From Acidobacteriota bacterium (GTDB lineage: Bacteria > Acidobacteriota > Vicinamibacteria > Vicinamibacterales > UBA823), in NCBI GenBank assembly GCA_002730525.1, contig PCAK01000044.1, positions 1 to 64,000 of the forward strand: 64,000 nucleotides of DNA, in the 5' to 3' direction. Of the stretch, positions 1-64,000 are shown piece after piece. The notes beneath the pieces were generated by a model. It had not been told where the DNA came from, did no database searches, and was given only the letters and a program-made list of their open reading frames with translations. The translations under genes were made by a program, and so were the position numbers. Numbering within the stretch: the stretch's first letter is position 1; each line of letters begins with the position of its first letter.

Positions 1-1
1 G

Positions 2-550
2 AACCTGACCGGCCCCACCAACTTCATGCGGTTCGGCTTCCGTGAGGACGAGAAGATGCGGCTCCGGTCCAACGGGACGGCGCTGGGCTGGGGCGTCGGC
101 GCCGCCATCGGGGCTCAATTGGCGGATCCGGACCGCCAGGTCGTGTTGAGTATCGGCGACGGGTCCGTCATGTTCAGCGCCTCGGGGTTCTGGACGATGG
201 CGCGCTACGACATCCCGGTGCTCACCGTGGTCTGGAACAATCACAACTACCAGACGGTGCGCCGCGGATTCCACGCCTACGGCGGACGGATGGCCGAGAC
301 GGGGCAGTACCACGGCATGCATCTGGGTGACCCGGACATCGACTTCGTTGGCCTCGCGGCGAGCCAAGGCGTCAAGGGCCAGCGCGTGACGAGCGCGGGC
401 GATCTCGAGGGGGCGATCCGGACGGGTGTCGAAGAGACTCGGGCCGGCCGGCCGTATCTGCTCGAGGTGGTGATCTCGACGAGCGGCGGCGGCGCCGAGT
501 CGACGTGGCATCGGAAGTTCAGCCTCGCTGCACAGCGGAGCACCGCGTAG
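2..550 (+). CDS. Thiamine-pyrophosphate-dependent enzyme, C-terminal part (cut by window edge)
   Basis: This is the C-terminal TPP-binding domain of an acetolactate synthase / benzoylformate decarboxylase-type enzyme. The open frame runs in from the window edge, so the N-terminal PYR and central domains lie outside. The cofactor-binding motif is visible: a GDGS block (in LSIGDGSVMFS) followed about 28 residues on by NNHNYQ, which hold Mg2+ and the diphosphate. The upstream GTALGWGVGAAIGAQLA stretch is also typical of the fold. Near the end, STWHRKFSLA is well conserved among uncharacterised members of the family. The substrate cannot be told from this part; acetolactate synthase, benzoylformate decarboxylase and oxalyl-CoA decarboxylase relatives all remain possible. 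It converges on the serine dehydratase gene. Confidence 0.85.
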   Translation, partial: NLTGPTNFMRFGFREDEKMRLRSNGTALGWGVGAAIGAQLADPDRQVVLSIGDGSVMFSASGFWTMARYDIPVLTVVWNNHNYQTVRRGFHAYGGRMAETGQYHGMHLGDPDIDFVGLAASQGVKGQRVTSAGDLEGAIRTGVEETRAGRPYLLEVVISTSGGGAESTWHRKFSLAAQRSTA

Positions 551-592
551 CGGCACTCGGCGGCTGACACTTCCCCGTCTGGCCACCTCAGC

Positions 593-621
593 GGCGGCGC
601 GGCCCTGGGCGCCGCGCCGCC
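593..621. terminator. GC-rich hairpin between convergent genes
   Basis: A perfect 11-bp inverted repeat, GGCGGCGCGGC at 593-603 and GCCGCGCCGCC at 611-621, encloses a 7-nt loop. It lies between two converging genes and could end transcription from both sides. Neither strand has a clear U-tract, so intrinsic termination is inferred from position and stem strength only. Confidence 0.45.
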
Positions 622-627
622 AACCCG

Positions 628-1860
628 TCAACACTCGACGACGTTGACGGCCAGCCCGCCCCGCGACGTTTCCTTGTACTTCGACTTCATGTCGGAACCG
701 GTCTGACGCATCGTCTCGATCACGGCGTCGAGCGACACGCGATGGGAGCCATCTCCCTGAAGCGCCAACCGGCTCGCGTTGATCGCCTTGGCGGCACCCA
801 TGGCGTTGCGTTCGATGCAAGGAATTTGCACGAGGCCACCGACCGGATCGCACGTCAGCCCCAAGTTGTGCTCCATGCCGATCTCGGCAGCGTTCTCGAC
901 CTGGCCCGCGCTGCCGCCGAGAATCTCGGTCAGGGCGCCCGCGGCCATCGAGCAGGCGACGCCGACCTCGCCCTGGCAGCCGACATCGGCTCCCGAGAGT
1001 GACGCGTTCTTCCGGTAGAGGTTGGCCAGCGCCGCGGCCGTCAGCAGGAACGCCACCACCCCTGCCTCATCGGCGCCCGGACAGAACGTGACGTAGTACT
1101 GCAGGACGGCCGGAACGACTCCGGCCGCGCCGTTGGTCGGGGCGGTGACGACGCGGCCGCCGGCCGCGTTCTCCTCGTTGACCGCCAGGGCGTAGAGATC
1201 GACCCAGTCCATCGCGTCGAGGCCGCTGCCCCGAGCATTCCCCTCGCCGAGCTTCCGATACAGCGCGGGCGCACGGCGCTCGACCTCGAAACCACCGGGC
1301 AGAACCCCCTCGTTCTGAAACCCCCGCGCCATGCACCGCTGCATTGCGTCCCAGACCTCGAGCAGCCGGCGCCGGGTCTCGGCTCGGGGACGCCACGAGT
1401 CCTCGTTGGCGGCCATCACTGCGCTGATCGGCTCGCCGCGTTCGCTGGCCATCCGGAGGAGGTCGTCCGCGGTGGCGAAGTCGAACGGTCGCTGGGGCGC
1501 ATCGGCGCTGGCGGCAATGTCCGGGTCGAACGCCACCCCGTGCCCGCCCGACAGAACCACGGTGCGGCTGGAGCGCACGCGGTCCACAACGCTGGCGCTG
1601 GCGTCGAGATCGACCGATTCGGGCGTGTAGCCCTGGAGGCCGAGGATCACGGCCTTGTCGGATCCGTGGCCCTTGCCGGTCAGGCCGAGCGACCCGTACA
1701 GCTGGACCGATACCGACCGAACCACCTCGATCTGGCCATCGTGCTCGAGCTGCCGCACGAACCGCGCCGCCGCGCGCATCGGACTGACCGTGTGGGAACT
1801 GGACGGGCCGATGCCGATCGTGAAGATGTCCAGCGCGCTGACGATTCCAGACCGGTCCAC
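628..1860 (-). CDS. sdaA: L-serine dehydratase (L-serine ammonia-lyase), single-chain, Fe-S type
   Basis: It converts L-serine to pyruvate and ammonia with a [4Fe-4S] cluster. The 410-residue chain has the N-terminal beta domain with [16 protein letters not shown] (residues 17-32), then the alpha domain. Three cysteines at 295 (GCQGE), 337 (TCDP) and 348 (PCIE) have the 42- and 11-residue spacing of the cluster ligands in the Legionella enzyme. The chain ends in cysteine 410, matching the C-terminal cysteine that loops into the active site in that family. The start is a GTG with AGAGGT about 7 nt upstream. It is transcribed divergently from the nitroreductase across an AT-rich region. Its neighbours do not place it in a pathway beyond serine breakdown. 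Confidence 0.95.
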
Positions 1861-1869
1861 GGGTTGACC

Positions 1870-1910
1870 TCTATTTGTTCATACTATAACGTTATGATGT
1901 TAACTACTTT
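1870..1910. promoter_or_regulatory. AT-rich divergent control region with palindrome, possible MarR operator
   Basis: Between divergent sdaA and the nitroreductase gene the base composition drops sharply in GC. It contains the perfect 10-bp palindrome ATAACGTTAT (1886-1895) and then GTTAAC (1899-1904). MarR-family regulators bind short AT-rich palindromes of this sort, and a MarR gene is second in the rightward operon, so autoregulation is plausible. Candidate -10 elements overlap the palindrome on both strands (TATGAT at 1893-1898 on plus), but no well-spaced -35 could be assigned. Confidence 0.4.
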
Positions 1911-1949
1911 ACCACGCGCCGGGCGGACGTCCGGCAGGGAGCGGTCCTC

Positions 1950-2744
1950 ATGTCCGAGACGCCAGGCCTTCGACCCCTCGATCCGACGGATCTCCAGGGT
2001 AACCGAGCACGCTACGACGCCCTGATGGATGTCGCCGTCAATCGGATCACGACGCGCGAGTTCGATTCGAGCTTCGACATTCCACGAGAGCATTTCGAGC
2101 TGATCCTGGAGGCGGCCCGGCAGGCGCCGTCCGGCGCGAATTCCCAGCCGTGGCACTACATCGTCGTGACCGAGCAGCCGGTCAAGGAACAGATCGCCGA
2201 ATACTTCGTCGGCGAGCAGAAGCGCCGGATCGAGCTGAACATGAAGTTTCCCACGCCGAACTACAGCGGGCTCGCAACGGCTCCCGGCTTTATCGTCGTC
2301 GTGACGGACTTCCGATTCGTACGCGCCTTCCCGGTCCTGCGCGACGAGCACTCAGCCCTGATCCGGTCCGAGGTGAACGACATGTACGTTCAGAACGCCG
2401 AACGGATCCTCCTGCAGAGCGTCGCGGCGTCCACGATGTCGGCGCATCTGGCGGCGGCCGCGCTCGGGTACAACGTCTGGTGGGTCACGGCGATCGGGCA
2501 AGAGGGCGCGCAGAAAGCGATGAAGCCGCTGCTGGGGATCCCCGACGACCTCTCGGTGCTGGACATCATGTGCTTCGGCCCGCCCAAGACGAAGACCTAC
2601 AAGCGCTGGAAGAAGTCGCTGGGCGAGATCATCAACTGGGACCAATTCCAGCCCAAACATCATCTCTCCCTGGAGCAGGTCGAGGAGTGGATCCAGACCC
2701 AGCGGCACAAGGTGATGTACCGCGATGCCCAGAACGTCGACTAG
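1950..2744 (+). CDS. Nitroreductase-family FMN oxidoreductase
   Basis: This is a 264-residue nitroreductase-fold flavoenzyme, expected to reduce nitro, quinone or enone groups with NAD(P)H in the cytosol. The FMN-binding signature near the N-terminus is clear: RITTREFDSSFDIP followed by AARQAPSGANSQPWHYIVV (about residues 30-75), with the Arg and the SGANSQPW segment that contact FMN. Later, an Ala-rich helix (SAHLAAAALGY) and GIPDDLSVLDIMCFGPP match the end of the fold. The length is somewhat above the usual 180-220. The 3' end overlaps the following MarR gene by 20 bp, so the two are probably one operon and the regulator may respond to this enzyme's substrate. The substrate is unknown. Confidence 0.88.
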   Translation: MSETPGLRPLDPTDLQGNRARYDALMDVAVNRITTREFDSSFDIPREHFELILEAARQAPSGANSQPWHYIVVTEQPVKEQIAEYFVGEQKRRIELNMKFPTPNYSGLATAPGFIVVVTDFRFVRAFPVLRDEHSALIRSEVNDMYVQNAERILLQSVAASTMSAHLAAAALGYNVWWVTAIGQEGAQKAMKPLLGIPDDLSVLDIMCFGPPKTKTYKRWKKSLGEIINWDQFQPKHHLSLEQVEEWIQTQRHKVMYRDAQNVD

Positions 2745-3195
2745 CCCAAAGGCCGAGCATTGGACTGATCATCGGCTCGACGACTATGTCGGGCACCTGC
2801 TCCGGCGGGCGCACCTCATCAGCAGCGGCGTAACCGCGAAGTACATCCGCGACGTGGGCCTGACGCCGCCACAGATGGCCACCCTGCTCAAGCTCCGGGA
2901 GGTCGAGCGGGCGTCGCAGAACGAACTGGGACGCCTGGTGGCCATGGAACGCGCGAACATCCATGGCATCGTCTCCCGACTGCTGACCCGTGGGCTCATC
3001 GAAGCCACGACCGATGCCACCGACGCCAGGAAGACCGTCCTGCGACTGTCGGGCAAGGGGCGCAAGCTGGTGGAAACTGTCGAACCGCTGCACTGGCAGG
3101 CGATGGTCGAGACGATGAGCGTGCTGAGCGGTAGCGAACGCGGCCAGTTTCTGCGGCTCCTGAAGAAATTCTGCGGCATCACGCCGTCGGGCTGA
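2725..3195 (+). CDS. MarR-family transcriptional regulator
   Basis: A 156-residue winged-helix regulator. The HTH spans about residues 50-90 (LTPPQMATLLKL, then ASQNELGRLV and NIHGIVSRLLTRGLIE). It is followed by the wing, with TDARKTVLRLSGKGRKL, the DxR beta-hairpin signature of MarR proteins. Such dimers usually repress and are released by small aromatic or phenolic ligands or by oxidation. It overlaps the nitroreductase by 20 bp, and the likely operator is the palindrome upstream of that gene. An aromatic ligand would fit the Oah-like module 4 kb away, but a link to that module is only conjecture. Confidence 0.9.
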   Translation: MPRTSTSPKAEHWTDHRLDDYVGHLLRRAHLISSGVTAKYIRDVGLTPPQMATLLKLREVERASQNELGRLVAMERANIHGIVSRLLTRGLIEATTDATDARKTVLRLSGKGRKLVETVEPLHWQAMVETMSVLSGSERGQFLRLLKKFCGITPSG

Positions 3196-3238
3196 GCCTG
3201 GCGGCGATGCTGGCCGCGGCGTGCGGCGCCGGGATCGT

Positions 3239-3487
3239 CTACCTCACGTCCGGCGCCGCGGCACAGACAAAGCTCTCGGCCGAACCTTCTGGTCCGCTGC
3301 CGTCGTAGACAGCCATCTCGGGATAGGCGCAGACCCGTCGGGTCCGCACGACCTCGCCGTCCTCGACGCGCTCGCCGATCAGTTCGCCTGGCGCTTCACC
3401 CCGCTCCACCCAGGCCACGAGCGTCTCGAACCACGGAATGATCGTGGCGCCAACGATCACCAGAACCAGAACGCTAGTGCTACGCAT
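3239..3487 (-). CDS. Short exported protein resembling the C-terminal end of tannase/feruloyl esterase
   Basis: The ATG chosen has GGAGGAGG 5 nt upstream. The 82-residue product begins with a hydrophobic signal-like stretch (MRSTSVLVLVIVGATII). It continues straight into residues that look like the last part of tannase-family esterases: WFETLVAWVERGEAP, ELIGERV, then RTRRVCAYPEMAVYDGSG and a final FVC. In full-length tannases this segment closes the alpha/beta-hydrolase domain; the catalytic Ser, Asp and His regions are absent. The gene therefore looks like a remnant in which a signal sequence has been joined to the tail of an esterase. A small free-standing secreted protein is the alternative, supported by the good ribosome binding site. 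Confidence 0.55.
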   Translation of the reverse strand: MRSTSVLVLVIVGATIIPWFETLVAWVERGEAPGELIGERVEDGEVVRTRRVCAYPEMAVYDGSGPEGSAESFVCAAAPDVR

Positions 3488-3523
3488 CACGCCTCCTCCC
3501 GCGTCACCAACTAACAACTAACC

Positions 3524-4789
3524 CTATCGAACCAACGCCGTGGCCAGCCACGGCTGCCAAGACACCAACCCAAGCACGACCGCCGTGGTGGCCAGAAACG
3601 GAAGCACCGCCACGAACACCCGCCCGGGCGAAACGCCCGCCGCGGCCGACGCGACGTAGAGGCCGGTGCCCACGGGCGGCGTCAGCAGGCCGAGTACGAG
3701 GTTGATGCAGATGATAACGCCGAAGTGGAACGGGTCGATACCGTAGACCCCGATCGCGATCGGCAGCAGGATGGGCGCCACCATGATCATCGCCGGGATG
3801 CCGTCGATGACCATGCCGATGAGCAGCAGCGCGGCGTTGACCAGCAGCATGAAGACGAACGGATCCGCGGCCAGCGCCACCAGGGCGGCCGCTAGTTGCT
3901 GCGGGAGCTGCTCGAAGATCAGCACCCAGCCGAACAGCCCGGCGGTCGCGATGATGAACAGAATGACCGACGCGCTCATCCCGGCCTGCACGACCGCGCG
4001 CCACGCCTGGGCCCAGCCCAGTTCGCGGTAGTACCACCGGCCGAGCACGACCGCGACCAACGCCGCCAGTGCGGCCGCCTCGGTCGGCGTGGCGATCCCG
4101 AACAACACGCTGCCGAGAATCACGCCGGGGATTGCCGCCGCCGGTAGGCCTTCCACGAGGTAGCGGCGGCGCTGCGCCTGGCTCAGCGCCTCGGCCCGAG
4201 GGTAGTCGTGGGTCCGCCCGAGCCATCGGACCGCGAGCACGAAGCCGCCGAGCATGAGGACGCCGGGCAAGATGCCGGCGAGGAACATGTCGCCGATCGA
4301 CACCTGGGCGATCACGCCGAAGATGATGAACAGCATCGACGGCGGGATGACCGGCGACAGCAACCCGCCGGCCGCCGTCGTCGCCGCGGCGAAGTCCCTG
4401 GAATATCCCTGCTTCGCCATCTCGGGCACCATGACCCGCGACATCACGGCGATCTGCGCCACGGCCGAGCCCAGGATGGAGGCGACCATCGTGTTGGCCA
4501 GCAGGTTGACGTAGACCAATCCGCCGCGCGTCGCTCCCGCGGCCACCGACGCCGCGCGGACGAGGCGCGCCGTGATGCCGCCGGCGCTCATCAGCTCGCC
4601 GACCAGCATGAAGAGCGGAATGGCCAGTAGGCCGTAGTTCTCGGTCGCGCCGAACAGCTGCAGCATGTACGACTGGAAGAGCACGGTGTTGTCGGTGATG
4701 ACGATGTAGACGCTGGCCGATACGCCGAGCACGACGGCCACGGGCAAGCCGAACAGCAGCAGGCCGAGGAAGACGGCGGCCAGCGTCAT
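3524..4789 (-). CDS. dctM: TRAP transporter large permease (DctM subunit)
   Basis: This is the 421-residue large membrane subunit of a tripartite ATP-independent periplasmic transporter, driving uptake of an organic acid with a sodium gradient. Many hydrophobic helices run from MTLAAVFLGLLLFGLPVAVVLG to the C-terminus. The family blocks are present: AIPLFMLVGELMSAGGI, the AAGGLLSPVIPPS loop, and LGLLTPPVGTGLYV in the second repeat. The start at 4789 is chosen because its ATG overlaps the dctQ stop (ATGA), showing translational coupling. It is the last gene of dctP-dctQ-dctM. Confidence 0.93.
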   Translation of the reverse strand: MTLAAVFLGLLLFGLPVAVVLGVSASVYIVITDNTVLFQSYMLQLFGATENYGLLAIPLFMLVGELMSAGGITARLVRAASVAAGATRGGLVYVNLLANTMVASILGSAVAQIAVMSRVMVPEMAKQGYSRDFAAATTAAGGLLSPVIPPSMLFIIFGVIAQVSIGDMFLAGILPGVLMLGGFVLAVRWLGRTHDYPRAEALSQAQRRRYLVEGLPAAAIPGVILGSVLFGIATPTEAAALAALVAVVLGRWYYRELGWAQAWRAVVQAGMSASVILFIIATAGLFGWVLIFEQLPQQLAAALVALAADPFVFMLLVNAALLLIGMVIDGIPAMIMVAPILLPIAIGVYGIDPFHFGVIICINLVLGLLTPPVGTGLYVASAAAGVSPGRVFVAVLPFLATTAVVLGLVSWQPWLATALVR

Positions 4790-5403
4790 GGCGTCTCGGA
4801 CTCGCGCGGCGTGACGATCGCCGCGAGCGAATCGAGCCAGTTGGCGCCGGCGTGCAGGCACGTCAGCACGGCCATCACCGGCATGATCAGCCAGACCCAC
4901 CACTTCGCGACGCCCAGCGTCGACGTCTGCTCCCGGTAGACGAAGTTGAAGCTGGCTTGAATGAATGTGGCGACGTCGAAATCGCTGGCCCACAGCAGGC
5001 GCGGATCGAACCAGAGCCAGCTAAAAACAACCAGCGACACTCCGAACGCAACGGTCAACGAGTCGCGAATCAGCGTGAGCCACGCGCGCGCGCGCGGCGA
5101 TGCAGAGTCGTGCACGAGCGTGATCGCCGTCGCCTGGCGGCCACGCACGCTGGCGGCGGCACCGAGCATGAACGCCCAGACGGCGCTGTAGATGGCGAGT
5201 TCGTCGACCCAGAAGAGGGCGACGTTGAACGCGCGCGTGACGACATTCAGCAGGATCAGGAGCAGCGTCGCCAGCACCAGCGCGCCGATCGCCTGCTGTT
5301 GCCACCACGCCACCGTATCGGCCGCGCGGCCCAGCGCGCGCCGACAGTTCGCGAGGATCGAACTGTCGGTGGGCACGGCCAGCGGAACCTGACGCCCGGT
5401 CAC
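4786..5403 (-). CDS. dctQ: TRAP transporter small permease (DctQ subunit)
   Basis: The small membrane subunit of the TRAP transporter, about 205 residues with four hydrophobic segments (around ALVLATLLLILLNVVTRAF, AIYSAVWAFMLGAAASV, LTVAFGVSLVVFSWLWF and WWVWLIMPVMAVLTCL). The VTRAFN...VDELAIY region matches the DctQ signature in which the first helix is followed by an acidic residue pair. The start chosen is a GTG at 5403 that overlaps the dctP stop (GTGA), just as dctM overlaps dctQ. Starts further upstream would run into dctP coding sequence. Confidence 0.87.
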   Translation of the reverse strand: MTGRQVPLAVPTDSSILANCRRALGRAADTVAWWQQQAIGALVLATLLLILLNVVTRAFNVALFWVDELAIYSAVWAFMLGAAASVRGRQATAITLVHDSASPRARAWLTLIRDSLTVAFGVSLVVFSWLWFDPRLLWASDFDVATFIQASFNFVYREQTSTLGVAKWWVWLIMPVMAVLTCLHAGANWLDSLAAIVTPRESETP

Positions 5404-6395
5404 CGCGGTCGGGAGCGGTCGGCGTTCGCCGCCGCTTCCGCCTTCAAGGTCGCAAGGACCGGCGCCTGTGGCAGCCAGAGCGCCTCCCACTCCGCGATCG
5501 CCGAGCCGAACGAGGCTGCACCCACGTCAACGACGTCGACACCTGCCCCGCGAAGGTCGACCTCCCACTGCCGTTCCTGCTCGACGTACTCGTCCATTAC
5601 CCGGTCGAGATGCGTCCGCATCAGCCGCCCAACCAGCTCTCGATCCGCCTCGCTCAGCCGGAGCCAAGTCCGGCCGGAGATGACGCCCACGGACGGGAAC
5701 ATCATGTGGTTCGACAGCATGAGCGTGTCGGCCGACTCGTAGTACCGCACCTTCCAGATCGCCTCGAGGTCCATGTCGATGGCGTCGATCTGCCCGTTGG
5801 TGAGCGCGTCGTAGACCGAGGCAAGCGGCATCGGCGTCGGCGCCGCGCCAAGCAGTTGGTAGAAGTCTCGTAGCGGCACGAACGGCGTGATGCGGATCTT
5901 CTGCCCGCCGAGATCGGTCGGGGCGGCGAGGGCATCGCGGGACAGAATCTGGCGCATGCCCGCCAGGCAGTACCCCAGCCCGAAGACGCCGAGCTCCTGG
6001 GGCAGCGCGTCGAGCATCCGCTGCGCCGTCGAACCGCGCAGGAGCGCCGCGGCCTCACCGACGTCCGCGACGAGATACGGCGCGTAGAAGGCGCCGAATT
6101 GCGGTAAGCGGTTGCTGACCTCCGAGATCGTCAGGATGGCGAAGTCCAATGCGCCCGTCTGCAGCAGCTGCAGCAGCTGCGCTTCGGTGCCCAGCTGGCG
6201 GGCGGGAAAGACGGCGAGCGTATGCTCACCTTCGGTCGCGGCCTCGAGGGCTTCGCCGAATCGGATCGCCGCCTCGGTCCAGAGGTGCGTCGGCGGCGTG
6301 ATCAACCCGAGACGGAACTCGCGCGCGGTCGCCGGGCTCGCGTCCGTCAGCGTGCCGATCAGCACCATCGCCAGAATCATCACGCGCATGGTCAT
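5400..6395 (-). CDS. dctP: TRAP transporter substrate-binding protein (DctP subunit)
   Basis: The periplasmic solute-binding protein of the TRAP system, about 331 residues, with a signal peptide (MTMRVMILAMVLIGTLTDASPATA). Features of the DctP fold follow: a first strand LGLITPPTHLWTEAAIRFGEALE, then the Q-loop (LLQLLQTGALDFAI), the central FGLGYCLAGMRQILSRD, and the GGQKIRI...PLRDFYQLLGAAPTPM block that carries the carboxylate-binding Arg. Near the end, a helix with DEYVEQERQWEVDLRGAGVDVV is typical. The ligand is likely a carboxylate but cannot be named. The neighbouring CoA ligase and Oah-like hydrolase, divergently transcribed from here, would fit import of an aromatic or alicyclic acid; that is inference from position. 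The ATG at 6389 is an alternative start. Confidence 0.9.
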   Translation of the reverse strand: MTMRVMILAMVLIGTLTDASPATAREFRLGLITPPTHLWTEAAIRFGEALEAATEGEHTLAVFPARQLGTEAQLLQLLQTGALDFAILTISEVSNRLPQFGAFYAPYLVADVGEAAALLRGSTAQRMLDALPQELGVFGLGYCLAGMRQILSRDALAAPTDLGGQKIRITPFVPLRDFYQLLGAAPTPMPLASVYDALTNGQIDAIDMDLEAIWKVRYYESADTLMLSNHMMFPSVGVISGRTWLRLSEADRELVGRLMRTHLDRVMDEYVEQERQWEVDLRGAGVDVVDVGAASFGSAIAEWEALWLPQAPVLATLKAEAAANADRSRPR

Positions 6396-6629
6396 TTCGC
6401 CTGTGACGAGAGAGTAACCCCTCCGCTCCTTAATCGGATCACCGATTCCGTTGAGTTGCCAGACTGCCCGGGTGAGCCGTCGCTGGCGGACGGTGAACGG
6501 CGTCCCATCCGGCACTGTGCCCTGGGGCGGTCCACGTCCGCTTGTTCTCGGGTGCTCTAGTTGAGACAATCGTCGAGGCGAACTCTGCGGCGCTGACGAG
6601 CGGCCCACACAAGCCTGAGGTGTCCATCG

Positions 6630-8033
6630 ATGCAGAGGACTGCGATCCCGCAGGCGAACAGATACTTCTTGAAGAGGCTGGAGACGCTGTCGCTCGACGA
6701 GCTGAGACAGTTGCAGTTCAGCAAGACCAAGGAGACCCTGGAGCGCGTATACGCCAGGAGCGGTTTCTATCGCGATCTGCTTGACAAGGCAGGCGTCAGC
6801 CCCGAGGACTTCAAGGTTCTGTCGGACATCGCCAGATTCCCATTCATCGCCAAGAGCGATCTCTTGCAGGACCAGCGAGTGCATCCGCCGTTTGGGCGAA
6901 CGCTGTGCGTCCTCCCTGGCCAGACCCGCCGCATCAACCTGACCAGCGGCACTTCCGGACTCGGCCAGGAAGTGCACTGTCACGACGAAACGTCGATCCG
7001 TGCGGCCAACGCCTCCACCGCCTCGCACTTTGCAGCGATCGGCTTGCGCAAGGGCGACGTGTCGGCCGTGCTGCATCCCCTGGGTACAATGACGGGCGGC
7101 ATGCTGTCCTACGAAGGCCTACGCCACTTCGGTGCCGTGCCCCTGCCTCTTGCGGTGTTCGACACGAGCCAAAAGGTCGACATGATGAGGCGATTCCCGC
7201 TCCGTCACATGCTGACAACCCCTGCCTACCTGACGCGGGTCACGGCCGTCTGCATGGAACACGGTCTGGAGCCGAAGACGGCGTTCCCGCACCTGAAGGG
7301 CATCACGCTGTCGACCGAGCCCTTCACGATTGCCTGGGCGGAGCGGATGGAAGAGATCTGGGGCACCGTGGTCCACGACATCTACGGGTCGAGCCAGCTG
7401 AATCTGAACTTTGCCATCACCTGCAAGTATGGTGCTGTGCCGGATGGTGAATTCGGGTGCTATCACCTGGCCGAGCACTTCGCGCTGGTCGAGGTCCTGA
7501 ACAGAGAGACTGACCGACCCGCCGCCGTCGGGGAATGGGGGGAGCCGGTGGTCACGACCTTTTCACGGAACGCGATGCCGCTCGTTCGGTTCAGGTCGAA
7601 CGACCGGGTGAGGTTGCTGCCGCCAGGATCTTGCGACTGCGGGCGTACGTCCGGCGCACTCTGGGAAGTAGGAACGATCTCGCGCTTTGACGACATGCTG
7701 AAGATCAAGGCCAACAATGTCTGGCCGCAGACGATTGATGAGGCGGTCTTCTCGTTTGACGAGATCGAGGAGTACAACGGCCGCGTGTACATCAAGGGCG
7801 ACGGCCATGAATGCGCCGCGATCAGCGCCGAGTTCAAGCCGCACACGGTCGATGAGGAGGCCAGAACGGCGATCCTTCGAAGACTGAGTAAGAAGATCAA
7901 GACGATGACGCAGGTCACGATGGACGTCGAGGAGGTTCCACACGGCACGCTGCCACGATTCGAATACAAGGCGAGGCGCTGGAGCGACGAACGCACCAAA
8001 GGAATGGAACAGGTCAAGTTCTTGGAGAAATAG
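6630..8033 (+). CDS. Phenylacetate-CoA ligase (PaaK)-like acyl-CoA synthetase
   Basis: A 467-residue AMP-forming ligase expected to activate a carboxylic acid to its CoA thioester using ATP. The phosphate-binding loop is NLTSGTSGLGQE (about residues 105-116). The later adenylate motif is YGSSQLN (near 250), and a hinge aspartate lies in SNDRVRLLPPG. PaaK-type traits are the C-terminal SRFDDMLKIKANNVWPQ stretch and the CDCGRTSG cysteine motif just before it. GAGGTG sits upstream of the ATG. It is the first gene of a plus-strand set with a thioesterase (36 bp on) and an Oah-like hydrolase, and it is divergent from a TRAP transporter across 234 bp holding no other gene. An aromatic or cyclic acid substrate is suggested by this context, not shown by the sequence. 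Confidence 0.9.
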   Translation: MQRTAIPQANRYFLKRLETLSLDELRQLQFSKTKETLERVYARSGFYRDLLDKAGVSPEDFKVLSDIARFPFIAKSDLLQDQRVHPPFGRTLCVLPGQTRRINLTSGTSGLGQEVHCHDETSIRAANASTASHFAAIGLRKGDVSAVLHPLGTMTGGMLSYEGLRHFGAVPLPLAVFDTSQKVDMMRRFPLRHMLTTPAYLTRVTAVCMEHGLEPKTAFPHLKGITLSTEPFTIAWAERMEEIWGTVVHDIYGSSQLNLNFAITCKYGAVPDGEFGCYHLAEHFALVEVLNRETDRPAAVGEWGEPVVTTFSRNAMPLVRFRSNDRVRLLPPGSCDCGRTSGALWEVGTISRFDDMLKIKANNVWPQTIDEAVFSFDEIEEYNGRVYIKGDGHECAAISAEFKPHTVDEEARTAILRRLSKKIKTMTQVTMDVEEVPHGTLPRFEYKARRWSDERTKGMEQVKFLEK

Positions 8034-8069
8034 AATGCGCTCGCAGCTCTCACCCGCAGGACCAGTATC

Positions 8070-8516
8070 GTGGAAGACCTCCTGAAGGAATTTCCTATCG
8101 TCGTCGAACAACCCCTGAACTGGGGCGATATGGACATGCACGGCCATATCAACAACGTCTGGTTCTTCCGGTACATCGAGAATGCGCGGATCGCGTACTA
8201 CGAGGCGATCGGGAAGTACGAGCATGAGCAGGCCAGCGGTACCAGCTTCGTGCTTGCGTCGACCTCGTGCACGTTCAAGTCAGCCTTGGTGTACCCCGAC
8301 GTCGCGGTCGTCGGAGCGAGGATCGACGAGATCCTGACGGACCGAGCGGTCATGGGCTATCGGGTGGTCAGCCGGGAACACAATCGAATTGCCGCCGAGG
8401 CCCAGGCGACCCTTGTATCGTTCGACTATGCCAAGGGTGAGAAGGTCATATTCCCGGAGATCTTAACGCAGCGGATTCATGCACTGGAAGGCAAATCATA
8501 CCGAAGCAAGGAGTAG
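8070..8516 (+). CDS. 4-Hydroxybenzoyl-CoA-type hot-dog thioesterase
   Basis: A 148-residue single hot-dog domain. The N-terminal NWGDMDMHGHINNVWFFRY motif carries the catalytic aspartate (Asp22) and the HxNN of the 4-hydroxybenzoyl-CoA thioesterase/YbgC family, which hydrolyses aryl- or acyl-CoA esters in the cytosol. The central helix (YIENARIAYYEAIG) and the strand TSFVLASTSCTFKSALVYPD follow as in the family. The start is a GTG. Between a CoA ligase and an Oah-like hydrolase it could release a dead-end CoA ester or the final acid; which ester is unknown. Confidence 0.9.
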   Translation: MEDLLKEFPIVVEQPLNWGDMDMHGHINNVWFFRYIENARIAYYEAIGKYEHEQASGTSFVLASTSCTFKSALVYPDVAVVGARIDEILTDRAVMGYRVVSREHNRIAAEAQATLVSFDYAKGEKVIFPEILTQRIHALEGKSYRSKE

Positions 8517-8521
8517 CAACG

Positions 8522-9652
8522 ATGAACCCGGATTCCACGAACAACGCAGCAGGCCACGAACTCATTGACCACAATCTGACGGCGGGAACGGCGGCGCCCG
8601 AGGTGCGCTACGAGAAACGTCCAGCGAAGACCCTGGATGGCGAGCCCATCGAGGGGCTGTACAACGCCTGGATCACGCTCGACAATCAGAAGCAGTACAA
8701 CTCGTACACCACCGAGATGGTGAAGGCCGTCATCCTCGCGTTCCGCGAGGCCAGCAACGCGCGCGATGTGGTCTGCGCGGTCTTCACGGGCGCCGGCGAC
8801 AAGGCGTTCAGCACCGGCGGTAACACGAAGGAGTACGCGGAATACTACGCCGGACGCCCGGCAGAGTACCGTCAGTACATCCGGCTCTTCAACGACATGG
8901 TGTCGTCCGTCCTTGCATGCGACAAGCCGGTCATCTGCCGCGTCAACGGGATGCGGATCGGCGGCGGTCAAGAGCTCGGGATGGCCTGCGACCTGTCCAT
9001 CAGCCAGGACCTGGCGCGCTTCGGACAAGCGGGTCTCAAGCATGGGTCCGCCCCGATCGGGGGGCTGACCGACTGCGTCCCGGCGTTGATGGGCACGGAA
9101 CAGGCGATTGCGTATTGCACGCTTGGAGAGCACTGGTCGGCCCACAAGTCCTATCTGAGAGGGATGGTGATCGATGTCGTGCCGGCGCTCAAGGTCGATG
9201 GAGAGTACATCGCCAATCCGCTCGTCGAGACCCAGCGCCTCGTCGACGAGTACGGGCGCTTCGCGTTTGGTGAACCAAAGTCTGGAGCGGCCCTGAAGCA
9301 GGGAAAGGCACTCCTGAAGTCAGGAACGATCGACCTCAGCCTGCTGGACGAAGCCGTAGATCGATACTGCGCGAAGTACGTTCATCTGTTTCCCGAGTGC
9401 TTGACCAAGACCTTCGAGGAGCTGCGGAAACCGAAGCTCGCCGCCTGGAACGCCAACAAGGAGGGCTCCCGCGCCTGGCTGGCCTTGAACATGATGACCG
9501 AGGGGCGCGCCGGTTTCCGTGCCTTCAACGAGGCGGTCGGCCGAGATCGTGAAATTGATTTCGTCGCCCTCCGCCAGGCGATCGCTCGCGGTGACTCCTG
9601 GACACCGGAGTTGACGGAGAGCCTGCTCCCGGCCGCGCGGGGGGGGAAGTAA
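8522..9652 (+). CDS. 6-Oxocyclohex-1-ene-1-carbonyl-CoA hydrolase-like protein (Oah/BamA family)
   Basis: A 376-residue crotonase-fold enzyme. In the anaerobic benzoyl-CoA pathway, Oah/BamA adds water to 6-oxocyclohex-1-ene-1-carbonyl-CoA and opens the ring to 3-hydroxypimelyl-CoA. The length equals the usual size of BamA. The blocks that set BamA apart from ordinary enoyl-CoA hydratases are recognisable: LDNQKQYNSYTTEMVKAVI, FTGAGDKAFSTGGNTKEYAE, PVICRVNGMRIGGGQELGMA and FGQAGLKHGSAPIGG. The resemblance is from memory of the family, not from alignment. The start has a purine-rich AAGGAG 6 nt upstream. It follows a CoA ligase and a thioesterase in one operon. The normal partners (benzoyl-CoA reductase, dienoyl-CoA hydratase Dch, dehydrogenase Had) are not in the window, so the substrate could be another cyclic oxo-acyl-CoA. 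Confidence 0.87.
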   Translation: MNPDSTNNAAGHELIDHNLTAGTAAPEVRYEKRPAKTLDGEPIEGLYNAWITLDNQKQYNSYTTEMVKAVILAFREASNARDVVCAVFTGAGDKAFSTGGNTKEYAEYYAGRPAEYRQYIRLFNDMVSSVLACDKPVICRVNGMRIGGGQELGMACDLSISQDLARFGQAGLKHGSAPIGGLTDCVPALMGTEQAIAYCTLGEHWSAHKSYLRGMVIDVVPALKVDGEYIANPLVETQRLVDEYGRFAFGEPKSGAALKQGKALLKSGTIDLSLLDEAVDRYCAKYVHLFPECLTKTFEELRKPKLAAWNANKEGSRAWLALNMMTEGRAGFRAFNEAVGRDREIDFVALRQAIARGDSWTPELTESLLPAARGGK

Positions 9653-9701
9653 TCTGATGTATTGAAGAAGTCGACCAGCGGCCGCCAGTATGAGGTGAGC
9701 G

Positions 9702-11411
9702 CTATCCCCCGAACACGACCTCACCGCCCACGACGGTCATGAGGACGGCGATCTCGCCGAGTTGATCGTCAGGCACGGTCAGGAGGTCATCCGACAGGAC
9801 GACGAAGTCCGCGAGCTTGCCTGGCTCAATCGAGCCCTTGATCTCCTCCTCGAACGTCAGATACGCGTTGTTCCACGTCGCCATCCGCAGCGCTTCCTGC
9901 CGCGCCACCGCATGCTCGGCGCCGAGGACGGTGCCGTGCATCGTTGTACGAGTCACGAAGTAGGCGAACACCTGCAACGGCGGGAACGGCACGACGCCCG
10001 AGTCGCTGCCCGACGCGGCGACCACCCCGCCGTCCAGATAGGCGCGGAGCGGCGGCACGCGCGAGGCCCGGTCTTCGCCCCAGTAGCGCACCATCGCCGG
10101 TCCGCCGACGTAAGGATGGTGCTGGGCCGTCAGCGCGATGCCCAGCGCGTTCATCCGCTCGAAGTGACCCGGAGACGGCAGGAACCCGTGCTCCAGGACC
10201 CAGCGGCGCCCGACGATCGACGTCTCGGCATGCGCCGCCTCGTAGGCGGCGATGACCTGCTCGACGGCATCGTCGCCGACCGCGTGGGTGCCCGGGCGCC
10301 ACCCGAGTCTATTGATCTCCTTGACGATCTCGACGTAGCTCTCGCGCGGTGTCACCTGCAAACCGCGGAACGTGCCGCCCTTCCCGTACGGCTCCTCGTA
10401 GGGCTCGCGCATGAGGCCACCCTCGTACCCGCCGTCGACCATCAGCTTGACACCGGCAGGCCTCAGCCACTCGTCGCCGTCGTCTGGCGCGAGGCCGAAC
10501 GCCTCGATCGTCGAACGCACCTCCTCTGCCGAGGCCTGGGGTCCGCGCGGTCCGCCCAGGAGCGCGCTAACGCGCATGGTCAACACGCCGCGCTGCCGCA
10601 TCTCCTCGAGCAGCCGGTACTGCGGAGGCCCCATCGCACCGTAGCGGATGCTGGTGAGGCCGGCTGCGTTCAGCGCGGCGTGCTCCGCAAGCAGGTCCTC
10701 GATCTGCTGATCGCGCGTCCGCTCGGCCGGCGGCGGCAACGTCGCGAGCGCCTTCGCGGTGTCGACCAGTTCGCCATTCAGCTCGCCGTCGTCGTAGCGG
10801 CTGACCTCCCCGCCGGGCGGAACCGGCGTCGCCGTCGTGATCCCCCAGTGCGCCAGCGCGGCGGAGTTGAGAATGTACTCGTGGCCGCCGCGGACCAGAA
10901 CGACCGGGGTTTCGGGTGCAACGGTGTCCAGGTCGCGCCGGAGCGGCAGGCGGTCCTCCACCAACTGCGACTCGTGCCAGTCGCTGTTCGAGACGACGAC
11001 TTCCCCCGCGGGCGCCGTGTCGACCCGCGCGGCGACGGCGGCCAACACGTCGTCGATCGTCCGCGCACGCGACAGATCGACGCCCGGCCCGCCGCCCGCG
11101 TCATGAATGTGGCTGTCGCCGAAACCAGGCACGACGGTGCGGCCACCGAGGTCGATAACGCGTGTCGAGTCGCCAGCGAGCGCGCGGACCGAGGCGTCGG
11201 TGCCCACGGCGCTGAACCGCCCGTCCGAGATCGCCACCGCCTGGGCGGTGCTGAAGGTGTCGTCGACTGTCAGGAACCGGCCGTTCACGTAGATGGCTTC
11301 TGGCGGAGAAACCTGAGACAACTCTGGTCCTCCGCCGCCACAGCCAGCCAACGTGCCGACCATCAATGCGGCGACCGCGGCCGCGCGTCCTGATCTCGTA
11401 CAGACTGTCAT
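9702..11411 (-). CDS. YtcJ-type amidohydrolase lipoprotein
   Basis: A 569-residue metal-dependent hydrolase of the amidohydrolase superfamily, YtcJ / N-substituted formamide deformylase branch. A lipoprotein signal ends in LAGC (Cys24), so it is probably anchored in the cell envelope. The metal site starts with GFGDSHIHDAG (His101, His103). Other family blocks include GVKLMVDGGYEGGLM, GTHAVGDDAVEQVI (a His ligand) and ASGSDSGVVPFPPLQ with the late Asp. The C-terminal beta-sandwich carries GSIEPGKLADFVVLSDDLL. The substrate is unknown; the family includes amidases and deformylases acting on small amides. It is convergent with the Oah-like operon and divergent from the LVIVD lipoprotein. Confidence 0.92.
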   Translation of the reverse strand: MTVCTRSGRAAAVAALMVGTLAGCGGGGPELSQVSPPEAIYVNGRFLTVDDTFSTAQAVAISDGRFSAVGTDASVRALAGDSTRVIDLGGRTVVPGFGDSHIHDAGGGPGVDLSRARTIDDVLAAVAARVDTAPAGEVVVSNSDWHESQLVEDRLPLRRDLDTVAPETPVVLVRGGHEYILNSAALAHWGITTATPVPPGGEVSRYDDGELNGELVDTAKALATLPPPAERTRDQQIEDLLAEHAALNAAGLTSIRYGAMGPPQYRLLEEMRQRGVLTMRVSALLGGPRGPQASAEEVRSTIEAFGLAPDDGDEWLRPAGVKLMVDGGYEGGLMREPYEEPYGKGGTFRGLQVTPRESYVEIVKEINRLGWRPGTHAVGDDAVEQVIAAYEAAHAETSIVGRRWVLEHGFLPSPGHFERMNALGIALTAQHHPYVGGPAMVRYWGEDRASRVPPLRAYLDGGVVAASGSDSGVVPFPPLQVFAYFVTRTTMHGTVLGAEHAVARQEALRMATWNNAYLTFEEEIKGSIEPGKLADFVVLSDDLLTVPDDQLGEIAVLMTVVGGEVVFGG

Positions 11412-11527
11412 ACGGTCCTCGACAGATTAGAGAGCGATAGCAAGTTTGCCGTCAAGGCGAACGTACTCGGACGCTGTTTCGTGCGTGGAGCCGACGGTGA
11501 TAACTTGCTCGGACGAGGAGCGATCTG

Positions 11528-13306
11528 ATGCGAAAGGTCTTTCAGTCGATTGTTCGCTGTAGCGGGAACTTTGGCCATATCCTGACCATTCTCGTCGCGG
11601 GCGTCGCGCTCGCGGCGTGCCAGGCCGGGAATCAGAGCGAGGCGGTCGAGCTACCCCCCTCCTACTACGACGACCCCGTGCTCGGCCCCTTGCCGCAGGT
11701 CTCACTGGACTCGCTGGGTGAAGCCGCCGGGCGACTCGAGGGCGAAGCCGAGCATCCGGACCCCTCCACGTTCGGGTACGACACGGCCACCGGCGTCTAT
11801 ACCCACCCGACCGCCGCACCCGAGATCGAAGGCCCGCGCCCGTTCAAGGGGAGCCTCACGTACATCGACATGGAGGAGTACAGCCAGAACGTCGATGTCG
11901 TCGCCTACTACCCCCATCTCGCCAGCGTCGGCCACACCTATCAGTCGGTCCTGGAATTCGACGGCCGTCGCTACATGTTCAACGGCGGGTACCCGAGCGT
12001 CCAGATCTACGACATTACCGATCCTCGCGAACTGGAACGGATTCCCACGCCGGAACCGATCGACAGCGGCATCGAGGGCGACGGGCCGCTGTATCTCCGC
12101 GGGTTCTTTCGCTACGTGCCACGGCTGGAGAAGCACTACTTCATTCAATCTTACTCGCCGCCGTACGTCGGATTCCTCGAGAACAAGTACCTCGATCCCG
12201 AGCGCGTGCGCGCCATCCGCGAGTGGCCGGACCTGAAAGGCTTCCGGGTCTTCGAGATGACCGCTCCGGACGAGTACTCGCTCGTAGCAACGGTGACGTC
12301 CGATCCCGACGGCGACCCGGCCAAGCGGCCGCAGCAGGGCGGCGGCTGCTCGGAATTCGCCTGGGACGGCATCAGCCGCTACATGTTCATCACCTGCGCG
12401 CCGACCGACGACTACGCCAACCAGCCCTACCGGAGCCTCCTGTACACGTACGGCGTCAGCGCCTACAACATGACCGACCCGGCGGACCCGGTCTACCTGT
12501 CGACCTGGCACGTTCCCGGGCAACTGCTGAGCGAAGAGGCGGAGTTCCGCGCCAACCCACGGTGGAACAACCGGGCCTCGCGGATGGGCGCCCGCGTCAT
12601 GTTCGTACCGACCTATCCCGATGACGGCGGCCAGTACGGCTACGTCCCGATGGGTGGCTGGGGCTTCTACGTGGTGGATATCTCCGATCCGACGAACATG
12701 GCGACGGTCGGCCAGGTCGACGACTTCCCGATCGCAGTCAGCGGCAACGAGGGTGACAGTGTCTACGTGGATGTCATCGAGGAGACCGGCGGGCACGTCT
12801 TCTTCAACGGCTACCCTCTGGTCGAGGACTGCTACGAGCCCTACAAGAACATCTACTCGATCGACGTCAACGACCCTGCGAACCCGACGGTCGTCGGTAC
12901 GTTTCCGCGCCCGACGCCGCCGGCCGGCGCGATGTTCACCGACTACTGCCAGCGCCGCGGCAGCTTCGGCCCGAAGCGGCCCGGCGCGTCGGGCCGGTCG
13001 CCGCAGCCGGGCACGCCACACCCCCGCTACGCGCCGTGGTCGTTCTACAACGCGGGGATGCAGATGTTCGACGTCTCGGACCCGGCCAACGTGACGATCG
13101 CGGCCTACTTCGCGCCGAAGATGATGGACCCCGAAATGAACTGGGCGTTCGGCAACCCTACGAACGCCGTGTTTGTCGAGTGGGACCGGAACCTCATCTA
13201 CCTGTTCACAAACCACGGCTTCTACGTCCTGTCGAGCCCGCTGCTCGGGGATCCGGTCTTCGGCATCCCTGCGGAGGATGCCGGGATCGGTCGGTCGCCG
13301 GCCTAG
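11528..13306 (+). CDS. LVIVD-repeat lipoprotein
   Basis: A 592-residue protein with a lipoprotein signal (LAAC, Cys31) followed by a beta-propeller-like region of LVIVD repeats. The repeats are recognisable as VQIYDITDPRELERI, FYVVDISDPTNMATVG, IYSIDVNDPANPTVVG and MQMFDVSDPANVTIAAY; the repeat consensus is a hydrophobic strand, then DxxDP. Such proteins are exposed on the cell surface or in the periplasm, and their role is not known. GGAGCG lies upstream of the ATG. The N-terminal part (about residues 76-170) matches a decayed copy about 2 kb away at 14598-15097, so the two are paralogues. Confidence 0.88.
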   Translation: MRKVFQSIVRCSGNFGHILTILVAGVALAACQAGNQSEAVELPPSYYDDPVLGPLPQVSLDSLGEAAGRLEGEAEHPDPSTFGYDTATGVYTHPTAAPEIEGPRPFKGSLTYIDMEEYSQNVDVVAYYPHLASVGHTYQSVLEFDGRRYMFNGGYPSVQIYDITDPRELERIPTPEPIDSGIEGDGPLYLRGFFRYVPRLEKHYFIQSYSPPYVGFLENKYLDPERVRAIREWPDLKGFRVFEMTAPDEYSLVATVTSDPDGDPAKRPQQGGGCSEFAWDGISRYMFITCAPTDDYANQPYRSLLYTYGVSAYNMTDPADPVYLSTWHVPGQLLSEEAEFRANPRWNNRASRMGARVMFVPTYPDDGGQYGYVPMGGWGFYVVDISDPTNMATVGQVDDFPIAVSGNEGDSVYVDVIEETGGHVFFNGYPLVEDCYEPYKNIYSIDVNDPANPTVVGTFPRPTPPAGAMFTDYCQRRGSFGPKRPGASGRSPQPGTPHPRYAPWSFYNAGMQMFDVSDPANVTIAAYFAPKMMDPEMNWAFGNPTNAVFVEWDRNLIYLFTNHGFYVLSSPLLGDPVFGIPAEDAGIGRSPA

Positions 13307-13453
13307 ACGGCCCGCCGTTCGCCGCCTGCCCCCGACCACTCATCGGACGATCCTGGCGCCTCGTCGAGAACTCGTAACTATCCGGTAACCCGCACTTTAT
13401 GCTCGCCGTATTAAGACTGGTGAGAGAGAATTAACCATCCCAGGAGTAGACAG

Positions 13454-14530
13454 ATGAAGAGATTGGTATTGCTTGGCTTCGTCCTCATCCTTTCGGCGAG
13501 CACCGCGTTCGCCCAGGCTCCGTCGGCCCAGCCCGACACTCCGTTCAAGCTCGCGACATTCGAAGCGGGCGGCACCGTGCGCGTCGGCCTCGTGGTCGGT
13601 GAAACCGTCCTGGCCGTTCAGGAGGCCAACCGGGCGCTGACCTCGGCCGAGGGACTCTCGTCGGTCGAAATCCCGAACGAGATGCGGCTGCTCATCGAGT
13701 CGTACGACCGGACCAAGTCGCGCCTGTATCAAATCGCGAACTACTACTCGGCGACCGGCGCTGGTGATGAGTCGTTCGCCTACGCCTACGACGACGTCGC
13801 CTTGAAAGCGCCGATCAAGTACCCCTACAACATGCTGGCCGCGGCGGCGAACTACCAGGATCACTCTGCGGAGATGATGCGGCGCTACGGCAATCCGAAT
13901 CCTCAGCCCGTCGATCCCGACAGGTCGAACCCGGTGTTCTTCGCCAAGTCGCCCCGCTCGAGCATCATCGACCCGGGCGCCGCGTTTCCGGTACCGCCGG
14001 TCGAGGGCAAGGGCTTCGATTGGGAGAACGAGCTCGCCGTCATCATCGGCAAGCCGGCGACGCGTCTGACCCTCGACAACGCGGCGGATCACGTCTTCGG
14101 CTACAGCATCGTCTTCGACGTCAGCACACGCGACCGCGGCGAACAGGACGAGGATGAGGATCGGGGCGGCGGCGGCGGCTTCAGCTTCGGCGTCAACTGG
14201 TTCGAGGCGAAGAGCCGTGACAACGCGGCGCCCTTCGGCCCCGTCATCGTGCCGAAGGAATTCATCGGCGACTCGGCCAATCTTCGGATGACGACGAAGA
14301 TCAACGGCGTGTTGAAGCAGGACGGCAACACCAAGGACATGATCCACAACGAGGGCCGCCTGCTCCGGCACGTCACGTCGATCCTGACGCTCTACCCTGG
14401 CGACGTCCTCGTGACGGGCACGCCGGCCGGCGTCGGTTCCGCGCGCAACCCACCTGAGTTCCTCGAGGTTGGTGACGTCGTGGAAATGTGGATCGAAGGT
14501 ATCGGCACCCTCGTCACGCCGATCGAATAG
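13454..14530 (+). CDS. Exported fumarylacetoacetate-hydrolase-family protein
   Basis: A 358-residue FAH-fold protein. Family members are usually cytosolic hydrolases or decarboxylases of beta-diketo acids using Mg2+ or Ca2+. The metal-binding residues are in WENELAVIIGK (Glu191, Glu193) and FDVSTRDR (Asp222), and the AANYQDHSAEM motif marks the lid. A clear signal peptide (MKRLVLLGFVLILSASTAFA, cut near residue 20) places it in the periplasm, which is unusual. After Asp222 an inserted loop rich in Asp, Glu and Gly (about residues 229-242) separates the core strands. CAGGAG precedes the ATG. Its substrate is unknown. A signal-bearing subgroup may exist; the catalytic residues look intact. Confidence 0.87.
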   Translation: MKRLVLLGFVLILSASTAFAQAPSAQPDTPFKLATFEAGGTVRVGLVVGETVLAVQEANRALTSAEGLSSVEIPNEMRLLIESYDRTKSRLYQIANYYSATGAGDESFAYAYDDVALKAPIKYPYNMLAAAANYQDHSAEMMRRYGNPNPQPVDPDRSNPVFFAKSPRSSIIDPGAAFPVPPVEGKGFDWENELAVIIGKPATRLTLDNAADHVFGYSIVFDVSTRDRGEQDEDEDRGGGGGFSFGVNWFEAKSRDNAAPFGPVIVPKEFIGDSANLRMTTKINGVLKQDGNTKDMIHNEGRLLRHVTSILTLYPGDVLVTGTPAGVGSARNPPEFLEVGDVVEMWIEGIGTLVTPIE

Positions 14531-14597
14531 CTCGGCGCCGCGACGACCGGCTGGGCCGGCCGTCGCGGTCTCGATCGACGGTAGACTTGCGATGACG

Positions 14598-15097
14598 ATC
14601 TCCGGACTCCCAGAGGCTCCCCTTGGCCCGGACCGTCGTCACCTCCCGAGGATCGGTGATGTCGAAGATCTTCTTCTCGCGGCGGACGTACTGATACAGA
14701 TAGCGCCGATCTCCGAAATCGACGATGTTCTGCCAGGTGTGGTACGGCTCGACGACGAGCGGATAGTAGGCCTCGAGCGTCATGTTGTCGATGTACTCGT
14801 TCGTATCCCACGCCTCGAGCTCACCCTCGAATGGCTTGGACTCGTGCTGATGCGGCGTCACCGTCAGATGCGTGAAGCGCCCGGTGGTCGGAGCCATCCC
14901 GTAGCTGGCCGGAGCCGGCTCGGGCGGTTCTTCGGCGCGCAGATCGCATCCGACAACCGCACGAACCCATCGATGACGTCCTGCGGCACGGTCGCTTGCG
15001 CGCCCGACCCCAGGCGGTCACTCGCCGGTGAACAGGCCGAGGCAATCAGACTCGTACCGACCACGACCCACGCCATACCGAAGAGCCTCAACGTCAT
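14598..15097 (-). pseudogene. Decayed LVIVD-repeat lipoprotein gene (paralogue of the gene at 11528)
   Basis: Reading from an ATG at 15097 with GGAGTG upstream, a lipoprotein signal (MTLRLFGMAWVV... ending SAC) is followed by PQDVIDGFVRLSDAIC. The frame then breaks near 14940. The continuation RAEEPPEPAPASYG, EAYYPLVVEPYHTWQNIV and IFDITDPREVTTV is in another frame, and it matches FGYDTATGV, VAYYPHLASVGHTYQSVL and IYDITDPRELERI of the intact paralogue. Similarity stops near 14600, so the gene also lacks its 3' two-thirds. It lies just downstream of kynU in the same direction. A single-base assembly error could explain the frameshift, but not the missing end. Confidence 0.75.
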
Positions 15098-15115
15098 GCC
15101 CACTCCCGCTTTCAC

Positions 15116-16399
15116 CTAGTCGCCCGATGCCAGCGCGCCGTGCAGGATACCCACGAACTCGAACACCTCTTCGAACCGGTTGTAGAGCGGCACCGGCGCG
15201 ACCCGGATGACATCCGGCTCCCGCCAGTCGCAGACGACGCCGTTCGCTTCCAGTGTTTCGAAGACCCGGCGCTGGTCGCCGCGCGCGCCCTTGACGCGCA
15301 GCGAGAGCTGACAGCCGCGTTCCGCCGTCGCGGCCGGTGTCAAGACCTCGACATTGTTGCCGAGCCGCTCTCTCACGAGGAAGGCCAGGTACGACGTCAG
15401 TCGCTCGGACTTCGCCCTGAGCGCCAGCATGCCGGCCTCCTCGAAGATCTGGAGCGACGCCAGGACCGGCGCCGTCGACAGGATCGGCGCATTGCTCATC
15501 TGCCAGCCTTCGGCACCCGGGATCGGTCTGAAGTCGGGCCCCATCTTGAAACGCGACGCCTTGTCGTGGCCCCACCACCCCGCCAACCTCGGCTGGTCGG
15601 CCCAATCGCGGTGGCGGTCGTGCACGAAGCAGCCGGCGATCGAACCGGGGCCGCCATTGAGATACTTGTAGGTGCACCAGACGGCGAAGTCAGCGTCCCA
15701 GTCGTGCAGCCGTAGCGGGATGTTGCCGACCGCGTGCGCGAGATCGAACCCGACCTGGGCTCCCTGCGCATGACCGAGCCGAGTCAGCGCCGCCATGTCG
15801 AACGCCTGGCCGCTGTAGTAGTTCACACCCGGCAGCATCAGCAGGGCGATCGTCGGCCCCTCGGCCTCGATGCGCGCGGTGAGATCCTCCATCCGGATCG
15901 TCGATTCGCCGTCGCGAGGGCCGACCTCGATCAATGACGTCGCCGGATCGAGTCCGTGGAACCGGATCTGCGATTCGACCGCATAGCGGTCCGAGGGAAA
16001 CGCCGGGCGTTCAATGACGATCTTGTGCCGGGCGGACGTCGGGCGATAGAAACTCACCATCATCAGATGCAGGTTGACGGTGAGCGTGTTCATCGTCACC
16101 ACTTCACTGGGCTCGGCGCCGACGAGCGCGGCGGTGGCGGGTGCCAGTCGCTCTTGATACGACACCCAGGCGCGCTCCGCGCTGAAGTGGGCGCCGACGG
16201 CCAGGGCGCCCCAGACTGCCAGCTCCTCGCCGACCATCGCCACGGCCGACTTCGGCTGCAGGCCGAGCGAGTTTCCGCAGAGGTAGATGACGTCGCCGCC
16301 GTCCGGCCGCTGCGGCATGACGAAGCGGTCCCGAAACGAGGCGAGGGGATCGGCGGCGTCCTGCGCCTTCGCGAAGTCGAGGCCACCTTCGAAGTTCAC
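15116..16399 (-). CDS. kynU: Kynureninase
   Basis: A PLP enzyme that cleaves L-kynurenine (or 3-hydroxykynurenine) to alanine and anthranilate (or 3-hydroxyanthranilate) in tryptophan breakdown. Fold type I features are visible: YLCGNSLGLQPK near the N-terminus, the cofactor aspartate in VGFDLAHAVGN, and the Schiff-base lysine in WCTYKYLNGGPGS, with the typical family sequence GWWGHD and FRPIPGAEGWQMSNAPI after it. The length of 427 is normal. I chose the GTG at 16399: it overlaps the stop of the preceding gene (GTGA) and has GGGGAGG 5 nt upstream. An ATG at 16429 would give 437 residues. The preceding gene is a broken fusion of the next two enzymes of the 2-aminomuconate route. Confidence 0.94.
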   Translation of the reverse strand: MNFEGGLDFAKAQDAADPLASFRDRFVMPQRPDGGDVIYLCGNSLGLQPKSAVAMVGEELAVWGALAVGAHFSAERAWVSYQERLAPATAALVGAEPSEVVTMNTLTVNLHLMMVSFYRPTSARHKIVIERPAFPSDRYAVESQIRFHGLDPATSLIEVGPRDGESTIRMEDLTARIEAEGPTIALLMLPGVNYYSGQAFDMAALTRLGHAQGAQVGFDLAHAVGNIPLRLHDWDADFAVWCTYKYLNGGPGSIAGCFVHDRHRDWADQPRLAGWWGHDKASRFKMGPDFRPIPGAEGWQMSNAPILSTAPVLASLQIFEEAGMLALRAKSERLTSYLAFLVRERLGNNVEVLTPAATAERGCQLSLRVKGARGDQRRVFETLEANGVVCDWREPDVIRVAPVPLYNRFEEVFEFVGILHGALASGD

Positions 16400-17664
16400 G
16401 CGAACCTCCCCGGTTCGAGATTCAGCCATTCGAGCGCCGACCCGGCCAGCAGCCGCTCGCGCGTCGACGCCTCCAGTCCCAGCGATTCGATCAGGGCGCC
16501 CGGAGACAGCTCCCCCAGGGGGAACGGATAGTCCGTGCCGAGCGCGACCCGGCCGGCGCCGACGAGATCGATCAGGTGGCGGAGCGCGACCTCGTCATGC
16601 ACCAGCGCGTCGACGTAGAAGCGCCCCAGTTGATCCCGTGGGCTGGTCTTCGTCTCGACTGCGCAGAGATCGGGACGGACCTGAAAACCGTGCTCGATCC
16701 GCCCTACCGTGCCCGGAAACGCCCCGCCACCGTGCGCGAAGGCGACGCGCAGCCGCGGCAGGCGATCGAACACACCGCCGAACAGCATCGAGCAGATCGC
16801 CAACGCGGTCTCGGCGGGCATGCCGACCAGCCACGACAGCCAGTAGCGCGACATCCGGTCGCGGGCCAACATGTCCCAGGGGTGCACGAAGACCGCGGCC
16901 CCGAGCGCTTCGGCCGCCTCGAGCACCGGGAAGACGCGTTCGTCGTCCAGGTTCTTCCCGTTGACGTGGGTGCCGATCTGAATTCCCGCAAGACCGAGCG
17001 TCGTGACGCACCGCTCGAGCTCCTGGACCGCGAGGTCCGGGTCCTGCATCGGAACGGTGCCCAGCCCGACGAACCGCCGCGGGTGATCGGTGACGACACC
17101 CGCGATGTGGTCGTTCAGCAGGCGCGAGAGATCGTGCGCATCCTTCGGCTCGGCCCAGTAGCTGAAACGGTCGACAGCACCTGCACGTCGACACCGTGGC
17201 CGTTGCATTCCGCCAGGCGCGTCGCGGAGCGTGTAGTTGAAGGCGTCACCCGCCATCGGGTGCGCCTCGCTGAAAAACTGTGTCGCCGCCGCCGCGAAGA
17301 ACTGGAGGTTCGCCGACGCCCGCGGGATGTCGAGCCGCCCGGCCAGGGAGATCGGTTTTCCGCTGTCCACCGATTCCGCGCGCGCCAGCGCGTCGGCGTT
17401 GGCGTTGGCGTTGGCGTTGGCGTTGGCGTTGGCGTTGGCCAGGTAGGCTATCCGATGGAGAAACCCCGCGCGCTCCTCGGAGGACGTCGCACGCCACGCG
17501 TCCGCAGCGCGCTCGGCCGCCGCGACGGCCGCCGTCAGGTCGTCGTCGCCCGAATCGGGAGTCTGCGAGTACACCTGGCCGGTGGCCGGCTCGAAGTTGT
17601 CCAGGTAGCGGCCCGATCCGGGAGGGGTCAGCTGCCCGTCGATATAGTTCGACAGCCGTTCCAT
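16396..17664 (-). pseudogene. Chimera: start of 2-aminomuconate-semialdehyde dehydrogenase joined to end of ACMS decarboxylase
   Basis: The first 150 or so residues look like an aldehyde dehydrogenase of the 2-aminomuconate semialdehyde type (NYIDGQLTPPGSGRYLDNFEPATG, SGKPISLAG, then NYTLRD). They stop before the catalytic Cys and Glu region. From FSYWAEPKDA to the stop the sequence is ACMS decarboxylase (FVGLGTVPMQ, GIQIGTHVNG, FVHPWDM, FAHGGGAFP, LGTDYPFPLGEL), but its first 70-80 residues, with the metal-binding HxH, are missing. Around 17160-17210 another frame reads GHGVDVQVLSTV, which also matches the decarboxylase, so a small frameshift lies near 17175. Neither half can be active. A deletion has fused two adjacent genes; a collapsed assembly is the alternative. 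The product would have removed ACMS, downstream of kynureninase. Confidence 0.8.
17395..17439. repeat. Hexanucleotide microsatellite (GGCGTT)x7
   Basis: Seven perfect tandem copies of GGCGTT (17395-17436) plus a partial copy lie inside the aldehyde dehydrogenase part of the chimera. On the minus strand they encode alternating Asn and Ala, inserted where intact aldehyde dehydrogenases have a short helix. The six-base unit cannot change the reading frame, so this is not a phase switch; it would only lengthen a loop. Confidence 0.95.
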
Positions 17665-17839
17665 GCGCTCGGGAGACGATACCCTACAGGGTCTGCGGAG
17701 CGTAGCGGTTTCCTCACGAACGGCCAGATCGCTCCCGCGAGCGGCTACCCGAATCGGATGAGCGGCGGACGGATAGTGCTAGTATCCCCCGTCGAACGCG
17801 GTCTGCGGAGACCGCACCCAGTCAGAGAACGCCCGATGC

Positions 17840-20248
17840 ATGCCGGAACACACCTGGAAGCCAGCCGACGATGACGAGGGTCCGAGGGTGAGTGACCCGG
17901 CCGGCGCCGTGACTCCCCCGTCCACGCGACGACTCGACTATCTGAAGGCGCTCGAGCGCAAGGTCCTCTGGCTGGCGGTCTGGATGATCCACCACGCCAA
18001 CCACATCCGTCCCGCGCGGGACGGCCTGAAGGTTGGCGGACATCAGGCCTCGTCGGCGTCGATGGTCACCCTGATGACCGCGCTCTACTTCGACGTCGCC
18101 CGGCCGCAGGATCGGATCGCCGTCAAGCCGCACGGCAGCCCGGTGTACCACGCAATCCAGTATCTCTTCGGCCGGCAGACGCTGGACCAGCTCCAGCGCT
18201 TCCGCGGCCTGGGCGGGGCGCAGTCCTACCCCTCGCGAACGAAGGATCGCGACGACGTCGACTTCTCGACCGGCTCCGTAGGTCTCGGGGTCGCGATGAC
18301 GAGCTTCGCGGCGCTCGCGCAGGAGTACGTCCGACTCAAGGGCCTGGTCGACACCGACATGCCGGCCGGCCGGATGATCGCCGTCGCCGGCGATGCCGAG
18401 TTCGACGAAGGTAACGTGTTCGAGGCCCTGCTCGAAGCGTGGAAGCACCGGGTGGGCAATGTCTGGTGGATCATCGACTACAACCGGCAGAGCCTCGACG
18501 CGATTTCCGAAGACCGGATGTGCCAGCGGCTGGACGGCATCTTCAAGGACATGGAGTGGCGGGTCGTCACGCTCAAGTACGGCACCCTGCTCGAGCGCGC
18601 CTTCACCCGTTCAGGCGGCGAGGCGCTACGTCGCTGGATCGACGCCTGCCCCAACTCACTCTACTCCGCACTCGCGTACCAGGGCGGCTCGGCCTGGCGC
18701 ACCAAGTTGACCCGCGACCTCGGGCACACGACCGGCGTTCCGGAGCTGCTCGACACGCACAACGACGACCGACTCCAGCAGCTAATGACGAACCTGGCCG
18801 GCCACGATCTCGAATCGGTCCTGGGTGCGCTCGATGCGATGCGTGACGAGGTACCGACCTGCCTGATCGCCTACACCATCAAGGGCTTCGGGCTTCCGCT
18901 GGCCGGCCACAAGGACAATCACGCCGGAATGCTGACGCCCGAGCAGATGGAGGCGTTCAGGGGCACGATGGACATCGCCGACGGCCGGGAGTGGGACCGG
19001 TTCGCCGGCCTCGACGTCGCCGACGACGAACTCGAGGGCTATCTGAACTGTGTGCCATTCAACCAGCCGGCTGAGCGGCACCATGCCGTCCCGCGCGTGC
19101 CCGTGCCGAACGTCATCGAGACACCGTCGGCCGCTGAGCTATCGACCCAGCAGGGCTTCGGCCGACTGCTGACCGAGATCGCCCGCCAACACCCGGAGCT
19201 GGCCGATCGGATCGTCACCACGTCGCCCGACGTCACGGTGTCGACCAATCTGGGAGGCTGGGTCAATCGGCGCGGTGTGTTCGACGCCCGTGAGCGAGCG
19301 GATACGTTCCACGACGGCCGCCCGCTCTCGGCCCAGGACTGGTCGATGGGACCGGCCGGCCAGCATATCGAGCTGGGCATCGCCGAGAACAATCTGTTCA
19401 TCCTGCTCGGCGCCCTGGGCCTGGCAGGACCGCTGTTCGGCGCCCGCCTGCTCCCCATCGGCACGCTCTACGATCCGTTCATCAGCCGTGGCCTCGACGC
19501 ACTGAACTACGCCTGCTATCAGGACTCGCGCTTCATCGTCGTCGCCACGCCGTCGGGCGTGAGCCTGGCGCCCGAAGGCGGTGCCCATCAGTCAGTCGTG
19601 ACGCCGCTCGTCGGACTCGGGCAGCCGGGACTGACCTCGTTCGAACCGACGTACGTCGACGAGCTGAGCGAGATCCTGCGATGGAGCCTCGCCCACATCC
19701 AGGCGGACGACGGCGAGGCGGTGTATCTGCGGCTGTCGACCCGACCGCTCGCGCAGCCGGACCGGACCCTGACGCCGGAGTTGCGGGCCGAGATCGTGGA
19801 GGGCGGCTACTGGCTGGTCGAGCCCGGCCCCCACGCGGAGGTCGCGATCGTGGCGTCGGGCGCGGTCGTGCCCGAAGCGCTCGAGGCCCTCACCGCGATC
19901 CACGAGGACATCCCCGAGGCAGGGCTGCTCGTGGTCACCTCGGCCTCCAGACTCCACCGGGGCTGGGTGCACCAGACGCAGCGAAGTCCTGGCGACGCTG
20001 GGCTCGCCCGACCGCACGTCGAGACGTTGCTCGCGGCCGTACCCGAGACGACGGCGCTGGTGACCGTCGTCGACGGACATCCCGCCACGCTGTCCTGGAT
20101 CGGCGGCGTCCGCCGGAACCGTGTGATGCCGCTCGGCGTCGACCGGTTCGGTCAGTCGGGCGACGTGCCCGACCTCTACAGGACCTACGGGCTCGACGCC
20201 GACGCAATTCTGGGCGCCGTGGCGCGCGTCTGGGCGCTGTCGGGGTGA
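17840..20248 (+). CDS. Homodimeric pyruvate dehydrogenase E1-type (AceE-like) TPP enzyme
   Basis: An 802-residue 2-oxoacid dehydrogenase E1 of the single-chain AceE/transketolase-like kind. The N-terminal TPP domain has GGHQASSASMVTLMTALYF and VAVAGDAEFDEGNVFEALLEAW followed by IIDYNRQSLD, the GDxE...N cofactor motif. A pyrimidine domain follows with ELGIAENNLFILLGALGLA (Glu-containing) and a C-terminal domain ending near the stop. AceE itself is about 890 residues; this shorter form is like the MdeB-type alpha-ketobutyrate dehydrogenase E1. No E2 or E3 gene is nearby, so its partner and substrate are unknown. The ATG at 17840 is chosen because the frame of the overlapping ATG at 17836 stops after a few codons. 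Confidence 0.85.
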   Translation: MPEHTWKPADDDEGPRVSDPAGAVTPPSTRRLDYLKALERKVLWLAVWMIHHANHIRPARDGLKVGGHQASSASMVTLMTALYFDVARPQDRIAVKPHGSPVYHAIQYLFGRQTLDQLQRFRGLGGAQSYPSRTKDRDDVDFSTGSVGLGVAMTSFAALAQEYVRLKGLVDTDMPAGRMIAVAGDAEFDEGNVFEALLEAWKHRVGNVWWIIDYNRQSLDAISEDRMCQRLDGIFKDMEWRVVTLKYGTLLERAFTRSGGEALRRWIDACPNSLYSALAYQGGSAWRTKLTRDLGHTTGVPELLDTHNDDRLQQLMTNLAGHDLESVLGALDAMRDEVPTCLIAYTIKGFGLPLAGHKDNHAGMLTPEQMEAFRGTMDIADGREWDRFAGLDVADDELEGYLNCVPFNQPAERHHAVPRVPVPNVIETPSAAELSTQQGFGRLLTEIARQHPELADRIVTTSPDVTVSTNLGGWVNRRGVFDARERADTFHDGRPLSAQDWSMGPAGQHIELGIAENNLFILLGALGLAGPLFGARLLPIGTLYDPFISRGLDALNYACYQDSRFIVVATPSGVSLAPEGGAHQSVVTPLVGLGQPGLTSFEPTYVDELSEILRWSLAHIQADDGEAVYLRLSTRPLAQPDRTLTPELRAEIVEGGYWLVEPGPHAEVAIVASGAVVPEALEALTAIHEDIPEAGLLVVTSASRLHRGWVHQTQRSPGDAGLARPHVETLLAAVPETTALVTVVDGHPATLSWIGGVRRNRVMPLGVDRFGQSGDVPDLYRTYGLDADAILGAVARVWALSG

Positions 20249-20314
20249 AGGCCGGCAGCTCCCGCGCAGACACGGTTCGCCCCGGATTCACCGTTCGTTG
20301 TTATCATTGGGCGC

Positions 20315-20722
20315 ATGGCCCTCGACGAAAGCAACGTCTTCACGAAGAAGCCAGAAACGCGACCCGGGCGCTACCAGTGCCCCAGGTGCCGGCGGACATG
20401 CGAATACAGCATCCGGTGGGTCCGCCACTCGAAGAGGGCCAAGCCGCCGGCCGGCGCCGACCGGGAGGACCAGGCCCGATTCGAGAAGCTGCGCGACTAC
20501 CTCCTTCGCCTCGACGACGACGTGACGTGCACGGAGTGTGGCAAGAAGTTCGAGATCCCGTCGCAGCACTCCTTGATGTTCGTCGACCAGATCGCCGGCC
20601 TGCCTGACGCAGACGAACTCGAGCGAGAGATCGCTGCCGCGTCGGATACGCCAGAACCCGAGCCGGAACGGAAGCCGGAACTCCCCGCCCGCTTTACACG
20701 GAAATCGACCGGCTGGAAGTAG
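20315..20722 (+). CDS. Zinc-ribbon hypothetical protein
   Basis: A 135-residue soluble protein that I do not recognise by function. Two cysteine pairs (Cys22-x2-Cys25 in CPRCRRTC and Cys72-x2-Cys75 in CTECGKKFE), some 47 residues apart, suggest one zinc ribbon. The region between is basic, then acidic. The C-terminal 40 residues are Pro/Glu-rich and probably disordered (DTPEPEPERKPELP). It lies between the AceE-like gene and hflK on the same strand, with about 97 bp before hflK. A nucleic-acid-binding or regulatory role is possible but unproven. Confidence 0.75.
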   Translation: MALDESNVFTKKPETRPGRYQCPRCRRTCEYSIRWVRHSKRAKPPAGADREDQARFEKLRDYLLRLDDDVTCTECGKKFEIPSQHSLMFVDQIAGLPDADELEREIAAASDTPEPEPERKPELPARFTRKSTGWK

Positions 20723-20819
20723 CGCGCGACGCGCCCGCGTCGACGGCCGGTCGTACCTGCCTGGCGAACGTACACGTCATCCTGATCCCTGATACGCTGC
20801 GATCCAAGGAGAACACACC

Positions 20820-21854
20820 ATGGATCAGAAAGTCATCGACATCGGAGGGGTGCGCGTGCCGCCGATACCATCGCGAACGATCGGGATGGGCGCAATCGCG
20901 TTGATCATCGTCTCGGGACTGTTCAACACGCTCTACCAGATACAACCGGAAGAAGTCGGCGTGGTACTGAGGTTCGGGCGCTACGTGCGCACGACCGAGC
21001 CTGGCCTGCGCGCCAAGGTGCCATTCGTCGAGACAGTGCTGAAGGTACCGGTCCAGCGCCAACTTAAGCAGGAGTTCGGCTTCCGCACCGTCGAGGCTGG
21101 CGTCCGCAGCACCTTCTCGGAGCGCCAGTTCGCCGACGAGGCGGTCATGCTCACCGGCGATCTGAACGTCGCGGTCGTCGAGTGGATCGTGCAGTATCGC
21201 GTGTCAGATCCGTACGAGTACCTGTTCAAGGTCCGCAACCTCGAAGGGACGTTCGGCGCGATGAACGAGGCGGTCATGCGCGAAGTGGTCGGCGACCGGA
21301 CGGTCACCGAGGTCCTGACGGTCGGCCGGCAGGACATCGAGACGCAGGTCGAGGAGCAACTCCAGGCGCTCGTGGGCCAGTACGAGATGGGCATCACGGT
21401 CGAGCAGGTGGTCCTGCAGGACGTGAACCCGCCCGACCCGGTCAAGCCGTCGTGGGACGAGGTCAACCAGGCGCAGCAACAGCGTGACCGGCTGATCAAC
21501 GAGGCGCGCGCCGAATACAACGCGATCATCCCGCGGGCCCGTGGCGAAGCGCAGCAATCCGTCCTTCAGGCCGAGGGCTACGCGCTCGATCGCGTCAACC
21601 GCGCCCAGGGGGACGCGGCCCGCTTCACCGCCATCCACGAGGCCTACCGCCAAGCACCAGAGGTCACACGGCGGCGGCTGTACCTCGAGACGATGCAGCG
21701 GGTGCTGCCCCAGGTCGGCGGCAAGCTCTACCTGGCCGAAGGCGCCAGCGGCGTCCTTCCACTGCTGTCGCTCGACGCGCTGCAGCAGCGGATCGCGAGC
21801 GGCGCTCCCTCGCCGCCGCCAGCGGCGCCGGCCGATGCAGGAGGTGACCGATGA
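20820..21854 (+). CDS. hflK: HflK-type SPFH membrane protein
   Basis: A 344-residue SPFH-domain protein, partner of HflC in the complex that surrounds and modulates the FtsH membrane protease. One N-terminal membrane helix (GMGAIALIIVSGLFNTLYQI) is followed by the SPFH domain (QPEEVGVVLRFGRYVRTTEPGLRAKVPF). A coiled-coil follows (NQAQQQRDRLINEARAEYNAIIPRARGEAQQ), then a Pro/Ala tail. AAGGAG lies upstream of the ATG. It overlaps hflC by 4 bp (ATGA), so the two are translated together and should form one complex. Confidence 0.94.
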   Translation: MDQKVIDIGGVRVPPIPSRTIGMGAIALIIVSGLFNTLYQIQPEEVGVVLRFGRYVRTTEPGLRAKVPFVETVLKVPVQRQLKQEFGFRTVEAGVRSTFSERQFADEAVMLTGDLNVAVVEWIVQYRVSDPYEYLFKVRNLEGTFGAMNEAVMREVVGDRTVTEVLTVGRQDIETQVEEQLQALVGQYEMGITVEQVVLQDVNPPDPVKPSWDEVNQAQQQRDRLINEARAEYNAIIPRARGEAQQSVLQAEGYALDRVNRAQGDAARFTAIHEAYRQAPEVTRRRLYLETMQRVLPQVGGKLYLAEGASGVLPLLSLDALQQRIASGAPSPPPAAPADAGGDR

Positions 21855-22783
21855 GCCCACGCACCATCACCCAACTCGTCGTGCTCGTCGCCGCGCTCGT
21901 GGTGCTGTCGAGCGCCGCCTATGAGGTCCGCGAAGTCGACCAGGTCATCATCACGCAGTTCGGGAACCCCATCGGCGATCCTGTCACCGAGCCCGGCCTG
22001 CACTTCAAGGTGCCGTTCATCCAGAATGCCAACTACTTCGAGAAGCGGTTTCTCGAATGGGACGGCAACCCGAACCAGGTGCCCACGAAAGACAAGCGGT
22101 TCATCTGGGTCGACACCTACGCCCGCTGGCGCATCACCGACCCGTTGCTGTTCTTTCAGCGGCTCCAGAACGAACGTGGTGCGCAGTCCAGACTGGACGA
22201 CATCCTGGACGGTGAAACGCGGAACTCGGTGGCGAGGTACGACCTGATCGAGATCGTTCGCAGCAGCAACCGAAATCCCGACGACGTCCTGGTCGAGTCA
22301 GAGGAGGAGGCGGCCATCCTGGATCAGATCGAGATGGGCCGTCAGCAGATCGCGGCCGAGATTCTCGAGCGGGCGGCGGGCAGCACCGCCGATCTGGGCA
22401 TCGAACTACTCGACCTCCGGCTGAAGCGGATCAACTACGTCGAAGAAGTCCAGCAGGACGTCTTCGCGCGAATGATCGCCGAACGTCAGCGAATCGCCGA
22501 AGAGTTCCGGTCCGAAGGCGAGGGCGAAGCCGCGCGCATCGGCGGTGAACGCGAGCGCGACCTCCGGCAGATCCAGTCCGAGGCCTACCGCACCGCGGAA
22601 GAACTGCGGGGCGTGGCCGATGCCGAGGCGACGGGAGTCTACGGCAACGCCTACAACCGGGACGCTGAGTTTTACGCGTTCACGAAGGCGATGGAGACCT
22701 ACGAGCAGACGATGGACCCGTCCACGATCTTTATCCTGGGCACGGACAACGAACTACTGCGGTTTCTGGAGCAACCGCAGTAG
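21851..22783 (+). CDS. hflC: HflC-type SPFH membrane protein
   Basis: A 310-residue partner of HflK. An N-terminal membrane anchor (TQLVVLVAALVVLSSAAYEV) precedes the SPFH domain (VDQVIITQFGNPIGDPVTEPGLHFKVPF), with the NYFEKRFLEWDG and DKRFIWVDTYARWRI stretches that identify HflC. The coiled-coil runs from about residue 190, with LRLKRINYVEEVQQDVFARM and an Ala/Glu-rich segment. It starts inside the hflK stop. A strong hairpin about 30 bp past the stop probably ends the operon. Confidence 0.94.
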   Translation: MSPRTITQLVVLVAALVVLSSAAYEVREVDQVIITQFGNPIGDPVTEPGLHFKVPFIQNANYFEKRFLEWDGNPNQVPTKDKRFIWVDTYARWRITDPLLFFQRLQNERGAQSRLDDILDGETRNSVARYDLIEIVRSSNRNPDDVLVESEEEAAILDQIEMGRQQIAAEILERAAGSTADLGIELLDLRLKRINYVEEVQQDVFARMIAERQRIAEEFRSEGEGEAARIGGERERDLRQIQSEAYRTAEELRGVADAEATGVYGNAYNRDAEFYAFTKAMETYEQTMDPSTIFILGTDNELLRFLEQPQ

Positions 22784-22814
22784 GCGCCGCGGCGCGAATC
22801 CATGGTGTGAGGTG

Positions 22815-22850
22815 AGCTGGCCCGATCGTCCGCCGACGATCGGGCCGGCT
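22815..22850. terminator. Strong 16-bp hairpin after hflC
   Basis: AGCTGGCCCGATCGTC (22815-22830) pairs with GACGATCGGGCCGGCT (22835-22850) with one G-T wobble and a 4-nt loop. It sits in the gap between hflC and the convergent Yip1-like gene and is palindromic enough to work on both strands. No U-tract follows on either side, so it would be an atypical terminator. Confidence 0.6.
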
Positions 22851-22931
22851 GCCCGCTCGCCCTTGGGCTGGTTCGCGGCGGCGTGGGTGACGGGCGTGTC
22901 GCCGGTGGCGTGCGGCCCCGGCAGCGTTCGC

Positions 22932-23465
22932 TCAGAACACCGTCGGCCCGAAGAGCAAGCCGAGCACGAACGCCAACCCCAGGCTGAAGATGAGCGCGAC
23001 CGCGGAGACGGCGACCGCGTGGAGCGTCGTCGCGTAGTCGAGGGCCTGGCGGATGGCCACCACCATCGCGGCAAACATCCAGAGCCAGGTGACGGTATAC
23101 ACCGCGAGCGTGACGACCGGGAGCGCGGCAAAGACCTGCAGCAGTCCGGGCGCCGCCGCGAAGCCGAGCGTGCGCAACAGCTCCCCGGTATCGGAGCGTG
23201 TGGCCGCCTCGGACAACCATCGTCCGCCGATCTGCAGCACGAGCATAGCCCAGGCCAACCACGTGACCAGCGCGATGCCGCTGACCATCAGCTGCGTGGA
23301 CAGTCGGGGCCCTTCCCAGCCAGCACTGCCCAGGCCCGCCGCCAGGCTCGAGAGGAAGACGACGGCGAAGGCCTGCCGGGTGGCGGACCGATCGGCCTCG
23401 ACCTCCTCAAAGAGTGTTCGGTCCAGGAGGAGCGCACGCATGAGCCGGTAGGCAAAGACGATCAT
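22932..23465 (-). CDS. Yip1-domain membrane protein
   Basis: A 177-residue integral membrane protein with about five hydrophobic segments, resembling bacterial Yip1-family proteins. The N-terminus has the short amphipathic lead MIVFAYRLMRALLLDRTLFEEVEAD typical of this family. Loops carry LRTLGFAAAPGLLQV, the most conserved motif. Its function is unknown. It is convergent with hflC and follows the antiporter gene in the same direction, 83 bp on. Confidence 0.75.
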   Translation of the reverse strand: MIVFAYRLMRALLLDRTLFEEVEADRSATRQAFAVVFLSSLAAGLGSAGWEGPRLSTQLMVSGIALVTWLAWAMLVLQIGGRWLSEAATRSDTGELLRTLGFAAAPGLLQVFAALPVVTLAVYTVTWLWMFAAMVVAIRQALDYATTLHAVAVSAVALIFSLGLAFVLGLLFGPTVF

Positions 23466-23548
23466 TTCTTACTCACCCACTCCAACGATACGCCGAGCAG
23501 GGACGCCCAGCAAGTGGCGACGCCGCTGACTGGGCCTGCCGCGGGCGG

Positions 23549-25516
23549 TCAACTGTGCTGAAAGAGGGCCGCGGCCGCGTCCAGCGCATCGCGGGTGCCG
23601 ACGAGAATCGCCGTGTCTCCGACCCGGTAGCCGAAGTCGGGATCTCGCTCGTAGATCGGATGCCCGTCGCGGATGACGGCAACCTGGACCGCCCCGGTTC
23701 TTCGGCGCAGATCGATCGTCAATGGATTCTTGCCCAGCGCCGCCGCACCCTCTTCGACCTCGACCAATTCGAGTGCGGCGTGAATGCCGAGGTGCTTCAG
23801 CGCATCGAGCCTGAGATCGGGCGTCGACTGTCCCCGCAAGAGTCCGTAGTGCTCGGCGCGGACCGCCTCGAGTTCGCGTGCGACCTTCGCCGGCGGGATC
23901 GTGTAGCTCTCCAGTGCGCGCGCGAACAGCTCGAGTGACACCTCGAACTCCTCCACGACGACCCCGTTGGCGCCGAGTCGCATCAGATCATCGATCGACC
24001 GCACGTAGCGCGTCCGCACGACGATGGTGGCCTTCGGCGCCATCTCCCGCGCGATCGTGACGCCGCGGCGCTCCTCGAGCGGCGACGAGATCGCGTAGAC
24101 AATCAGGCGAGCTCCGGAACAATTCGCATGCTGCAGGATGCCGTGGCGCGACCCATCACCGTAGACGGCCGGTATCTTGTCGCGCTGCGCCTGCCGCATC
24201 AACTCGGCGTTCTGCTCGATGACGACGCAATCGATTCCGGCCGCCTGAAGCATCCTCGCCAGATAGCGCCCGGCCACGCCGTACCCGATGATGACGGCGT
24301 GGTCTTGCCGTCGCGCTAGGGGCACGCTCGACGCGGTCGAATCGATCCGGGAGACGGTCGCGCCCAGCCGTTCGGCGATGGGCCGAGCGGCCTGCACCAG
24401 GAACGGCGTGGCCATCATCGACAGCACGGCCACCGTCAGGAACCCTTGATAGTCATCACCGGTGAACAGCCCAAGCGGCAGGCCAGCGGCCGCGAGGACA
24501 AATGAGAACTCACCGATCTGGGCGAGGCTGATGCCGCTGATGAGTCCGGTCTCCATGGGGCGACCGCGCAGCAGCACGGCGCCGGCGGCCACCAGGCTCT
24601 TCACCGTCACGAACAGCAGGAGCGCGGCCACCACCTGCGGCGCCTGTGACAGCGCGAATGACCAGTCCAGCAGCATCCCGATGGAGGTGAAGAAGACGCC
24701 GCTGAACAGCGCACGGAACGGCAGGACGTCCGCGAGGGCCTGGAGACCGTACTCCGACTCGGAGATGATCAAACCGGCCAGGAACGCCCCGATCGCCAGG
24801 GAGAATCCGAACGCCGACGCCACCAGCGCGGTGGCAATGGCGAAGAAGCCGACGCAGAGCGTGAACAGCTCACGGTCGCGAACGGCGACGATCCGATCGA
24901 GCGTCCAGCGAACCACCAGGCGGCCACCCGCGATGAGCGCCGTCATCGCCGCCAGGCTCACGGTGAGCCGGAGCCACGCGCCCTCGGCCGCGCCGGCGGC
25001 GCCGCCGAGAAGTGGCAGCAGGAGCATCAGCGGCACGATCGCGAGATCCTGGAAGACGAGAATCGCCAGCACCTCGCGCGCGTGCGGCGTGTCGAGTTCG
25101 TCTCGGTCGGCGTAGGTCTTGCTGACGACCGCGGTCGACGACATCGCGGCGAGCGCACCGTAGAAGAGACTCTGGCCCAACGGAAAGCCGGCCGCCACAC
25201 CGACCACCGCCGCAAGCGCCAGCATCCCGCCCATCTGGGCGCCGCCGGTCACCACGACCGCGGCCCGCCATTGCAGGACTCGCGAGAGCGACAGCTCCAG
25301 ACCAATGGCGAACAGGAGCAGGACGACGCCGATCTCCGCCAGCGCCGCCACTTCCTCCGCGTCGGGAATCAGGCCGACACCGTACGGACCGATGCCGACG
25401 CCGATCAGGAGGAAGCCGACGAGCGGCGGCATCCGGAGGCGGTGCGCCAGGGCGACGACTGGGATGCCGAGGCCGACGATGATCGCCAGATCGCGCAACA
25501 CGCCGAGGTCGCTCAT
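23549..25516 (-). CDS. Monovalent cation:proton antiporter of the CPA2/Kef type with TrkA domains
   Basis: A 655-residue transporter. About the first 400 residues form a CPA2 sodium/proton-exchanger domain with a dozen membrane helices (LVGFLLIGVGIGPYGVGLI, then SSTAVVSKTYADRDE, which has the ST-AVV motif, and FSLAIGAFLAGLIISESE). A cytosolic NAD-binding RCK domain follows with IIGYGVAGRYLARMLQAAGI (the GxGxxG fold) and a TrkA-C domain near the C-terminus (LRRRTGAVQVAVIRDG). This architecture is that of KefB/KefC/YbaL potassium-proton antiporters. It probably exports K+ or Na+ and is gated by a nucleotide. The ion cannot be told. Confidence 0.9.
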   Translation of the reverse strand: MSDLGVLRDLAIIVGLGIPVVALAHRLRMPPLVGFLLIGVGIGPYGVGLIPDAEEVAALAEIGVVLLLFAIGLELSLSRVLQWRAAVVVTGGAQMGGMLALAAVVGVAAGFPLGQSLFYGALAAMSSTAVVSKTYADRDELDTPHAREVLAILVFQDLAIVPLMLLLPLLGGAAGAAEGAWLRLTVSLAAMTALIAGGRLVVRWTLDRIVAVRDRELFTLCVGFFAIATALVASAFGFSLAIGAFLAGLIISESEYGLQALADVLPFRALFSGVFFTSIGMLLDWSFALSQAPQVVAALLLFVTVKSLVAAGAVLLRGRPMETGLISGISLAQIGEFSFVLAAAGLPLGLFTGDDYQGFLTVAVLSMMATPFLVQAARPIAERLGATVSRIDSTASSVPLARRQDHAVIIGYGVAGRYLARMLQAAGIDCVVIEQNAELMRQAQRDKIPAVYGDGSRHGILQHANCSGARLIVYAISSPLEERRGVTIAREMAPKATIVVRTRYVRSIDDLMRLGANGVVVEEFEVSLELFARALESYTIPPAKVARELEAVRAEHYGLLRGQSTPDLRLDALKHLGIHAALELVEVEEGAAALGKNPLTIDLRRRTGAVQVAVIRDGHPIYERDPDFGYRVGDTAILVGTRDALDAAAALFQHS

Positions 25517-25773
25517 CAGTAGCTCATGTTCCGGGAAAGACGGACGCCGGTCGCTGCCAGTCTATCCGCTCGGGCCATCCGTGGGGCGCTCCTGCTATCC
25601 TGGCTAGGCAACCCGGGCCGGCCCGAATCCGTCTAGAACCCTGATGGCCAATCTGAGACTCGCCCTGCGCTACAAGTAGGACTGCGGTCGAATCTGCGTC
25701 CCCGACCCACCGGCAGGTATACTGCTGGGCGTCCACCCTCCTATTGCCACACGTCTCGTTGAGAGGTGCGCCT

Positions 25774-28539
25774 ATGCGCCGTCGCTGCTTCATCTTCGCC
25801 ACCGGGATCCTCGCCGTTTCGATCGGCGTCGCCGCGCAGGAGCGGAGACCGCCGACCACCGCCGATTACGGCCGCTGGGAGTCGTTGGGACGCACTGCCC
25901 TGCTGTCGCGCGATGGGGCATGGCTGGCCTATCCGGTAACTCGGTCGAATCGTGAGAACGAGTTGCGGATCGCGAGCACGACGGGTGATTCGGGCACGGT
26001 CGCGGCGTTCGGAGAGGACCCGGCGTTCTCGGCGGATTCACGCTGGCTGGCCTACGCCATCGGGCATTCGGAAGAGGCGGCGGCCGATCTGCGCGCGTCG
26101 GACGAGCCGGTCCATCGCGGTCTGGGCGTCCTCGAGCTGGCGTCGATGGACGTCGAGACGATCGCGAACGTCGGGTCGTTCGCCTTCAGTCCCGAAGGCG
26201 CGCACCTGGCCGTGCATCGCGAGCCGGCCCGCACTGACCCCGACGACGAAGACGAATCAGACGATCGGATCGGATCGGATCTGGTCGTGCGCGATCTCGA
26301 CACCGGGTCAGACGTGCAGTTCGCCAATGTCGCGGAGTTCGCCTGGCAGGGCGACGGCACGCTCCTCGCCATGACGATCGCGGCCGAAGGCCGCACCGGC
26401 AATGGCGTGCGGATCTTCGACGCCGCCACGGGCGCGCTACGAGCGCTCGAATCGGGAGATGCCGTGTTCAGCCGTCTGTCCTGGCGTGAGGAGGCCGACG
26501 ACCTCGCCGCGCTCAGGTCGCGCTCGGAAGCCGGCTTTGACGGCGACACCCACACGATCCTCGTCTGGCGTGGCCTGTCCGGGTCGACCACTGAGGCCCA
26601 GGCGTACGATCCTGCGGACGGTGCCGGGTTCCCCGACGGCTTCCGAATCGTCTCGGACCGACGGCCGACCTGGTCGGACGACGGCGCAGCGGTCTTCGTC
26701 GGCATCCGCACCTGGGAAGCCGACGCTGGCGCCGACAAAGATGCCCCCGAGGACGACGACGTCGAGGCCGACGACCCCGCGGAGGTCGATGTCTGGCACG
26801 CCGACGATCGCCGGATCATTCCGATGCAGCGGGTGCAGGCCGCGCGAGACCGGGAGCGGAGCCTTCTATCGGTCTGGCACCTCGACGCGAACCGATTCGT
26901 CCAGCTAGGCACTGACCTGATGGAAGAGCTGACGCTGCTCGAGGGGCAGGCGACGGTAGTCGCGCGGTACACCGATCCCTACACGTTCACGAACATGTTC
27001 GGCCGGCGCTGGCTGGACCTCGACCTGATCGACGTCGAGACCGGCGCGCGCACCAAGGCGGTCGAGCGCGTTCGACATGACCACGGTGGCAGCGCCACCG
27101 GTCGGTACCTGCTCTACTTCAAGGACGGGGACTTCTGGAGCCACGACGTCACCAATGGCCGCCAGGCGAATCTGACCGGCGACGTGGAGGCCGCGTTCGA
27201 CAACGCAGAGTTCGACTACCCGACCGAGGAGCGGCCGGCCTACGGCGTGGCCGGATGGACGACCGGGGACGACGCGGTCTTGCTCTACGACCGCTACGAC
27301 ATCTGGCGCGTGACGCCGGATGGATCGGCCCACGCGCGCCTGACGGATGGAGCCGAAGCGGACGTCAGATACCGGTACATCGACGTCGACGGCGATGACG
27401 ACGGGCCCGGCATCGACGTGGACAAGCCGACCTATCTCAGCGCCTACGGTCAGTGGACGAAACAGAGCGGCTTCGCCCGGATCGCCCCGGGCGCGTCCGA
27501 GCCCCAGCGGCTCGTCTGGCTCGAGAGCCGGGTCGCCCGGCTGATGAAGGCCGCGGATGCCGAGCGTTTCGCCTACGTCGCCGAGCGCTTCGACGACTCG
27601 CCCGACTTCTTCGCGGCGGGCCCCGATCTGTCGAACCCGAGGCAGATCAGCGAGACCAACCCGTTCCAGGCCGACTACGCCTGGGGGCGATCGGAGCTGG
27701 TGGACTACGCGACCCCGGCGGGCGATCGCCTGCAGGGCGCGCTGTTCTACCCCGCCGACTACGAGCCGGGGCGAGAGTACCCGATGATCGTCTACGTCTA
27801 CGAGTTGCGGTCGCAGATGGTGCACGGCTACGTCGCGCCGTCCGAGCGAAGCCCCTACAACGCCTCGGTCTTCACGAGCCAGGGCTACTTCGTCCTCCAA
27901 CCCGACATCATCTACCGCGATCGGGACCCGGGGGTATCGGCAACCGAGTGCGTCGAGGCGGTGGTCGCCGAGGTGCTCGAGATGGGCCTCGTCGATCCTG
28001 CGCGGGTCGGTCTGGTCGGGCACTCCTGGGGCGGCTACGAGACGGCGTTCATCCCAACGCAGACCGACACGTTCGCCGCGGCGATCGCCGGCGCGCCGCT
28101 CACCAATTTCTTCAGTATGTTCGGCACGATCCATTGGAACCAGGGGATGCCCGAATCGTCCCACTTCGAGACCGGCCAGGCCCGAATGGGCGTCCCCTAC
28201 TGGGACGACATGGAGGCCTACTTCCGGAACTCGCCGGTGATGTTCATCACCGACCTCGAGACGCCGATGCTGCTGGCGTTCGGTGACGCCGACGGCACGG
28301 TCGACTGGCATCAGGGCGTCGAGATGTACAACTACGCCCGCCGCGCCGGCAAGGAGGTCGTCATGCTGGTGTACGCGGACGAGAACCACAGCCTCCGTCA
28401 AAAGCCGAACCAGGTGGACTACCACCACCGGGTGCTGGACTGGTTCGGCCACTACCTCAAGGGTGAGGACGCGCCGGCGTGGATCACCGAGGGCGTGAGC
28501 GTCCTCGATCGAGACCGCGAACTCGGAGAACGGAAGTAG
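25774..28539 (+). CDS. Secreted S9-family prolyl oligopeptidase-like peptidase
   Basis: A 921-residue serine peptidase with a signal peptide (MRRRCFIFATGILAVSIGVAAQ). An N-terminal beta-propeller (WD-like segments, and a strongly acidic stretch about residues 154-165 and 325-345) precedes the alpha/beta-hydrolase domain. The catalytic triad is Ser751 in GHSWGGYE, Asp840 in GDADGTVD and His872 in ENHSLRQ. The last two have normal spacing. The ATG at 25774, preceded by GAGAGGTG, is preferred over an upstream TTG in the same frame. It acts on short peptides in the periplasm or outside. The 257-bp gap before it holds no gene that I can support, only a TATACT-like -10 near 25716. It overlaps the convergent lipoprotein frame by 88 bp. 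Confidence 0.93.
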   Translation: MRRRCFIFATGILAVSIGVAAQERRPPTTADYGRWESLGRTALLSRDGAWLAYPVTRSNRENELRIASTTGDSGTVAAFGEDPAFSADSRWLAYAIGHSEEAAADLRASDEPVHRGLGVLELASMDVETIANVGSFAFSPEGAHLAVHREPARTDPDDEDESDDRIGSDLVVRDLDTGSDVQFANVAEFAWQGDGTLLAMTIAAEGRTGNGVRIFDAATGALRALESGDAVFSRLSWREEADDLAALRSRSEAGFDGDTHTILVWRGLSGSTTEAQAYDPADGAGFPDGFRIVSDRRPTWSDDGAAVFVGIRTWEADAGADKDAPEDDDVEADDPAEVDVWHADDRRIIPMQRVQAARDRERSLLSVWHLDANRFVQLGTDLMEELTLLEGQATVVARYTDPYTFTNMFGRRWLDLDLIDVETGARTKAVERVRHDHGGSATGRYLLYFKDGDFWSHDVTNGRQANLTGDVEAAFDNAEFDYPTEERPAYGVAGWTTGDDAVLLYDRYDIWRVTPDGSAHARLTDGAEADVRYRYIDVDGDDDGPGIDVDKPTYLSAYGQWTKQSGFARIAPGASEPQRLVWLESRVARLMKAADAERFAYVAERFDDSPDFFAAGPDLSNPRQISETNPFQADYAWGRSELVDYATPAGDRLQGALFYPADYEPGREYPMIVYVYELRSQMVHGYVAPSERSPYNASVFTSQGYFVLQPDIIYRDRDPGVSATECVEAVVAEVLEMGLVDPARVGLVGHSWGGYETAFIPTQTDTFAAAIAGAPLTNFFSMFGTIHWNQGMPESSHFETGQARMGVPYWDDMEAYFRNSPVMFITDLETPMLLAFGDADGTVDWHQGVEMYNYARRAGKEVVMLVYADENHSLRQKPNQVDYHHRVLDWFGHYLKGEDAPAWITEGVSVLDRDRELGERK

Positions 28540-29012
28540 CGAATCAGCCGGTCTTCCCCGCTACCGCTGGAGCAGGCTGATCCCGATCGCCGTGCCGCCG
28601 TCGGGGTCGGCGCGGACGGTGGCTGATACGTCAGGTTGTCCTTCGTGAACGCACGGATGATGAGCTGGCCGCCCGCCATCCGGTTCGGCGGCGCCGACCA
28701 CCCGTCGGCCACGAGCCGTTCCTCGTAGAAGGCCGCGGCGTCGGCCACCGATTCGGCCGTCCGCAAGCTCAGCCGCAAGCCATCTCTCAGTGACGTCGTC
28801 TGCCGGCCGGTATCGGCCAGCTCGGCATCGGGATACTCCGGCAGGCCGAGGTCTCGGTAGGCACCAGGATACGTCGACGCGGATGGCGCGGCGCTCGATT
28901 CGGGCGCACCAGAACCGCCGGTGGGCTCGGCGTCGGGCGCCGAACTACCGCCACACGCGCCTATCGGAACCGACAGAACCAGCAGACGCGCCGCAAGGTG
29001 GTTGAGTCTCAT
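28452..29012 (-). CDS. Small lipoprotein, C-terminus probably frameshifted
   Basis: I do not recognise a function. A lipoprotein signal ends in IGAC (Cys20), then a Ser/Gly/Pro-rich linker and a compact domain (TYPGAYRDLGLPEYPDAEL, SLRTAESVADAAAFYEERLVADGW) follow. The N-terminus overlaps the stop of the TPR gene (ATGA). As read, the frame runs past a natural end and into the convergent peptidase gene, with a low-complexity Arg/Ser tail. Shifting one base near 28621-28625 (restoring CAGGCC from CAGCC) gives QATVRADPDGGTAIGISLLQR and a stop at 28561, a far better ending. So a one-base deletion, real or from sequencing, is likely. Confidence 0.7.
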   Translation of the reverse strand: MRLNHLAARLLVLSVPIGACGGSSAPDAEPTGGSGAPESSAAPSASTYPGAYRDLGLPEYPDAELADTGRQTTSLRDGLRLSLRTAESVADAAAFYEERLVADGWSAPPNRMAGGQLIIRAFTKDNLTYQPPSAPTPTAARRSGSACSSGSGEDRLIRYFRSPSSRSRSRTLTPSVIHAGASSPLR

Positions 29013-30394
29013 CGATCGGTCTCCCCTTCCCCGTCCAGCGCCGCTAACGCCTGGGTCGCTCCCGGGTGAGACGGCCACCGCTCCAGCAGGAGGCGCAGTT
29101 CGTCCGCTGCCTCGGCCGGGCGGCCCGCCTCGCGTAGGATCGACGCGAGCGAATAGTGGAAGCTGACGGTGTTCGGCGACAACGTCATCGATTGGCGGAC
29201 ATGTCGGATGGCCTCCTCGAAGCGGCCGGCAGCCGCAACGGCAAGGCCGAGGTTCTTGTGGCCGGCGGCCTGATCGGGATCCAGCTCGATCGCCTGGCGG
29301 AGGACGATCTCGGCTTCGGCCGGCCGGTTCTCCCGGAGCAGCATCTCCCCCAACCCGACGTGGGCCACCGCGTGATCGGGCGCCAGCGAGACCGCCGTCT
29401 CGAACGCCTGGCGGGCCTGCGCGACATCGGGCGCGTACCGGCCGAGCAGGACGTAGACCTCCGGGTTCTCCGGCTCGAGCTGCCGGGCACGCTCGAAGGC
29501 TCGCTGCGCCATCGCGGCGCGGCCCGCCTCGGACCACCGCGAGACCCGCAGCAACAGCGCCGCGACGTCGTAGCTCTGATCCATGAGGTCGTCGACCCAG
29601 GGATCCTCCGCGGGTGCGAACGGCCGGGCCCGATCGGCACGGGCCAACGCCGCTTGCCGCTGAGACTCCCGTCCGAAGTGCGCGTGAACCGAGGCCAGGA
29701 GGCGGTAGACGGTGTCGAAGCCGTCGGCGGCGCCAGCCAGCACCAGATGTTCTTCGGCTACTTCCCACGCCTCCTCGTCCAGCGCGATCCGTGCGAGGCC
29801 GAGGTGAGCATAGGCGTCGCCGTCAACCAGCGCTAGTCGCTGCTCGTAGCCGGTGCTCGCCGGTTCCGCCAGGCCTTCGGCGAACCGGGCGTCGGCGAGG
29901 CGGAGCCACGCAAGCGCGTAGGCTGGCGCGAGGTCGACGACGCGCTCCAACAACGCGATCTCGGCGCGGCTATCGCCGCGTGACCGGTGGACGCTGGCCA
30001 GCAGGTGCGGCCACCGTGGCTCCGTCGCGTCACGTCGGATGGCGAGCTGGTAGCAACGCAACGCGCGGTCGAGGAAATTGTTCGCCTGATAGAGCTGGCC
30101 GAGGCGCCCCGCCGCCTCGCCCGCCGCTTCCGATTCGCTCGACAGCGCGTCGCGAAGGCTCCGGTCCGCGGTCGAGAGGGCGGCGCCGAGCGCCACCGAC
30201 AGCTCGGCGGTGGGAGGCAGATCGGGGAGTTCGGTCGCCTGCGGCGCCACCTGCTCCGCGCGCGACAGCAGCCTCGACGTCCCCCACGCCGCCGCGCCCG
30301 CGAGGCCGACCAACGCCGCGAGCGCGAGCACTCGAGTCGGGAGCCGATTCCCGCCCGACGGCGCATCACCGGATCTGTCGCTGCGCTGACGCAT
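29009..30394 (-). CDS. Membrane-anchored TPR-repeat protein
   Basis: A 461-residue protein with one N-terminal membrane helix (RVLALAALVGLAGAAAWGTS) and then many tetratricopeptide repeats on the periplasmic side. Repeats are recognisable by the Gly/Ala/Pro pattern, for example RWPHLLASVHRSRGDSRAEIALLERVVDLAP, ALAWLRLADARFAEG and VAHVGLGEMLLRENRPAEAEIVLRQAIELDP. TPRs bind partner proteins; the partner is unknown. It starts 9 bp after lldP and overlaps the lipoprotein gene by 4 bp, so the three form an operon. Confidence 0.85.
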   Translation of the reverse strand: MRQRSDRSGDAPSGGNRLPTRVLALAALVGLAGAAAWGTSRLLSRAEQVAPQATELPDLPPTAELSVALGAALSTADRSLRDALSSESEAAGEAAGRLGQLYQANNFLDRALRCYQLAIRRDATEPRWPHLLASVHRSRGDSRAEIALLERVVDLAPAYALAWLRLADARFAEGLAEPASTGYEQRLALVDGDAYAHLGLARIALDEEAWEVAEEHLVLAGAADGFDTVYRLLASVHAHFGRESQRQAALARADRARPFAPAEDPWVDDLMDQSYDVAALLLRVSRWSEAGRAAMAQRAFERARQLEPENPEVYVLLGRYAPDVAQARQAFETAVSLAPDHAVAHVGLGEMLLRENRPAEAEIVLRQAIELDPDQAAGHKNLGLAVAAAGRFEEAIRHVRQSMTLSPNTVSFHYSLASILREAGRPAEAADELRLLLERWPSHPGATQALAALDGEGETDR

Positions 30395-30403
30395 GCCGCT
30401 CGA

Positions 30404-32176
30404 CTATCCGGGCTGCCGCCCGTGGCGCGCGATCATGTAGACGGCAGCCGCCACGATGCCGACAACGACCAGCGAACCGGCGTTCACGATCCCGATCTGT
30501 GCGTACCAGACGAGCACGTATCCGAGCGCGCCAGGCAGCAACGCATAGTAGATGAACGGCACGATCGTGAGGCGGATCACGGCACCCTCACGGCCGAGCA
30601 ACCCGACGACGGCCGAGGCCGCTACGACGTTGTGGACGCAGATCATGTTGCCGGCCGCGCCTCCGACCGCCTGCAGCGCGACGATCCAGGTCGGATCGAC
30701 GCCGATCCTCTGGCCCATGTCGAACTGGAACAGCGAGAACATCATGTTGCTGACGGTGTTGCTGCCGGCAACGGCCGCGCCGATCCCGCCGATGAACGGC
30801 GCCACGATCGGCCATGCGCCGCCCACCAGCGCCGCGACGCCGTCGGCCAGCGCGATCGGCATCCGCTCGTAGCCGGCAGCGCCGCCCTGGCTGTTGATGA
30901 ACACCTGGACCATCGGCACGGTGAAGACCAGCGCGACCGACGCCGCGGCCGTCGTCTTCAACGATGTGGACCACGCTTTGCTGTAGGCGGCACCGGGGAC
31001 TTGGTGCAGAACGACGGTGACCAGCGAGGCGACGATAAAGAGGAAGCCAGGCAGATAGAACGGTTGCACCGCGTTCATGTTGACACTGCTACCCAGCATG
31101 TTGGGCCAGCTGAGAGTGACCGCTTGTAGCAGCTCCCGTAGCCCATCGACCAGACGTGAAGAGAGCAGCAGCAGGGCGACAACTACATATGGCAGCCAGG
31201 CCTTCAGAACGCTCATCCCGCCGCTGTGGTGCGTGATGTCCTTGATCTCGACGGAACCCGTCCAGTCCGTCGGCCACGTCGATTCGTCATCGAAGCCCCA
31301 AGCGTCTTCGGGCTTCGGCATCAGGAAGCCGGCTCGAGCCGCTGACACCACGATGACCAGGCCGGCGATGCTTCCGGTGAGCGCGGGAAACTCGGGGCCG
31401 AGCAGATAGGCCGCCGCCAGGTAGGGAATCGTCATCGCCAGCGCCGCGAACAGCGCGAACTTCCAGACGCGGAGGCCCTCGGCCAGCGACCGGTTCGCGC
31501 CGAAGAAGCGAGTGATTGCCGAGACGAGGATGAGCGGAACGAGCGTCCCGGCGACGGCGTGCAGCACCGCCACCTTCAAGCCGATGAAGGCCAGGAAGTC
31601 GGTCCACTCGGCGTAGCCCAACTGCGCCGCGTACGCCTGAAGCGCCGGGTCTGCCGACAGTCCCGTGTTGACGCCGACGAGAATCGGCGTGCCGAGCGCG
31701 CCGAAGCTGACCGGCGTGCTCTGGATGATCATGCCGGCCGTGACCGCGGCCATTCCGGGGAAGCCCAGTCCAACGAGCAGCGGCACCGCCACGGCCGCCG
31801 GCGTGCCGAATCCGGCCGAGCCCTCGATGAACGACCCGAACAACCAGGTGATGATGATCACCTGGATCCGGCGATCGGGCGTGATGTCGGTGAATCCCTG
31901 GCGGATGGTTCTGAGCGCGCCGCTCTCCTGCAGCGTGTTCAGCAGCAGGATGGCGCCGAAGATGATGTACAGCAGCGTCATCGCGACGATCAGGCCGTTG
32001 ATCGACGCGGCGACAACCTGCACCGCCGGCACCTGCCACACCGCCAGCGCGAGGACCACGGCGACCGCCAGCGACAGCGGCATCGCGCGGCTGGCCGGCC
32101 AGCGCAGGCCCACGAGGAAGACCGCCACAGTGATGATCGGCAACAACGACAGTATCGAAAGGATTGTCACGCTCAT
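30404..32176 (-). CDS. lldP: L-lactate permease family transporter
   Basis: A 590-residue proton-coupled permease of the LctP/LldP family. More than a dozen hydrophobic helices are visible, from [20 protein letters not shown] to the C-terminus. Family sequences are present: [18 protein letters not shown] in the first half, and the repeat [16 protein letters not shown] with [18 protein letters not shown] in the second. Members carry L-lactate, D-lactate or glycolate. The gene is first in an operon with a TPR protein and a lipoprotein. No lactate dehydrogenase gene is nearby, so the exact acid is not certain. Confidence 0.9.
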
Positions 32177-32319
32177 CGGTGCCGCCTATCATACTGACTC
32201 CGAACGTCTCTCGCCCGCGCATCCCGTCGCGGCCGGTCCGGTTCGGAGTCTGGTATAACGGGCTAGGTCAGCGTCGTCGGAGCGGCGACACCCGCCCGCT
32301 GACCGTGGGGGAACGACAG

Positions 32320-33723
32320 ATGATGAAGAACCTCGTGTGCGCCATACCGGCGATCCTGATCGCCGCAAACTGCATCGCCCAGACGACCGACGACCCGTTC
32401 GCGACGCCGATCGGCGCCGGACAATCCGCGATCGAGGTCAACGTGGTTGAATTCGCCACGCTCCCGGGTAGCCACGAGGAGCCGGCTCGCCCGATGCTCC
32501 TCGTCGACGAACCGGGCACGGAGCGCCTGTTCGTCAACGACATGCGCGGCGCGCTCTACAGCGTCAGCTACGACGGCACGCGGGTGGAACCGTATCTCGA
32601 CCATGAGGCCGCCGCTTGGGCCGCCGGAGTCCACGGCGGGCGTGGCGAACGGGGCTTCCAGAGCTTCGCCTTCCATCCCCAGTTCGCTGACGCCGGCACG
32701 CCGGGCTTCGGCAAGCTCTATACCTACATCGACGTCACCGACACAGCGCCGGAGGCCGACTTCGTCTCCGGCGGCGGCAGCGACGCGCACGACACCCTGC
32801 TCCTCGAGTGGACAGCCGAGAATCCTGAGGCCGCCATGTACGACGGCGGGCCGCCACGCGAACTGCTGCGGGTGGAGCAACCCTTCGGCAATCACAACGG
32901 CGGACAGATCGGGTTCAATCCGGTGGCGTCGCCCGGCGACGCGGACTTCGGCATGCTCTACGTCGGCTCGGCCGACGGCGGCAGCGGCGGCGACCCGATG
33001 GACCTCTCGCAGAACCTCGAGTCGATCTTCGGCAAGATTCTTCGGATCGATCCGCTCGGGTCCGACAGTGCGAACGGACAGTACGGGATTCCGGCCGACA
33101 ATCCGTTCGCCGGCAGCGCGGCCGCGCTGGGCGAGATCTACGCCTACGGTCTCCGTAATCCGCAGCGGTTCGCCTGGGATTCGGTGAACGGCAACATGTT
33201 CGTGGCCGACATCGGCCAGAACATCGTCGAGGAAGTCAGCCAGGTCACCTTGGGCGGCAACCTCGGCTGGAACGACTGGGAGGGCAGCTATCGCTTCATC
33301 AGCCGGCAGGAGGTCAGCAGCGAGAACCCCCGGGCAGAAGCCGGCCTGGTCTACCCGGTCGTCGAGTACGGGCAGCTCGACCCGCTGCTGCAGCGCAGCT
33401 CGGCGTCGACCGGGATCGAGGTCTACCGTGGCACCGAGATCCGCCAGTTGGCGAATCTCGTCCTCTTCGGTGACAACCCAAGCGGCGAGCTGTTCGCGTT
33501 TTCCGCCGACGACCTTCCCGAAGGCGGCCAGGACAGCATCCTGCGGATCCTGCTCGACGCCGGCAATGGACCGCAGACGCTGCTGGAGTTGATCAACGAG
33601 AAGAACGGGATGCAAGGACGGGAGCCGGTGACGCGCGCCGACATGCGCCTCGGCCGTGGGCCGGACGGGCGGATCTTCGTCCTGAACAAGCAGGACGATG
33701 TGATCCGCGAACTCGTACCGTAG
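32320..33723 (+). CDS. PQQ-dependent sugar dehydrogenase (soluble GDH/sorbosone type)
   Basis: A 467-residue periplasmic beta-propeller enzyme that oxidises sugars using PQQ. A signal peptide (MMKNLVCAIPAILIAANCIAQ) is followed by the six-bladed propeller with motifs of this family: HNGGQIGFNPV (the PQQ-site His), LRNPQRFAWDSVNGN, ADIGQNIVEEVSQV and NLGWNDWEG. The ATG at 32320 is taken because GGGGGA lies about 8 nt upstream and it begins a good signal peptide; the frame is open further upstream. Substrate is unknown. It is divergent from lldP and its end abuts the stop of the FAD-subunit gene. Confidence 0.9.
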   Translation: MMKNLVCAIPAILIAANCIAQTTDDPFATPIGAGQSAIEVNVVEFATLPGSHEEPARPMLLVDEPGTERLFVNDMRGALYSVSYDGTRVEPYLDHEAAAWAAGVHGGRGERGFQSFAFHPQFADAGTPGFGKLYTYIDVTDTAPEADFVSGGGSDAHDTLLLEWTAENPEAAMYDGGPPRELLRVEQPFGNHNGGQIGFNPVASPGDADFGMLYVGSADGGSGGDPMDLSQNLESIFGKILRIDPLGSDSANGQYGIPADNPFAGSAAALGEIYAYGLRNPQRFAWDSVNGNMFVADIGQNIVEEVSQVTLGGNLGWNDWEGSYRFISRQEVSSENPRAEAGLVYPVVEYGQLDPLLQRSSASTGIEVYRGTEIRQLANLVLFGDNPSGELFAFSADDLPEGGQDSILRILLDAGNGPQTLLELINEKNGMQGREPVTRADMRLGRGPDGRIFVLNKQDDVIRELVP

Positions 33724-33726
33724 GGC

Positions 33727-34716
33727 TTAGGCTCTCAGAGCCCGTTTCACAAGATTCTGCACCAGCGGAATCTTGTAGTGGTTGTAGTTCAGCGGCCGGG
33801 CCCCGTCGGCCGCGGCGGCCGCGGCGAGGTCCGCGGTCTCCTCGTTGTGGGCGCGGCCGCGCACGAGGTTCTCCACATCGGTGAGGCGCCGCGGCGTGCA
33901 CTGCACGGCGCCGCACGCGATGCGAACATCCTCAATGGTGCCGCTGGCTTCGACCTTCAACGCGCTGGCCACGCTCACCAGCGCGAAGTCCCACGAGTTC
34001 CGGTCGGCCACCTTCTCGAAATAGAAGCGGGCGCCAGCCCACGTGCCCGGAATCCGGATCGCCGTGAGGATGTCACCCGGTTCGAGGACGGTCATCCGCG
34101 TGATGTCGACGGCCGGCGGCATGAAGAAGTCCTCCACGCCCACGAGACGCTCACCACGTGCGCTGCGAATGACCATCGACGCGTCCAGCGCGGCCAGCGC
34201 GGTCGCGGTATCCGACGGTGAGACCGCCACGCACCGATTGGCCTCGAACACCGCGTGCTCGCGGTTCATGGCGACCGGCGTGTCCGCGTAGCAGACGTTG
34301 CCGCCCGCACGGTAGCAGTCGAGACCGTAGCGGTAGTACCAGCAGCGCGTGTCCTGGCAGAGATTACCGCCGAGCGTGCCGGTGTTGCGGATCTGCGGGC
34401 TGGCCACGCGGCGCGCCGCATCGGCCAGCAGCCCGTAGCGGTCCCGCAGTATAGCGTTCCGCTCGATCTCGGTCAGCGTCGTCATCGCGCCGATCTCGAT
34501 CCCGTCGGAGGTCTCCCGAATCCCCTTCAGTTCCGCGACGCCCTCGAGATCGATCACCGCATCGGGCCGCTTCGTACGGTCCTTGAACCAGCCGAGACTG
34601 TCGTGGCCGCCGGCCAGTGCCCAGCCCCGTTCGCCCCAGCGGTCCACCAGCTCCAGCGCGGTCTCCAGGTCCGCGGGCTGGAGCAGTTCGAAATGCGGCA
34701 TCATGTCGTTCGCCAT
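33727..34716 (-). CDS. FAD-binding subunit of molybdenum hydroxylase, with HcrB-like cysteines
   Basis: A 329-residue FAD subunit of the xanthine oxidase family (CoxM/HcrB type). FAD binding is shown by WALAGGHDSLGW (residues 32-43) and IRNTGTLGGNL (109-119). An insertion right after the second motif carries four cysteines at 120, 125, 134 and 142 (CQDTRCWYYRYGLDCYRAGG), recalling the loop that holds an extra [4Fe-4S] cluster in the beta subunit of 4-hydroxybenzoyl-CoA reductase. The C-terminal domain (EDVRIACGAVQCTPRRL) is normal. The gene is last in an S-L-M operon, 9 bp after the molybdenum subunit. Confidence 0.9.
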   Translation of the reverse strand: MANDMMPHFELLQPADLETALELVDRWGERGWALAGGHDSLGWFKDRTKRPDAVIDLEGVAELKGIRETSDGIEIGAMTTLTEIERNAILRDRYGLLADAARRVASPQIRNTGTLGGNLCQDTRCWYYRYGLDCYRAGGNVCYADTPVAMNREHAVFEANRCVAVSPSDTATALAALDASMVIRSARGERLVGVEDFFMPPAVDITRMTVLEPGDILTAIRIPGTWAGARFYFEKVADRNSWDFALVSVASALKVEASGTIEDVRIACGAVQCTPRRLTDVENLVRGRAHNEETADLAAAAAADGARPLNYNHYKIPLVQNLVKRALRA

Positions 34717-34725
34717 CAGAGTTCC

Positions 34726-37128
34726 TCAGTCGGTGTTGACCCGCAACGGCTTGTGGGACTGCGGTCGCTTGGATGCCGCATTGAGAATCATGTCGGGCAT
34801 GACGGGGGTCCGGTTGAAGTAGTGGCCACCCAGCGCATCCGAGATCGCGCAGACCAGCGCGGCGGAGGCGCACCCCATCAACGGCTCGCCGATTCCCTTG
34901 GCGCCCGTCGGGTTCTGGGGATCGGGCAGATCGACCGCATCGGCGCCCATCCCGGCCGGCACGTCGAGATAGCTCGGCGGCTTGGCCTGATACAGGCCGA
35001 CCGACCGTGGCAAGCCGTAGTGCGGATCGTAGACCTGGCGCTCCATCGCAGCCATGCCGAAGCCCATGACCGCGCCGCTGCGGACCTGCGCCGCGAGGCC
35101 CTGAGGGTGGACGACCGTGCCGCACTCGGCGACCCCCAGGTAGTCGAGGATCTCCCACTTGCCGGTTTCGACGTCGAGTTCGATCTCGATGAAGCCGACC
35201 GCCAGCGCCGGGACCATCCCCGTGCGCTCGACGTTATCCTTCGCAACACCGACGAGGCCGGTCCCGGCCAGGCCGTGCACGGCGGCCTTCGTGATCGGGT
35301 TCAGCTCCTCGGCCACTTCGTGGCCATCGTACTTCCCGCCCAGCTGGATCGCCCGCTCCGCGGCCCGCGCGTAGGACAACCGGCGCGCAGGATTCCCGCG
35401 CCGAAAGACAGTGTGGTCCCCGATGTCGTAGTCGTCAGGTGAGCCGCCCAGATCGTGGGCCGCGATCTCCTTCAACTTCGCCACGGCGTCCAGCGCCGCC
35501 GCATGGTTCGTGCGAGTCATCGTGAACGACGTGTTGCTGCCGAACTGGCCGAGGTTCCACGGCAGTCCGATGCTCGAGTCCCCGTGCTCGATCACGCAGT
35601 GCTCCCAGTCGCACTGCAGCACCTCGGCCGCCACCCGCGACGTCGAGGCGTACGAGTAGGTCCCCAGGTTGCCAACACCGGTATGAATGTGGAGCTTCCC
35701 CTCGGGCGTGAGCCGGACGAGTCCATCGAATCCGTTCGATCCGGCCGAGTGAAAGGCCTGGCCGATGCCGACGCCCCGCACCTTCGATCCGTTCCGCTGG
35801 CCGCTCCTGGCCAGCTTCCCCGCCCAGTCGAACTTCTCCTTGCCCTTGTCGAGCGCTTCGCCCTGGTAGGAGCTGGTGATCGCGCCGCGGTTGCCGCCGT
35901 AGAGGGCGTCGTGACCGGGCGCGTTGATCCGCCGGATGGCGAACTGGTCGATCCCCAGCTTGCCCGCCGCCTTGTCGAGCAGCGGTTCGACGGCGATCGC
36001 AATCTGGTTCTGACCCGGGCCGCGCTGCGCGCCGCGCGGCGGCGTGTTGGTCGCCATCGACAGGCCGCGGAACCGCATCGCTTCGGGCGTGTAGACGAGC
36101 GAGACCGCGCTGGCCGCCGACGTCCAGTCGCCGAAGCCGTTCTTCGGGCCGGCTTCCTGGATGATGTAGAGATCGCACGCCAGGAGGCGGCCGTCAGCTC
36201 GGAAGCCCATCTTGATCCGGCCCTGGAAGCCCGCGCGGGCCGAGCCGATGGCGTACTCCTCAGCGCGGCTGATCCGCAGCAGCACCGGGCGGCCGGTCTT
36301 CTTCGCCATCAGGGCCGGCACGCCCATGATCGGAAAGGCCGCGCCCTTCGATCCGAACCCGCCGCCGCAATGCTTGCCGATGTAGACGACGTTCTGCGGT
36401 TCGAGGCCGAGCATGCCGGCCAACCCGACCTGGACCATGCTCTGGCTCTGCGTGGACCCGTAGAGGAAGAGCTTCTCGCCCTGCCAGTAGGCCATCGCCG
36501 TGCGCGGTTCCATCGAGTGGTGCGAGTTGCTGGCCGTCACGAACGTCTCGTCGAGCACGACCTCGGCCTTGGCGAATCCGTCCTCGAGGTCGCCGTACGA
36601 CCAGGTGGCGCTCGGCTCGCCCTCGGGCAGCTGCCCCTCGTCGACCGCCGCGAAGTCGTCCGCCGTCCACTTGATCTCCTGCAGGCCCTCGCGCGGCACG
36701 ACCGAATTGCCTTCGAGCCTGGCGTTCGGGCCGCCGGGCCTGAGGCTCTCGAGCGGATCCACCGTGAAAGGCAGCGGCTCGAGGTCGAGCTTGATCCTGT
36801 CGATTGCATCCTGCGCCGTCGTCTCGTCGACCGCCGCGACCGCGAGAATCGGCTCGCCAACGTAGTGCGGCTCGTTGGTCAGCATCGCCTCGCGCGGCGC
36901 CTCGACCTCGGGCACTTCATCGGCCGTCAAGATGTCGACGACCCCCTCCATCGCCAGCGCGGCCGACGCGTCGATGTTGCGGACGCGGGCGTGTGGCATC
37001 GGGCTCGTCAGCAGCCGGCAGAACAGCATGCCCTCGGCGCGGATGTCCTCGGCGTACTTCGCGGCTCCGGTCACCTTGCCGCGAATGTCCGGCGGTGTGA
37101 AGTCCTTGCCAATCAGCGCATTCGCCAT
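34726..37128 (-). CDS. Molybdopterin-binding catalytic subunit of molybdenum hydroxylase
   Basis: An 800-residue catalytic subunit of the xanthine oxidase family. N-terminal domain starts DFTPPDIRGKVTGAAKYAEDI. The molybdopterin-contact motif GGGFGSKG lies near residue 260, and RGAQRGPGQNQIAIAVEP lies further on. The C-terminal active-site glutamate is probably that in GAKGIGEPLMGC (about residue 740). It oxidises an unknown aldehyde, purine or aromatic heterocycle by hydroxylation with water. The CO-dehydrogenase active-loop signature is not seen, so it is not a form I CO dehydrogenase. It is placed between the [2Fe-2S] and FAD subunit genes and has no signal of its own, so it may ride out on the Tat-exported partner. 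Confidence 0.92.
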   Translation of the reverse strand: MANALIGKDFTPPDIRGKVTGAAKYAEDIRAEGMLFCRLLTSPMPHARVRNIDASAALAMEGVVDILTADEVPEVEAPREAMLTNEPHYVGEPILAVAAVDETTAQDAIDRIKLDLEPLPFTVDPLESLRPGGPNARLEGNSVVPREGLQEIKWTADDFAAVDEGQLPEGEPSATWSYGDLEDGFAKAEVVLDETFVTASNSHHSMEPRTAMAYWQGEKLFLYGSTQSQSMVQVGLAGMLGLEPQNVVYIGKHCGGGFGSKGAAFPIMGVPALMAKKTGRPVLLRISRAEEYAIGSARAGFQGRIKMGFRADGRLLACDLYIIQEAGPKNGFGDWTSAASAVSLVYTPEAMRFRGLSMATNTPPRGAQRGPGQNQIAIAVEPLLDKAAGKLGIDQFAIRRINAPGHDALYGGNRGAITSSYQGEALDKGKEKFDWAGKLARSGQRNGSKVRGVGIGQAFHSAGSNGFDGLVRLTPEGKLHIHTGVGNLGTYSYASTSRVAAEVLQCDWEHCVIEHGDSSIGLPWNLGQFGSNTSFTMTRTNHAAALDAVAKLKEIAAHDLGGSPDDYDIGDHTVFRRGNPARRLSYARAAERAIQLGGKYDGHEVAEELNPITKAAVHGLAGTGLVGVAKDNVERTGMVPALAVGFIEIELDVETGKWEILDYLGVAECGTVVHPQGLAAQVRSGAVMGFGMAAMERQVYDPHYGLPRSVGLYQAKPPSYLDVPAGMGADAVDLPDPQNPTGAKGIGEPLMGCASAALVCAISDALGGHYFNRTPVMPDMILNAASKRPQSHKPLRVNTD

Positions 37129-37129
37129 C

Positions 37130-37753
37130 CTAGGCTCCCTTCGCCGCGCGCATGACGCCGTTCAAGTAGTGGTCGTAGGCGCCGCACCGGCACAGATTCC
37201 CGGACATCGCCTCGCGCGCCTGGTCGCGCGTGGGGCTGGGGTTGTCCTTGAGCAGCGCGACGGCCGCCATCACCTGTCCGGGCGTGCAGAACCCGCATTG
37301 CGGGCCGAGCTCGTCGATGAAGGCCTGCTGCACCGGATGCAGCTCGCCGGTCGGGCTTTCCAGTCCCTCCACGGTCACGATCTGCCGTCCGCGCACGCGG
37401 TGTGTCAGCGTCGAGCACGAATAGTGCGTCACATCGTCGATCAGCACCGAGCAGGCCCCACACTGGGCGCGGTCGCAGCCCAGCTTCGTGCCCGTCAGGC
37501 CGAGCTTGTAGCGCAGCGTCATCGCGAGTGTCTCGTTGGGCAGGACGTCGACGCGGCGGGCCTGACCGTTGACATTCAGCGTCAACAACCGATCGACGCC
37601 CGCGGCCCGGCCGGGCGCCGACTGCGCCCAGGTCGTCGGTGCGTAGGCGACGCTCGACACGGCCACGCCGGACGCGATGACGCCTTTGATGAAGGCGCGC
37701 CGTGACGGGGCCACACACTCTTCTGGCAGACAGCAATCTCGTTGATCGGTCAT
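37130..37753 (-). CDS. [2Fe-2S] subunit of molybdenum hydroxylase with Tat signal
   Basis: A 207-residue electron-transfer subunit. After a twin-arginine signal (SRRAFIKGVIASGVAV) there are two [2Fe-2S] domains: the plant-type with CDRAQCGACSVLIDD and a later Cys (HYSC), and the helical one with CGFCTPGQVM and LCRCGAYDHY. It passes electrons from the Mo centre to FAD. The ATG at 37753 is preferred because it starts the Tat signal; longer frames upstream are not needed. The Tat signal suggests that the whole folded complex is exported to the periplasm, which fits aldehyde or quinoline oxidoreductases but not the cytosolic HcrABC. Confidence 0.92.
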   Translation of the reverse strand: MTDQRDCCLPEECVAPSRRAFIKGVIASGVAVSSVAYAPTTWAQSAPGRAAGVDRLLTLNVNGQARRVDVLPNETLAMTLRYKLGLTGTKLGCDRAQCGACSVLIDDVTHYSCSTLTHRVRGRQIVTVEGLESPTGELHPVQQAFIDELGPQCGFCTPGQVMAAVALLKDNPSPTRDQAREAMSGNLCRCGAYDHYLNGVMRAAKGA

Positions 37754-37958
37754 CTTCTCGACTCTCAGCTTCGCGCTGTGGTCCACGAGCACTCTCGCAA
37801 TGCGACGACGCCCGTGCGCCGTACATTCTCCGGCGCGAGCCGCCGCCGATAGGGGTCTCAAGAGGAACAGTCTGGTGAGATTACCACACCCCATGAGCCC
37901 GGCCGGACTACGGGAACCTCCCTGTTCGGCACGGCCAGCACAGAGCCGCGAGCTTTTT

Positions 37959-37990
37959 CCAACCGGTTCCCCCCAGCGGGTTGTCTATAA
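37959..37990 (+). promoter_or_regulatory. Possible ECF-type promoter before the sigma-factor remnant
   Basis: CCAACC (37959-37964) and GTCTA (37983-37987) resemble the -35 AAC and -10 GTC elements used by ECF sigma factors, with 18 bp between. It lies directly before the ECF gene, so autoregulation would be expected. The start codon follows only about 10 bp after the -10, so the transcript would be almost leaderless. Weak call. Confidence 0.3.
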
Positions 37991-37997
37991 CTGGGGT

Positions 37998-38312
37998 GTG
38001 AGCGATTCGGAGTTGGTCGACCGGGCCCGGCAGGGGGATCAGTCGGCGTTCGGCGAACTGGTCAGACGGCATCAGGGCGCGGTGTTCCGGGCGGCCCTGG
38101 CCGCCCTCGGCTCTCCGGAAGACGCGGAGGAGATCGCCCAGGATGCGTTCGTCGCGGCCTATTCGAACCTCGAGGGCTTCCGCGAAGAGGCCAGCTTCCG
38201 GACCTGGGTCGTCGCGATCGCCTGGCGGCGCGCGGGGCCACCCGCGCGCCGACGCCACCTCCCAGCCATCCGACGGGCCAGCCCTCCTGCCCGGCCTGTT
38301 GTATTTCCGTAA
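37998..38312 (+). pseudogene. Truncated ECF sigma factor (sigma-2 region only)
   Basis: Starting at GTG 37998, the first 75 or so residues are a normal ECF sigma-70 region 2: SELVDRARQGDQSAFGELVRR, GSPEDAEEIAQDAFVAAYSNL and FREEASFRTWVVAIAWRRA, which carry the core-binding and -10 recognition parts. The frame then runs into Pro/Arg-rich sequence and stops at residue 104. No sigma region 4 is found in any frame before the AT-rich gap. Without region 4 it cannot read a -35 element, so it is probably a dead gene. A domain-only regulator that titrates core polymerase is a remote alternative. Confidence 0.75.
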
Positions 38313-38360
38313 GACCTGTAATTTCAAATAGATAGCTTGGTCGAACCTTTCGGAAACAAT

Positions 38361-38385
38361 AAACGTATGATTGAAATGAACGTTT
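38361..38385. promoter_or_regulatory. Probable TetR operator upstream of the efflux operon
   Basis: An inverted repeat AAACGT (38361-38366) and ACGTTT (38380-38385), 13 nt apart, lies about 20 bp before the TetR gene in a strikingly AT-rich stretch (38320-38405). A TATGAT hexamer (38366-38371) inside it could be the -10 element. A TetR repressor bound here would block its own operon. Confidence 0.5.
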
Positions 38386-38405
38386 GAATTAGAAATAATG
38401 CTCCC

Positions 38406-39056
38406 ATGAGTCTCGAAACCAAGGAACGGATTCTGGACGCCGCCGAGGGTTTGTTTGCCGACCACGGCTTCGCGGCGACGTCACTCCGCCAGATCACGGC
38501 GGTGGCCGGCGTCAACCTGGCCGCGGTGAACTACCACTTCGGGTCGAAAGAGGCGCTGCTGACCTCGGTCTTCGAACACCGCGTCGTCCCGGTCAACCAG
38601 GAGCGGCTGCGAATGCTCGACGCCCTGGAGGCCGACGCGGCGCAAGGCAAGGCCATCGACGTCGAGGACGTGGTGCGGGCGTTCGTGCTGCCGGCGTTCC
38701 ATGCGGTCGAAGGTTTCGGCCAGCAGGGCGCCAAGTTCATGCAACTGGTCGGGCGGATGCACTCGGAGACGAACGAGCAACTCCGGGTGACCTTTCTGAA
38801 GCTGTTTCGGCCGGTCGGCCAGCGGTTCGTCCCGGCGCTCAGGCAGCTCCTCCCCTCCCTGAGCGAAGACGAAGTGATGTGGCGCCTGCACTTCATGATC
38901 GGCTCGCTCGCCCACATTCTCGTCTGCACCCAGCTCGAAGAGACCCTGATGGGCAAGCTCGCGGGCGGCAGCGACCTCGTCGAGGCACTGGTGCAGTTCA
39001 ATACGGCCGGCCTGGCAGCCCAGGCGCCGGCTGCCGTCGGTGTTCGGCGCGCGTAA
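38406..39056 (+). CDS. TetR/AcrR-family transcriptional regulator
   Basis: A 216-residue TetR repressor. The HTH spans KERILDAAEGLFADHGFAATSLRQITAVAGVNLAAVNYHFGSKEALL (residues 6-52), typical of AcrR-like members. The C-terminal ligand domain, with FVLPAFHAVEGFGQQGAKFMQLVGRMHSE, matches the class that controls drug or solvent efflux. It lies 21 bp upstream of a HlyD-type adaptor and an RND pump, so it most likely represses them, with the inverted repeat at 38361 as operator. The inducer is unknown. Confidence 0.92.
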   Translation: MSLETKERILDAAEGLFADHGFAATSLRQITAVAGVNLAAVNYHFGSKEALLTSVFEHRVVPVNQERLRMLDALEADAAQGKAIDVEDVVRAFVLPAFHAVEGFGQQGAKFMQLVGRMHSETNEQLRVTFLKLFRPVGQRFVPALRQLLPSLSEDEVMWRLHFMIGSLAHILVCTQLEETLMGKLAGGSDLVEALVQFNTAGLAAQAPAAVGVRRA

Positions 39057-39077
39057 ACGCAGAAAGAGAGTATCCGG

Positions 39078-40304
39078 ATGAATCGCGGAGTCAGACGTAC
39101 CGTTCAGATCCTGCTGCCCATTGCGGTCCTCGTCGCGGCCGCCTGGGGCGCTCGCACGATGATGGCGCTCAAGCCCGAGGCGCCGACCCGTCCCCCCGAG
39201 GTCACCATTCCTCAGGTGCGGGTCGTCGAGGTCGAGTTGGACTCGGTCGAGTTCACCGTCCGGAGCCAGGGCACCGTCCAGCCGCGCACCGAGAGTCAAC
39301 TCGTTCCCGAGGTCTCCGGCCGAATCGTCGACGTCTCATCGTCGTTCGTCGCGGGGGGCTTCTTCGAGACCGGCGACATCCTCTTTCGGATCGAGTCGCA
39401 CGACTACGAGAAGGCCCTCGTGCAGCGGGAAGCCGAAATCGAGAGTGCGCGGCTGCGCATCATCCAGGAAGAGGCCGAGGCCGAGGTCGCACAGTGGGGC
39501 TGGGATCGGATCGGCGACGGCCAGGCGCGTTCGCTGACGCTGCGCGAGCCGCAGATTGCGTCTGCCAAGGCGGCGCTGGCGGCGGCCGAGGCCAACCTCG
39601 AGACCGCGCGGCGGAACCTCGAGCGAACCGAGGTGCGTGCCCCGTATGTGGGCCGAGTCCGCGAGAAGAGCGTCGACGTGGGGCAGTTCGTGATGGTCGG
39701 CTCTCCAGTGGCGCGGATCTACGCCGTTGACGCCGCCGAAATCCGGCTCCCACTCCCCGACGAGGAACTCGCCTATCTCGACCTGCCGGTGAACTACCGC
39801 GGCGACTCCGGACAGGTGCGCGGCCCGGCCGTGACGCTTTCGGCGAGATTCGCCGGCCGAATGCACGAGTGGAACGGCCGCATCGTCCGCACCGAGGGTG
39901 AGATCGACCCACGCACGCGCATGGTGCACGTCGTCGCCGAAGTGCGGGACCCGTATGGCCGCGGACTCGACCCGACGCGGCCGCCGCTGGCCGCCGGCAT
40001 GTTCGTCGAAGCCGTGATCGCCGGGCGGACGGTCGAATCGGTCGCGGTCATCCCGCGCGCCGCCCTGCGCGGCACGAATCAGGTGATCGTAGTCGACGAT
40101 GACAGCCGGCTCCGCTTCCGTGAGATCGACATCCTTCGCGCCACGACCGACGAGGTGTTCGTCCGCACGGGCCTCACAACCGGCGACCGCGTCAACGTCT
40201 CGCCGCTCGAAGCCGTGACCGACGGCATGCAGGTCCGCACCGACACCCTCCGTGGCCGCGAACCGGCACCGGCGGCCGGCGACGCCGAGGAGCCCACATC
40301 ATGA
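39078..40304 (+). CDS. RND efflux periplasmic adaptor (HlyD/AcrA family)
   Basis: A 408-residue membrane-fusion protein that links an inner-membrane RND pump to an outer-membrane channel. It has an N-terminal anchor (RTVQILLPIAVLVAAAWGAR), a biotinyl-lipoyl-like domain with VRSQGTVQPRTESQLVPEVSGRI, and a coiled-coil hairpin (AALAAAEANLETARRNLERTEVRAP). The lipoyl partner strand (YVGRVREKSVDVGQFVMVG) and the beta-barrel domain follow. The C-terminal tail contains GDRVNVSPLEAVTDGMQV. It overlaps the pump gene by 4 bp (ATGA). Confidence 0.92.
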   Translation: MNRGVRRTVQILLPIAVLVAAAWGARTMMALKPEAPTRPPEVTIPQVRVVEVELDSVEFTVRSQGTVQPRTESQLVPEVSGRIVDVSSSFVAGGFFETGDILFRIESHDYEKALVQREAEIESARLRIIQEEAEAEVAQWGWDRIGDGQARSLTLREPQIASAKAALAAAEANLETARRNLERTEVRAPYVGRVREKSVDVGQFVMVGSPVARIYAVDAAEIRLPLPDEELAYLDLPVNYRGDSGQVRGPAVTLSARFAGRMHEWNGRIVRTEGEIDPRTRMVHVVAEVRDPYGRGLDPTRPPLAAGMFVEAVIAGRTVESVAVIPRAALRGTNQVIVVDDDSRLRFREIDILRATTDEVFVRTGLTTGDRVNVSPLEAVTDGMQVRTDTLRGREPAPAAGDAEEPTS

Positions 40305-43300
40305 AGGGCGCCGTCGATTGGTTCGCCCGCAACTCGGTCGCCGCCAACCTGCTGATGGTGTTGATCATGGCGGGCGGTCTGTTCACCGCCGTCACGATCA
40401 AGCGCGAGGTCTTTCCGGAGTTCTCCCTCGACATGATCACGGTGCAGGTGCCGTATCGCGGCGCCGCGCCTGAAGAGGTCGAAGAGGGCGTCTGCATCCG
40501 CGTCGAGGAGGCGATTCAGGGTCTCGACGGCATCAAGCGGATCACCTCCACCGCGAGCGAAGGCTCGGGAATGGTGACGATCGAACTCGAGGCCGGCGCC
40601 GATGTCCGCGAGGTGCTGGACGACGTGAAGTCACGGGTCGACGCGATCGAGACGTTTCCCGAGGAAACCGAGAAGCCGATCATTCAGGAGATCACCAACC
40701 GCCAGCAGGTGATCAATGTCGCGGTCCACGGCGAACTCGACGAGGTCAGCCTGAAGTCGCTGGCGGAACAGGTTCGCGACGACCTGTCCGCCCTGCCCGA
40801 GATCACCCAGGTCGAACTCGCCAACGCGCGGCCCTACGAGATCTCGATCGAGGTCTCCGAAACGCTGCTGCGGCGGCACGGGCTGACGTTCGACGAGGTG
40901 GCGCAGGCTGTTCGCCGGTCGTCCCTCGACCTGCCCGGCGGCTCGGTGAAGACCGAGGGCGGTGAATTCCTGCTGCGCACCAAGGGGTAGGCCTACCGGG
41001 GACACGAGTTCGAGAGCCTCGTGCTCATCACCCGGACCGATGGCAGCCACCTCGCGCTCGGTGACGTGGCCACGATCGTCGACGGGTTCGAGGATACCGA
41101 CCAGGCATCGCGGTTCGAAGGCGATCCCGCGCTGGTCATCCAGGTGTACCGCACCGGCGAGCAGAGCGCGATCGAGGTCTCGGATGCCGTGCACGCCTAC
41201 ATGGAAACCGCCCGCGCCCGGATGCCGGCCAGCGTCTCGCTGACGACGCTCGGCGACCAGGCGGCGGTTCTGAAGGACCGACTCAGCCTGCTGTTCCGTA
41301 ACGGCCTCACCGGATTCGCGCTGGTCTTCATCGTCCTGACACTGTTCCTCAGGTTCAGCCTGGCGTTCTGGGTCAGCCTCGGCATCCCCATCTCGTTCCT
41401 GGGCGCGCTCTGGCTCCTGCCCGGCTTCGACGTCTCGGTGAACATGATGTCGCTGTTCGCCTTCATCGTCGTGCTGGGTATCCTGGTCGACGATGCCATC
41501 ATCGTCGGCGAGAACATCTACACCCACCAGCAGCGCCACGGCGACCGCATGCGCGGGGCGATCGAGGGCACGCAGGAAGTTGCGACTCCGGTCATCTTCG
41601 CCGTGCTCACGTCGGTCGCGGCGTTCGCGCCGATGCTCTTCGTGCCCGGCGTCATGGGCAAGATGATGGTCGTGATGCCGCTGGTCGTCATCCCCTGCCT
41701 GCTGTTCTCGCTCGTCGAGTCGCAATTGATTCTGCCGGCCCACCTGTCGCACGGCACGATGCGCCCACCGCGTGACACCTGGGGTGAACGGATGCGCGGC
41801 CGGATCGACGGCGGGGTCAAGTGGTTCGTCGACCGCGTCTACCGCCCGTCGCTCGAAACCGGCATCCGGATGCGCTATCTGACAGTGGCCATCGGCGTCG
41901 CCACACTCGTGCTCACGGTTGGGCTCGTGGGCGGCGGATGGGTCCGCGTGGTCTTCATGCCGCCGGTGGACGCCGACTTCCTCTCGGCGTCGGTCACGAT
42001 GCCGCAGGGCACGCCGGTCGAGGTCACGGAAGCCGCCGTGCAGCACATGGAGGATGCTGCGGACACGCTCCGCGCGCAGGTGAAGGCGGAGACGGGCCGC
42101 GAACTGTTCAAGTACACCTACGGTCTGGTGGGCAGCGGCGCCCCGCGGCTGAGCGGCGGGATGGGTCCGGGCGCCCAGGCGGCGGCAGCCTCGCACCTGG
42201 GCGGCATCTTCATCGAGTTGACGAATGCCGATGAGCGGGGCATCGGCAGCGCCGAGGCGTCCAACCGGTGGCGCGAGCTGGTCGGGACGATTCCGGATGC
42301 GGTCGAGGTGAAGTTCGACGCCGAGCTGTTCATGGCCGGCGACCCGGTCAACGTGCAACTCACGGGCGCCGATATCGACGAGCTGCGCGCCGCGGGCGAC
42401 GCCGTCAAGGCGCGCCTCGCGCAGTACGCCGGCGTCTATGACATCGCCGACTCGTTCCGCGAAGGCAAACAGGAGATCAAGCTTGGCATCGAGCCGACGG
42501 CGGAGGTGCTTGGCCTGACGCTCCAGGATCTCGGCCGGCAGGTCAGGCAGGCCTTCTACGGCGAAGAGGCGCAACGGATCCAGCGCGGACGCGACGATGT
42601 TCGGGTCATGGTGCGCTACCCCGAGTCGGAGCGCCGGTCGGTCGGCGACCTGGAGAACATGCGCATCCGGACGCCGGAGGGTCAAGAGGTCCCCTTCTCG
42701 CAGGTCGCGCGGGTCGAGCCCGGCCGTGGCTTCGCGTCGATCAAGCGCGTCGACCGGCAGCGAGCGCTCAACGTGACGGCGGCCGTGGACCAGGCGATCA
42801 CCACGCCGGGCGACGTCGTGGCCGACCTGGATACGCGCGTCTTGCCGGAACTCCTGCTGGAGTACCCCGGCGTCCGCCACTCATTCGAGGGGCAGCAGAC
42901 CGAATTCCGCGATTCGACCGGCGGCCTCGCACAGGGCTTCATGATCGCGCTGATGCTCATCTATCTGCTGCTGGCCGTGCCACTCAAGTCGTACGCCCAG
43001 CCGCTCATCATCATGTCGGCGATCCCGTTCGGTCTCGTGGGCGCGACGTGGGGCCACCTCATCATGGGCATGGACATCAGCCTGCTGTCGATGTTCGGGC
43101 TGGTTGCGCTCGCCGGGGTCGTCGTCAACGACAGCCTCGTCATGGTGGACTTCATCAACAGGTTCCGCAGTCAGCTCGGCAGCCTCGGGCGCGCCGTGCG
43201 CGAGGCGGGCGCCGCGCGTTTCCGGCCGATCCTGTTGACCTCGCTGACGACCTTCTTCGGGCTGCTGCCGCTCATGCTGGAAACCAGCCTGCAGGCCCAG

Positions 43301-43525
43301 TTCCTGATCCCGATGGCCATCTCGCTCGCGTTCGGTGTGATCTTCTCGACCTTCATCACACTGATGCTCGTCCCGGCCGGCTACATCATCATCGAGGACA
43401 TGAAGGGGCTCCTCGGCGGTGCGGCGCACGACATCGATGCGAGCGAGGCGGCGCCCGAGCAAGGCAGCGTGGCCGCGCCTCCCCTCACCGGTACCGAGGT
43501 AGCCACCGGACTCTCCGCTCCTTAG
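40301..43525 (+). pseudogene. RND multidrug efflux transporter interrupted by an in-frame amber codon
   Basis: The frame reads as a full AcrB-like inner-membrane pump of about 1,074 residues. The N-terminal part begins MKGAVDWFARNSVAANLLMVLIM with the periplasmic porter region, but codon 230 (40988-40990) is TAG. The sequence carries on without a break: LLRTKG, stop, AYRGHEFESLVLITRTDG. RND pumps usually have Gln at this place (CAG), so one C-to-T change would explain it. After it are all the remaining parts: the second porter half, the GILVDDAIIVGENI helix with the Asp pair, and GVVVNDSLVMVDFI with the Asn-Asp motif near the end. Unless the stop is read through or is an error, the pump is dead. 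The downstream frame lacks the first helix and has no evident start signal. Confidence 0.85.
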
Positions 43526-43553
43526 CGCCGACCGGGGGAGCGTCGCGCAGGAA

Positions 43554-44717
43554 TTGAGGCACGCACTGACCAACAGCTGCACCTGGGTACGTCTGTCCGT
43601 CACCGGCATGGCCGTCGTGCTCGTCGCGTCGACCGCGCTGGCGCAGGATGCGACGACGGCGATCAGCGAAGGCGCCACGGCGCTAGAGAACCGCCGGTTC
43701 CGCGACGCGGTCGCCTCCCTCGAGACCGCGACCCGGCTCTCCCGTGAGGCACCCGACGCCTACTATCTGCTCGGCGCCGCCTACTGGGGCGAGGACCGGT
43801 CGTATCCGATCTCGGCCGACAAGGCGATCGCTGCACTCCGGCGCGCCGTCGAACTCGACCCGGACGGCGCCATGGGCCAGCTCGCGCTCGAGCACCTCGC
43901 GACGGTCTACCTCAGGAACGAGCGGATGCCGGAGGCGCGCCGCGCCTACCAGCAACTGCTCGCCCGCGAGACGCGCGAGCAGATGGTCATGATCTACCTG
44001 ACCCGGATCGACGAGATCGATCTCGACACCGGTCGCTACGTGCCGACGGCGGAAAACCCCCGGAACGCCCTCGGCGAGGTGACCGGCGGCGTCGGCCCGC
44101 TGCGGATGCACACGAATCAGTACTTCGAGAAGGGTCGGCACACCTGGGATCTGGTGAAGCACGTCAACTACTTCACCCGCGCGATCGAGGCCGACCCGAC
44201 GCTCTTTCAGGCGTACAACAACCTCGGCGTCGCACTGATGCACCTGGGGCGCTGCCGGGAGGCCGTGGTCCAGTTCGACCGGGCGCAGCAGATGTGGAAC
44301 ACGCTACAGCCCCCGTCGGTGGGCCCCTACCCCGACCCGCACGTCTGGCGGCTCCGCTGCTACATCGAGCTCGGTGATCTGGAGAAGGCCGCCGTCGACT
44401 ACGAGGCGCTGAAGACGATCGACGAGTACAACTTCTTCGCCACGCTGTACACGATTCGGCTGGCGATCGCCGCCGGCCAGGCCGAGGACGCGATCGCCCC
44501 GCTCGAGCAGGCCCTCAGCGAAGACCCCGACAACATCGAGGTGTTGCAGACCCTGGGACAGGCCTACGCGGCGGTTGGACGGATCGACGACGCGGCCCGG
44601 GTCCTGTCTGACGCCCTGGCGGCGATTCCCGATGGCAGCCAGTTCTTTCGCCATCTCGTCGCCCCGTGGACCCGCCAGTTGGAACTCTGGCAAGAGGCCG
44701 GCGGATCGCGGAACTGA
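43554..44717 (+). CDS. Exported TPR-repeat protein
   Basis: A 387-residue protein with a signal peptide (around MAVVLVASTALAQ) and tetratricopeptide repeats: AVASLETATRLSREAPDAYYLLG, ALEHLATVYLRNERMPEARRAYQQLL, LFQAYNNLGVALMHLGRCREAVVQF and IEVLQTLGQAYAAVGRIDDAARVLS. The start is probably TTG at 43554, with AGGA close upstream; an ATG at 43608 is the alternative. It follows the RND gene on the same strand by 28 bp and may be in the same transcript. Function unknown; TPRs bind other proteins. Confidence 0.8.
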   Translation: MRHALTNSCTWVRLSVTGMAVVLVASTALAQDATTAISEGATALENRRFRDAVASLETATRLSREAPDAYYLLGAAYWGEDRSYPISADKAIAALRRAVELDPDGAMGQLALEHLATVYLRNERMPEARRAYQQLLARETREQMVMIYLTRIDEIDLDTGRYVPTAENPRNALGEVTGGVGPLRMHTNQYFEKGRHTWDLVKHVNYFTRAIEADPTLFQAYNNLGVALMHLGRCREAVVQFDRAQQMWNTLQPPSVGPYPDPHVWRLRCYIELGDLEKAAVDYEALKTIDEYNFFATLYTIRLAIAAGQAEDAIAPLEQALSEDPDNIEVLQTLGQAYAAVGRIDDAARVLSDALAAIPDGSQFFRHLVAPWTRQLELWQEAGGSRN

Positions 44718-44754
44718 CGTTCCCAGCTACGTACCCACCCAGGAGGAGCCCGTC

Positions 44755-47700
44755 CTACTGCGGGTCCTCATCCCACCAGTACTGATGCGGCAGCTTGCGG
44801 GGTGACGGCCAGACCCGGTCGAGTGTGGCCGCCTCGAACAGTTCGCCGTTCTTCATGACGTAGCGAATCGACTCGGTATGGCGGATGTTGTCGACCGGGT
44901 TCTCGTCGAGGACGAGCAGATCGGCCAGTTTCCCGGCCGTGATCGACCCGAGGTCGCGCTGGAGTCCCAGCGCCTCGGCACCGAAGATGGTCGCCACCCG
45001 CAGCGTGTCGTGCGGACTCAGACCGCCCGACTGCAGGCTCCAGATCTCCCAGTGGGCACCGAGGCCCTGGAACTGCCCGTGGCTGCCCAGCCCGACCTTG
45101 CCGCCCGCCTCGACGACCTTTCGCACGCCGTCGGCGATCCCCGTGTGGCCGTACTCCTCGTCCATGAACCACTGGCCGCGGCGCCTGACCATCGTGTCGA
45201 ACAGCGCGTGCGGGATGAACCGGCGCATCTTCGGGTTGCTGTGCGGGTCCTCGTGCTCGAAGAAATAGTTCTCGCTCCAGGGCGCGGCGTAGGCCACGAG
45301 AATCGTCGGCGTGTAGTAGGTGTCGGTCCGCGCTACGAACTGCGCGACGTCGTCGTAGATCGGCTGAATCGGCAGGCTGTGCTCGAGGCCGGTGAACCCG
45401 TCGGTCATCTGCGACAGGTCGAGCTTCATGTCGAGCGCACCCTCGGTCGTCGGCATGATCCGATTGTCCTTCGCCGCCTTGATGACCCACTGGCGCACCA
45501 GTCGGTCGCCCGACACGTAGGCCTTGATCGTGTCGGTCTGGTACGCCTCGCGGTAGCGCCTGATGAAGTTGTCGGCCGCATCCTGGTCGGTGAGACCGGA
45601 CGTGCCGAAGACGCCGGGCCCGGTCGCGAGGATGCGCGGCCCCAGAATCTCGCCGGTCTCGACCAGGTCGGCATAGGCAAAGACATCAGGCCGTGAGGTC
45701 TGCGGATCGCGGGTCGTCGTCACGCCGAACGCCAGGTTGGCCAGGTACTGCCAGACCTGCGACTGGTGGACACCGAACGGCGCCCACATATGGGCGTGCA
45801 CATCCACGAAGCCGGGCATGATCGTCTTGCCGGTGACATCGATCTCCTCGGCGCCGGCGGGCACGGTCAGCGTGCCGCTCGGTCCCACCGCGGCGATCCG
45901 ATTGCCCGACACCAGCACGTCGGCACGCTCGATCACCTCGAGGTCGTTCATCGTCACGACCCGCCCGCCGCGCAAGACGACGTCGCCGGTCGGGGCGAAC
46001 CGCGGCGCTTCGACGATGGCGGTGAAGACCTCCGGTTCGACCTCATCTGCCTCGATGTCGATCGCCTGCCGGTAGATCCGCGCCCCGAGCGCCCAGTGCA
46101 CCGCCGACCCATCGGCCGACCAGTTCAGGAAGTCGCCCCCCTCGGGCGACAGATCGTCGACCGGCACCGCCGCATCGCCGCCCGCAAGGCGCAGCGTCAA
46201 TGTCTCGCCGCCCGCCTGCGGGAGCCGCGCCAGGTAGTGCCGGTTCTGGAGGCTGATGAACACCCGCGAGCCATCGGGGGACAGCTTGAGTTCTGAGGCG
46301 GCCGGCGGATTCTCGCCGACACCGACGCCGGTCACCTTCAGGTGGGTCCGGCGATCGAGGCCGTCCAGCCGGATCGACGTCAACGAACCCGCGTCGGTCA
46401 GATAGACCCGCTCACCGTCGCGCTCGGCCGCGAAGTGTGGGGCCTGGCCGCCCTGCGTCGACGCGATGTGGGTCCAGTCGCCACCGTCGGCCGGTATCCA
46501 GCGTAGATCGAGGTCGGCCGTCGCCCGGACGCCCGAAATCTCTCCGGGCGCCGCCGGATCGATCTCGCGGTAGACCGACGCCTCCCACGCGCGGAAGTCA
46601 GCGTAGAGCTGATCGTCCGCCGCGCCGGCCAGAAAGACGATGCGCGTGCCGTCGGGTGTGTAGACCGGTTCGGAGTAGTAGCCGGCCCGCGAGGTGAGCT
46701 GTTCGGACGGCGCCACCCCGCCCGGAGTCGCGCGGTAGACATGGCCGCCCTCGGCCGACCAGGTCACGAAGGCGATCGTCGAGCCGTCCGGCGACCAGGC
46801 CGGCATGAACTCGTTCGTGTCGAGGTCGGTCACCCGGGTCGCCGCGCCGTCCGGCAGATCCATCACCCAGAGCTTGTGCAGCGCGCTGAAGGCCACCCGC
46901 GTTCCGTCGGGGGACACCGCGGGCCAGCGCACGAGGCGCGCGCGCACCGTGGGCGAATCGTCGATTTCGTTCTCGAAGTAGACGCGCGGCCCCACCTCGG
47001 CGGCAACGTCGGCGGTGAACGGTACCGGCTCGGCCTGCCCGCTGGCGAAGTCGACGCGGGCAATCTGTCCGGCGATCGGCACGATCAGCGAGTCGCCGTC
47101 CGGCAGGAATGCGTAGCCGGGCATCGCATCCCGTGAGGCCCGCGATTCCTGGTCGTCGCGCGTCACCGGCAGGATCAGCCAGCGCTCCTCCCCGGTCTCC
47201 AGGTCGCGGACCCGCAGCCCGGTCTCGGTCTCGAAGCGAGTCGCATAGACGAGTTGGGTGCCGTCTGGCGAGAGCACCGGCCGCATCGCGCTGCCCTGCG
47301 CATTGGTGATCGTCGCGGTCTCGCCGGTGTCGCGGTCGAACCGGATGACCTGCCAGAGCGGAAACTGCGCGTTGTAGGTGAACGAGCCGCTGCGCTCCGC
47401 ATAGTAGATGAATCGGCCGTCAGGAGAAGCGACCGCGCCCATCCGGTTCAGCGGCTGTGGCCGCGGGCCGGTCCCGGATGCCGAAGGCGGTGCCGAGCCG
47501 ATTCGCACACCCGACCCGCCGTCCTTGTGGAACATGAACAGCGCGTGGGTCCGCTCGGGCGCCCGCACCTTCGACACGACGAGGTACTCGCCGTCGGGGG
47601 TCCAGGCCGGCGAACTCATCGCCTGCGGCGCGGCCTTTGTCAGGCCGTCCTTCGTGACCGCGCGCGGATTCGCCCCATCAGCGTCGGCCAGCCAGAGGTT

Positions 47701-48063
47701 CTCGACGCCGGTGCGGTCGCTCAGGAAGGCGATGGTCCGGCCATCTGGCGAAAACCGGGGCTGGCTCTCGAACGACATGCCGCCGACGATCCGCGTCGCG
47801 TCCCCGCCGGCGACCGGCAGCGTGTAGAGATCGCCGAGCAGGTCGAAGACGATCGTCGCGCCGTCTGGCGAGACGTCGAGCGACATCCATGTCCCCTCGT
47901 CGATCGTGAACTCGAGCGTTGCGTCGTGTTCGAGGACGAGCGTCTGCTCTTCGTCGTCCGCCTCGTCCTCGCCTTCCGCCTCCTGCGCCAGCGCCGGCGA
48001 CACGGCCAGCGCGAGCGCAGGCAATGTCAGCAGCAGCGTCAATCGTCGAAGCCAGTCGAGCAT
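44755..48063 (-). CDS. Exported amidohydrolase fused to a TolB-like beta-propeller
   Basis: A very large protein of about 1,102 residues. After a signal peptide (MLDWLRRLTLLLTLPALALAVSPALAQ) and an acidic spacer there are WD40-like/PD40 propeller repeats (WMSLDVSPDGATIVFDLLGDLYTLP, SFESQPRFSPDGRTIAFLSDR, FMPAWSPDGSTIAFVTW), about residues 40-690. The last 400 residues form an amidohydrolase: VVTMNDLEVIERADVLV, MPGFVDVHAHMWAPFG (metal-binding His pair), GLGSHGQFQGLGAHWE and ITAGKLADLLVLDENPVDN. The ATG at 48063 is chosen because GAGGTGA lies 6 nt upstream. This two-part design is common in imidazolonepropionase-like secreted proteins. It probably acts in the periplasm on a peptide or amide. 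Confidence 0.92.
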   Translation of the reverse strand: MLDWLRRLTLLLTLPALALAVSPALAQEAEGEDEADDEEQTLVLEHDATLEFTIDEGTWMSLDVSPDGATIVFDLLGDLYTLPVAGGDATRIVGGMSFESQPRFSPDGRTIAFLSDRTGVENLWLADADGANPRAVTKDGLTKAAPQAMSSPAWTPDGEYLVVSKVRAPERTHALFMFHKDGGSGVRIGSAPPSASGTGPRPQPLNRMGAVASPDGRFIYYAERSGSFTYNAQFPLWQVIRFDRDTGETATITNAQGSAMRPVLSPDGTQLVYATRFETETGLRVRDLETGEERWLILPVTRDDQESRASRDAMPGYAFLPDGDSLIVPIAGQIARVDFASGQAEPVPFTADVAAEVGPRVYFENEIDDSPTVRARLVRWPAVSPDGTRVAFSALHKLWVMDLPDGAATRVTDLDTNEFMPAWSPDGSTIAFVTWSAEGGHVYRATPGGVAPSEQLTSRAGYYSEPVYTPDGTRIVFLAGAADDQLYADFRAWEASVYREIDPAAPGEISGVRATADLDLRWIPADGGDWTHIASTQGGQAPHFAAERDGERVYLTDAGSLTSIRLDGLDRRTHLKVTGVGVGENPPAASELKLSPDGSRVFISLQNRHYLARLPQAGGETLTLRLAGGDAAVPVDDLSPEGGDFLNWSADGSAVHWALGARIYRQAIDIEADEVEPEVFTAIVEAPRFAPTGDVVLRGGRVVTMNDLEVIERADVLVSGNRIAAVGPSGTLTVPAGAEEIDVTGKTIMPGFVDVHAHMWAPFGVHQSQVWQYLANLAFGVTTTRDPQTSRPDVFAYADLVETGEILGPRILATGPGVFGTSGLTDQDAADNFIRRYREAYQTDTIKAYVSGDRLVRQWVIKAAKDNRIMPTTEGALDMKLDLSQMTDGFTGLEHSLPIQPIYDDVAQFVARTDTYYTPTILVAYAAPWSENYFFEHEDPHSNPKMRRFIPHALFDTMVRRRGQWFMDEEYGHTGIADGVRKVVEAGGKVGLGSHGQFQGLGAHWEIWSLQSGGLSPHDTLRVATIFGAEALGLQRDLGSITAGKLADLLVLDENPVDNIRHTESIRYVMKNGELFEAATLDRVWPSPRKLPHQYWWDEDPQ

Positions 48064-48115
48064 CGCGGTCACCTCGAGGTTGAATGGTGGAGCCCGGCCG
48101 GACTCCGATGCTGCC

Positions 48116-48667
48116 CTAGGGGATCTTCACGTAGCCATCCAGCTCCAGATCGATGATGGAGGTCATCGCCCAAAGGTCGACCTGGATGTCCGGATTGACC
48201 TGCGTCGCGTCGATCTCCCGGGCGTTCACCCCCTGGCCGCAGGCGCGGAACTCGACACCGGCCTCGGTGAGCTTCCTGATGAGGGCGACGTTCGGGTTGT
48301 CCTGTCCTTCGTAGCGATCCCGGTACGACGCGTTGCTCATCACGATGTCGAAGTCCGCACTGCGCTGGTGGAACATGCCCACGAGGTGCCGGTTCTCGGC
48401 GGGAACGCCATACTTCCCGAGAGTGTTGAGGTAGCGGGCGATGACAGGCAGCATCGGATTGACTTCGGTCGAGTCGCTCGCGCCTTGCCCGACCGAGAAC
48501 ACTACCTTGTACTCGCGGCTGGGGTCTGGGAGTTGGTGGGCGCCTGGCACGTCCCAGGCAGCCTCGTGGCCGGGCACGGGCAGCGCCTGCCCCGATTGCG
48601 CCTCGACCAATCCAGACGAGAACGCCGCCAACAGAATCGCCACGCCGATCGTCTTGCAGTTCGTCAT
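48116..48667 (-). CDS. Exported DsrE-family protein
   Basis: A 183-residue protein of the DsrE/DsrF-like fold. Family relatives move sulfur in the cytosol. Here a signal peptide (MTNCKTIGVAILLAAFSSGLVEA) suggests it is periplasmic. The DsrE core is seen in YKVVFSVGQG, HLVGMFHQRSADFDIVMSN, LIRKLTEAGVEFRACGQG and VNPDIQVDLWAMTSIIDLELDGYVKI. Cysteine in RACGQ is at the place of the sulfur-carrying cysteine. The partner proteins are not present. It follows a RidA-like gene on the same strand, beyond the repeat at 48711. Confidence 0.83.
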   Translation of the reverse strand: MTNCKTIGVAILLAAFSSGLVEAQSGQALPVPGHEAAWDVPGAHQLPDPSREYKVVFSVGQGASDSTEVNPMLPVIARYLNTLGKYGVPAENRHLVGMFHQRSADFDIVMSNASYRDRYEGQDNPNVALIRKLTEAGVEFRACGQGVNAREIDATQVNPDIQVDLWAMTSIIDLELDGYVKIP

Positions 48668-48710
48668 TGCCTCATGCTCTCCATGAACTACGTGGTGCCG
48701 TGCAAGGTGC

Positions 48711-48779
48711 GCCGCCCCGAGGGCGGCGGCACAGCAGGGCTGAGGCTTCGCGCATCGCAGGGCTGAAGCCCTGCGCTAC
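48711..48779. repeat. Cluster of small GC-rich palindromes (REP-like)
   Basis: Two hairpins lie in the gap between the RidA-like and DsrE-like genes. GCCGCCC (48711-48717) pairs with GGGCGGC (48721-48727). CGCAGGGCT (48756-48764) pairs with AGCCCTGCG (48767-48775) across a 2-nt loop, and is followed by CTAC. GCAGGGCTGA is also directly repeated at 48734-48743 and 48757-48766. The CGCAGGGCT hairpin resembles intergenic repeats that I recall from Acidobacteriota and other GC-rich genomes. It may weaken transcription. Confidence 0.6.
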
Positions 48780-48792
48780 GGTCAGCCCCGCG

Positions 48793-49284
48793 CTACCTCA
48801 CGGCGATGAAGTCGATCTCGACGGCCGCCCCGATCGGCAGCGCCGCCACGCCGACAGTCGACCGGCTCGGCTTCACGTCGACACCCTCGAAGAACTCGCC
48901 GTACACCTCGTTGAGCGCACCGTAGTTGTCGATGTCATCGAGGTACACTGTCGCGCGGGTGACGTGGGCCTTCGTGAGGCCGGCCTCGCCGAGCAAGTTC
49001 TCGAGGTTCGACAGGGCCTGTCGCGCCTGGGCGGCGACACCCTCGTGTAGGCTGCCGGTCTCTGGATTGATCCCGACCTGGCCGGACAGGTAGACCGTGT
49101 CACCCGAATCGACGCCCGGCGAGTAAGGCGCCAGCGGTCGTGCGCCGCCATAGAGCCCAGTGTGGCCCGACTGCGCCACGACCGTCGCGCCGAACCCAGC
49201 GCCGAGCGTGAACGCGGCAACGAGCCCCGCCGCGAATCCAACGAGCGAAATGATAAGGAAGCTGCGAGAACCCTGGACCGTCAT
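48793..49284 (-). CDS. Membrane-anchored RidA-family protein
   Basis: A 163-residue RidA/YjgF-type protein. Typical members are cytosolic trimers that deaminate reactive enamines or imines. The first 40 residues (FLIISLVGFAAGLVAAFTLGAGFGA) form a membrane helix or signal, so this one lies in the periplasm. The core has SPGVDSGDTVYLSGQVGINPETG, VYLDDIDNYGALNEVYGEFF, the substrate-binding Arg in PSRSTVGV and the Glu in AAVEIDF. Both key residues are present, so it may be active. It precedes the DsrE-like gene on the same strand. Confidence 0.85.
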   Translation of the reverse strand: MTVQGSRSFLIISLVGFAAGLVAAFTLGAGFGATVVAQSGHTGLYGGARPLAPYSPGVDSGDTVYLSGQVGINPETGSLHEGVAAQARQALSNLENLLGEAGLTKAHVTRATVYLDDIDNYGALNEVYGEFFEGVDVKPSRSTVGVAALPIGAAVEIDFIAVR

Positions 49285-49427
49285 GGCGTCACCTCGAATG
49301 TGTTGAACCCTACGGAAGCGGGCGCGCCCTCCGCCGATCGGCGTCGCGCCCCGAACCGGCCAGCGTATCAGAAAGGCCGGTGGGCTGTGCTAAACTGCAG
49401 TGTTCGCAGGCTCGATTCGGCCCGCAT

Positions 49428-49503
49428 GGTGAGTGTAGCTCAAGGGTAGAGCGCCGGTCTGTGGCACCGGATGCTGGGGGTTCGAATCCCCTCACTCACC
49501 CCA
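49428..49503 (+). tRNA. tRNA-His (GTG)
   Basis: The full cloverleaf is readable: acceptor GTGAGTG with CACTCAC, the anticodon stem CCGGT/ACCGG, anticodon GTG at 49461-49463, and T-loop GTTCGAATC. The extra G at -1 (49428) that pairs with C73 (49500) is the identity mark of tRNA-His. CCA is encoded (49501-49503). Confidence 0.97.
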
Positions 49504-49622
49504 CTTCCTATCTCATTCCGTTGCGAGGAAGCAAACGGCGACGGATTCGGACTGAGAAAAGCGCAGTGTCGCTCTCAACTCTTGAAAGATTCTTGAAACT
49601 TTGCGCACGAGAAGGGCCGATT

Positions 49623-49655
49623 TGGCCAGAAACCGCCCGAAGGTGTTTCTGGCCA
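49623..49655. repeat. Perfect 11-bp inverted repeat between tRNA-His and the desaturase gene
   Basis: TGGCCAGAAAC (49623-49633) and GTTTCTGGCCA (49645-49655) with an 11-nt loop. The 213-bp gap (49504-49716) holds no gene; it also has a direct repeat TCTTGAAA (49580-49587 and 49591-49598). The hairpin may be a terminator for the tRNA transcript or a regulator site; no U-tract follows. Confidence 0.55.
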
Positions 49656-49716
49656 GAGTGATCAGTTCTGCGGCCCGCAGGAGTGAAGGGATATTAGCCA
49701 TGCAGACCGACCGCTC

Positions 49717-50499
49717 ATGCTGACACCCGAAGCGATCGTCCGGTTGGGTGCCTTTGCCGGCGTGTTCGGGCTGATGGCGCTGTGGGAACTCGTGGCCCCG
49801 CGGCGACGGCTTCGAATCGGGAAACGACGATGGGTGGGCAACCTCCCGCTCACGATCTTCAACACCATACTCGTGCGAGTCGCGGTGCCACTCGGCGCGT
49901 ACGGTGCGGCCGAGGTCGCGGCCGAGCGAAATTGGGGGCTCTTGCACCTCGTGGACGCGCCGGGGTTCGCCGAGGTCGCCGTCGCCGTCCTCTTGCTCGA
50001 CCTCGCCATCTACCTGCAGCACCGGGTCTTCCACGTCGTCCCCGTCCTCTGGAGGATTCACAAGGTACATCACGCCGACAACGACTTCGATGTCACCACG
50101 GGGCTGCGCTTTCACACGGCGAGCATCGTGCTGTCGATGGGCGTGAAGATGGCGGTGACGATCGCCATCGGCGCAAGCCCGTTGGCGGTAATGATCGCCG
50201 AAACAGCGCTGAACCTGACGGCGATGTTCAACCATGCCAACATCCGGATGCCGGTGGGGCTGGACCGCATCTTGAGGTTGTTCATCGTGACGCCCGACAT
50301 GCACCGGGTCCACCATTCGATCGGCCGGGACGAATACAGTCGCAATTTCGGTTTCAACTTCCCGTGGTGGGACCGGCTACTCGGGACCTACCGTGACCAG
50401 CCGGCTTCGGGGCACAGCGCGATGACGATCGGGCTGGACGAGTATCAGGCCCAGCCGCGGCAAAGCCTCTGGTGGATGATCGCTTTGCCGTTCCGCTAG
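49717..50499 (+). CDS. Sterol desaturase / fatty-acid hydroxylase family membrane protein
   Basis: A 260-residue di-iron membrane oxygenase. The characteristic His clusters are HRVFH (residues 109-113), HKVHHAD and HRVHHS, with about four membrane helices (GAFAGVFGLMALWELVAP, ITLIFN..., VAVAVLLLDLAIYL, VLSMGVKMAVTIAIGAS). Such proteins hydroxylate or desaturate sterols, fatty acids or hopanoids. The substrate is unknown. No neighbouring lipid gene clarifies it. Confidence 0.9.
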   Translation: MLTPEAIVRLGAFAGVFGLMALWELVAPRRRLRIGKRRWVGNLPLTIFNTILVRVAVPLGAYGAAEVAAERNWGLLHLVDAPGFAEVAVAVLLLDLAIYLQHRVFHVVPVLWRIHKVHHADNDFDVTTGLRFHTASIVLSMGVKMAVTIAIGASPLAVMIAETALNLTAMFNHANIRMPVGLDRILRLFIVTPDMHRVHHSIGRDEYSRNFGFNFPWWDRLLGTYRDQPASGHSAMTIGLDEYQAQPRQSLWWMIALPFR

Positions 50500-50659
50500 G
50501 CAATCCGGGACGAGTATGAGCTTTGCTGTATAGTAGCGGTTCGGTATTCTAGCCCCCACAGCGGTTTCTGCGCGAGAGGCGCGGTCTACGGGTGAGCACC
50601 CGCTGGACGGCGCGCAGGCGCGCTCCGTCCACATTTGATGAAAGTTGAGGAGAGTGCCG

Positions 50660-51166
50660 ATGCATCGTAATGAACATGAAGGAACACTGCACGGGCCGAC
50701 CCGTTTCGTACTGGTCGCGTTGACCTTGGCCGGCCTGGTGACCGCGACCGCGTGCGGCGGCGCCGAAGCACCCGCGCCCGAGCCTGAACCTGCGGCCGAG
50801 GAACCGGCCGCCGAGGAACCGATGGACGCGTCACCGCGGGTCTACTTCATCTCGCCGGTGGAGGGTTCCACCGTCACCAGCCCGGTGCATCTCATGTTCG
50901 GGGCCGAGAACTTCGTCATCGAACCGGTTGGCGAGGGAGAGATTCACGAGGGTGCGGGCCATCATCACGTCGGCATCGACACGGATTGTCTGCCGGCCGG
51001 CGAGATCATCCCGGAGGCGGAGCCGTGGGTGCACTTCGGCGATGCCTCGGCGATGATCGACATGCAGTTCGAGGCGGGCGAGCATCGCGTCTGCCTGCAG
51101 ATCGGCGACGGCGAGCATCGGACGCTCGAAGGCCTGAGCGCGACGGTCACGTTCACGGTCGAATAG
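50660..51166 (+). CDS. DUF4399 lipoprotein
   Basis: A 168-residue lipoprotein. The signal ends in ATAC (Cys32). An acidic Pro/Glu-rich linker leads to a DUF4399 domain: RVYFISPVEGSTVTSPVHLMFG, EGAGHHHVGIDTDCLPAG, HFGDASAMIDMQFEAGEHRVCLQIGDGEHR. The His-rich segment and the paired Cys are typical of the family; its role is unknown, possibly metal binding. The ATG at 50660 is chosen over TTG 50645 because GAGGAGAG lies just upstream. Confidence 0.87.
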   Translation: MHRNEHEGTLHGPTRFVLVALTLAGLVTATACGGAEAPAPEPEPAAEEPAAEEPMDASPRVYFISPVEGSTVTSPVHLMFGAENFVIEPVGEGEIHEGAGHHHVGIDTDCLPAGEIIPEAEPWVHFGDASAMIDMQFEAGEHRVCLQIGDGEHRTLEGLSATVTFTVE

Positions 51167-51216
51167 CTTGTGACGCGGGGCGCGCCGGGTCGAGCGCCAG
51201 CTCGGCCCGGCCGGCC

Positions 51217-52311
51217 TTACTCGGGTAGGACCGGACGCGGATAGGTCGCGGCGTCCGGCGAGAGCGCCTCCAGAAACGCCAGCAGGTCGCGCCGCTGCTC
51301 TGGCGTCAGCTGCCGGGGCACCAACTTCTCGTCCAGCGCATCGTTGGCGATCCCGCCGGCCAGCATCAAATCGACAGCCTCCGCGAGCGTCTCGGCAGTC
51401 CCGTCGTGAAAATACGGCGGGTGGTCCGCCACGCCGCGCAACGTCGGCGTCTTGAAGGCCCCGACGCTGGCCGCCAGCACGTCAGCTTCGGCGGCAGCCG
51501 TTAGGTACGCGGCACGCCCCTGGTCGGGCACGTCGGCATCCATCCCGATACCGACGTTGTGAAACAGCGCATCCGAATAGACCGGCGGCAGGTGGCAGAG
51601 CGTGCACTGCGCGACCTCGGAGAAGACGCCCGATCCCCGGCCCACCGCATTCGTCTCCAGCGACGCAGCGTCTTTCGGCAACCGGTCCCAGGTGGTATCG
51701 CCGGCATGGATCGTTCTCACGAACGAGGCCAGCGCGTCGACGATGCCGGCCGGCGTGGGCGGCGCGTCGAACGTCTCGCTGAACGCGTCACGGTACCCCG
51801 CGACCTGGCCGAGTTCGTCGGCAATCCGGTCTGGGTCGGCACCCATCTGCCCTTCCCACGCGGCCAAAATCTGCGCCTCGAGTCCCTGCGCCCGCCCATC
51901 CCAGTACAGCTCTCTGAGGAAGCCAGCGCCGTACAGGCTCGGCGTGTGGCGCGCGTTCGGGCTGCCATCGAACTTCGGCGACTGCGTCAGACCGTCAGCC
52001 CAGCCACGCTCTGGCAAATGACAGGTCTCGCACGACATCTGCTGCGTGGCCGACAGCCTCGGATCGAAGAACAGCAGCTCGCCGAGCGCGATCTTCTCGA
52101 CCGAGAGCGGATTGGCGGCGGGGACGACGAGCGGCTGGTCGATCAACCCCTCGGGCATCGTGAAGCTGAACGCCTCCGGGGTCACCGTCAGCGCGCCTTC
52201 GATCGCCTCGGCCGTCGGTTCGAGCGGCGGCGGTGCCAACGGACGTCGCGCAGCTTCGAAGAGGGCAAACGCCAGCCCCAGTACCACCAGACCCCAAACG
52301 GTTCGCGACAT
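51217..52311 (-). CDS. Di-haem cytochrome c peroxidase / MauG-like protein
   Basis: A 364-residue periplasmic enzyme with an N-terminal membrane anchor (TVWGLVVLGLAFALFEAARR). Two haem c sites are clear: Cys94-x2-Cys97-His98 (CETCH) and Cys236-x2-Cys239-His240 (CTLCH). The family pattern continues with GELLFFDPRLSATQ before haem 1, SLYGAGFLRELYWDGRA between, and FKTPTLRGVADHPPYFHDG after. It reduces hydrogen peroxide or modifies a partner, using electrons from a small cytochrome that is not seen here. It ends near the DUF4399 gene, with convergent orientation. Confidence 0.93.
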   Translation of the reverse strand: MSRTVWGLVVLGLAFALFEAARRPLAPPPLEPTAEAIEGALTVTPEAFSFTMPEGLIDQPLVVPAANPLSVEKIALGELLFFDPRLSATQQMSCETCHLPERGWADGLTQSPKFDGSPNARHTPSLYGAGFLRELYWDGRAQGLEAQILAAWEGQMGADPDRIADELGQVAGYRDAFSETFDAPPTPAGIVDALASFVRTIHAGDTTWDRLPKDAASLETNAVGRGSGVFSEVAQCTLCHLPPVYSDALFHNVGIGMDADVPDQGRAAYLTAAAEADVLAASVGAFKTPTLRGVADHPPYFHDGTAETLAEAVDLMLAGGIANDALDEKLVPRQLTPEQRRDLLAFLEALSPDAATYPRPVLPE

Positions 52312-52380
52312 CGATCTCCTTCCCCTGGCAGCTGACCGCCCAGCGCGGGCCGGGCGCCGTGCCAGACTGGCTGCTGGCCG

Positions 52381-52854
52381 TCAGGCGTCCAGGAGCCGAT
52401 TGACCTCGTCGACGATGCGCGCGCTCGTGGCCAGCGCGATGTACTCGACACGAAGCGCGGCGACGTTGCTGGCCACGGCCGAGTAACCCAGCAGCGCGTG
52501 AAACCCGCTCGGCAGGACCTGGGTGTCGACTCCGGCGCCGATGACCGCGGCGACGATCGTCAGCGCGATGGCGAGCATCCCCAGCGAGAAGATCGGCCGG
52601 CGCACCCGCGACACCTCCGCCGCAAACTTCGGCGACAGTCCGCCTTCCGCGGCGGCTTCCCGCACCGCCTTCCCCTTGCCAATCATGTAGAACATCAACA
52701 TCGAATGCGACAGCAACGTGATCATCGTCACGAACACCGCCAGCGAGACATGACGCGAGATGTCGGCTTCGGCAATCGCCATGTGCCCCAGCACGACACT
52801 GGCCGCCAGGCCCAGCACCGAAAGCATCGTCCCCGTCAGTAACGCAGCAGCCAT
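52381..52854 (-). CDS. Small membrane protein of unknown function
   Basis: A 157-residue protein with about three membrane helices (LLTGTMLSVLGLAASVVLGHM, LAVFVTMITLLSHSMLMFYMIG, PIFSLGMLAIALTIVAAVIGAG) and a short charged loop between helices 2 and 3. I do not recognise a function. The ATG at 52854 is chosen because GGAGGAGAAGG lies directly upstream. It shares direction with the peroxidase gene, 69 bp on. Confidence 0.7.
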   Translation of the reverse strand: MAAALLTGTMLSVLGLAASVVLGHMAIAEADISRHVSLAVFVTMITLLSHSMLMFYMIGKGKAVREAAAEGGLSPKFAAEVSRVRRPIFSLGMLAIALTIVAAVIGAGVDTQVLPSGFHALLGYSAVASNVAALRVEYIALATSARIVDEVNRLLDA

Positions 52855-52903
52855 GCCTTCTCCTCCCGCCTCCGCCACAGGCTACGGCGAGGCAAGCGTC
52901 GAT

Positions 52904-53770
52904 TCACGTCGACTCGATCCGGCTGGCCGCGCGCGCCATCCGTTCGCGCAGCTCGGCGTACGCCTCCGGAGGCACACCCACGCGGCCCAGATGCCCGGCA
53001 CGATGGTCGGTGTCGCCATGGAAGTCCGAGCCTCCGGTGGCCGCCAGATTCAGGCTCCGGGCCTGATCCAGCAGTCGACGTCGAGTCGGTGCGTCGTGCT
53101 GGCTGTGATACACCTCGACCGCGTCCAGGCCCGCCTCGGCGAGGCGACCGAGTAGCCGCCGGTCGCGGCTGAGACCCGGATGCGCGAGCGAGGCGACACC
53201 GCCCGCTTCCGCAATGGCCTCGACGACCCGCTCGGGCGTCTCCCCTTGGCGTTCCACCCAGGTCGCACGGCCGTCTCCCAGCCAGCGATCGAACGCCTCC
53301 TGCACCGACCGCACGTGCCCGGCGGCGACCAGCGCCTGCGCCAAATGTGGACGCCCCAGGGAGCGGCCGTCGACGGCGCGCGCGGCGAGCAACGCCTCGA
53401 TATCCACCCCGAAGCCCTGCGCCGACAGTCGGTCGGCCATCGCACGCAGACGGTCAGCACGGTGACCTCGCTGCCCCTCGAGGAACGCGTCGAGGCCCGG
53501 CGGCGACGGCGCCAGGAAATACCCGAGGATGTGCACATCGCGGCCGTCGCGGACCGCCGTGATCTCGATGCCGGGCAGCACCTCCAGCTCGTGCGACGCG
53601 GCCAACGCCAGCGCCTCCGGCACAGCGGCCATCGTGTCGTGGTCGGTGACGCTGAGGGTACCAACGCCGGCCGCCGCGGCGCGAGCCAGGAGGTCCGCGG
53701 GCGGGCACGCGCCGTCGGAGGCCGTCGTGTGGAGATGAAGGTCGATCACGCCCGTGTCAGGCGCTGGCAC
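52904..53770 (-). CDS. PHP-domain phosphoesterase (YciV/RNase AM type)
   Basis: A 288-residue PHP-fold enzyme with manganese-binding motifs: DLHLHTTASDG (His12, His14), VTDHDTM, IEITAVRDGRDVHILGYFL, SLAHPG and SDFHGD. The length and order match the family that removes 3'-phosphate from 3',5'-bisphosphonucleosides and trims 5' ends of RNA. A polymerase-independent form is certain, since no DNA polymerase domain is attached. It overlaps the Fur-erythrin gene by 14 bp, so the two are translated in tandem. Confidence 0.9.
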   Translation of the reverse strand: MPAPDTGVIDLHLHTTASDGACPPADLLARAAAAGVGTLSVTDHDTMAAVPEALALAASHELEVLPGIEITAVRDGRDVHILGYFLAPSPPGLDAFLEGQRGHRADRLRAMADRLSAQGFGVDIEALLAARAVDGRSLGRPHLAQALVAAGHVRSVQEAFDRWLGDGRATWVERQGETPERVVEAIAEAGGVASLAHPGLSRDRRLLGRLAEAGLDAVEVYHSQHDAPTRRRLLDQARSLNLAATGGSDFHGDTDHRAGHLGRVGVPPEAYAELRERMARAASRIEST

Positions 53771-54758
53771 GGCGGGACCGACGGGATGGGCGTCGCGCCG
53801 CGGTCCGCTTGGGCCCCGATCGCTTGGCTAGTGCGCGATACTCGCGGATCAACAATTCGAGATGTTCGCGCTCTTCGTCGGCAAACTCGAGAAAAATCTG
53901 CTTCCCTTCGGAGTCCTCGAATCGCTCGCCGTATCGCTTGAAGAATTTGTGCGAACCCCGTTCGCACCGGATGCCAATCATCAGCGCCTGCTTGGCGTCA
54001 ACGCCCTTGGAGAGCTTCTCGGCGCCGGCAGTGAACAGACCGTTCGCCGCGCCCTTGAAGAAGAGGAACGTCGGCCGCGCCTCGAGCTCGGGATCCTCTA
54101 CGAGCAACTCCTTGTAGCGCGCCTCCAGCCGGGTCAGGTGCTCGCGTTCCTCATCGGCCAGCCGCTTGAAGACTCGCCGACCGCGCGCGTTGCTGGTCAT
54201 CGACGCGGCCCGCGCGTAGAACGCCATGCCGCTGCGCTCGATGGCAATCGCGATGCGCAGCGCGTCGCGCGCGAACAGCAACTCGGTCGTCGCGACGCTG
54301 TCGGTCGGTTCCCGCCCGGTCTTGCATTCCTCACACGTGCCGTAGATCTGGAGCACACTCTGGCTCGTGGCGAACTGGCGGGCGGCCGCAACCTCCTCGA
54401 TCAGCACCTCGATGTCCGAGCTCAGGAACTCGAACGACCGGTTGCAGGTCTTGCAGATGAGGTGGAAGTGCCGCGGGTGCCGATACGAACGCTCGAACCG
54501 GAATCGGCCTTCGCCAAAATCGACCTTGCGCGCGATCTCGGCGTCCACCATCCACTGCAGGGTGCGGTAGACCGTGGCCCGGCTGATCTTCTGGTCTTCC
54601 TTCTTGATGATCTCGACGAGGTCATCGGCACTGAGGTGTCCCTCCTGGCGGAGGAACACGTTCACGATCAGGTCGCGCTTGCTCGACCGCTTGCCGCCCG
54701 CCGGGCGCAGACGCTCGAGATACGCGGATGGCTGTTCCATGAGGTGAAGATGCGACAA
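53757..54758 (-). CDS. Fur-family regulator fused to a ferritin-like erythrin domain
   Basis: A 333-residue fusion. Residues 1-150 are a Fur-family winged helix (SSKRDLIVNVFLRQEGHLSADDLVEII, RATVYRTLQWMVDAEIARKVDFG) with two zinc Cys pairs (Cys102/Cys105 in CKTC and Cys142/Cys145 in CEEC). From about 155 to 310 there is a rubrerythrin-like diiron domain. Its two halves have matching metal-ligand motifs: IAIERSGMAFYAR with EEREHL (Glu204, His207), and RCERGSHKFFKR with EEREHL (Glu296, His299). The C-terminus is a basic, Arg-rich tail. The fusion may sense peroxide or iron through the diiron site and alter DNA binding. The neighbour is an ErpA-type Fe-S carrier. Confidence 0.87.
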   Translation of the reverse strand: MSHLHLMEQPSAYLERLRPAGGKRSSKRDLIVNVFLRQEGHLSADDLVEIIKKEDQKISRATVYRTLQWMVDAEIARKVDFGEGRFRFERSYRHPRHFHLICKTCNRSFEFLSSDIEVLIEEVAAARQFATSQSVLQIYGTCEECKTGREPTDSVATTELLFARDALRIAIAIERSGMAFYARAASMTSNARGRRVFKRLADEEREHLTRLEARYKELLVEDPELEARPTFLFFKGAANGLFTAGAEKLSKGVDAKQALMIGIRCERGSHKFFKRYGERFEDSEGKQIFLEFADEEREHLELLIREYRALAKRSGPKRTAARRPSRRSRRASA

Positions 54759-54804
54759 CCGAACTCGCGCGGCCGGCCGACCGACAGATTGAAGCGGACG
54801 AGAC

Positions 54805-55161
54805 TCAGACGCCGAACGACGAACCGCAACCGCAGGTCGACTTGGCGTTGGGATTCTTGATCGTGAACCCGCCGCCCATCAGATTGTCCACGAAGTCAAC
54901 TTCAGCGCCGGACAAGTAGCGGAGGCTGATCGGATCGACGAAGAGCTTGACGCCGTTCGACTCGAAGATGCGATCGGACTCGGCATCGCCCCCGCCCTCT
55001 TCGATCATCAGGCCGTACTGAAACCCGGAGCACCCACCACCCTGCACGAAGACGCGAAGGCCCGCCTCCTGCTTGCTCTCTTCGCTGAGGAGCGCGCCGA
55101 TCTTGGTGGCCGCAGCCGAGGTGACGTTGATGACGGTGGCGCTGCTCGTGGCGGTACTCAT
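54805..55161 (-). CDS. A-type iron-sulfur cluster carrier (ErpA/IscA family)
   Basis: A 118-residue protein with the invariant three cysteines: Cys44 in GGGCSGFQYG, and Cys110 and Cys112 in the C-terminal CGCGSSF. These carry a [4Fe-4S] or [2Fe-2S] cluster to target enzymes. The fold is as in ErpA/IscA (VFVDPISLRYLSGAEVDFV). Nearby [4Fe-4S] enzymes, class I fumarase downstream of it on the same strand and serine dehydratase, are likely clients, though that is inference. The N-terminal 18 residues are Ser/Thr-rich and probably flexible. Confidence 0.92.
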   Translation of the reverse strand: MSTATSSATVINVTSAAATKIGALLSEESKQEAGLRVFVQGGGCSGFQYGLMIEEGGGDAESDRIFESNGVKLFVDPISLRYLSGAEVDFVDNLMGGGFTIKNPNAKSTCGCGSSFGV

Positions 55162-55267
55162 AGAGGCGTTTTCTCCCTTAGTTATCGGCCATTATAGCCG
55201 CCCGGCCACGGGCCCAGCAAGGTGGTAGTCGCCCGGTCGCCCGGTCTCTCGTGAAGGGCCGGCCGGA

Positions 55268-56785
55268 TCAGGCCCCTAGTTCGGCCAGGCGCTCGCCCGA
55301 GGCCGCTTCGACGTCGCGGTGGAGGCTGGCGCCATGGGCGTCCATGGTCACGATGGCGGGAAAGTCACGGACCTGAAGATGCCACATCGCTTCGGGGGTA
55401 CCGAATTCGAGAAGCGAGACCCCCTCGACGTGCTCGATCGCGCGGGCGTAGAACTGGGCGGCGCCACCGATCGCGTTGAGGTAGACCGCGCCGGTCTCCC
55501 CGAGCGCCGCGAGCGTCTTGGTGCCCATGCCGCCCTTCCCGATCACCGCGCGCACGCCGTAGCGGCGGAGAATCTCTCCCTGATAGGGTTCCTCACGGAT
55601 GCTGGTCGTAGGACCCGCCGCCGTGACCCGCCAGGTCTCGCCCTCGCGCATGACGACCGGTCCGCAATGGTACAGGACGCCGTCTCGCAGATCGACCGGC
55701 GGATCGTGCGACATCAGGTGGGTGTGGACGGCGTCGCGTCCCGTATGCACCGGGCCCGAGATGAGCACGACGTCGCCGACGCGCAGCTGGCGGATCGTCG
55801 CTTCGTCGATCGGCGGCGTCAGCACCACCTCGCGGCCGGTCTTGACGAAGCCTTCGGCTGAGGTCATCCGCGCCACCGGAGCGGCTGGATCCCGATAGAG
55901 CCACCGCTGGATCGCGCCCGACCCGGCGTCGAGCACCACCCCGAGGCGGCGAAACGCCCAGCAATCGTACGCCACCGAGACGAAGAAGCTCGCGGGTAGC
56001 CGGTTCCGCGCGCCGACCTTGCACCCGATGAGCGAGACGTCGCCGCCGAACCCCATCGTGCCGACGCCGAGCTCGTTGACCGAGGCCATGACCGACCGCT
56101 CGACCTCGGCGAGGCGTGGGTCGTCATTGACGTCGTCCAGCGTCCGGAACAACTGGGCCTTGGCGTGGGCGTAGCCGGACGTCCGGTCGCCGCCGACGCA
56201 GACGCCGACCGCGCCGGGGCTGCAACCCTTGCCTTGCGCCTGCCAGACGGCATCCAAGATGCATTTGCGAACGCCGTCGAGGTTGCGGTCGGCGCGCCCG
56301 AGGTGCGGCAACTCGATCGGCAGCGCGTACTGGGCGTTCGTGTTCTCGCAGCCGCCCCCCTTCAGCAGCAGGCGGATCTCGATCTCGTCACGCTCCCACT
56401 GATGAAAGTGGACAATCGGCGTGCCCGGCCCAAGATTGTCGCCGGAGTTCTCACCGGTAATCGAGTCGACGGAATTCGGCCGCAACTTGCCGCACCGCGT
56501 CGCCTCCACGACCGCGCGTCGGATCTCGACCTCGATCTCGATCTGATTGGCGCCGACGGGCGTCTGGACCTCGAAGGTCGGCAGCCCGGTGTCCTGGCAG
56601 ATCGCGCCCTCGCAGTCGGAGGCCTGATCGATGTTCAACGCGATGATGTCGAGCGCCTGCGCGGACCGGTTGCCCGCCGACTCGACGCCCACGGCGGCCG
56701 ACATGGCGGCGCGAACGTCGGGGGGAAGATTGGTCGAGGTCTGGACGATCAGTTCGACAGTGCTGTCGAATAGCTGCGGCAGCAT
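55268..56785 (-). CDS. fumA: Fumarate hydratase class I
   Basis: A 505-residue [4Fe-4S] fumarase of the TCA cycle, which interconverts fumarate and malate. The N-terminal alpha part has AICQDTGLPTFEVQTPVG, ENSGDNLGPGTPIVHFH and GGGCENTNAQYALPI. The C-terminal beta part has LISGPVHTGRDAVH, VRAVIGKGGMG and LEFGTPEAMWHLQV. Alpha and beta halves are in one chain as in E. coli FumA/FumB (about 550 residues), slightly shorter. Cluster cysteines occur in both halves of alpha (CQDTG, GCEN). It lies 106 bp before the ErpA-type gene and probably needs that carrier for its cluster. Confidence 0.93.
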   Translation of the reverse strand: MLPQLFDSTVELIVQTSTNLPPDVRAAMSAAVGVESAGNRSAQALDIIALNIDQASDCEGAICQDTGLPTFEVQTPVGANQIEIEVEIRRAVVEATRCGKLRPNSVDSITGENSGDNLGPGTPIVHFHQWERDEIEIRLLLKGGGCENTNAQYALPIELPHLGRADRNLDGVRKCILDAVWQAQGKGCSPGAVGVCVGGDRTSGYAHAKAQLFRTLDDVNDDPRLAEVERSVMASVNELGVGTMGFGGDVSLIGCKVGARNRLPASFFVSVAYDCWAFRRLGVVLDAGSGAIQRWLYRDPAAPVARMTSAEGFVKTGREVVLTPPIDEATIRQLRVGDVVLISGPVHTGRDAVHTHLMSHDPPVDLRDGVLYHCGPVVMREGETWRVTAAGPTTSIREEPYQGEILRRYGVRAVIGKGGMGTKTLAALGETGAVYLNAIGGAAQFYARAIEHVEGVSLLEFGTPEAMWHLQVRDFPAIVTMDAHGASLHRDVEAASGERLAELGA

Positions 56786-56860
56786 ACCTCGCTATAATAA
56801 GACATCCCGACGGTTGGCGCAGTGCCACGCGCCCGTCGACGGAGACCTGGGACCTGCACG

Positions 56861-57520
56861 ATGCGTCCGATTGCCACGACCACCCTCGTCCTGACGGTTC
56901 TGGTCGGCGAACACGTCGCCGTCAACGGTGGCGTGCAGCAGAGCCAGAGCCGCTACCGCTTTCCCCCTCAAGAACTCGGGCTGCTCGAAAGCCCGGACCG
57001 AGACGCGTGGCAGCGCCCCAACGAGATCATGGACGCGCTGAACATCGCCGACGGGTCGACCGTGGCCGATTTCGGCGCGGGCGGCGGGTGGTTCGCCATT
57101 CGACTGGCGCGTCGGGTCGGCCCGAATGGCCGGGTGTACGCGGTCGACTTCCGACCGGAGATGATCTCGGGACTCGACCGGCGAATCGCGCGGGAGCAAC
57201 TGACCAACGTCATCGCGGTCAGGGCCAGGCCGGACGATGCGCAGTTGCCGAGCCGGCAGGTCGACGCCATCGTCATCGTCAACAGCTATGCGGCGCTGCC
57301 GGCGCCGGTGCCGTTGCTGCGCAGCCTGACCGAGGCGCTCAGGCCCGGCGGGCGCCTGGGCGTCGTCGACTTCCACCCGTCAGGTGGCGGGCCCGGTCCA
57401 CCGCCCGGAAACCGCGTCGACCCGTCGCAGGTCATTCGCGACGCACGCGAGGCCGGACTCCGCGTACGCGCCGAGGTCGACGATCTCCCCTACCAGTTCG
57501 TGGTGGTGCTGGAACCTTAG
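56861..57520 (+). CDS. Exported class I SAM-dependent methyltransferase
   Basis: A 219-residue protein with a hydrophobic N-terminal segment (MRPIATTTLVLTVLVGEHVA) and then a class I methyltransferase fold: VADFGAGGGWFAIRLARRVG (motif I), VYAVDFRPEMI, IVIVNSYAALPAPVPLL and LGVVDFHPSGGG. Cytosolic SAM makes an exported position odd, so the N-terminus may be a membrane anchor with the enzyme facing inwards, or a real signal. It is divergent from the fumarase gene across about 75 bp. An upstream frame extends to 56822, but the ATG at 56861 best fits the signal. The substrate is unknown. Confidence 0.85.
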   Translation: MRPIATTTLVLTVLVGEHVAVNGGVQQSQSRYRFPPQELGLLESPDRDAWQRPNEIMDALNIADGSTVADFGAGGGWFAIRLARRVGPNGRVYAVDFRPEMISGLDRRIAREQLTNVIAVRARPDDAQLPSRQVDAIVIVNSYAALPAPVPLLRSLTEALRPGGRLGVVDFHPSGGGPGPPPGNRVDPSQVIRDAREAGLRVRAEVDDLPYQFVVVLEP

Positions 57521-57569
57521 TCCCAGAACTCACCTGTGTTGACAACGGCGGGCGTTGAGGCGCGGTCGG

Positions 57570-58214
57570 CTAGCGGCCTAGTGTGAAGCGCCGGAGGCTC
57601 GGCAGGAACGGCGCGGCGAGTGCCAGCTTCACGATGTCGGCGACGATGAAAGGATAGACGCCGAGCGCGACGGCGGTGCCCGCCTGTCCAGTCGGCGCAC
57701 CCAGCACGGCGAGCCAGGCGGCGCCACCCAGATAGATGACGCCCAGGCCGGCCAGCATCGCGCCGACAGCCGTGAGGTATCGCCGATCCATTCCGCGCTC
57801 GGCCAGCCGCCCGACCAGATAGGCCGCGATCGGGTAGGCCACGAGATACCCACCGGTCGGGCCAAGCAGGCGACCGATGCCCGGGGCCAGGCCAGGCGAC
57901 CAGGCGAAGACCGGCAGGCCGGCCATCCCGGCAACCAGATAGACGCCGAGACACGCGCTGCCCAGCCGAGCACCCAGGACCGCGGCCGAGAGCAGTACAA
58001 TCGTCGGTTGAAGCGTCAGGGGAACCGGCGTCCACGAAAGCGGGACGCTCACTTGCGCCGTCGCCGCTATCAGCGTGGCGCAGAACAGCACGGCCGCCAC
58101 GCGGATCAGCCGACCGTACTCGGCCGACGTGGTCCAGGAGGCAAGGAGCGACGACGGCGGCATCATGATCGTCGCACCCGGCGGGCGCGCGGGCAGGCTC
58201 TCCGTGTTCGGCAT
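57570..58214 (-). CDS. bioY: BioY biotin transporter (ECF S component)
   Basis: A 214-residue integral membrane protein with about six helices (LFCATLIAATAQVSVPL, LQPTIVLLSAAVLGARLGSACLGVYLVAGMAGLP, GYLVAYPIAAYLVG). GPTGGYLVAYPIAAYLVGRLAERG is the BioY signature. It binds biotin in the membrane, either alone or with an ECF module (EcfA, EcfT), neither of which is here. The start is uncertain; 58214 and 58166 are both ATG. Divergent from thiD, with only about 17 bp between. No binding site for BirA is evident. Confidence 0.9.
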   Translation of the reverse strand: MPNTESLPARPPGATIMMPPSSLLASWTTSAEYGRLIRVAAVLFCATLIAATAQVSVPLSWTPVPLTLQPTIVLLSAAVLGARLGSACLGVYLVAGMAGLPVFAWSPGLAPGIGRLLGPTGGYLVAYPIAAYLVGRLAERGMDRRYLTAVGAMLAGLGVIYLGGAAWLAVLGAPTGQAGTAVALGVYPFIVADIVKLALAAPFLPSLRRFTLGR

Positions 58215-58231
58215 GGAGGAGATCTTAGCCG

Positions 58232-59020
58232 ATGAAGACGGCACTGACAATTGCGGGAAGCGATTCGGGCGGCGGCGCGGGCATCCAGGCCGACCTGAAG
58301 ACATTCGCCGCGCACGGCGTGTACGGCACCTCCGCGATCACCGCGGTCACGGCGCAGAACACCCTGGGCGTGGACGCGGCCGAGACCCTCTCGGTGGACC
58401 TGATTCTGGCGCAGATCGCCGCCGTGGCCGGCGATATCGGGGTGGATGCCGTCAAGACCGGCATGCTGGCCACCTCGGCGATCGTGGAGGCCGTCGCCGC
58501 GCAACTGCCGGCCCTGCCGACATCGTACGTGGTCGTCGACCCCGTGATGGTGGCCAAGGGCGGCGCAAGGCTGCTAGCTGACGACGCGGTGCAGGCGCTC
58601 CGCCAGGCGCTGCTCCCGCGGGCGAGCGTCGTCACGCCCAACGCGCTGGAAGCCGAAGTGCTGGCCGGTATGACGGTCGACACGCTCGCCGCCGCGCGCG
58701 ACGCGGCGCGGCGCATCCACGACCTCGGGCCCGCCACCGTGGTCGTCAAGGGCGGCCACGTACCAACGGAGGACGCCGTCGACGTCGTCTTCGACGGCCG
58801 GGACCTCGTGGAACTGCGCGGCCCGCGACTCGTGTCGCGACATACCCACGGCACCGGCTGCACCTTCGCCGCCGCCGTGGCGGCGAATCTGGCACTCGGA
58901 CAGACGACGGCGGACGCCATCGCCGGGGCCAAGGCCTACGTCGCGGAGGCCATCCAGCACGGGCTCCCGCTCGGGCGCGGCCACGGCCCACTCGATCATT
59001 TCCATTCCTGGCATCGGTAG
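58232..59020 (+). CDS. thiD: Hydroxymethylpyrimidine/phosphomethylpyrimidine kinase
   Basis: A 262-residue ribokinase-fold enzyme that phosphorylates HMP and HMP-phosphate in thiamine synthesis. Diagnostic blocks: AGSDSGGGAGIQADLKTFAAHG at the N-terminus, DVIGVDAVKTGMLATS, VVDPVMVAKGGARLL, and HGTGCTFAAAVAANLA with the catalytic Asp/Cys region. GGAGGAGA lies 10 nt upstream of the ATG. I see no TPP riboswitch in the short gap before it, so it is not controlled that way. Confidence 0.94.
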   Translation: MKTALTIAGSDSGGGAGIQADLKTFAAHGVYGTSAITAVTAQNTLGVDAAETLSVDLILAQIAAVAGDIGVDAVKTGMLATSAIVEAVAAQLPALPTSYVVVDPVMVAKGGARLLADDAVQALRQALLPRASVVTPNALEAEVLAGMTVDTLAAARDAARRIHDLGPATVVVKGGHVPTEDAVDVVFDGRDLVELRGPRLVSRHTHGTGCTFAAAVAANLALGQTTADAIAGAKAYVAEAIQHGLPLGRGHGPLDHFHSWHR

Positions 59021-59081
59021 CCGTCGGTCGTGGCTCAGAGCCGGGGCCGTCCGCCGCAACTGCTTGCTATACTGCCAGGCG

Positions 59082-59576
59082 ATGAGCATTGCGCGACTCG
59101 CCGTGACCACCGAGCGCCTCGACCTCGATGCGCTGATCGGCGCCGTCTCGCCGGCGGCGGAGGCGGACGCGGAAGGCACCGGCGCCATCGCATCGTTTCT
59201 CGGCCTGGTGCGCGAGCACAATCTCGGCCGTCGCGTGGTCAAGCTGGAGTACGAAGCCTACGAGCCGCTGGCGGTGCGAGCGTTCGAGCGAATCGCTGAC
59301 GAGATCGCCGAGCGCTGGCCGGCCGCCCAGGTCGCCGTGCACCACCGCGTCGGGGTGCTCGCCGTCGGAGAGGCCAGTGTCGCTATCACCGCGGCGTCGC
59401 CGCATCGGGCGGACGCGTTCGCGGCCTGCCGGTACTTGATCGAACGCATCAAGCAGATCGCGCCGATCTGGAAACGCGAGTTCTTCGATGGGGGCGATGT
59501 CTGGATCGAGGGCGCGACCGCCGATCCCGACGACGCGGCGGCGCGAGAGGACGCCTACCGGCGCGCATGCGTGTGA
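59082..59576 (+). CDS. moaE: Molybdopterin synthase catalytic subunit
   Basis: A 164-residue MoaE, which with MoaD inserts two sulfurs into precursor Z to form molybdopterin. The family sequences are AIASFLGLVREHNLGRRVVKLEYEAYEPLA, AVHHRVGVLAVGEASVAITAASPHR and PIWKREFFDGGDVWIEG, the last with the catalytic Lys (KREFF). Start is the ATG at 59082 with CAGGCG just upstream. It overlaps moaD by 10 bp. It is needed for the molybdenum enzyme at 33.7-37.8 kb. Confidence 0.93.
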   Translation: MSIARLAVTTERLDLDALIGAVSPAAEADAEGTGAIASFLGLVREHNLGRRVVKLEYEAYEPLAVRAFERIADEIAERWPAAQVAVHHRVGVLAVGEASVAITAASPHRADAFAACRYLIERIKQIAPIWKREFFDGGDVWIEGATADPDDAAAREDAYRRACV

Positions 59577-59854
59577 GCGTCCGCGTGTTCGCCCGGTTGC
59601 GCGACATCGTCGGCGCCGCCGAGCTGGAACGCGAGGCCCCGGCTGGCGCCTCGGTGCGACACCTCTGGGACGACCTGGTTGCGGATTTCCCCGACGCGGG
59701 CGACTACGCCGGATCGCTGTCGGCGGCGGTCAATACCGAATACGCGAAAATGGACACGGAGCTCCACGACGGCGACGAGGTCGCGTTCCTGCCGCCCGTG
59801 TCCGGGGGTGAGCGTGTCGCAGCGCTTCGGATCGGTCGATGTTCGACAAACTGA
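59567..59854 (+). CDS. moaD: Molybdopterin synthase sulfur carrier, C-terminal GG masked by a probable frameshift
   Basis: A ubiquitin-like sulfur carrier. The C-terminal Gly-Gly must be the free end so that MoeB can adenylate it and a sulfur can be added. Here PPVSGG is followed by 14 further residues ([14 protein letters not shown]) before a stop. In the run of five Gs at 59804-59808, a sixth G would give TCC GGG GGG TGA, that is, SGG and a stop. So a one-base deletion in a homopolymer, true or technical, explains the extension. If real, MoaD is inactive unless the tail is removed. The rest of the fold ([27 protein letters not shown]) is intact. Confidence 0.9.
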
Positions 59855-60921
59855 ACGCCATTGAAACGCGCTACGACGAGCTGATGCGGCTCGTCAGCGA
59901 CCCGGCGGTGCAAGCCGACCCGGCAGAGTACCGGAAGCACGCCAAGGCGCTCGCGGAAATTCAAACGCTCGTCGAGCGGTTCGGGGAATACAAGGGCGTG
60001 CTGACCGAGGTCGGGCAGACCCAGGAGCTGCTGGACTCGAGCGGGGGCGACATGCGCGACCTCGCGGTGCAGGAGTTGGCGCTCCTGCACGAGCGCCGGG
60101 ACGCGCTGTTGGCCGAGATCAAGTTGCTCCTGGTGCCCAAGGATCCCAACGACGAGAAGAACGTCATCCTGGAGATTCGCGCCGGCACCGGTGGGGACGA
60201 AGCCGGTCTGTTCGGCTCTGACCTGTTCCGGATGTACAGCCGCTTCGCCGAGCACCAGGGCTGGCGGATCGAGGTCCTGTCGATCAGCGAAACGGGCGTC
60301 GGCGGGCTCAAGGAGGTGATCGCCGTCATCGAGGGGCGGCGAGTCTACAGCCAGCTGAAGTACGAGAGCGGCGTCCATCGCGTGCAGCGGATTCCGTCGA
60401 CCGAGGCCAGTGGACGGATCCACACATCGACCGCGACGGTGGCCGTCCTGCCCGAGGCCGAGGAGGTCGACGTGCAGATCGACGCGAAGGACCTTCGCAT
60501 CGACACGTTCTGCTCGAGCGGCCCGGGCGGCCAGAGTGTGAACACGACCTACTCGGCCGTCCGAGTGACCCATCTACCGACCAACATCGTCGTCTCGCAG
60601 CAGGATGAGAAATCGCAAATCAAGAACAAGGCGAAAGCGATGAAGGTGCTCCGTTCGCGGCTCTACGAACTGGAGATGAAGAAGCAGCAGGACGCCATCG
60701 CGAAGGACCGGCGCAGCCAGGTGGGCACGGGAGAGCGCTCGGAGAAGATCCGGACCTACAACTTCCCGCAGAATCGGATCACCGATCATCGGATCAACTT
60801 CACGACGCATCAACTCACGGCCGTGCTCGACGGCGACCTGAGCGAATTGATCGAGCATGTCGTGACGCACTTCCAGTCCGAGAAGCTCAAGCAGGCCCAG
60901 GAAGTACCCGCCGAACCGTGA
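59839..60921 (+). CDS. prfA: Peptide chain release factor 1
   Basis: A 360-residue RF1 that reads UAA and UAG and triggers hydrolysis of the finished chain. The catalytic GGQ (residues 230-232, in [10 protein letters not shown]) and the codon-reading PxT motif (Pro-Ser-Thr at 186-188, in [13 protein letters not shown]) are present, the second marking it as RF1 rather than RF2. [18 protein letters not shown] and [18 protein letters not shown] are typical. With moaD's intended stop restored, this gene begins 28 bp downstream; as read they overlap by 16 bp. It is followed, with 4-bp overlap, by prmC, which methylates the GGQ glutamine. Confidence 0.95.
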
Positions 60922-61781
60922 GCATCCTGTCGACCGTGGACGCGGCGCGCGCGCGCCTGATCGCATCGGGCATCCAGCCCGACGAGGCCGGGCTGGACGC
61001 GGAAGTGCTCGCCCGGCACCTGCTCGGCTGGGACCGCGCGACGTATTTCACGGCGCGGCATCGGGAACCCGACGACCGGTTCGCGACGACCTACGGCGTG
61101 CTGGTCGAGCGGCGCGCGGGCCGGGAGCCGCTGGCCCACCTGACCGGCCGTCGGGAGTTCTGGGGCCTGGACTTCCTCGTGACACCGGACGTGTTGATTC
61201 CCCGGCCCGAAACCGAGCACCTCGTCGAGACGGCGCTGCGATTCCGGCCCGATCGGGCGGCACTCGGACTCGTCGTCGACGTGGGCACGGGTTCGGGTTG
61301 CGTGGCAATCGCGCTGGCGGTCGAACTGCCCGCCGTGCGCATCGTCGCGACCGATCTCTCCCAGGCGGCGCTGGAGGTGGCCCAGACGAACGCGCGGCGC
61401 CTGAAGGTCGCCGACCGGATCACGTGGCGCCTGGGCAGCCTACTGGCCGGCCTGTCGGAGGCCGCCGATCTCATCGTGTCGAACCCGCCGTACTGCGCGA
61501 CGACGGTCTTCTCAACCCTGGAGCCTGAGGTGCGCGACCACGAGCCGCGCCTCGCCCTCGACGGCGGCGGAGACGGCACGACCCCGCTGCAGGCGCTCGT
61601 GGCGGAGGCCGGTGCGCACCTCGTCGACGGCGGACGGCTCGCCGTCGAGTTCGGCTACGATCAGGAGGCGGATTTCAGGCGCGTCGTCGCGGCGCATGGC
61701 CTTGCGGACATCGAGATCGTCCGCGACCTGCAAGGACACCCCCGCGTCGGCACGGCGGTGCGGCGAGGCGGAGACCGATAA
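60918..61781 (+). CDS. prmC: Release factor glutamine methyltransferase
   Basis: A 287-residue methyltransferase that modifies the glutamine of the GGQ motif in release factors. SAM-binding motif [18 protein letters not shown] and the catalytic NPPY (residues 189-192) are present. The N-terminal helical domain ends in [21 protein letters not shown], also characteristic. GTG start overlaps the prfA stop (GTGA). Confidence 0.95.
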
Positions 61782-62134
61782 TGGGAACTCAAGCCGACTG
61801 CCTCTTCTGCCGGATCGTCGCGGGCGAGATCCCAGCCACCCTGGTGCACGAGGATGAGCAACTCGTGGCCTTCGAGGACATCAGCCCGCAGGCGCCGACG
61901 CACGTGCTGATCGTGCCGCGCCGCCATCTGGCCACCCTCAACGATCTCGGCCCCGCGGACGACGGCCTCGTCGGCGAGATGGTCCGGCGGGCCGCGGAGA
62001 TCGCCAAGGCGCGGGGCATCGCCGAGGGCGGCTACCGCACGGTCTTCAACTGCAACCGCGAGGCCGGGCAGACGGTCTTCCACATCCACCTGCACCTGCT
62101 CGGCGGGCGCCCGCTCGCCTGGCCACCCGGGTAA
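61781..62134 (+). CDS. HIT-family nucleotide hydrolase/transferase (HINT-like)
   Basis: A 117-residue HIT protein. The histidine triad is VFHIHLHLLGGRPLAWPPG (about residues 99-117), with the central His as nucleophile. The N-terminus has CLFCRIVAGEIPATLVHED, like HINT1 and bacterial HIT, that hydrolyse adenosine 5'-phosphoramidates. It starts at the last base of the prmC stop (TAATG). It closes the prfA-prmC operon. Confidence 0.93.
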   Translation: MGTQADCLFCRIVAGEIPATLVHEDEQLVAFEDISPQAPTHVLIVPRRHLATLNDLGPADDGLVGEMVRRAAEIAKARGIAEGGYRTVFNCNREAGQTVFHIHLHLLGGRPLAWPPG

Positions 62135-62223
62135 GTTTCTCTTTGCGTCGGCTGACGCTGGGCGCGAGGGTGGCGTTGCGCCGGGCGGTGGACTTCGCCT
62201 GCGGCTCGGCCCGGCAAGGCTAC

Positions 62224-63069
62224 TTACCGCTCGAGGATGTACCAGCCTCGGCCGGCGTCACGATCCAGGACGAATTCGGTGACCAGGTAGCCTCGCGGCA
62301 GGTAGGTCGTGAAGATGTCGCGGCTGGCCATCCGCCAGGCGCGCGCCGCGTCAGGCGACGACTGCTGCATCTCGGTGAAGCCGACGGGGATCTCGACGCG
62401 CAGGCGCGAATCCTCGAGCGTCGCGTTCCACGTCCCGCAGGCCAACCATTCGCCCGCCATCTGCGCATCGTTGATTCGCGGAATCCGTGCGGTCGACGCC
62501 GCATCGCCCGGGGGCCTATCGGCCGCCCGCCCGGCCAGCCGCTCGGTGACACGCGGGGATGCCAGGCGCCAGACCGCCACGAAGCGATCGGTCGGGGTCC
62601 CGCGGTGAAGCGCGCTGCTGGACTCGCCGTAGATGTTCTCGGCGTACTCCTCGATGACCGCACCCAGCTTGCTGAGGTTCAGGTGGGCGTTCATCGCCTG
62701 CATCGGATCGAACGTCCATTCGATGACCTCGACGTCCATCGCCAGCGCGCGCTGCCGCTGCTCGAGCTTGAGCGCGCGGCCGAGCCCGAGGCTGCGGTAG
62801 CCGTCGAGCACACCGAGCATGTGCGACCACTGCACGAGACGTCCGTCCCGAAGCCCCGGCATCGAGTAAGCGAACCCCACCATCACGTCCGACGCATCGA
62901 ACGCGCCGACGAGGATGCCTCCGCGCTTGACGTTAATCGCCAGGATGGGCACGGGGACGGCATCTTCCGCGTCGGTGTACTCCCAGATGATCATTTCGAG
63001 CTCGACGACGCGGCGCAGCTCGTCGAGCGTTCTCAGATCGCGGTAGGTGATCTCCCCGGTCGGCGTCAC
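62224..63069 (-). CDS. GNAT-fold protein, predicted acetyltransferase
   Basis: A 281-residue protein with a GNAT-like N-terminal half: ILVGAFDASDVMVGFAYSMPG, HMLGVLDGYRSLGLGRALKLEQRQRAL (acetyl-CoA binding loop with GLG) and MDVEVIEWTFDPMQAMNAHLN. The C-terminal half extends beyond a standard GNAT domain and matches the COG3375-type predicted acetyltransferase. The substrate is unknown. The GTG start overlaps the M16 peptidase stop (GTGA). Confidence 0.8.
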   Translation of the reverse strand: MTPTGEITYRDLRTLDELRRVVELEMIIWEYTDAEDAVPVPILAINVKRGGILVGAFDASDVMVGFAYSMPGLRDGRLVQWSHMLGVLDGYRSLGLGRALKLEQRQRALAMDVEVIEWTFDPMQAMNAHLNLSKLGAVIEEYAENIYGESSSALHRGTPTDRFVAVWRLASPRVTERLAGRAADRPPGDAASTARIPRINDAQMAGEWLACGTWNATLEDSRLRVEIPVGFTEMQQSSPDAARAWRMASRDIFTTYLPRGYLVTEFVLDRDAGRGWYILER

Positions 63070-64000
63070 GCCCCGGCCTCCTCAGCGGAGGCCGAGTCGA
63101 GTGGACCGGCGACGGCGATGGCAGCGCGATCAGGCGCAAGCAGGCTCGCCGCCGCGTCGCGCACCTCCGCGACCGTCACCGCCTCGAGCAGGCCTGCGAG
63201 CCGAGCGTCGTAGTCGAGCCCGAGACCGAACTGCTCGACGGTCTGCAGGAACGCGGCAATACGCGCGTTCGTCTCGAGCATCCTTGGAATCGACCCGATC
63301 AGGTACTGCTTGGCGTCGGCCAGTTCCTTGTCGGACACGCCTTCCGCGCCCATCATGCCAACTTCTTCGTCGATCGACGCAATCGCGCGCTCGACGTTGT
63401 CGGGGCTCACACCGGCGCGAATGATGAGCGGCCCCGGACCGACGTTGGCCTCGAGCCCGCTGTAGACGTAGTAGGCCATGCCCTGCCGCTCGCGAATGCT
63501 GTCACCCAACCGCCCGCCCAGGCCGTACTGGCCCAGCACGTTGTTCATGATCCAGAAGGCATGATAGCGGACGTCGGATCGCGCGATACCGGCAAAGCCA
63601 TACGCGACGTCAGCCTGCACCTTGCCCGGAAGCAGCCGCACGGCGCGGCGGCGCCCGTTCGACGCGGCCTGGGCGAGCACTGCCTCGGGGGGTGGCGGGG
63701 CCGACGTCCAGTCCCCGAATCCGCGGCGTGCGGCATCAAGGGCCGCGCCCGGATCGATGTCGCCAACGATCGTGAGGGTGGCTCGCTCGGGCAGGCAATG
63801 CGTTCGGTGGAAGTCGACGATCGCCTGACGGTCGATTCGCGCCAGTGACTCCAGCGTGCCGCTGATGCGGCGTCCGTAGGGGTGGGTCTCGCCGTAGATC
63901 AACGCACGGACAAGCGCATCCGCCGTCTCCGCGGGGCTGTCCGCATCACGACGGATCCCGGTCTCGATCTCGACTCGCCGGGTCGCGATCCGGTCGTTCG
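63066..64000 (-). CDS. M16 (insulinase-family) zinc peptidase, C-terminal part (cut by window edge)
   Basis: The frame runs out of the right edge of the window, so the N-terminal HxxEH zinc site is outside. The part seen has the second M16 half: ALVRALIYGETHPYGRRISG, ATLTIVGDIDPGAALDAARRGFGDW, and GQYGLGGRLGDSIRERQGMAYYVYSG, followed by a helical C-terminal region. Such peptidases degrade peptides in the periplasm or form processing protease pairs. It may be a partner of another M16 gene upstream. It shares an operon with the GNAT gene, overlapping by 4 bp. Confidence 0.87.
   Translation of the reverse strand, partial: NDRIATRRVEIETGIRRDADSPAETADALVRALIYGETHPYGRRISGTLESLARIDRQAIVDFHRTHCLPERATLTIVGDIDPGAALDAARRGFGDWTSAPPPPEAVLAQAASNGRRRAVRLLPGKVQADVAYGFAGIARSDVRYHAFWIMNNVLGQYGLGGRLGDSIRERQGMAYYVYSGLEANVGPGPLIIRAGVSPDNVERAIASIDEEVGMMGAEGVSDKELADAKQYLIGSIPRMLETNARIAAFLQTVEQFGLGLDYDARLAGLLEAVTVAEVRDAAASLLAPDRAAIAVAGPLDSASAEEAGA

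Follow-up and report, generated by a model that had tools for sequence, protein, structure and literature searches.

Fur is the textbook bacterial iron sensor and works through one or two small metal sites: once its regulatory site is occupied by metal, the dimer closes on a palindrome that precedes iron-uptake genes. PerR, a peroxide-responsive paralog, shares the Fur fold. Its regulatory ligands include Asp104 (PMC8063818). MbfA joins an erythrin-type domain to a VIT1-type iron exporter, and plants and animals possess iron sensors, BRUTUS and FBXL5, built on a hemerythrin domain. In BRUTUS, the iron in a helical diiron domain becomes less labile upon oxidation, and iron uptake is then shut down (PMC12022348). 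Here, we describe a protein from an Acidobacteriota genome of the order Vicinamibacterales in which a Fur domain and a rubrerythrin-type ferritin-like domain occupy a single chain. A search of the open-licence literature returned no description of such a Fur-rubrerythrin fusion (one may exist), and, if its second domain does act as a sensor, the protein would be the first transcription factor known to us with a built-in one of rubrerythrin type. We propose that the protein is probably the global Fur-type iron-uptake repressor of this order, with a fused rubrerythrin-type diiron domain that tunes repression to iron and redox state.

The gene lies in the window, the 64,000-nucleotide stretch of DNA that we analyzed, and comprises the following features:

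53757 to 54740, minus strand: Fur-erythrin fusion gene, 327 amino acids plus stop (open reading frame call, Pfam, orthologs)
54342 to 54698, minus strand: Fur domain, residues 15-133 (Pfam PF01475, invariance, fold match to metal-bound Fur)
53811 to 54305, minus strand: rubrerythrin/erythrin-type four-helix domain, residues 146-310 (Pfam PF02915, AlphaFold2, Foldseek, PDB profile search)
54138 to 54239, minus strand: first predicted diiron half-site, E168, E198 and H201 (alignment, motif reading)
53862 to 53963, minus strand: second predicted diiron half-site, E260, E290 and H293 (alignment; the invariant C259 adjoins)

A preliminary description of this DNA had reported the open reading frame, both domains and two EEREHL motifs, and our open reading frame and Pfam searches find all of them in the same place on the minus strand. 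Its reading frame was right, but the TTG start that it proposed at 54758 (333 amino acids) is disfavored against an ATG six codons later in the same frame, at 54740, with which orthologs such as that of locus L034 begin in register. Both families that it named are found by Pfam in the one chain: FUR at residues 15-133 (4.3e-26; 91.9 bits against a cut-off of 23.1) and Rubrerythrin at residues 159-214, with a second half-match at 53826-53984 (9.4e-12, above cut-off). The Fur domain contains the winged helix, a regulatory site (H35, E83, H91, H93 and E104) and four zinc cysteines, which are the two pairs seen in the preliminary description, C96/C99 and C136/C139; all four are conserved, and we predict that they form a Cys4 zinc site. 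The C-terminal domain carries two E...ExxH half-sites, and of the six diiron ligands originally listed, five stand while the fourth is Glu266 in that numbering rather than Glu267.

These features set the protein apart from each of its nearest described counterparts. Like Fur, it has the winged-helix domain, the zinc cysteines, the regulatory ligands and a 7-1-7 palindrome before iron-uptake genes; unlike Fur, it has roughly 170 extra residues that form a diiron-type domain, and its candidate operator is GC-richer. The additional metal site of Fur, to which Asp at position 92 and His at 128 contribute, is seemingly lost in this order, with Phe or Tyr at position 92 and Ser, Ala, Thr or Asn at position 128, where most diverged fusions have His. 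With rubrerythrin/erythrin-type proteins (PF02915, COG1633; TM1526 1vjx, 2fzf, 2oh3) it shares a four-helix bundle and two E...ExxH helix pairs, and it matches their PDB profiles at 1e-10; it differs in being fused to a DNA-binding domain, in lacking a rubredoxin domain and in having a long conserved linker with the motif FLFFKG. In MbfA, too, an erythrin-type domain has become naturally fused with an iron-homeostasis protein, but MbfA is a membrane exporter rather than a regulator, and our protein scores 27 bits against the NCBIfam MbfA model, far under its cut-off of 450. The best score against NCBIfam equivalog models for PerR and Fur is 74 bits, under a cut-off of 220.

Predicted structures agree with the core of the preliminary description, a Fur regulator joined to a ferritin-like domain with a full set of diiron ligands. 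An AlphaFold2 model of the whole chain, built with 53 sequences, has a mean pLDDT of 80.7, and the C-terminal domain modeled alone is a confident helical bundle (pLDDT 88.0, pTM 0.83); the predicted diiron ligands all lie on four long helices. The Fur part of the model resembles structures of Fur with metal bound, at target TM values of up to 0.86. Foldseek searches with the C-terminal domain return ferritin-like matches at a probability of 1.00 with weak E-values (best 4.6e-3), namely MJ0754, 2fzf, 2oh3, TM1526 and the manganese catalase KatB, and a sequence profile of the domain matches 2fzf and TM1526 in the PDB at about 1e-10 with both halves aligned.

Among 40 near relatives, 39 gave a match to the fusion query, in almost every case a full-length fusion, and in a class-wide protein search about 151 of 162 Vicinamibacterales genomes gave matches of full- or partial-fusion strength. 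The 31 genomes from sister orders of the class gave matches of stand-alone-Fur strength or none, and no fusion. Ten other families of the phylum have diverged fusions, with approximately 31-44% identity; this distribution, together with the near-universal presence in the order, argues that the fusion did not arise by chance. A Fur-domain tree neither supports nor excludes a single origin, and plasmid records yielded stand-alone Fur matches only, none spanning most of the fusion. Our scan of genome contigs for further fusions used patterns typical of the order. Clear orthologs also occur in records titled Acidimicrobiia, Woeseiaceae and Bifidobacterium breve (L041, L054, L084, L086, L087), which are probably mislabelled metagenome bins. 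Within genome family f15 (G031, G071-G081), five genomes have no detected fusion and the exact operator described below is absent; in this family, either of the two, regulator or operator, may have been exchanged.

The window's genome has no FUR-family protein besides the fusion, and the fusion is likewise the only Fur found in G001, G003, G004, G006, G007, G015, G016, G020 and G022, all of which also carry sites of the candidate operator described below. The window's genome has no PF00210 ferritin and no clear FeoB, its FeoB_N matches being of the strength of other GTPases. Outside the window, a region of the same genome (G000:C1:2586-3143) has 27% identity to the C-terminal domain in a frame with two stops, and is possibly another ferritin-like domain.

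We assessed conservation in an alignment of 131 sequences, 104 from the order and 27 diverged fusions. All six diiron ligands are unchanged in 104 of 104 order sequences, as are H35, E83, H93, E104, C136 and C139, and a single ambiguous base is the sole difference at H91, C96 and C99. The Fur regulatory ligands are kept across all 131 sequences except for one ambiguous base, and the Fur ligands are unchanged in the 27 diverged fusions. C259, which adjoins E260, is invariant in the order and mostly Met or Leu in the diverged fusions. Invariant ligands would also suit a protective enzyme, in which the fused domain, as a ferroxidase or peroxidase acting locally, would remove Fe2+ or H2O2 from around the Fur site, guarding it and sending no signal of its own. 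Rubrerythrin-type centers are commonly peroxidases or ferroxidases, and the lack of a PF00210 ferritin in the window's genome fits such a role. However, a Pfam scan finds no rubredoxin FeS4 or similar electron-donor domain in the chain, which stops after the helices, and the invariance of the order-specific FLFFKG motif and C259 suggests specific contacts beyond catalysis; we consider this explanation unlikely.

Ten of the 27 diverged fusions lack one or more diiron ligands while keeping the helical domain, and all ten belong to genome family f44 (L128, L130-L137, L139), where they form a natural series of diiron-site decay. This lineage provides a natural comparison: the domain has survived here although the site is no longer complete, which implies that sensing by the diiron site is not required everywhere. 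The lineage also lends some weight to the idea that the four-helix part mainly dimerizes or stabilizes the regulator, its metal being structural or dispensable. Yet not one ligand is changed among the 104 sequences of the window's own order, and a purely structural domain seems to us quite improbable.

The fusion gene sits in a conserved neighborhood, whose features in the window are as follows:

54805 to 55161, minus strand: erpA, A-type Fe-S carrier gene, directly upstream of the fusion (NCBIfam, 137.7 bits against a cut-off of 117; synteny)
55191 to 55196, minus strand: TATAAT-like -10 hexamer preceding erpA, present in most orthologous loci (by eye, consensus match only)
55268 to 56785, minus strand: fum, whose product we take from sequence reading to be fumarate hydratase; upstream neighbor in most longer loci (synteny)
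52904 to 53770, minus strand: PHP-domain phosphoesterase gene, overlapping the 3' end of the fusion gene (Pfam/NCBIfam, synteny)

The Fe-S carrier gene mentioned in the preliminary description is therefore that of ErpA. In two sets of loci, ErpA lies beside the fusion in 61/65 and 41/42 cases and the PHP gene in 61/65 and 36/42; the order fum - erpA - fusion - PHP is conserved, and these neighbors are always co-directional with the fusion. The diverged fusions do not have this arrangement. In orthologous loci, the sequences upstream of erpA, of fum and of the fusion showed no palindromic operator. Two genes downstream of the fusion, an open reading frame with two CxxCH motifs (51217-52311, minus strand) resembles di-haem cytochrome c peroxidase and occurs, beyond the window's genome, in its closest relative only.

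A candidate operator appears instead before iron genes. Palindromes of the form TGAGA...TCTCA precede feoB in four relatives and ferritin in another. In a set of 30 genomes, the pattern TGAGAYTNARTCTCA, a Fur-box-like 7-1-7 palindrome, occurs at 16 sites and its reversed form at none. Across 193 genomes of the class it has 117 sites in 81 genomes (summed over the result table), again against none for the reversed control. All 81 genomes belong to the order and the 31 sister-order genomes have no site; half of the genomes in the order lack the exact match. Sequences upstream of feoB and ferritin genes did not contain the classical 15-mer TGATAATNATTATCA, and a similar palindrome, TGAGAATNATTCTCA, which is less degenerate than TGAGAYTNARTCTCA, occurs once in the 193 genomes.

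Thirty-three of 41 inspected sites lie just upstream of genes for FTR1 (14 recognized through homology to the FTR1 of the window's genome, and one through Pfam), FeoB (six), TonB receptors (eight), PepSY membrane proteins (three) or ferritin (one); these counts are descriptive, since the queries were drawn from the same loci. Of the other eight, three precede a CbiX-like protein, three a family without a Pfam match and two nothing recognized. Two recurrent families behind the operator (L207, L212, L218; L215, L216, L243) have no obvious iron role: a secreted, CbiX-like protein and a coiled-coil protein without a Pfam match (the latter in the first three loci). For the window's genome, the candidate regulon was read from one pattern search; the best site there has one mismatch (G000:C40:103739) and is followed by FTR1 (3.3e-38), with 58 bases from the site's start to the FTR1 ATG. 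The genes behind the sites thus make iron uptake the candidate regulon. As the sole Fur found in genomes that have sites, the fusion is the natural candidate to bind the palindrome, and we infer that it does so, although another type of regulator is possible.

The preliminary description had called the protein a peroxide or iron sensor. Iron is the better supported of the two signals, since the candidate operator precedes iron-uptake genes. A sensor of the PerR kind, derepressing peroxide-defense genes, would accord with the attached redox-capable center and with a Cys/His ligand spacing identical to that of B. subtilis PerR (PMC8063818). Against it, Glu takes the place of PerR Asp104 in each of the 131 sequences, and the candidate regulon is iron uptake rather than peroxide defense, with no catalase, Ahp or peroxidase genes seen behind the inspected sites. 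A literature search on PerR D104E found nothing relevant. Because of Glu104 and the candidate regulon, we judge a PerR-like role less likely than that of an iron-uptake repressor, and in itself very unlikely.

We propose that the iron-uptake repressor acts as follows. Metal in the Fur regulatory site would allow the dimer to bind TGAGACTNAGTCTCA-like operators and shut off genes for FTR1, FeoB and TonB receptors. The four-helix domain would bind two irons at E168/E198/H201 and E260/E290/H293; like other rubrerythrin-type centers, this site may react with O2 or peroxide. Repression would then be adjusted according to how far the site is occupied and oxidized, such that one protein reads both iron level and redox state. 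The model supposes iron in both sites in living cells and a signal from the diiron site to the DNA-binding part. In its favor are the two-domain architecture, the invariant ligands, the sole-Fur status, the conserved neighborhood, the confident fold of both parts and a palindrome before iron genes that stands at 117 to 0 against its reversed control and is limited to the fusion-bearing order; BRUTUS provides a precedent for a helical diiron iron sensor. On the other side, the operator is tied to the fusion by co-occurrence and sole-Fur status, and half of the order has no exact site. In G112, G168 and G188, three MAGs from the order, a site is present with no detected fusion, perhaps through missing contigs; family f15 has the fusion in several genomes and no exact site; and the window's own genome is without ferritin or a clear FeoB.

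A more specific version of this model, which we put forward tentatively and hold at somewhat less than even likelihood, is a coincidence detector in which the Fur site reads Fe2+ and the diiron site reads O2, peroxide or ferric state, the two together setting iron uptake. The proposed mechanism resembles that of BRUTUS and FBXL5 in that diiron occupancy and oxidation control iron uptake (PMC12022348), and differs from it in an unrelated diiron fold and in acting on DNA directly rather than through a ubiquitin ligase. If true, FBXL5 and BRUTUS would have in this protein a bacterial counterpart that acts directly on DNA.

Since nearly every genome of the order has the fusion, and the window's genome has no other Fur, these bacteria probably use two metal centers in one protein to read iron, and perhaps oxygen or peroxide as well. 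A whole order of environmental bacteria seems to rely on a Fur with a redox-capable diiron module, the only Fur in many of its genomes. The fusion offers a defined protein, a candidate operator and a candidate regulon with which to ask how one molecule may combine iron level with oxygen or peroxide.
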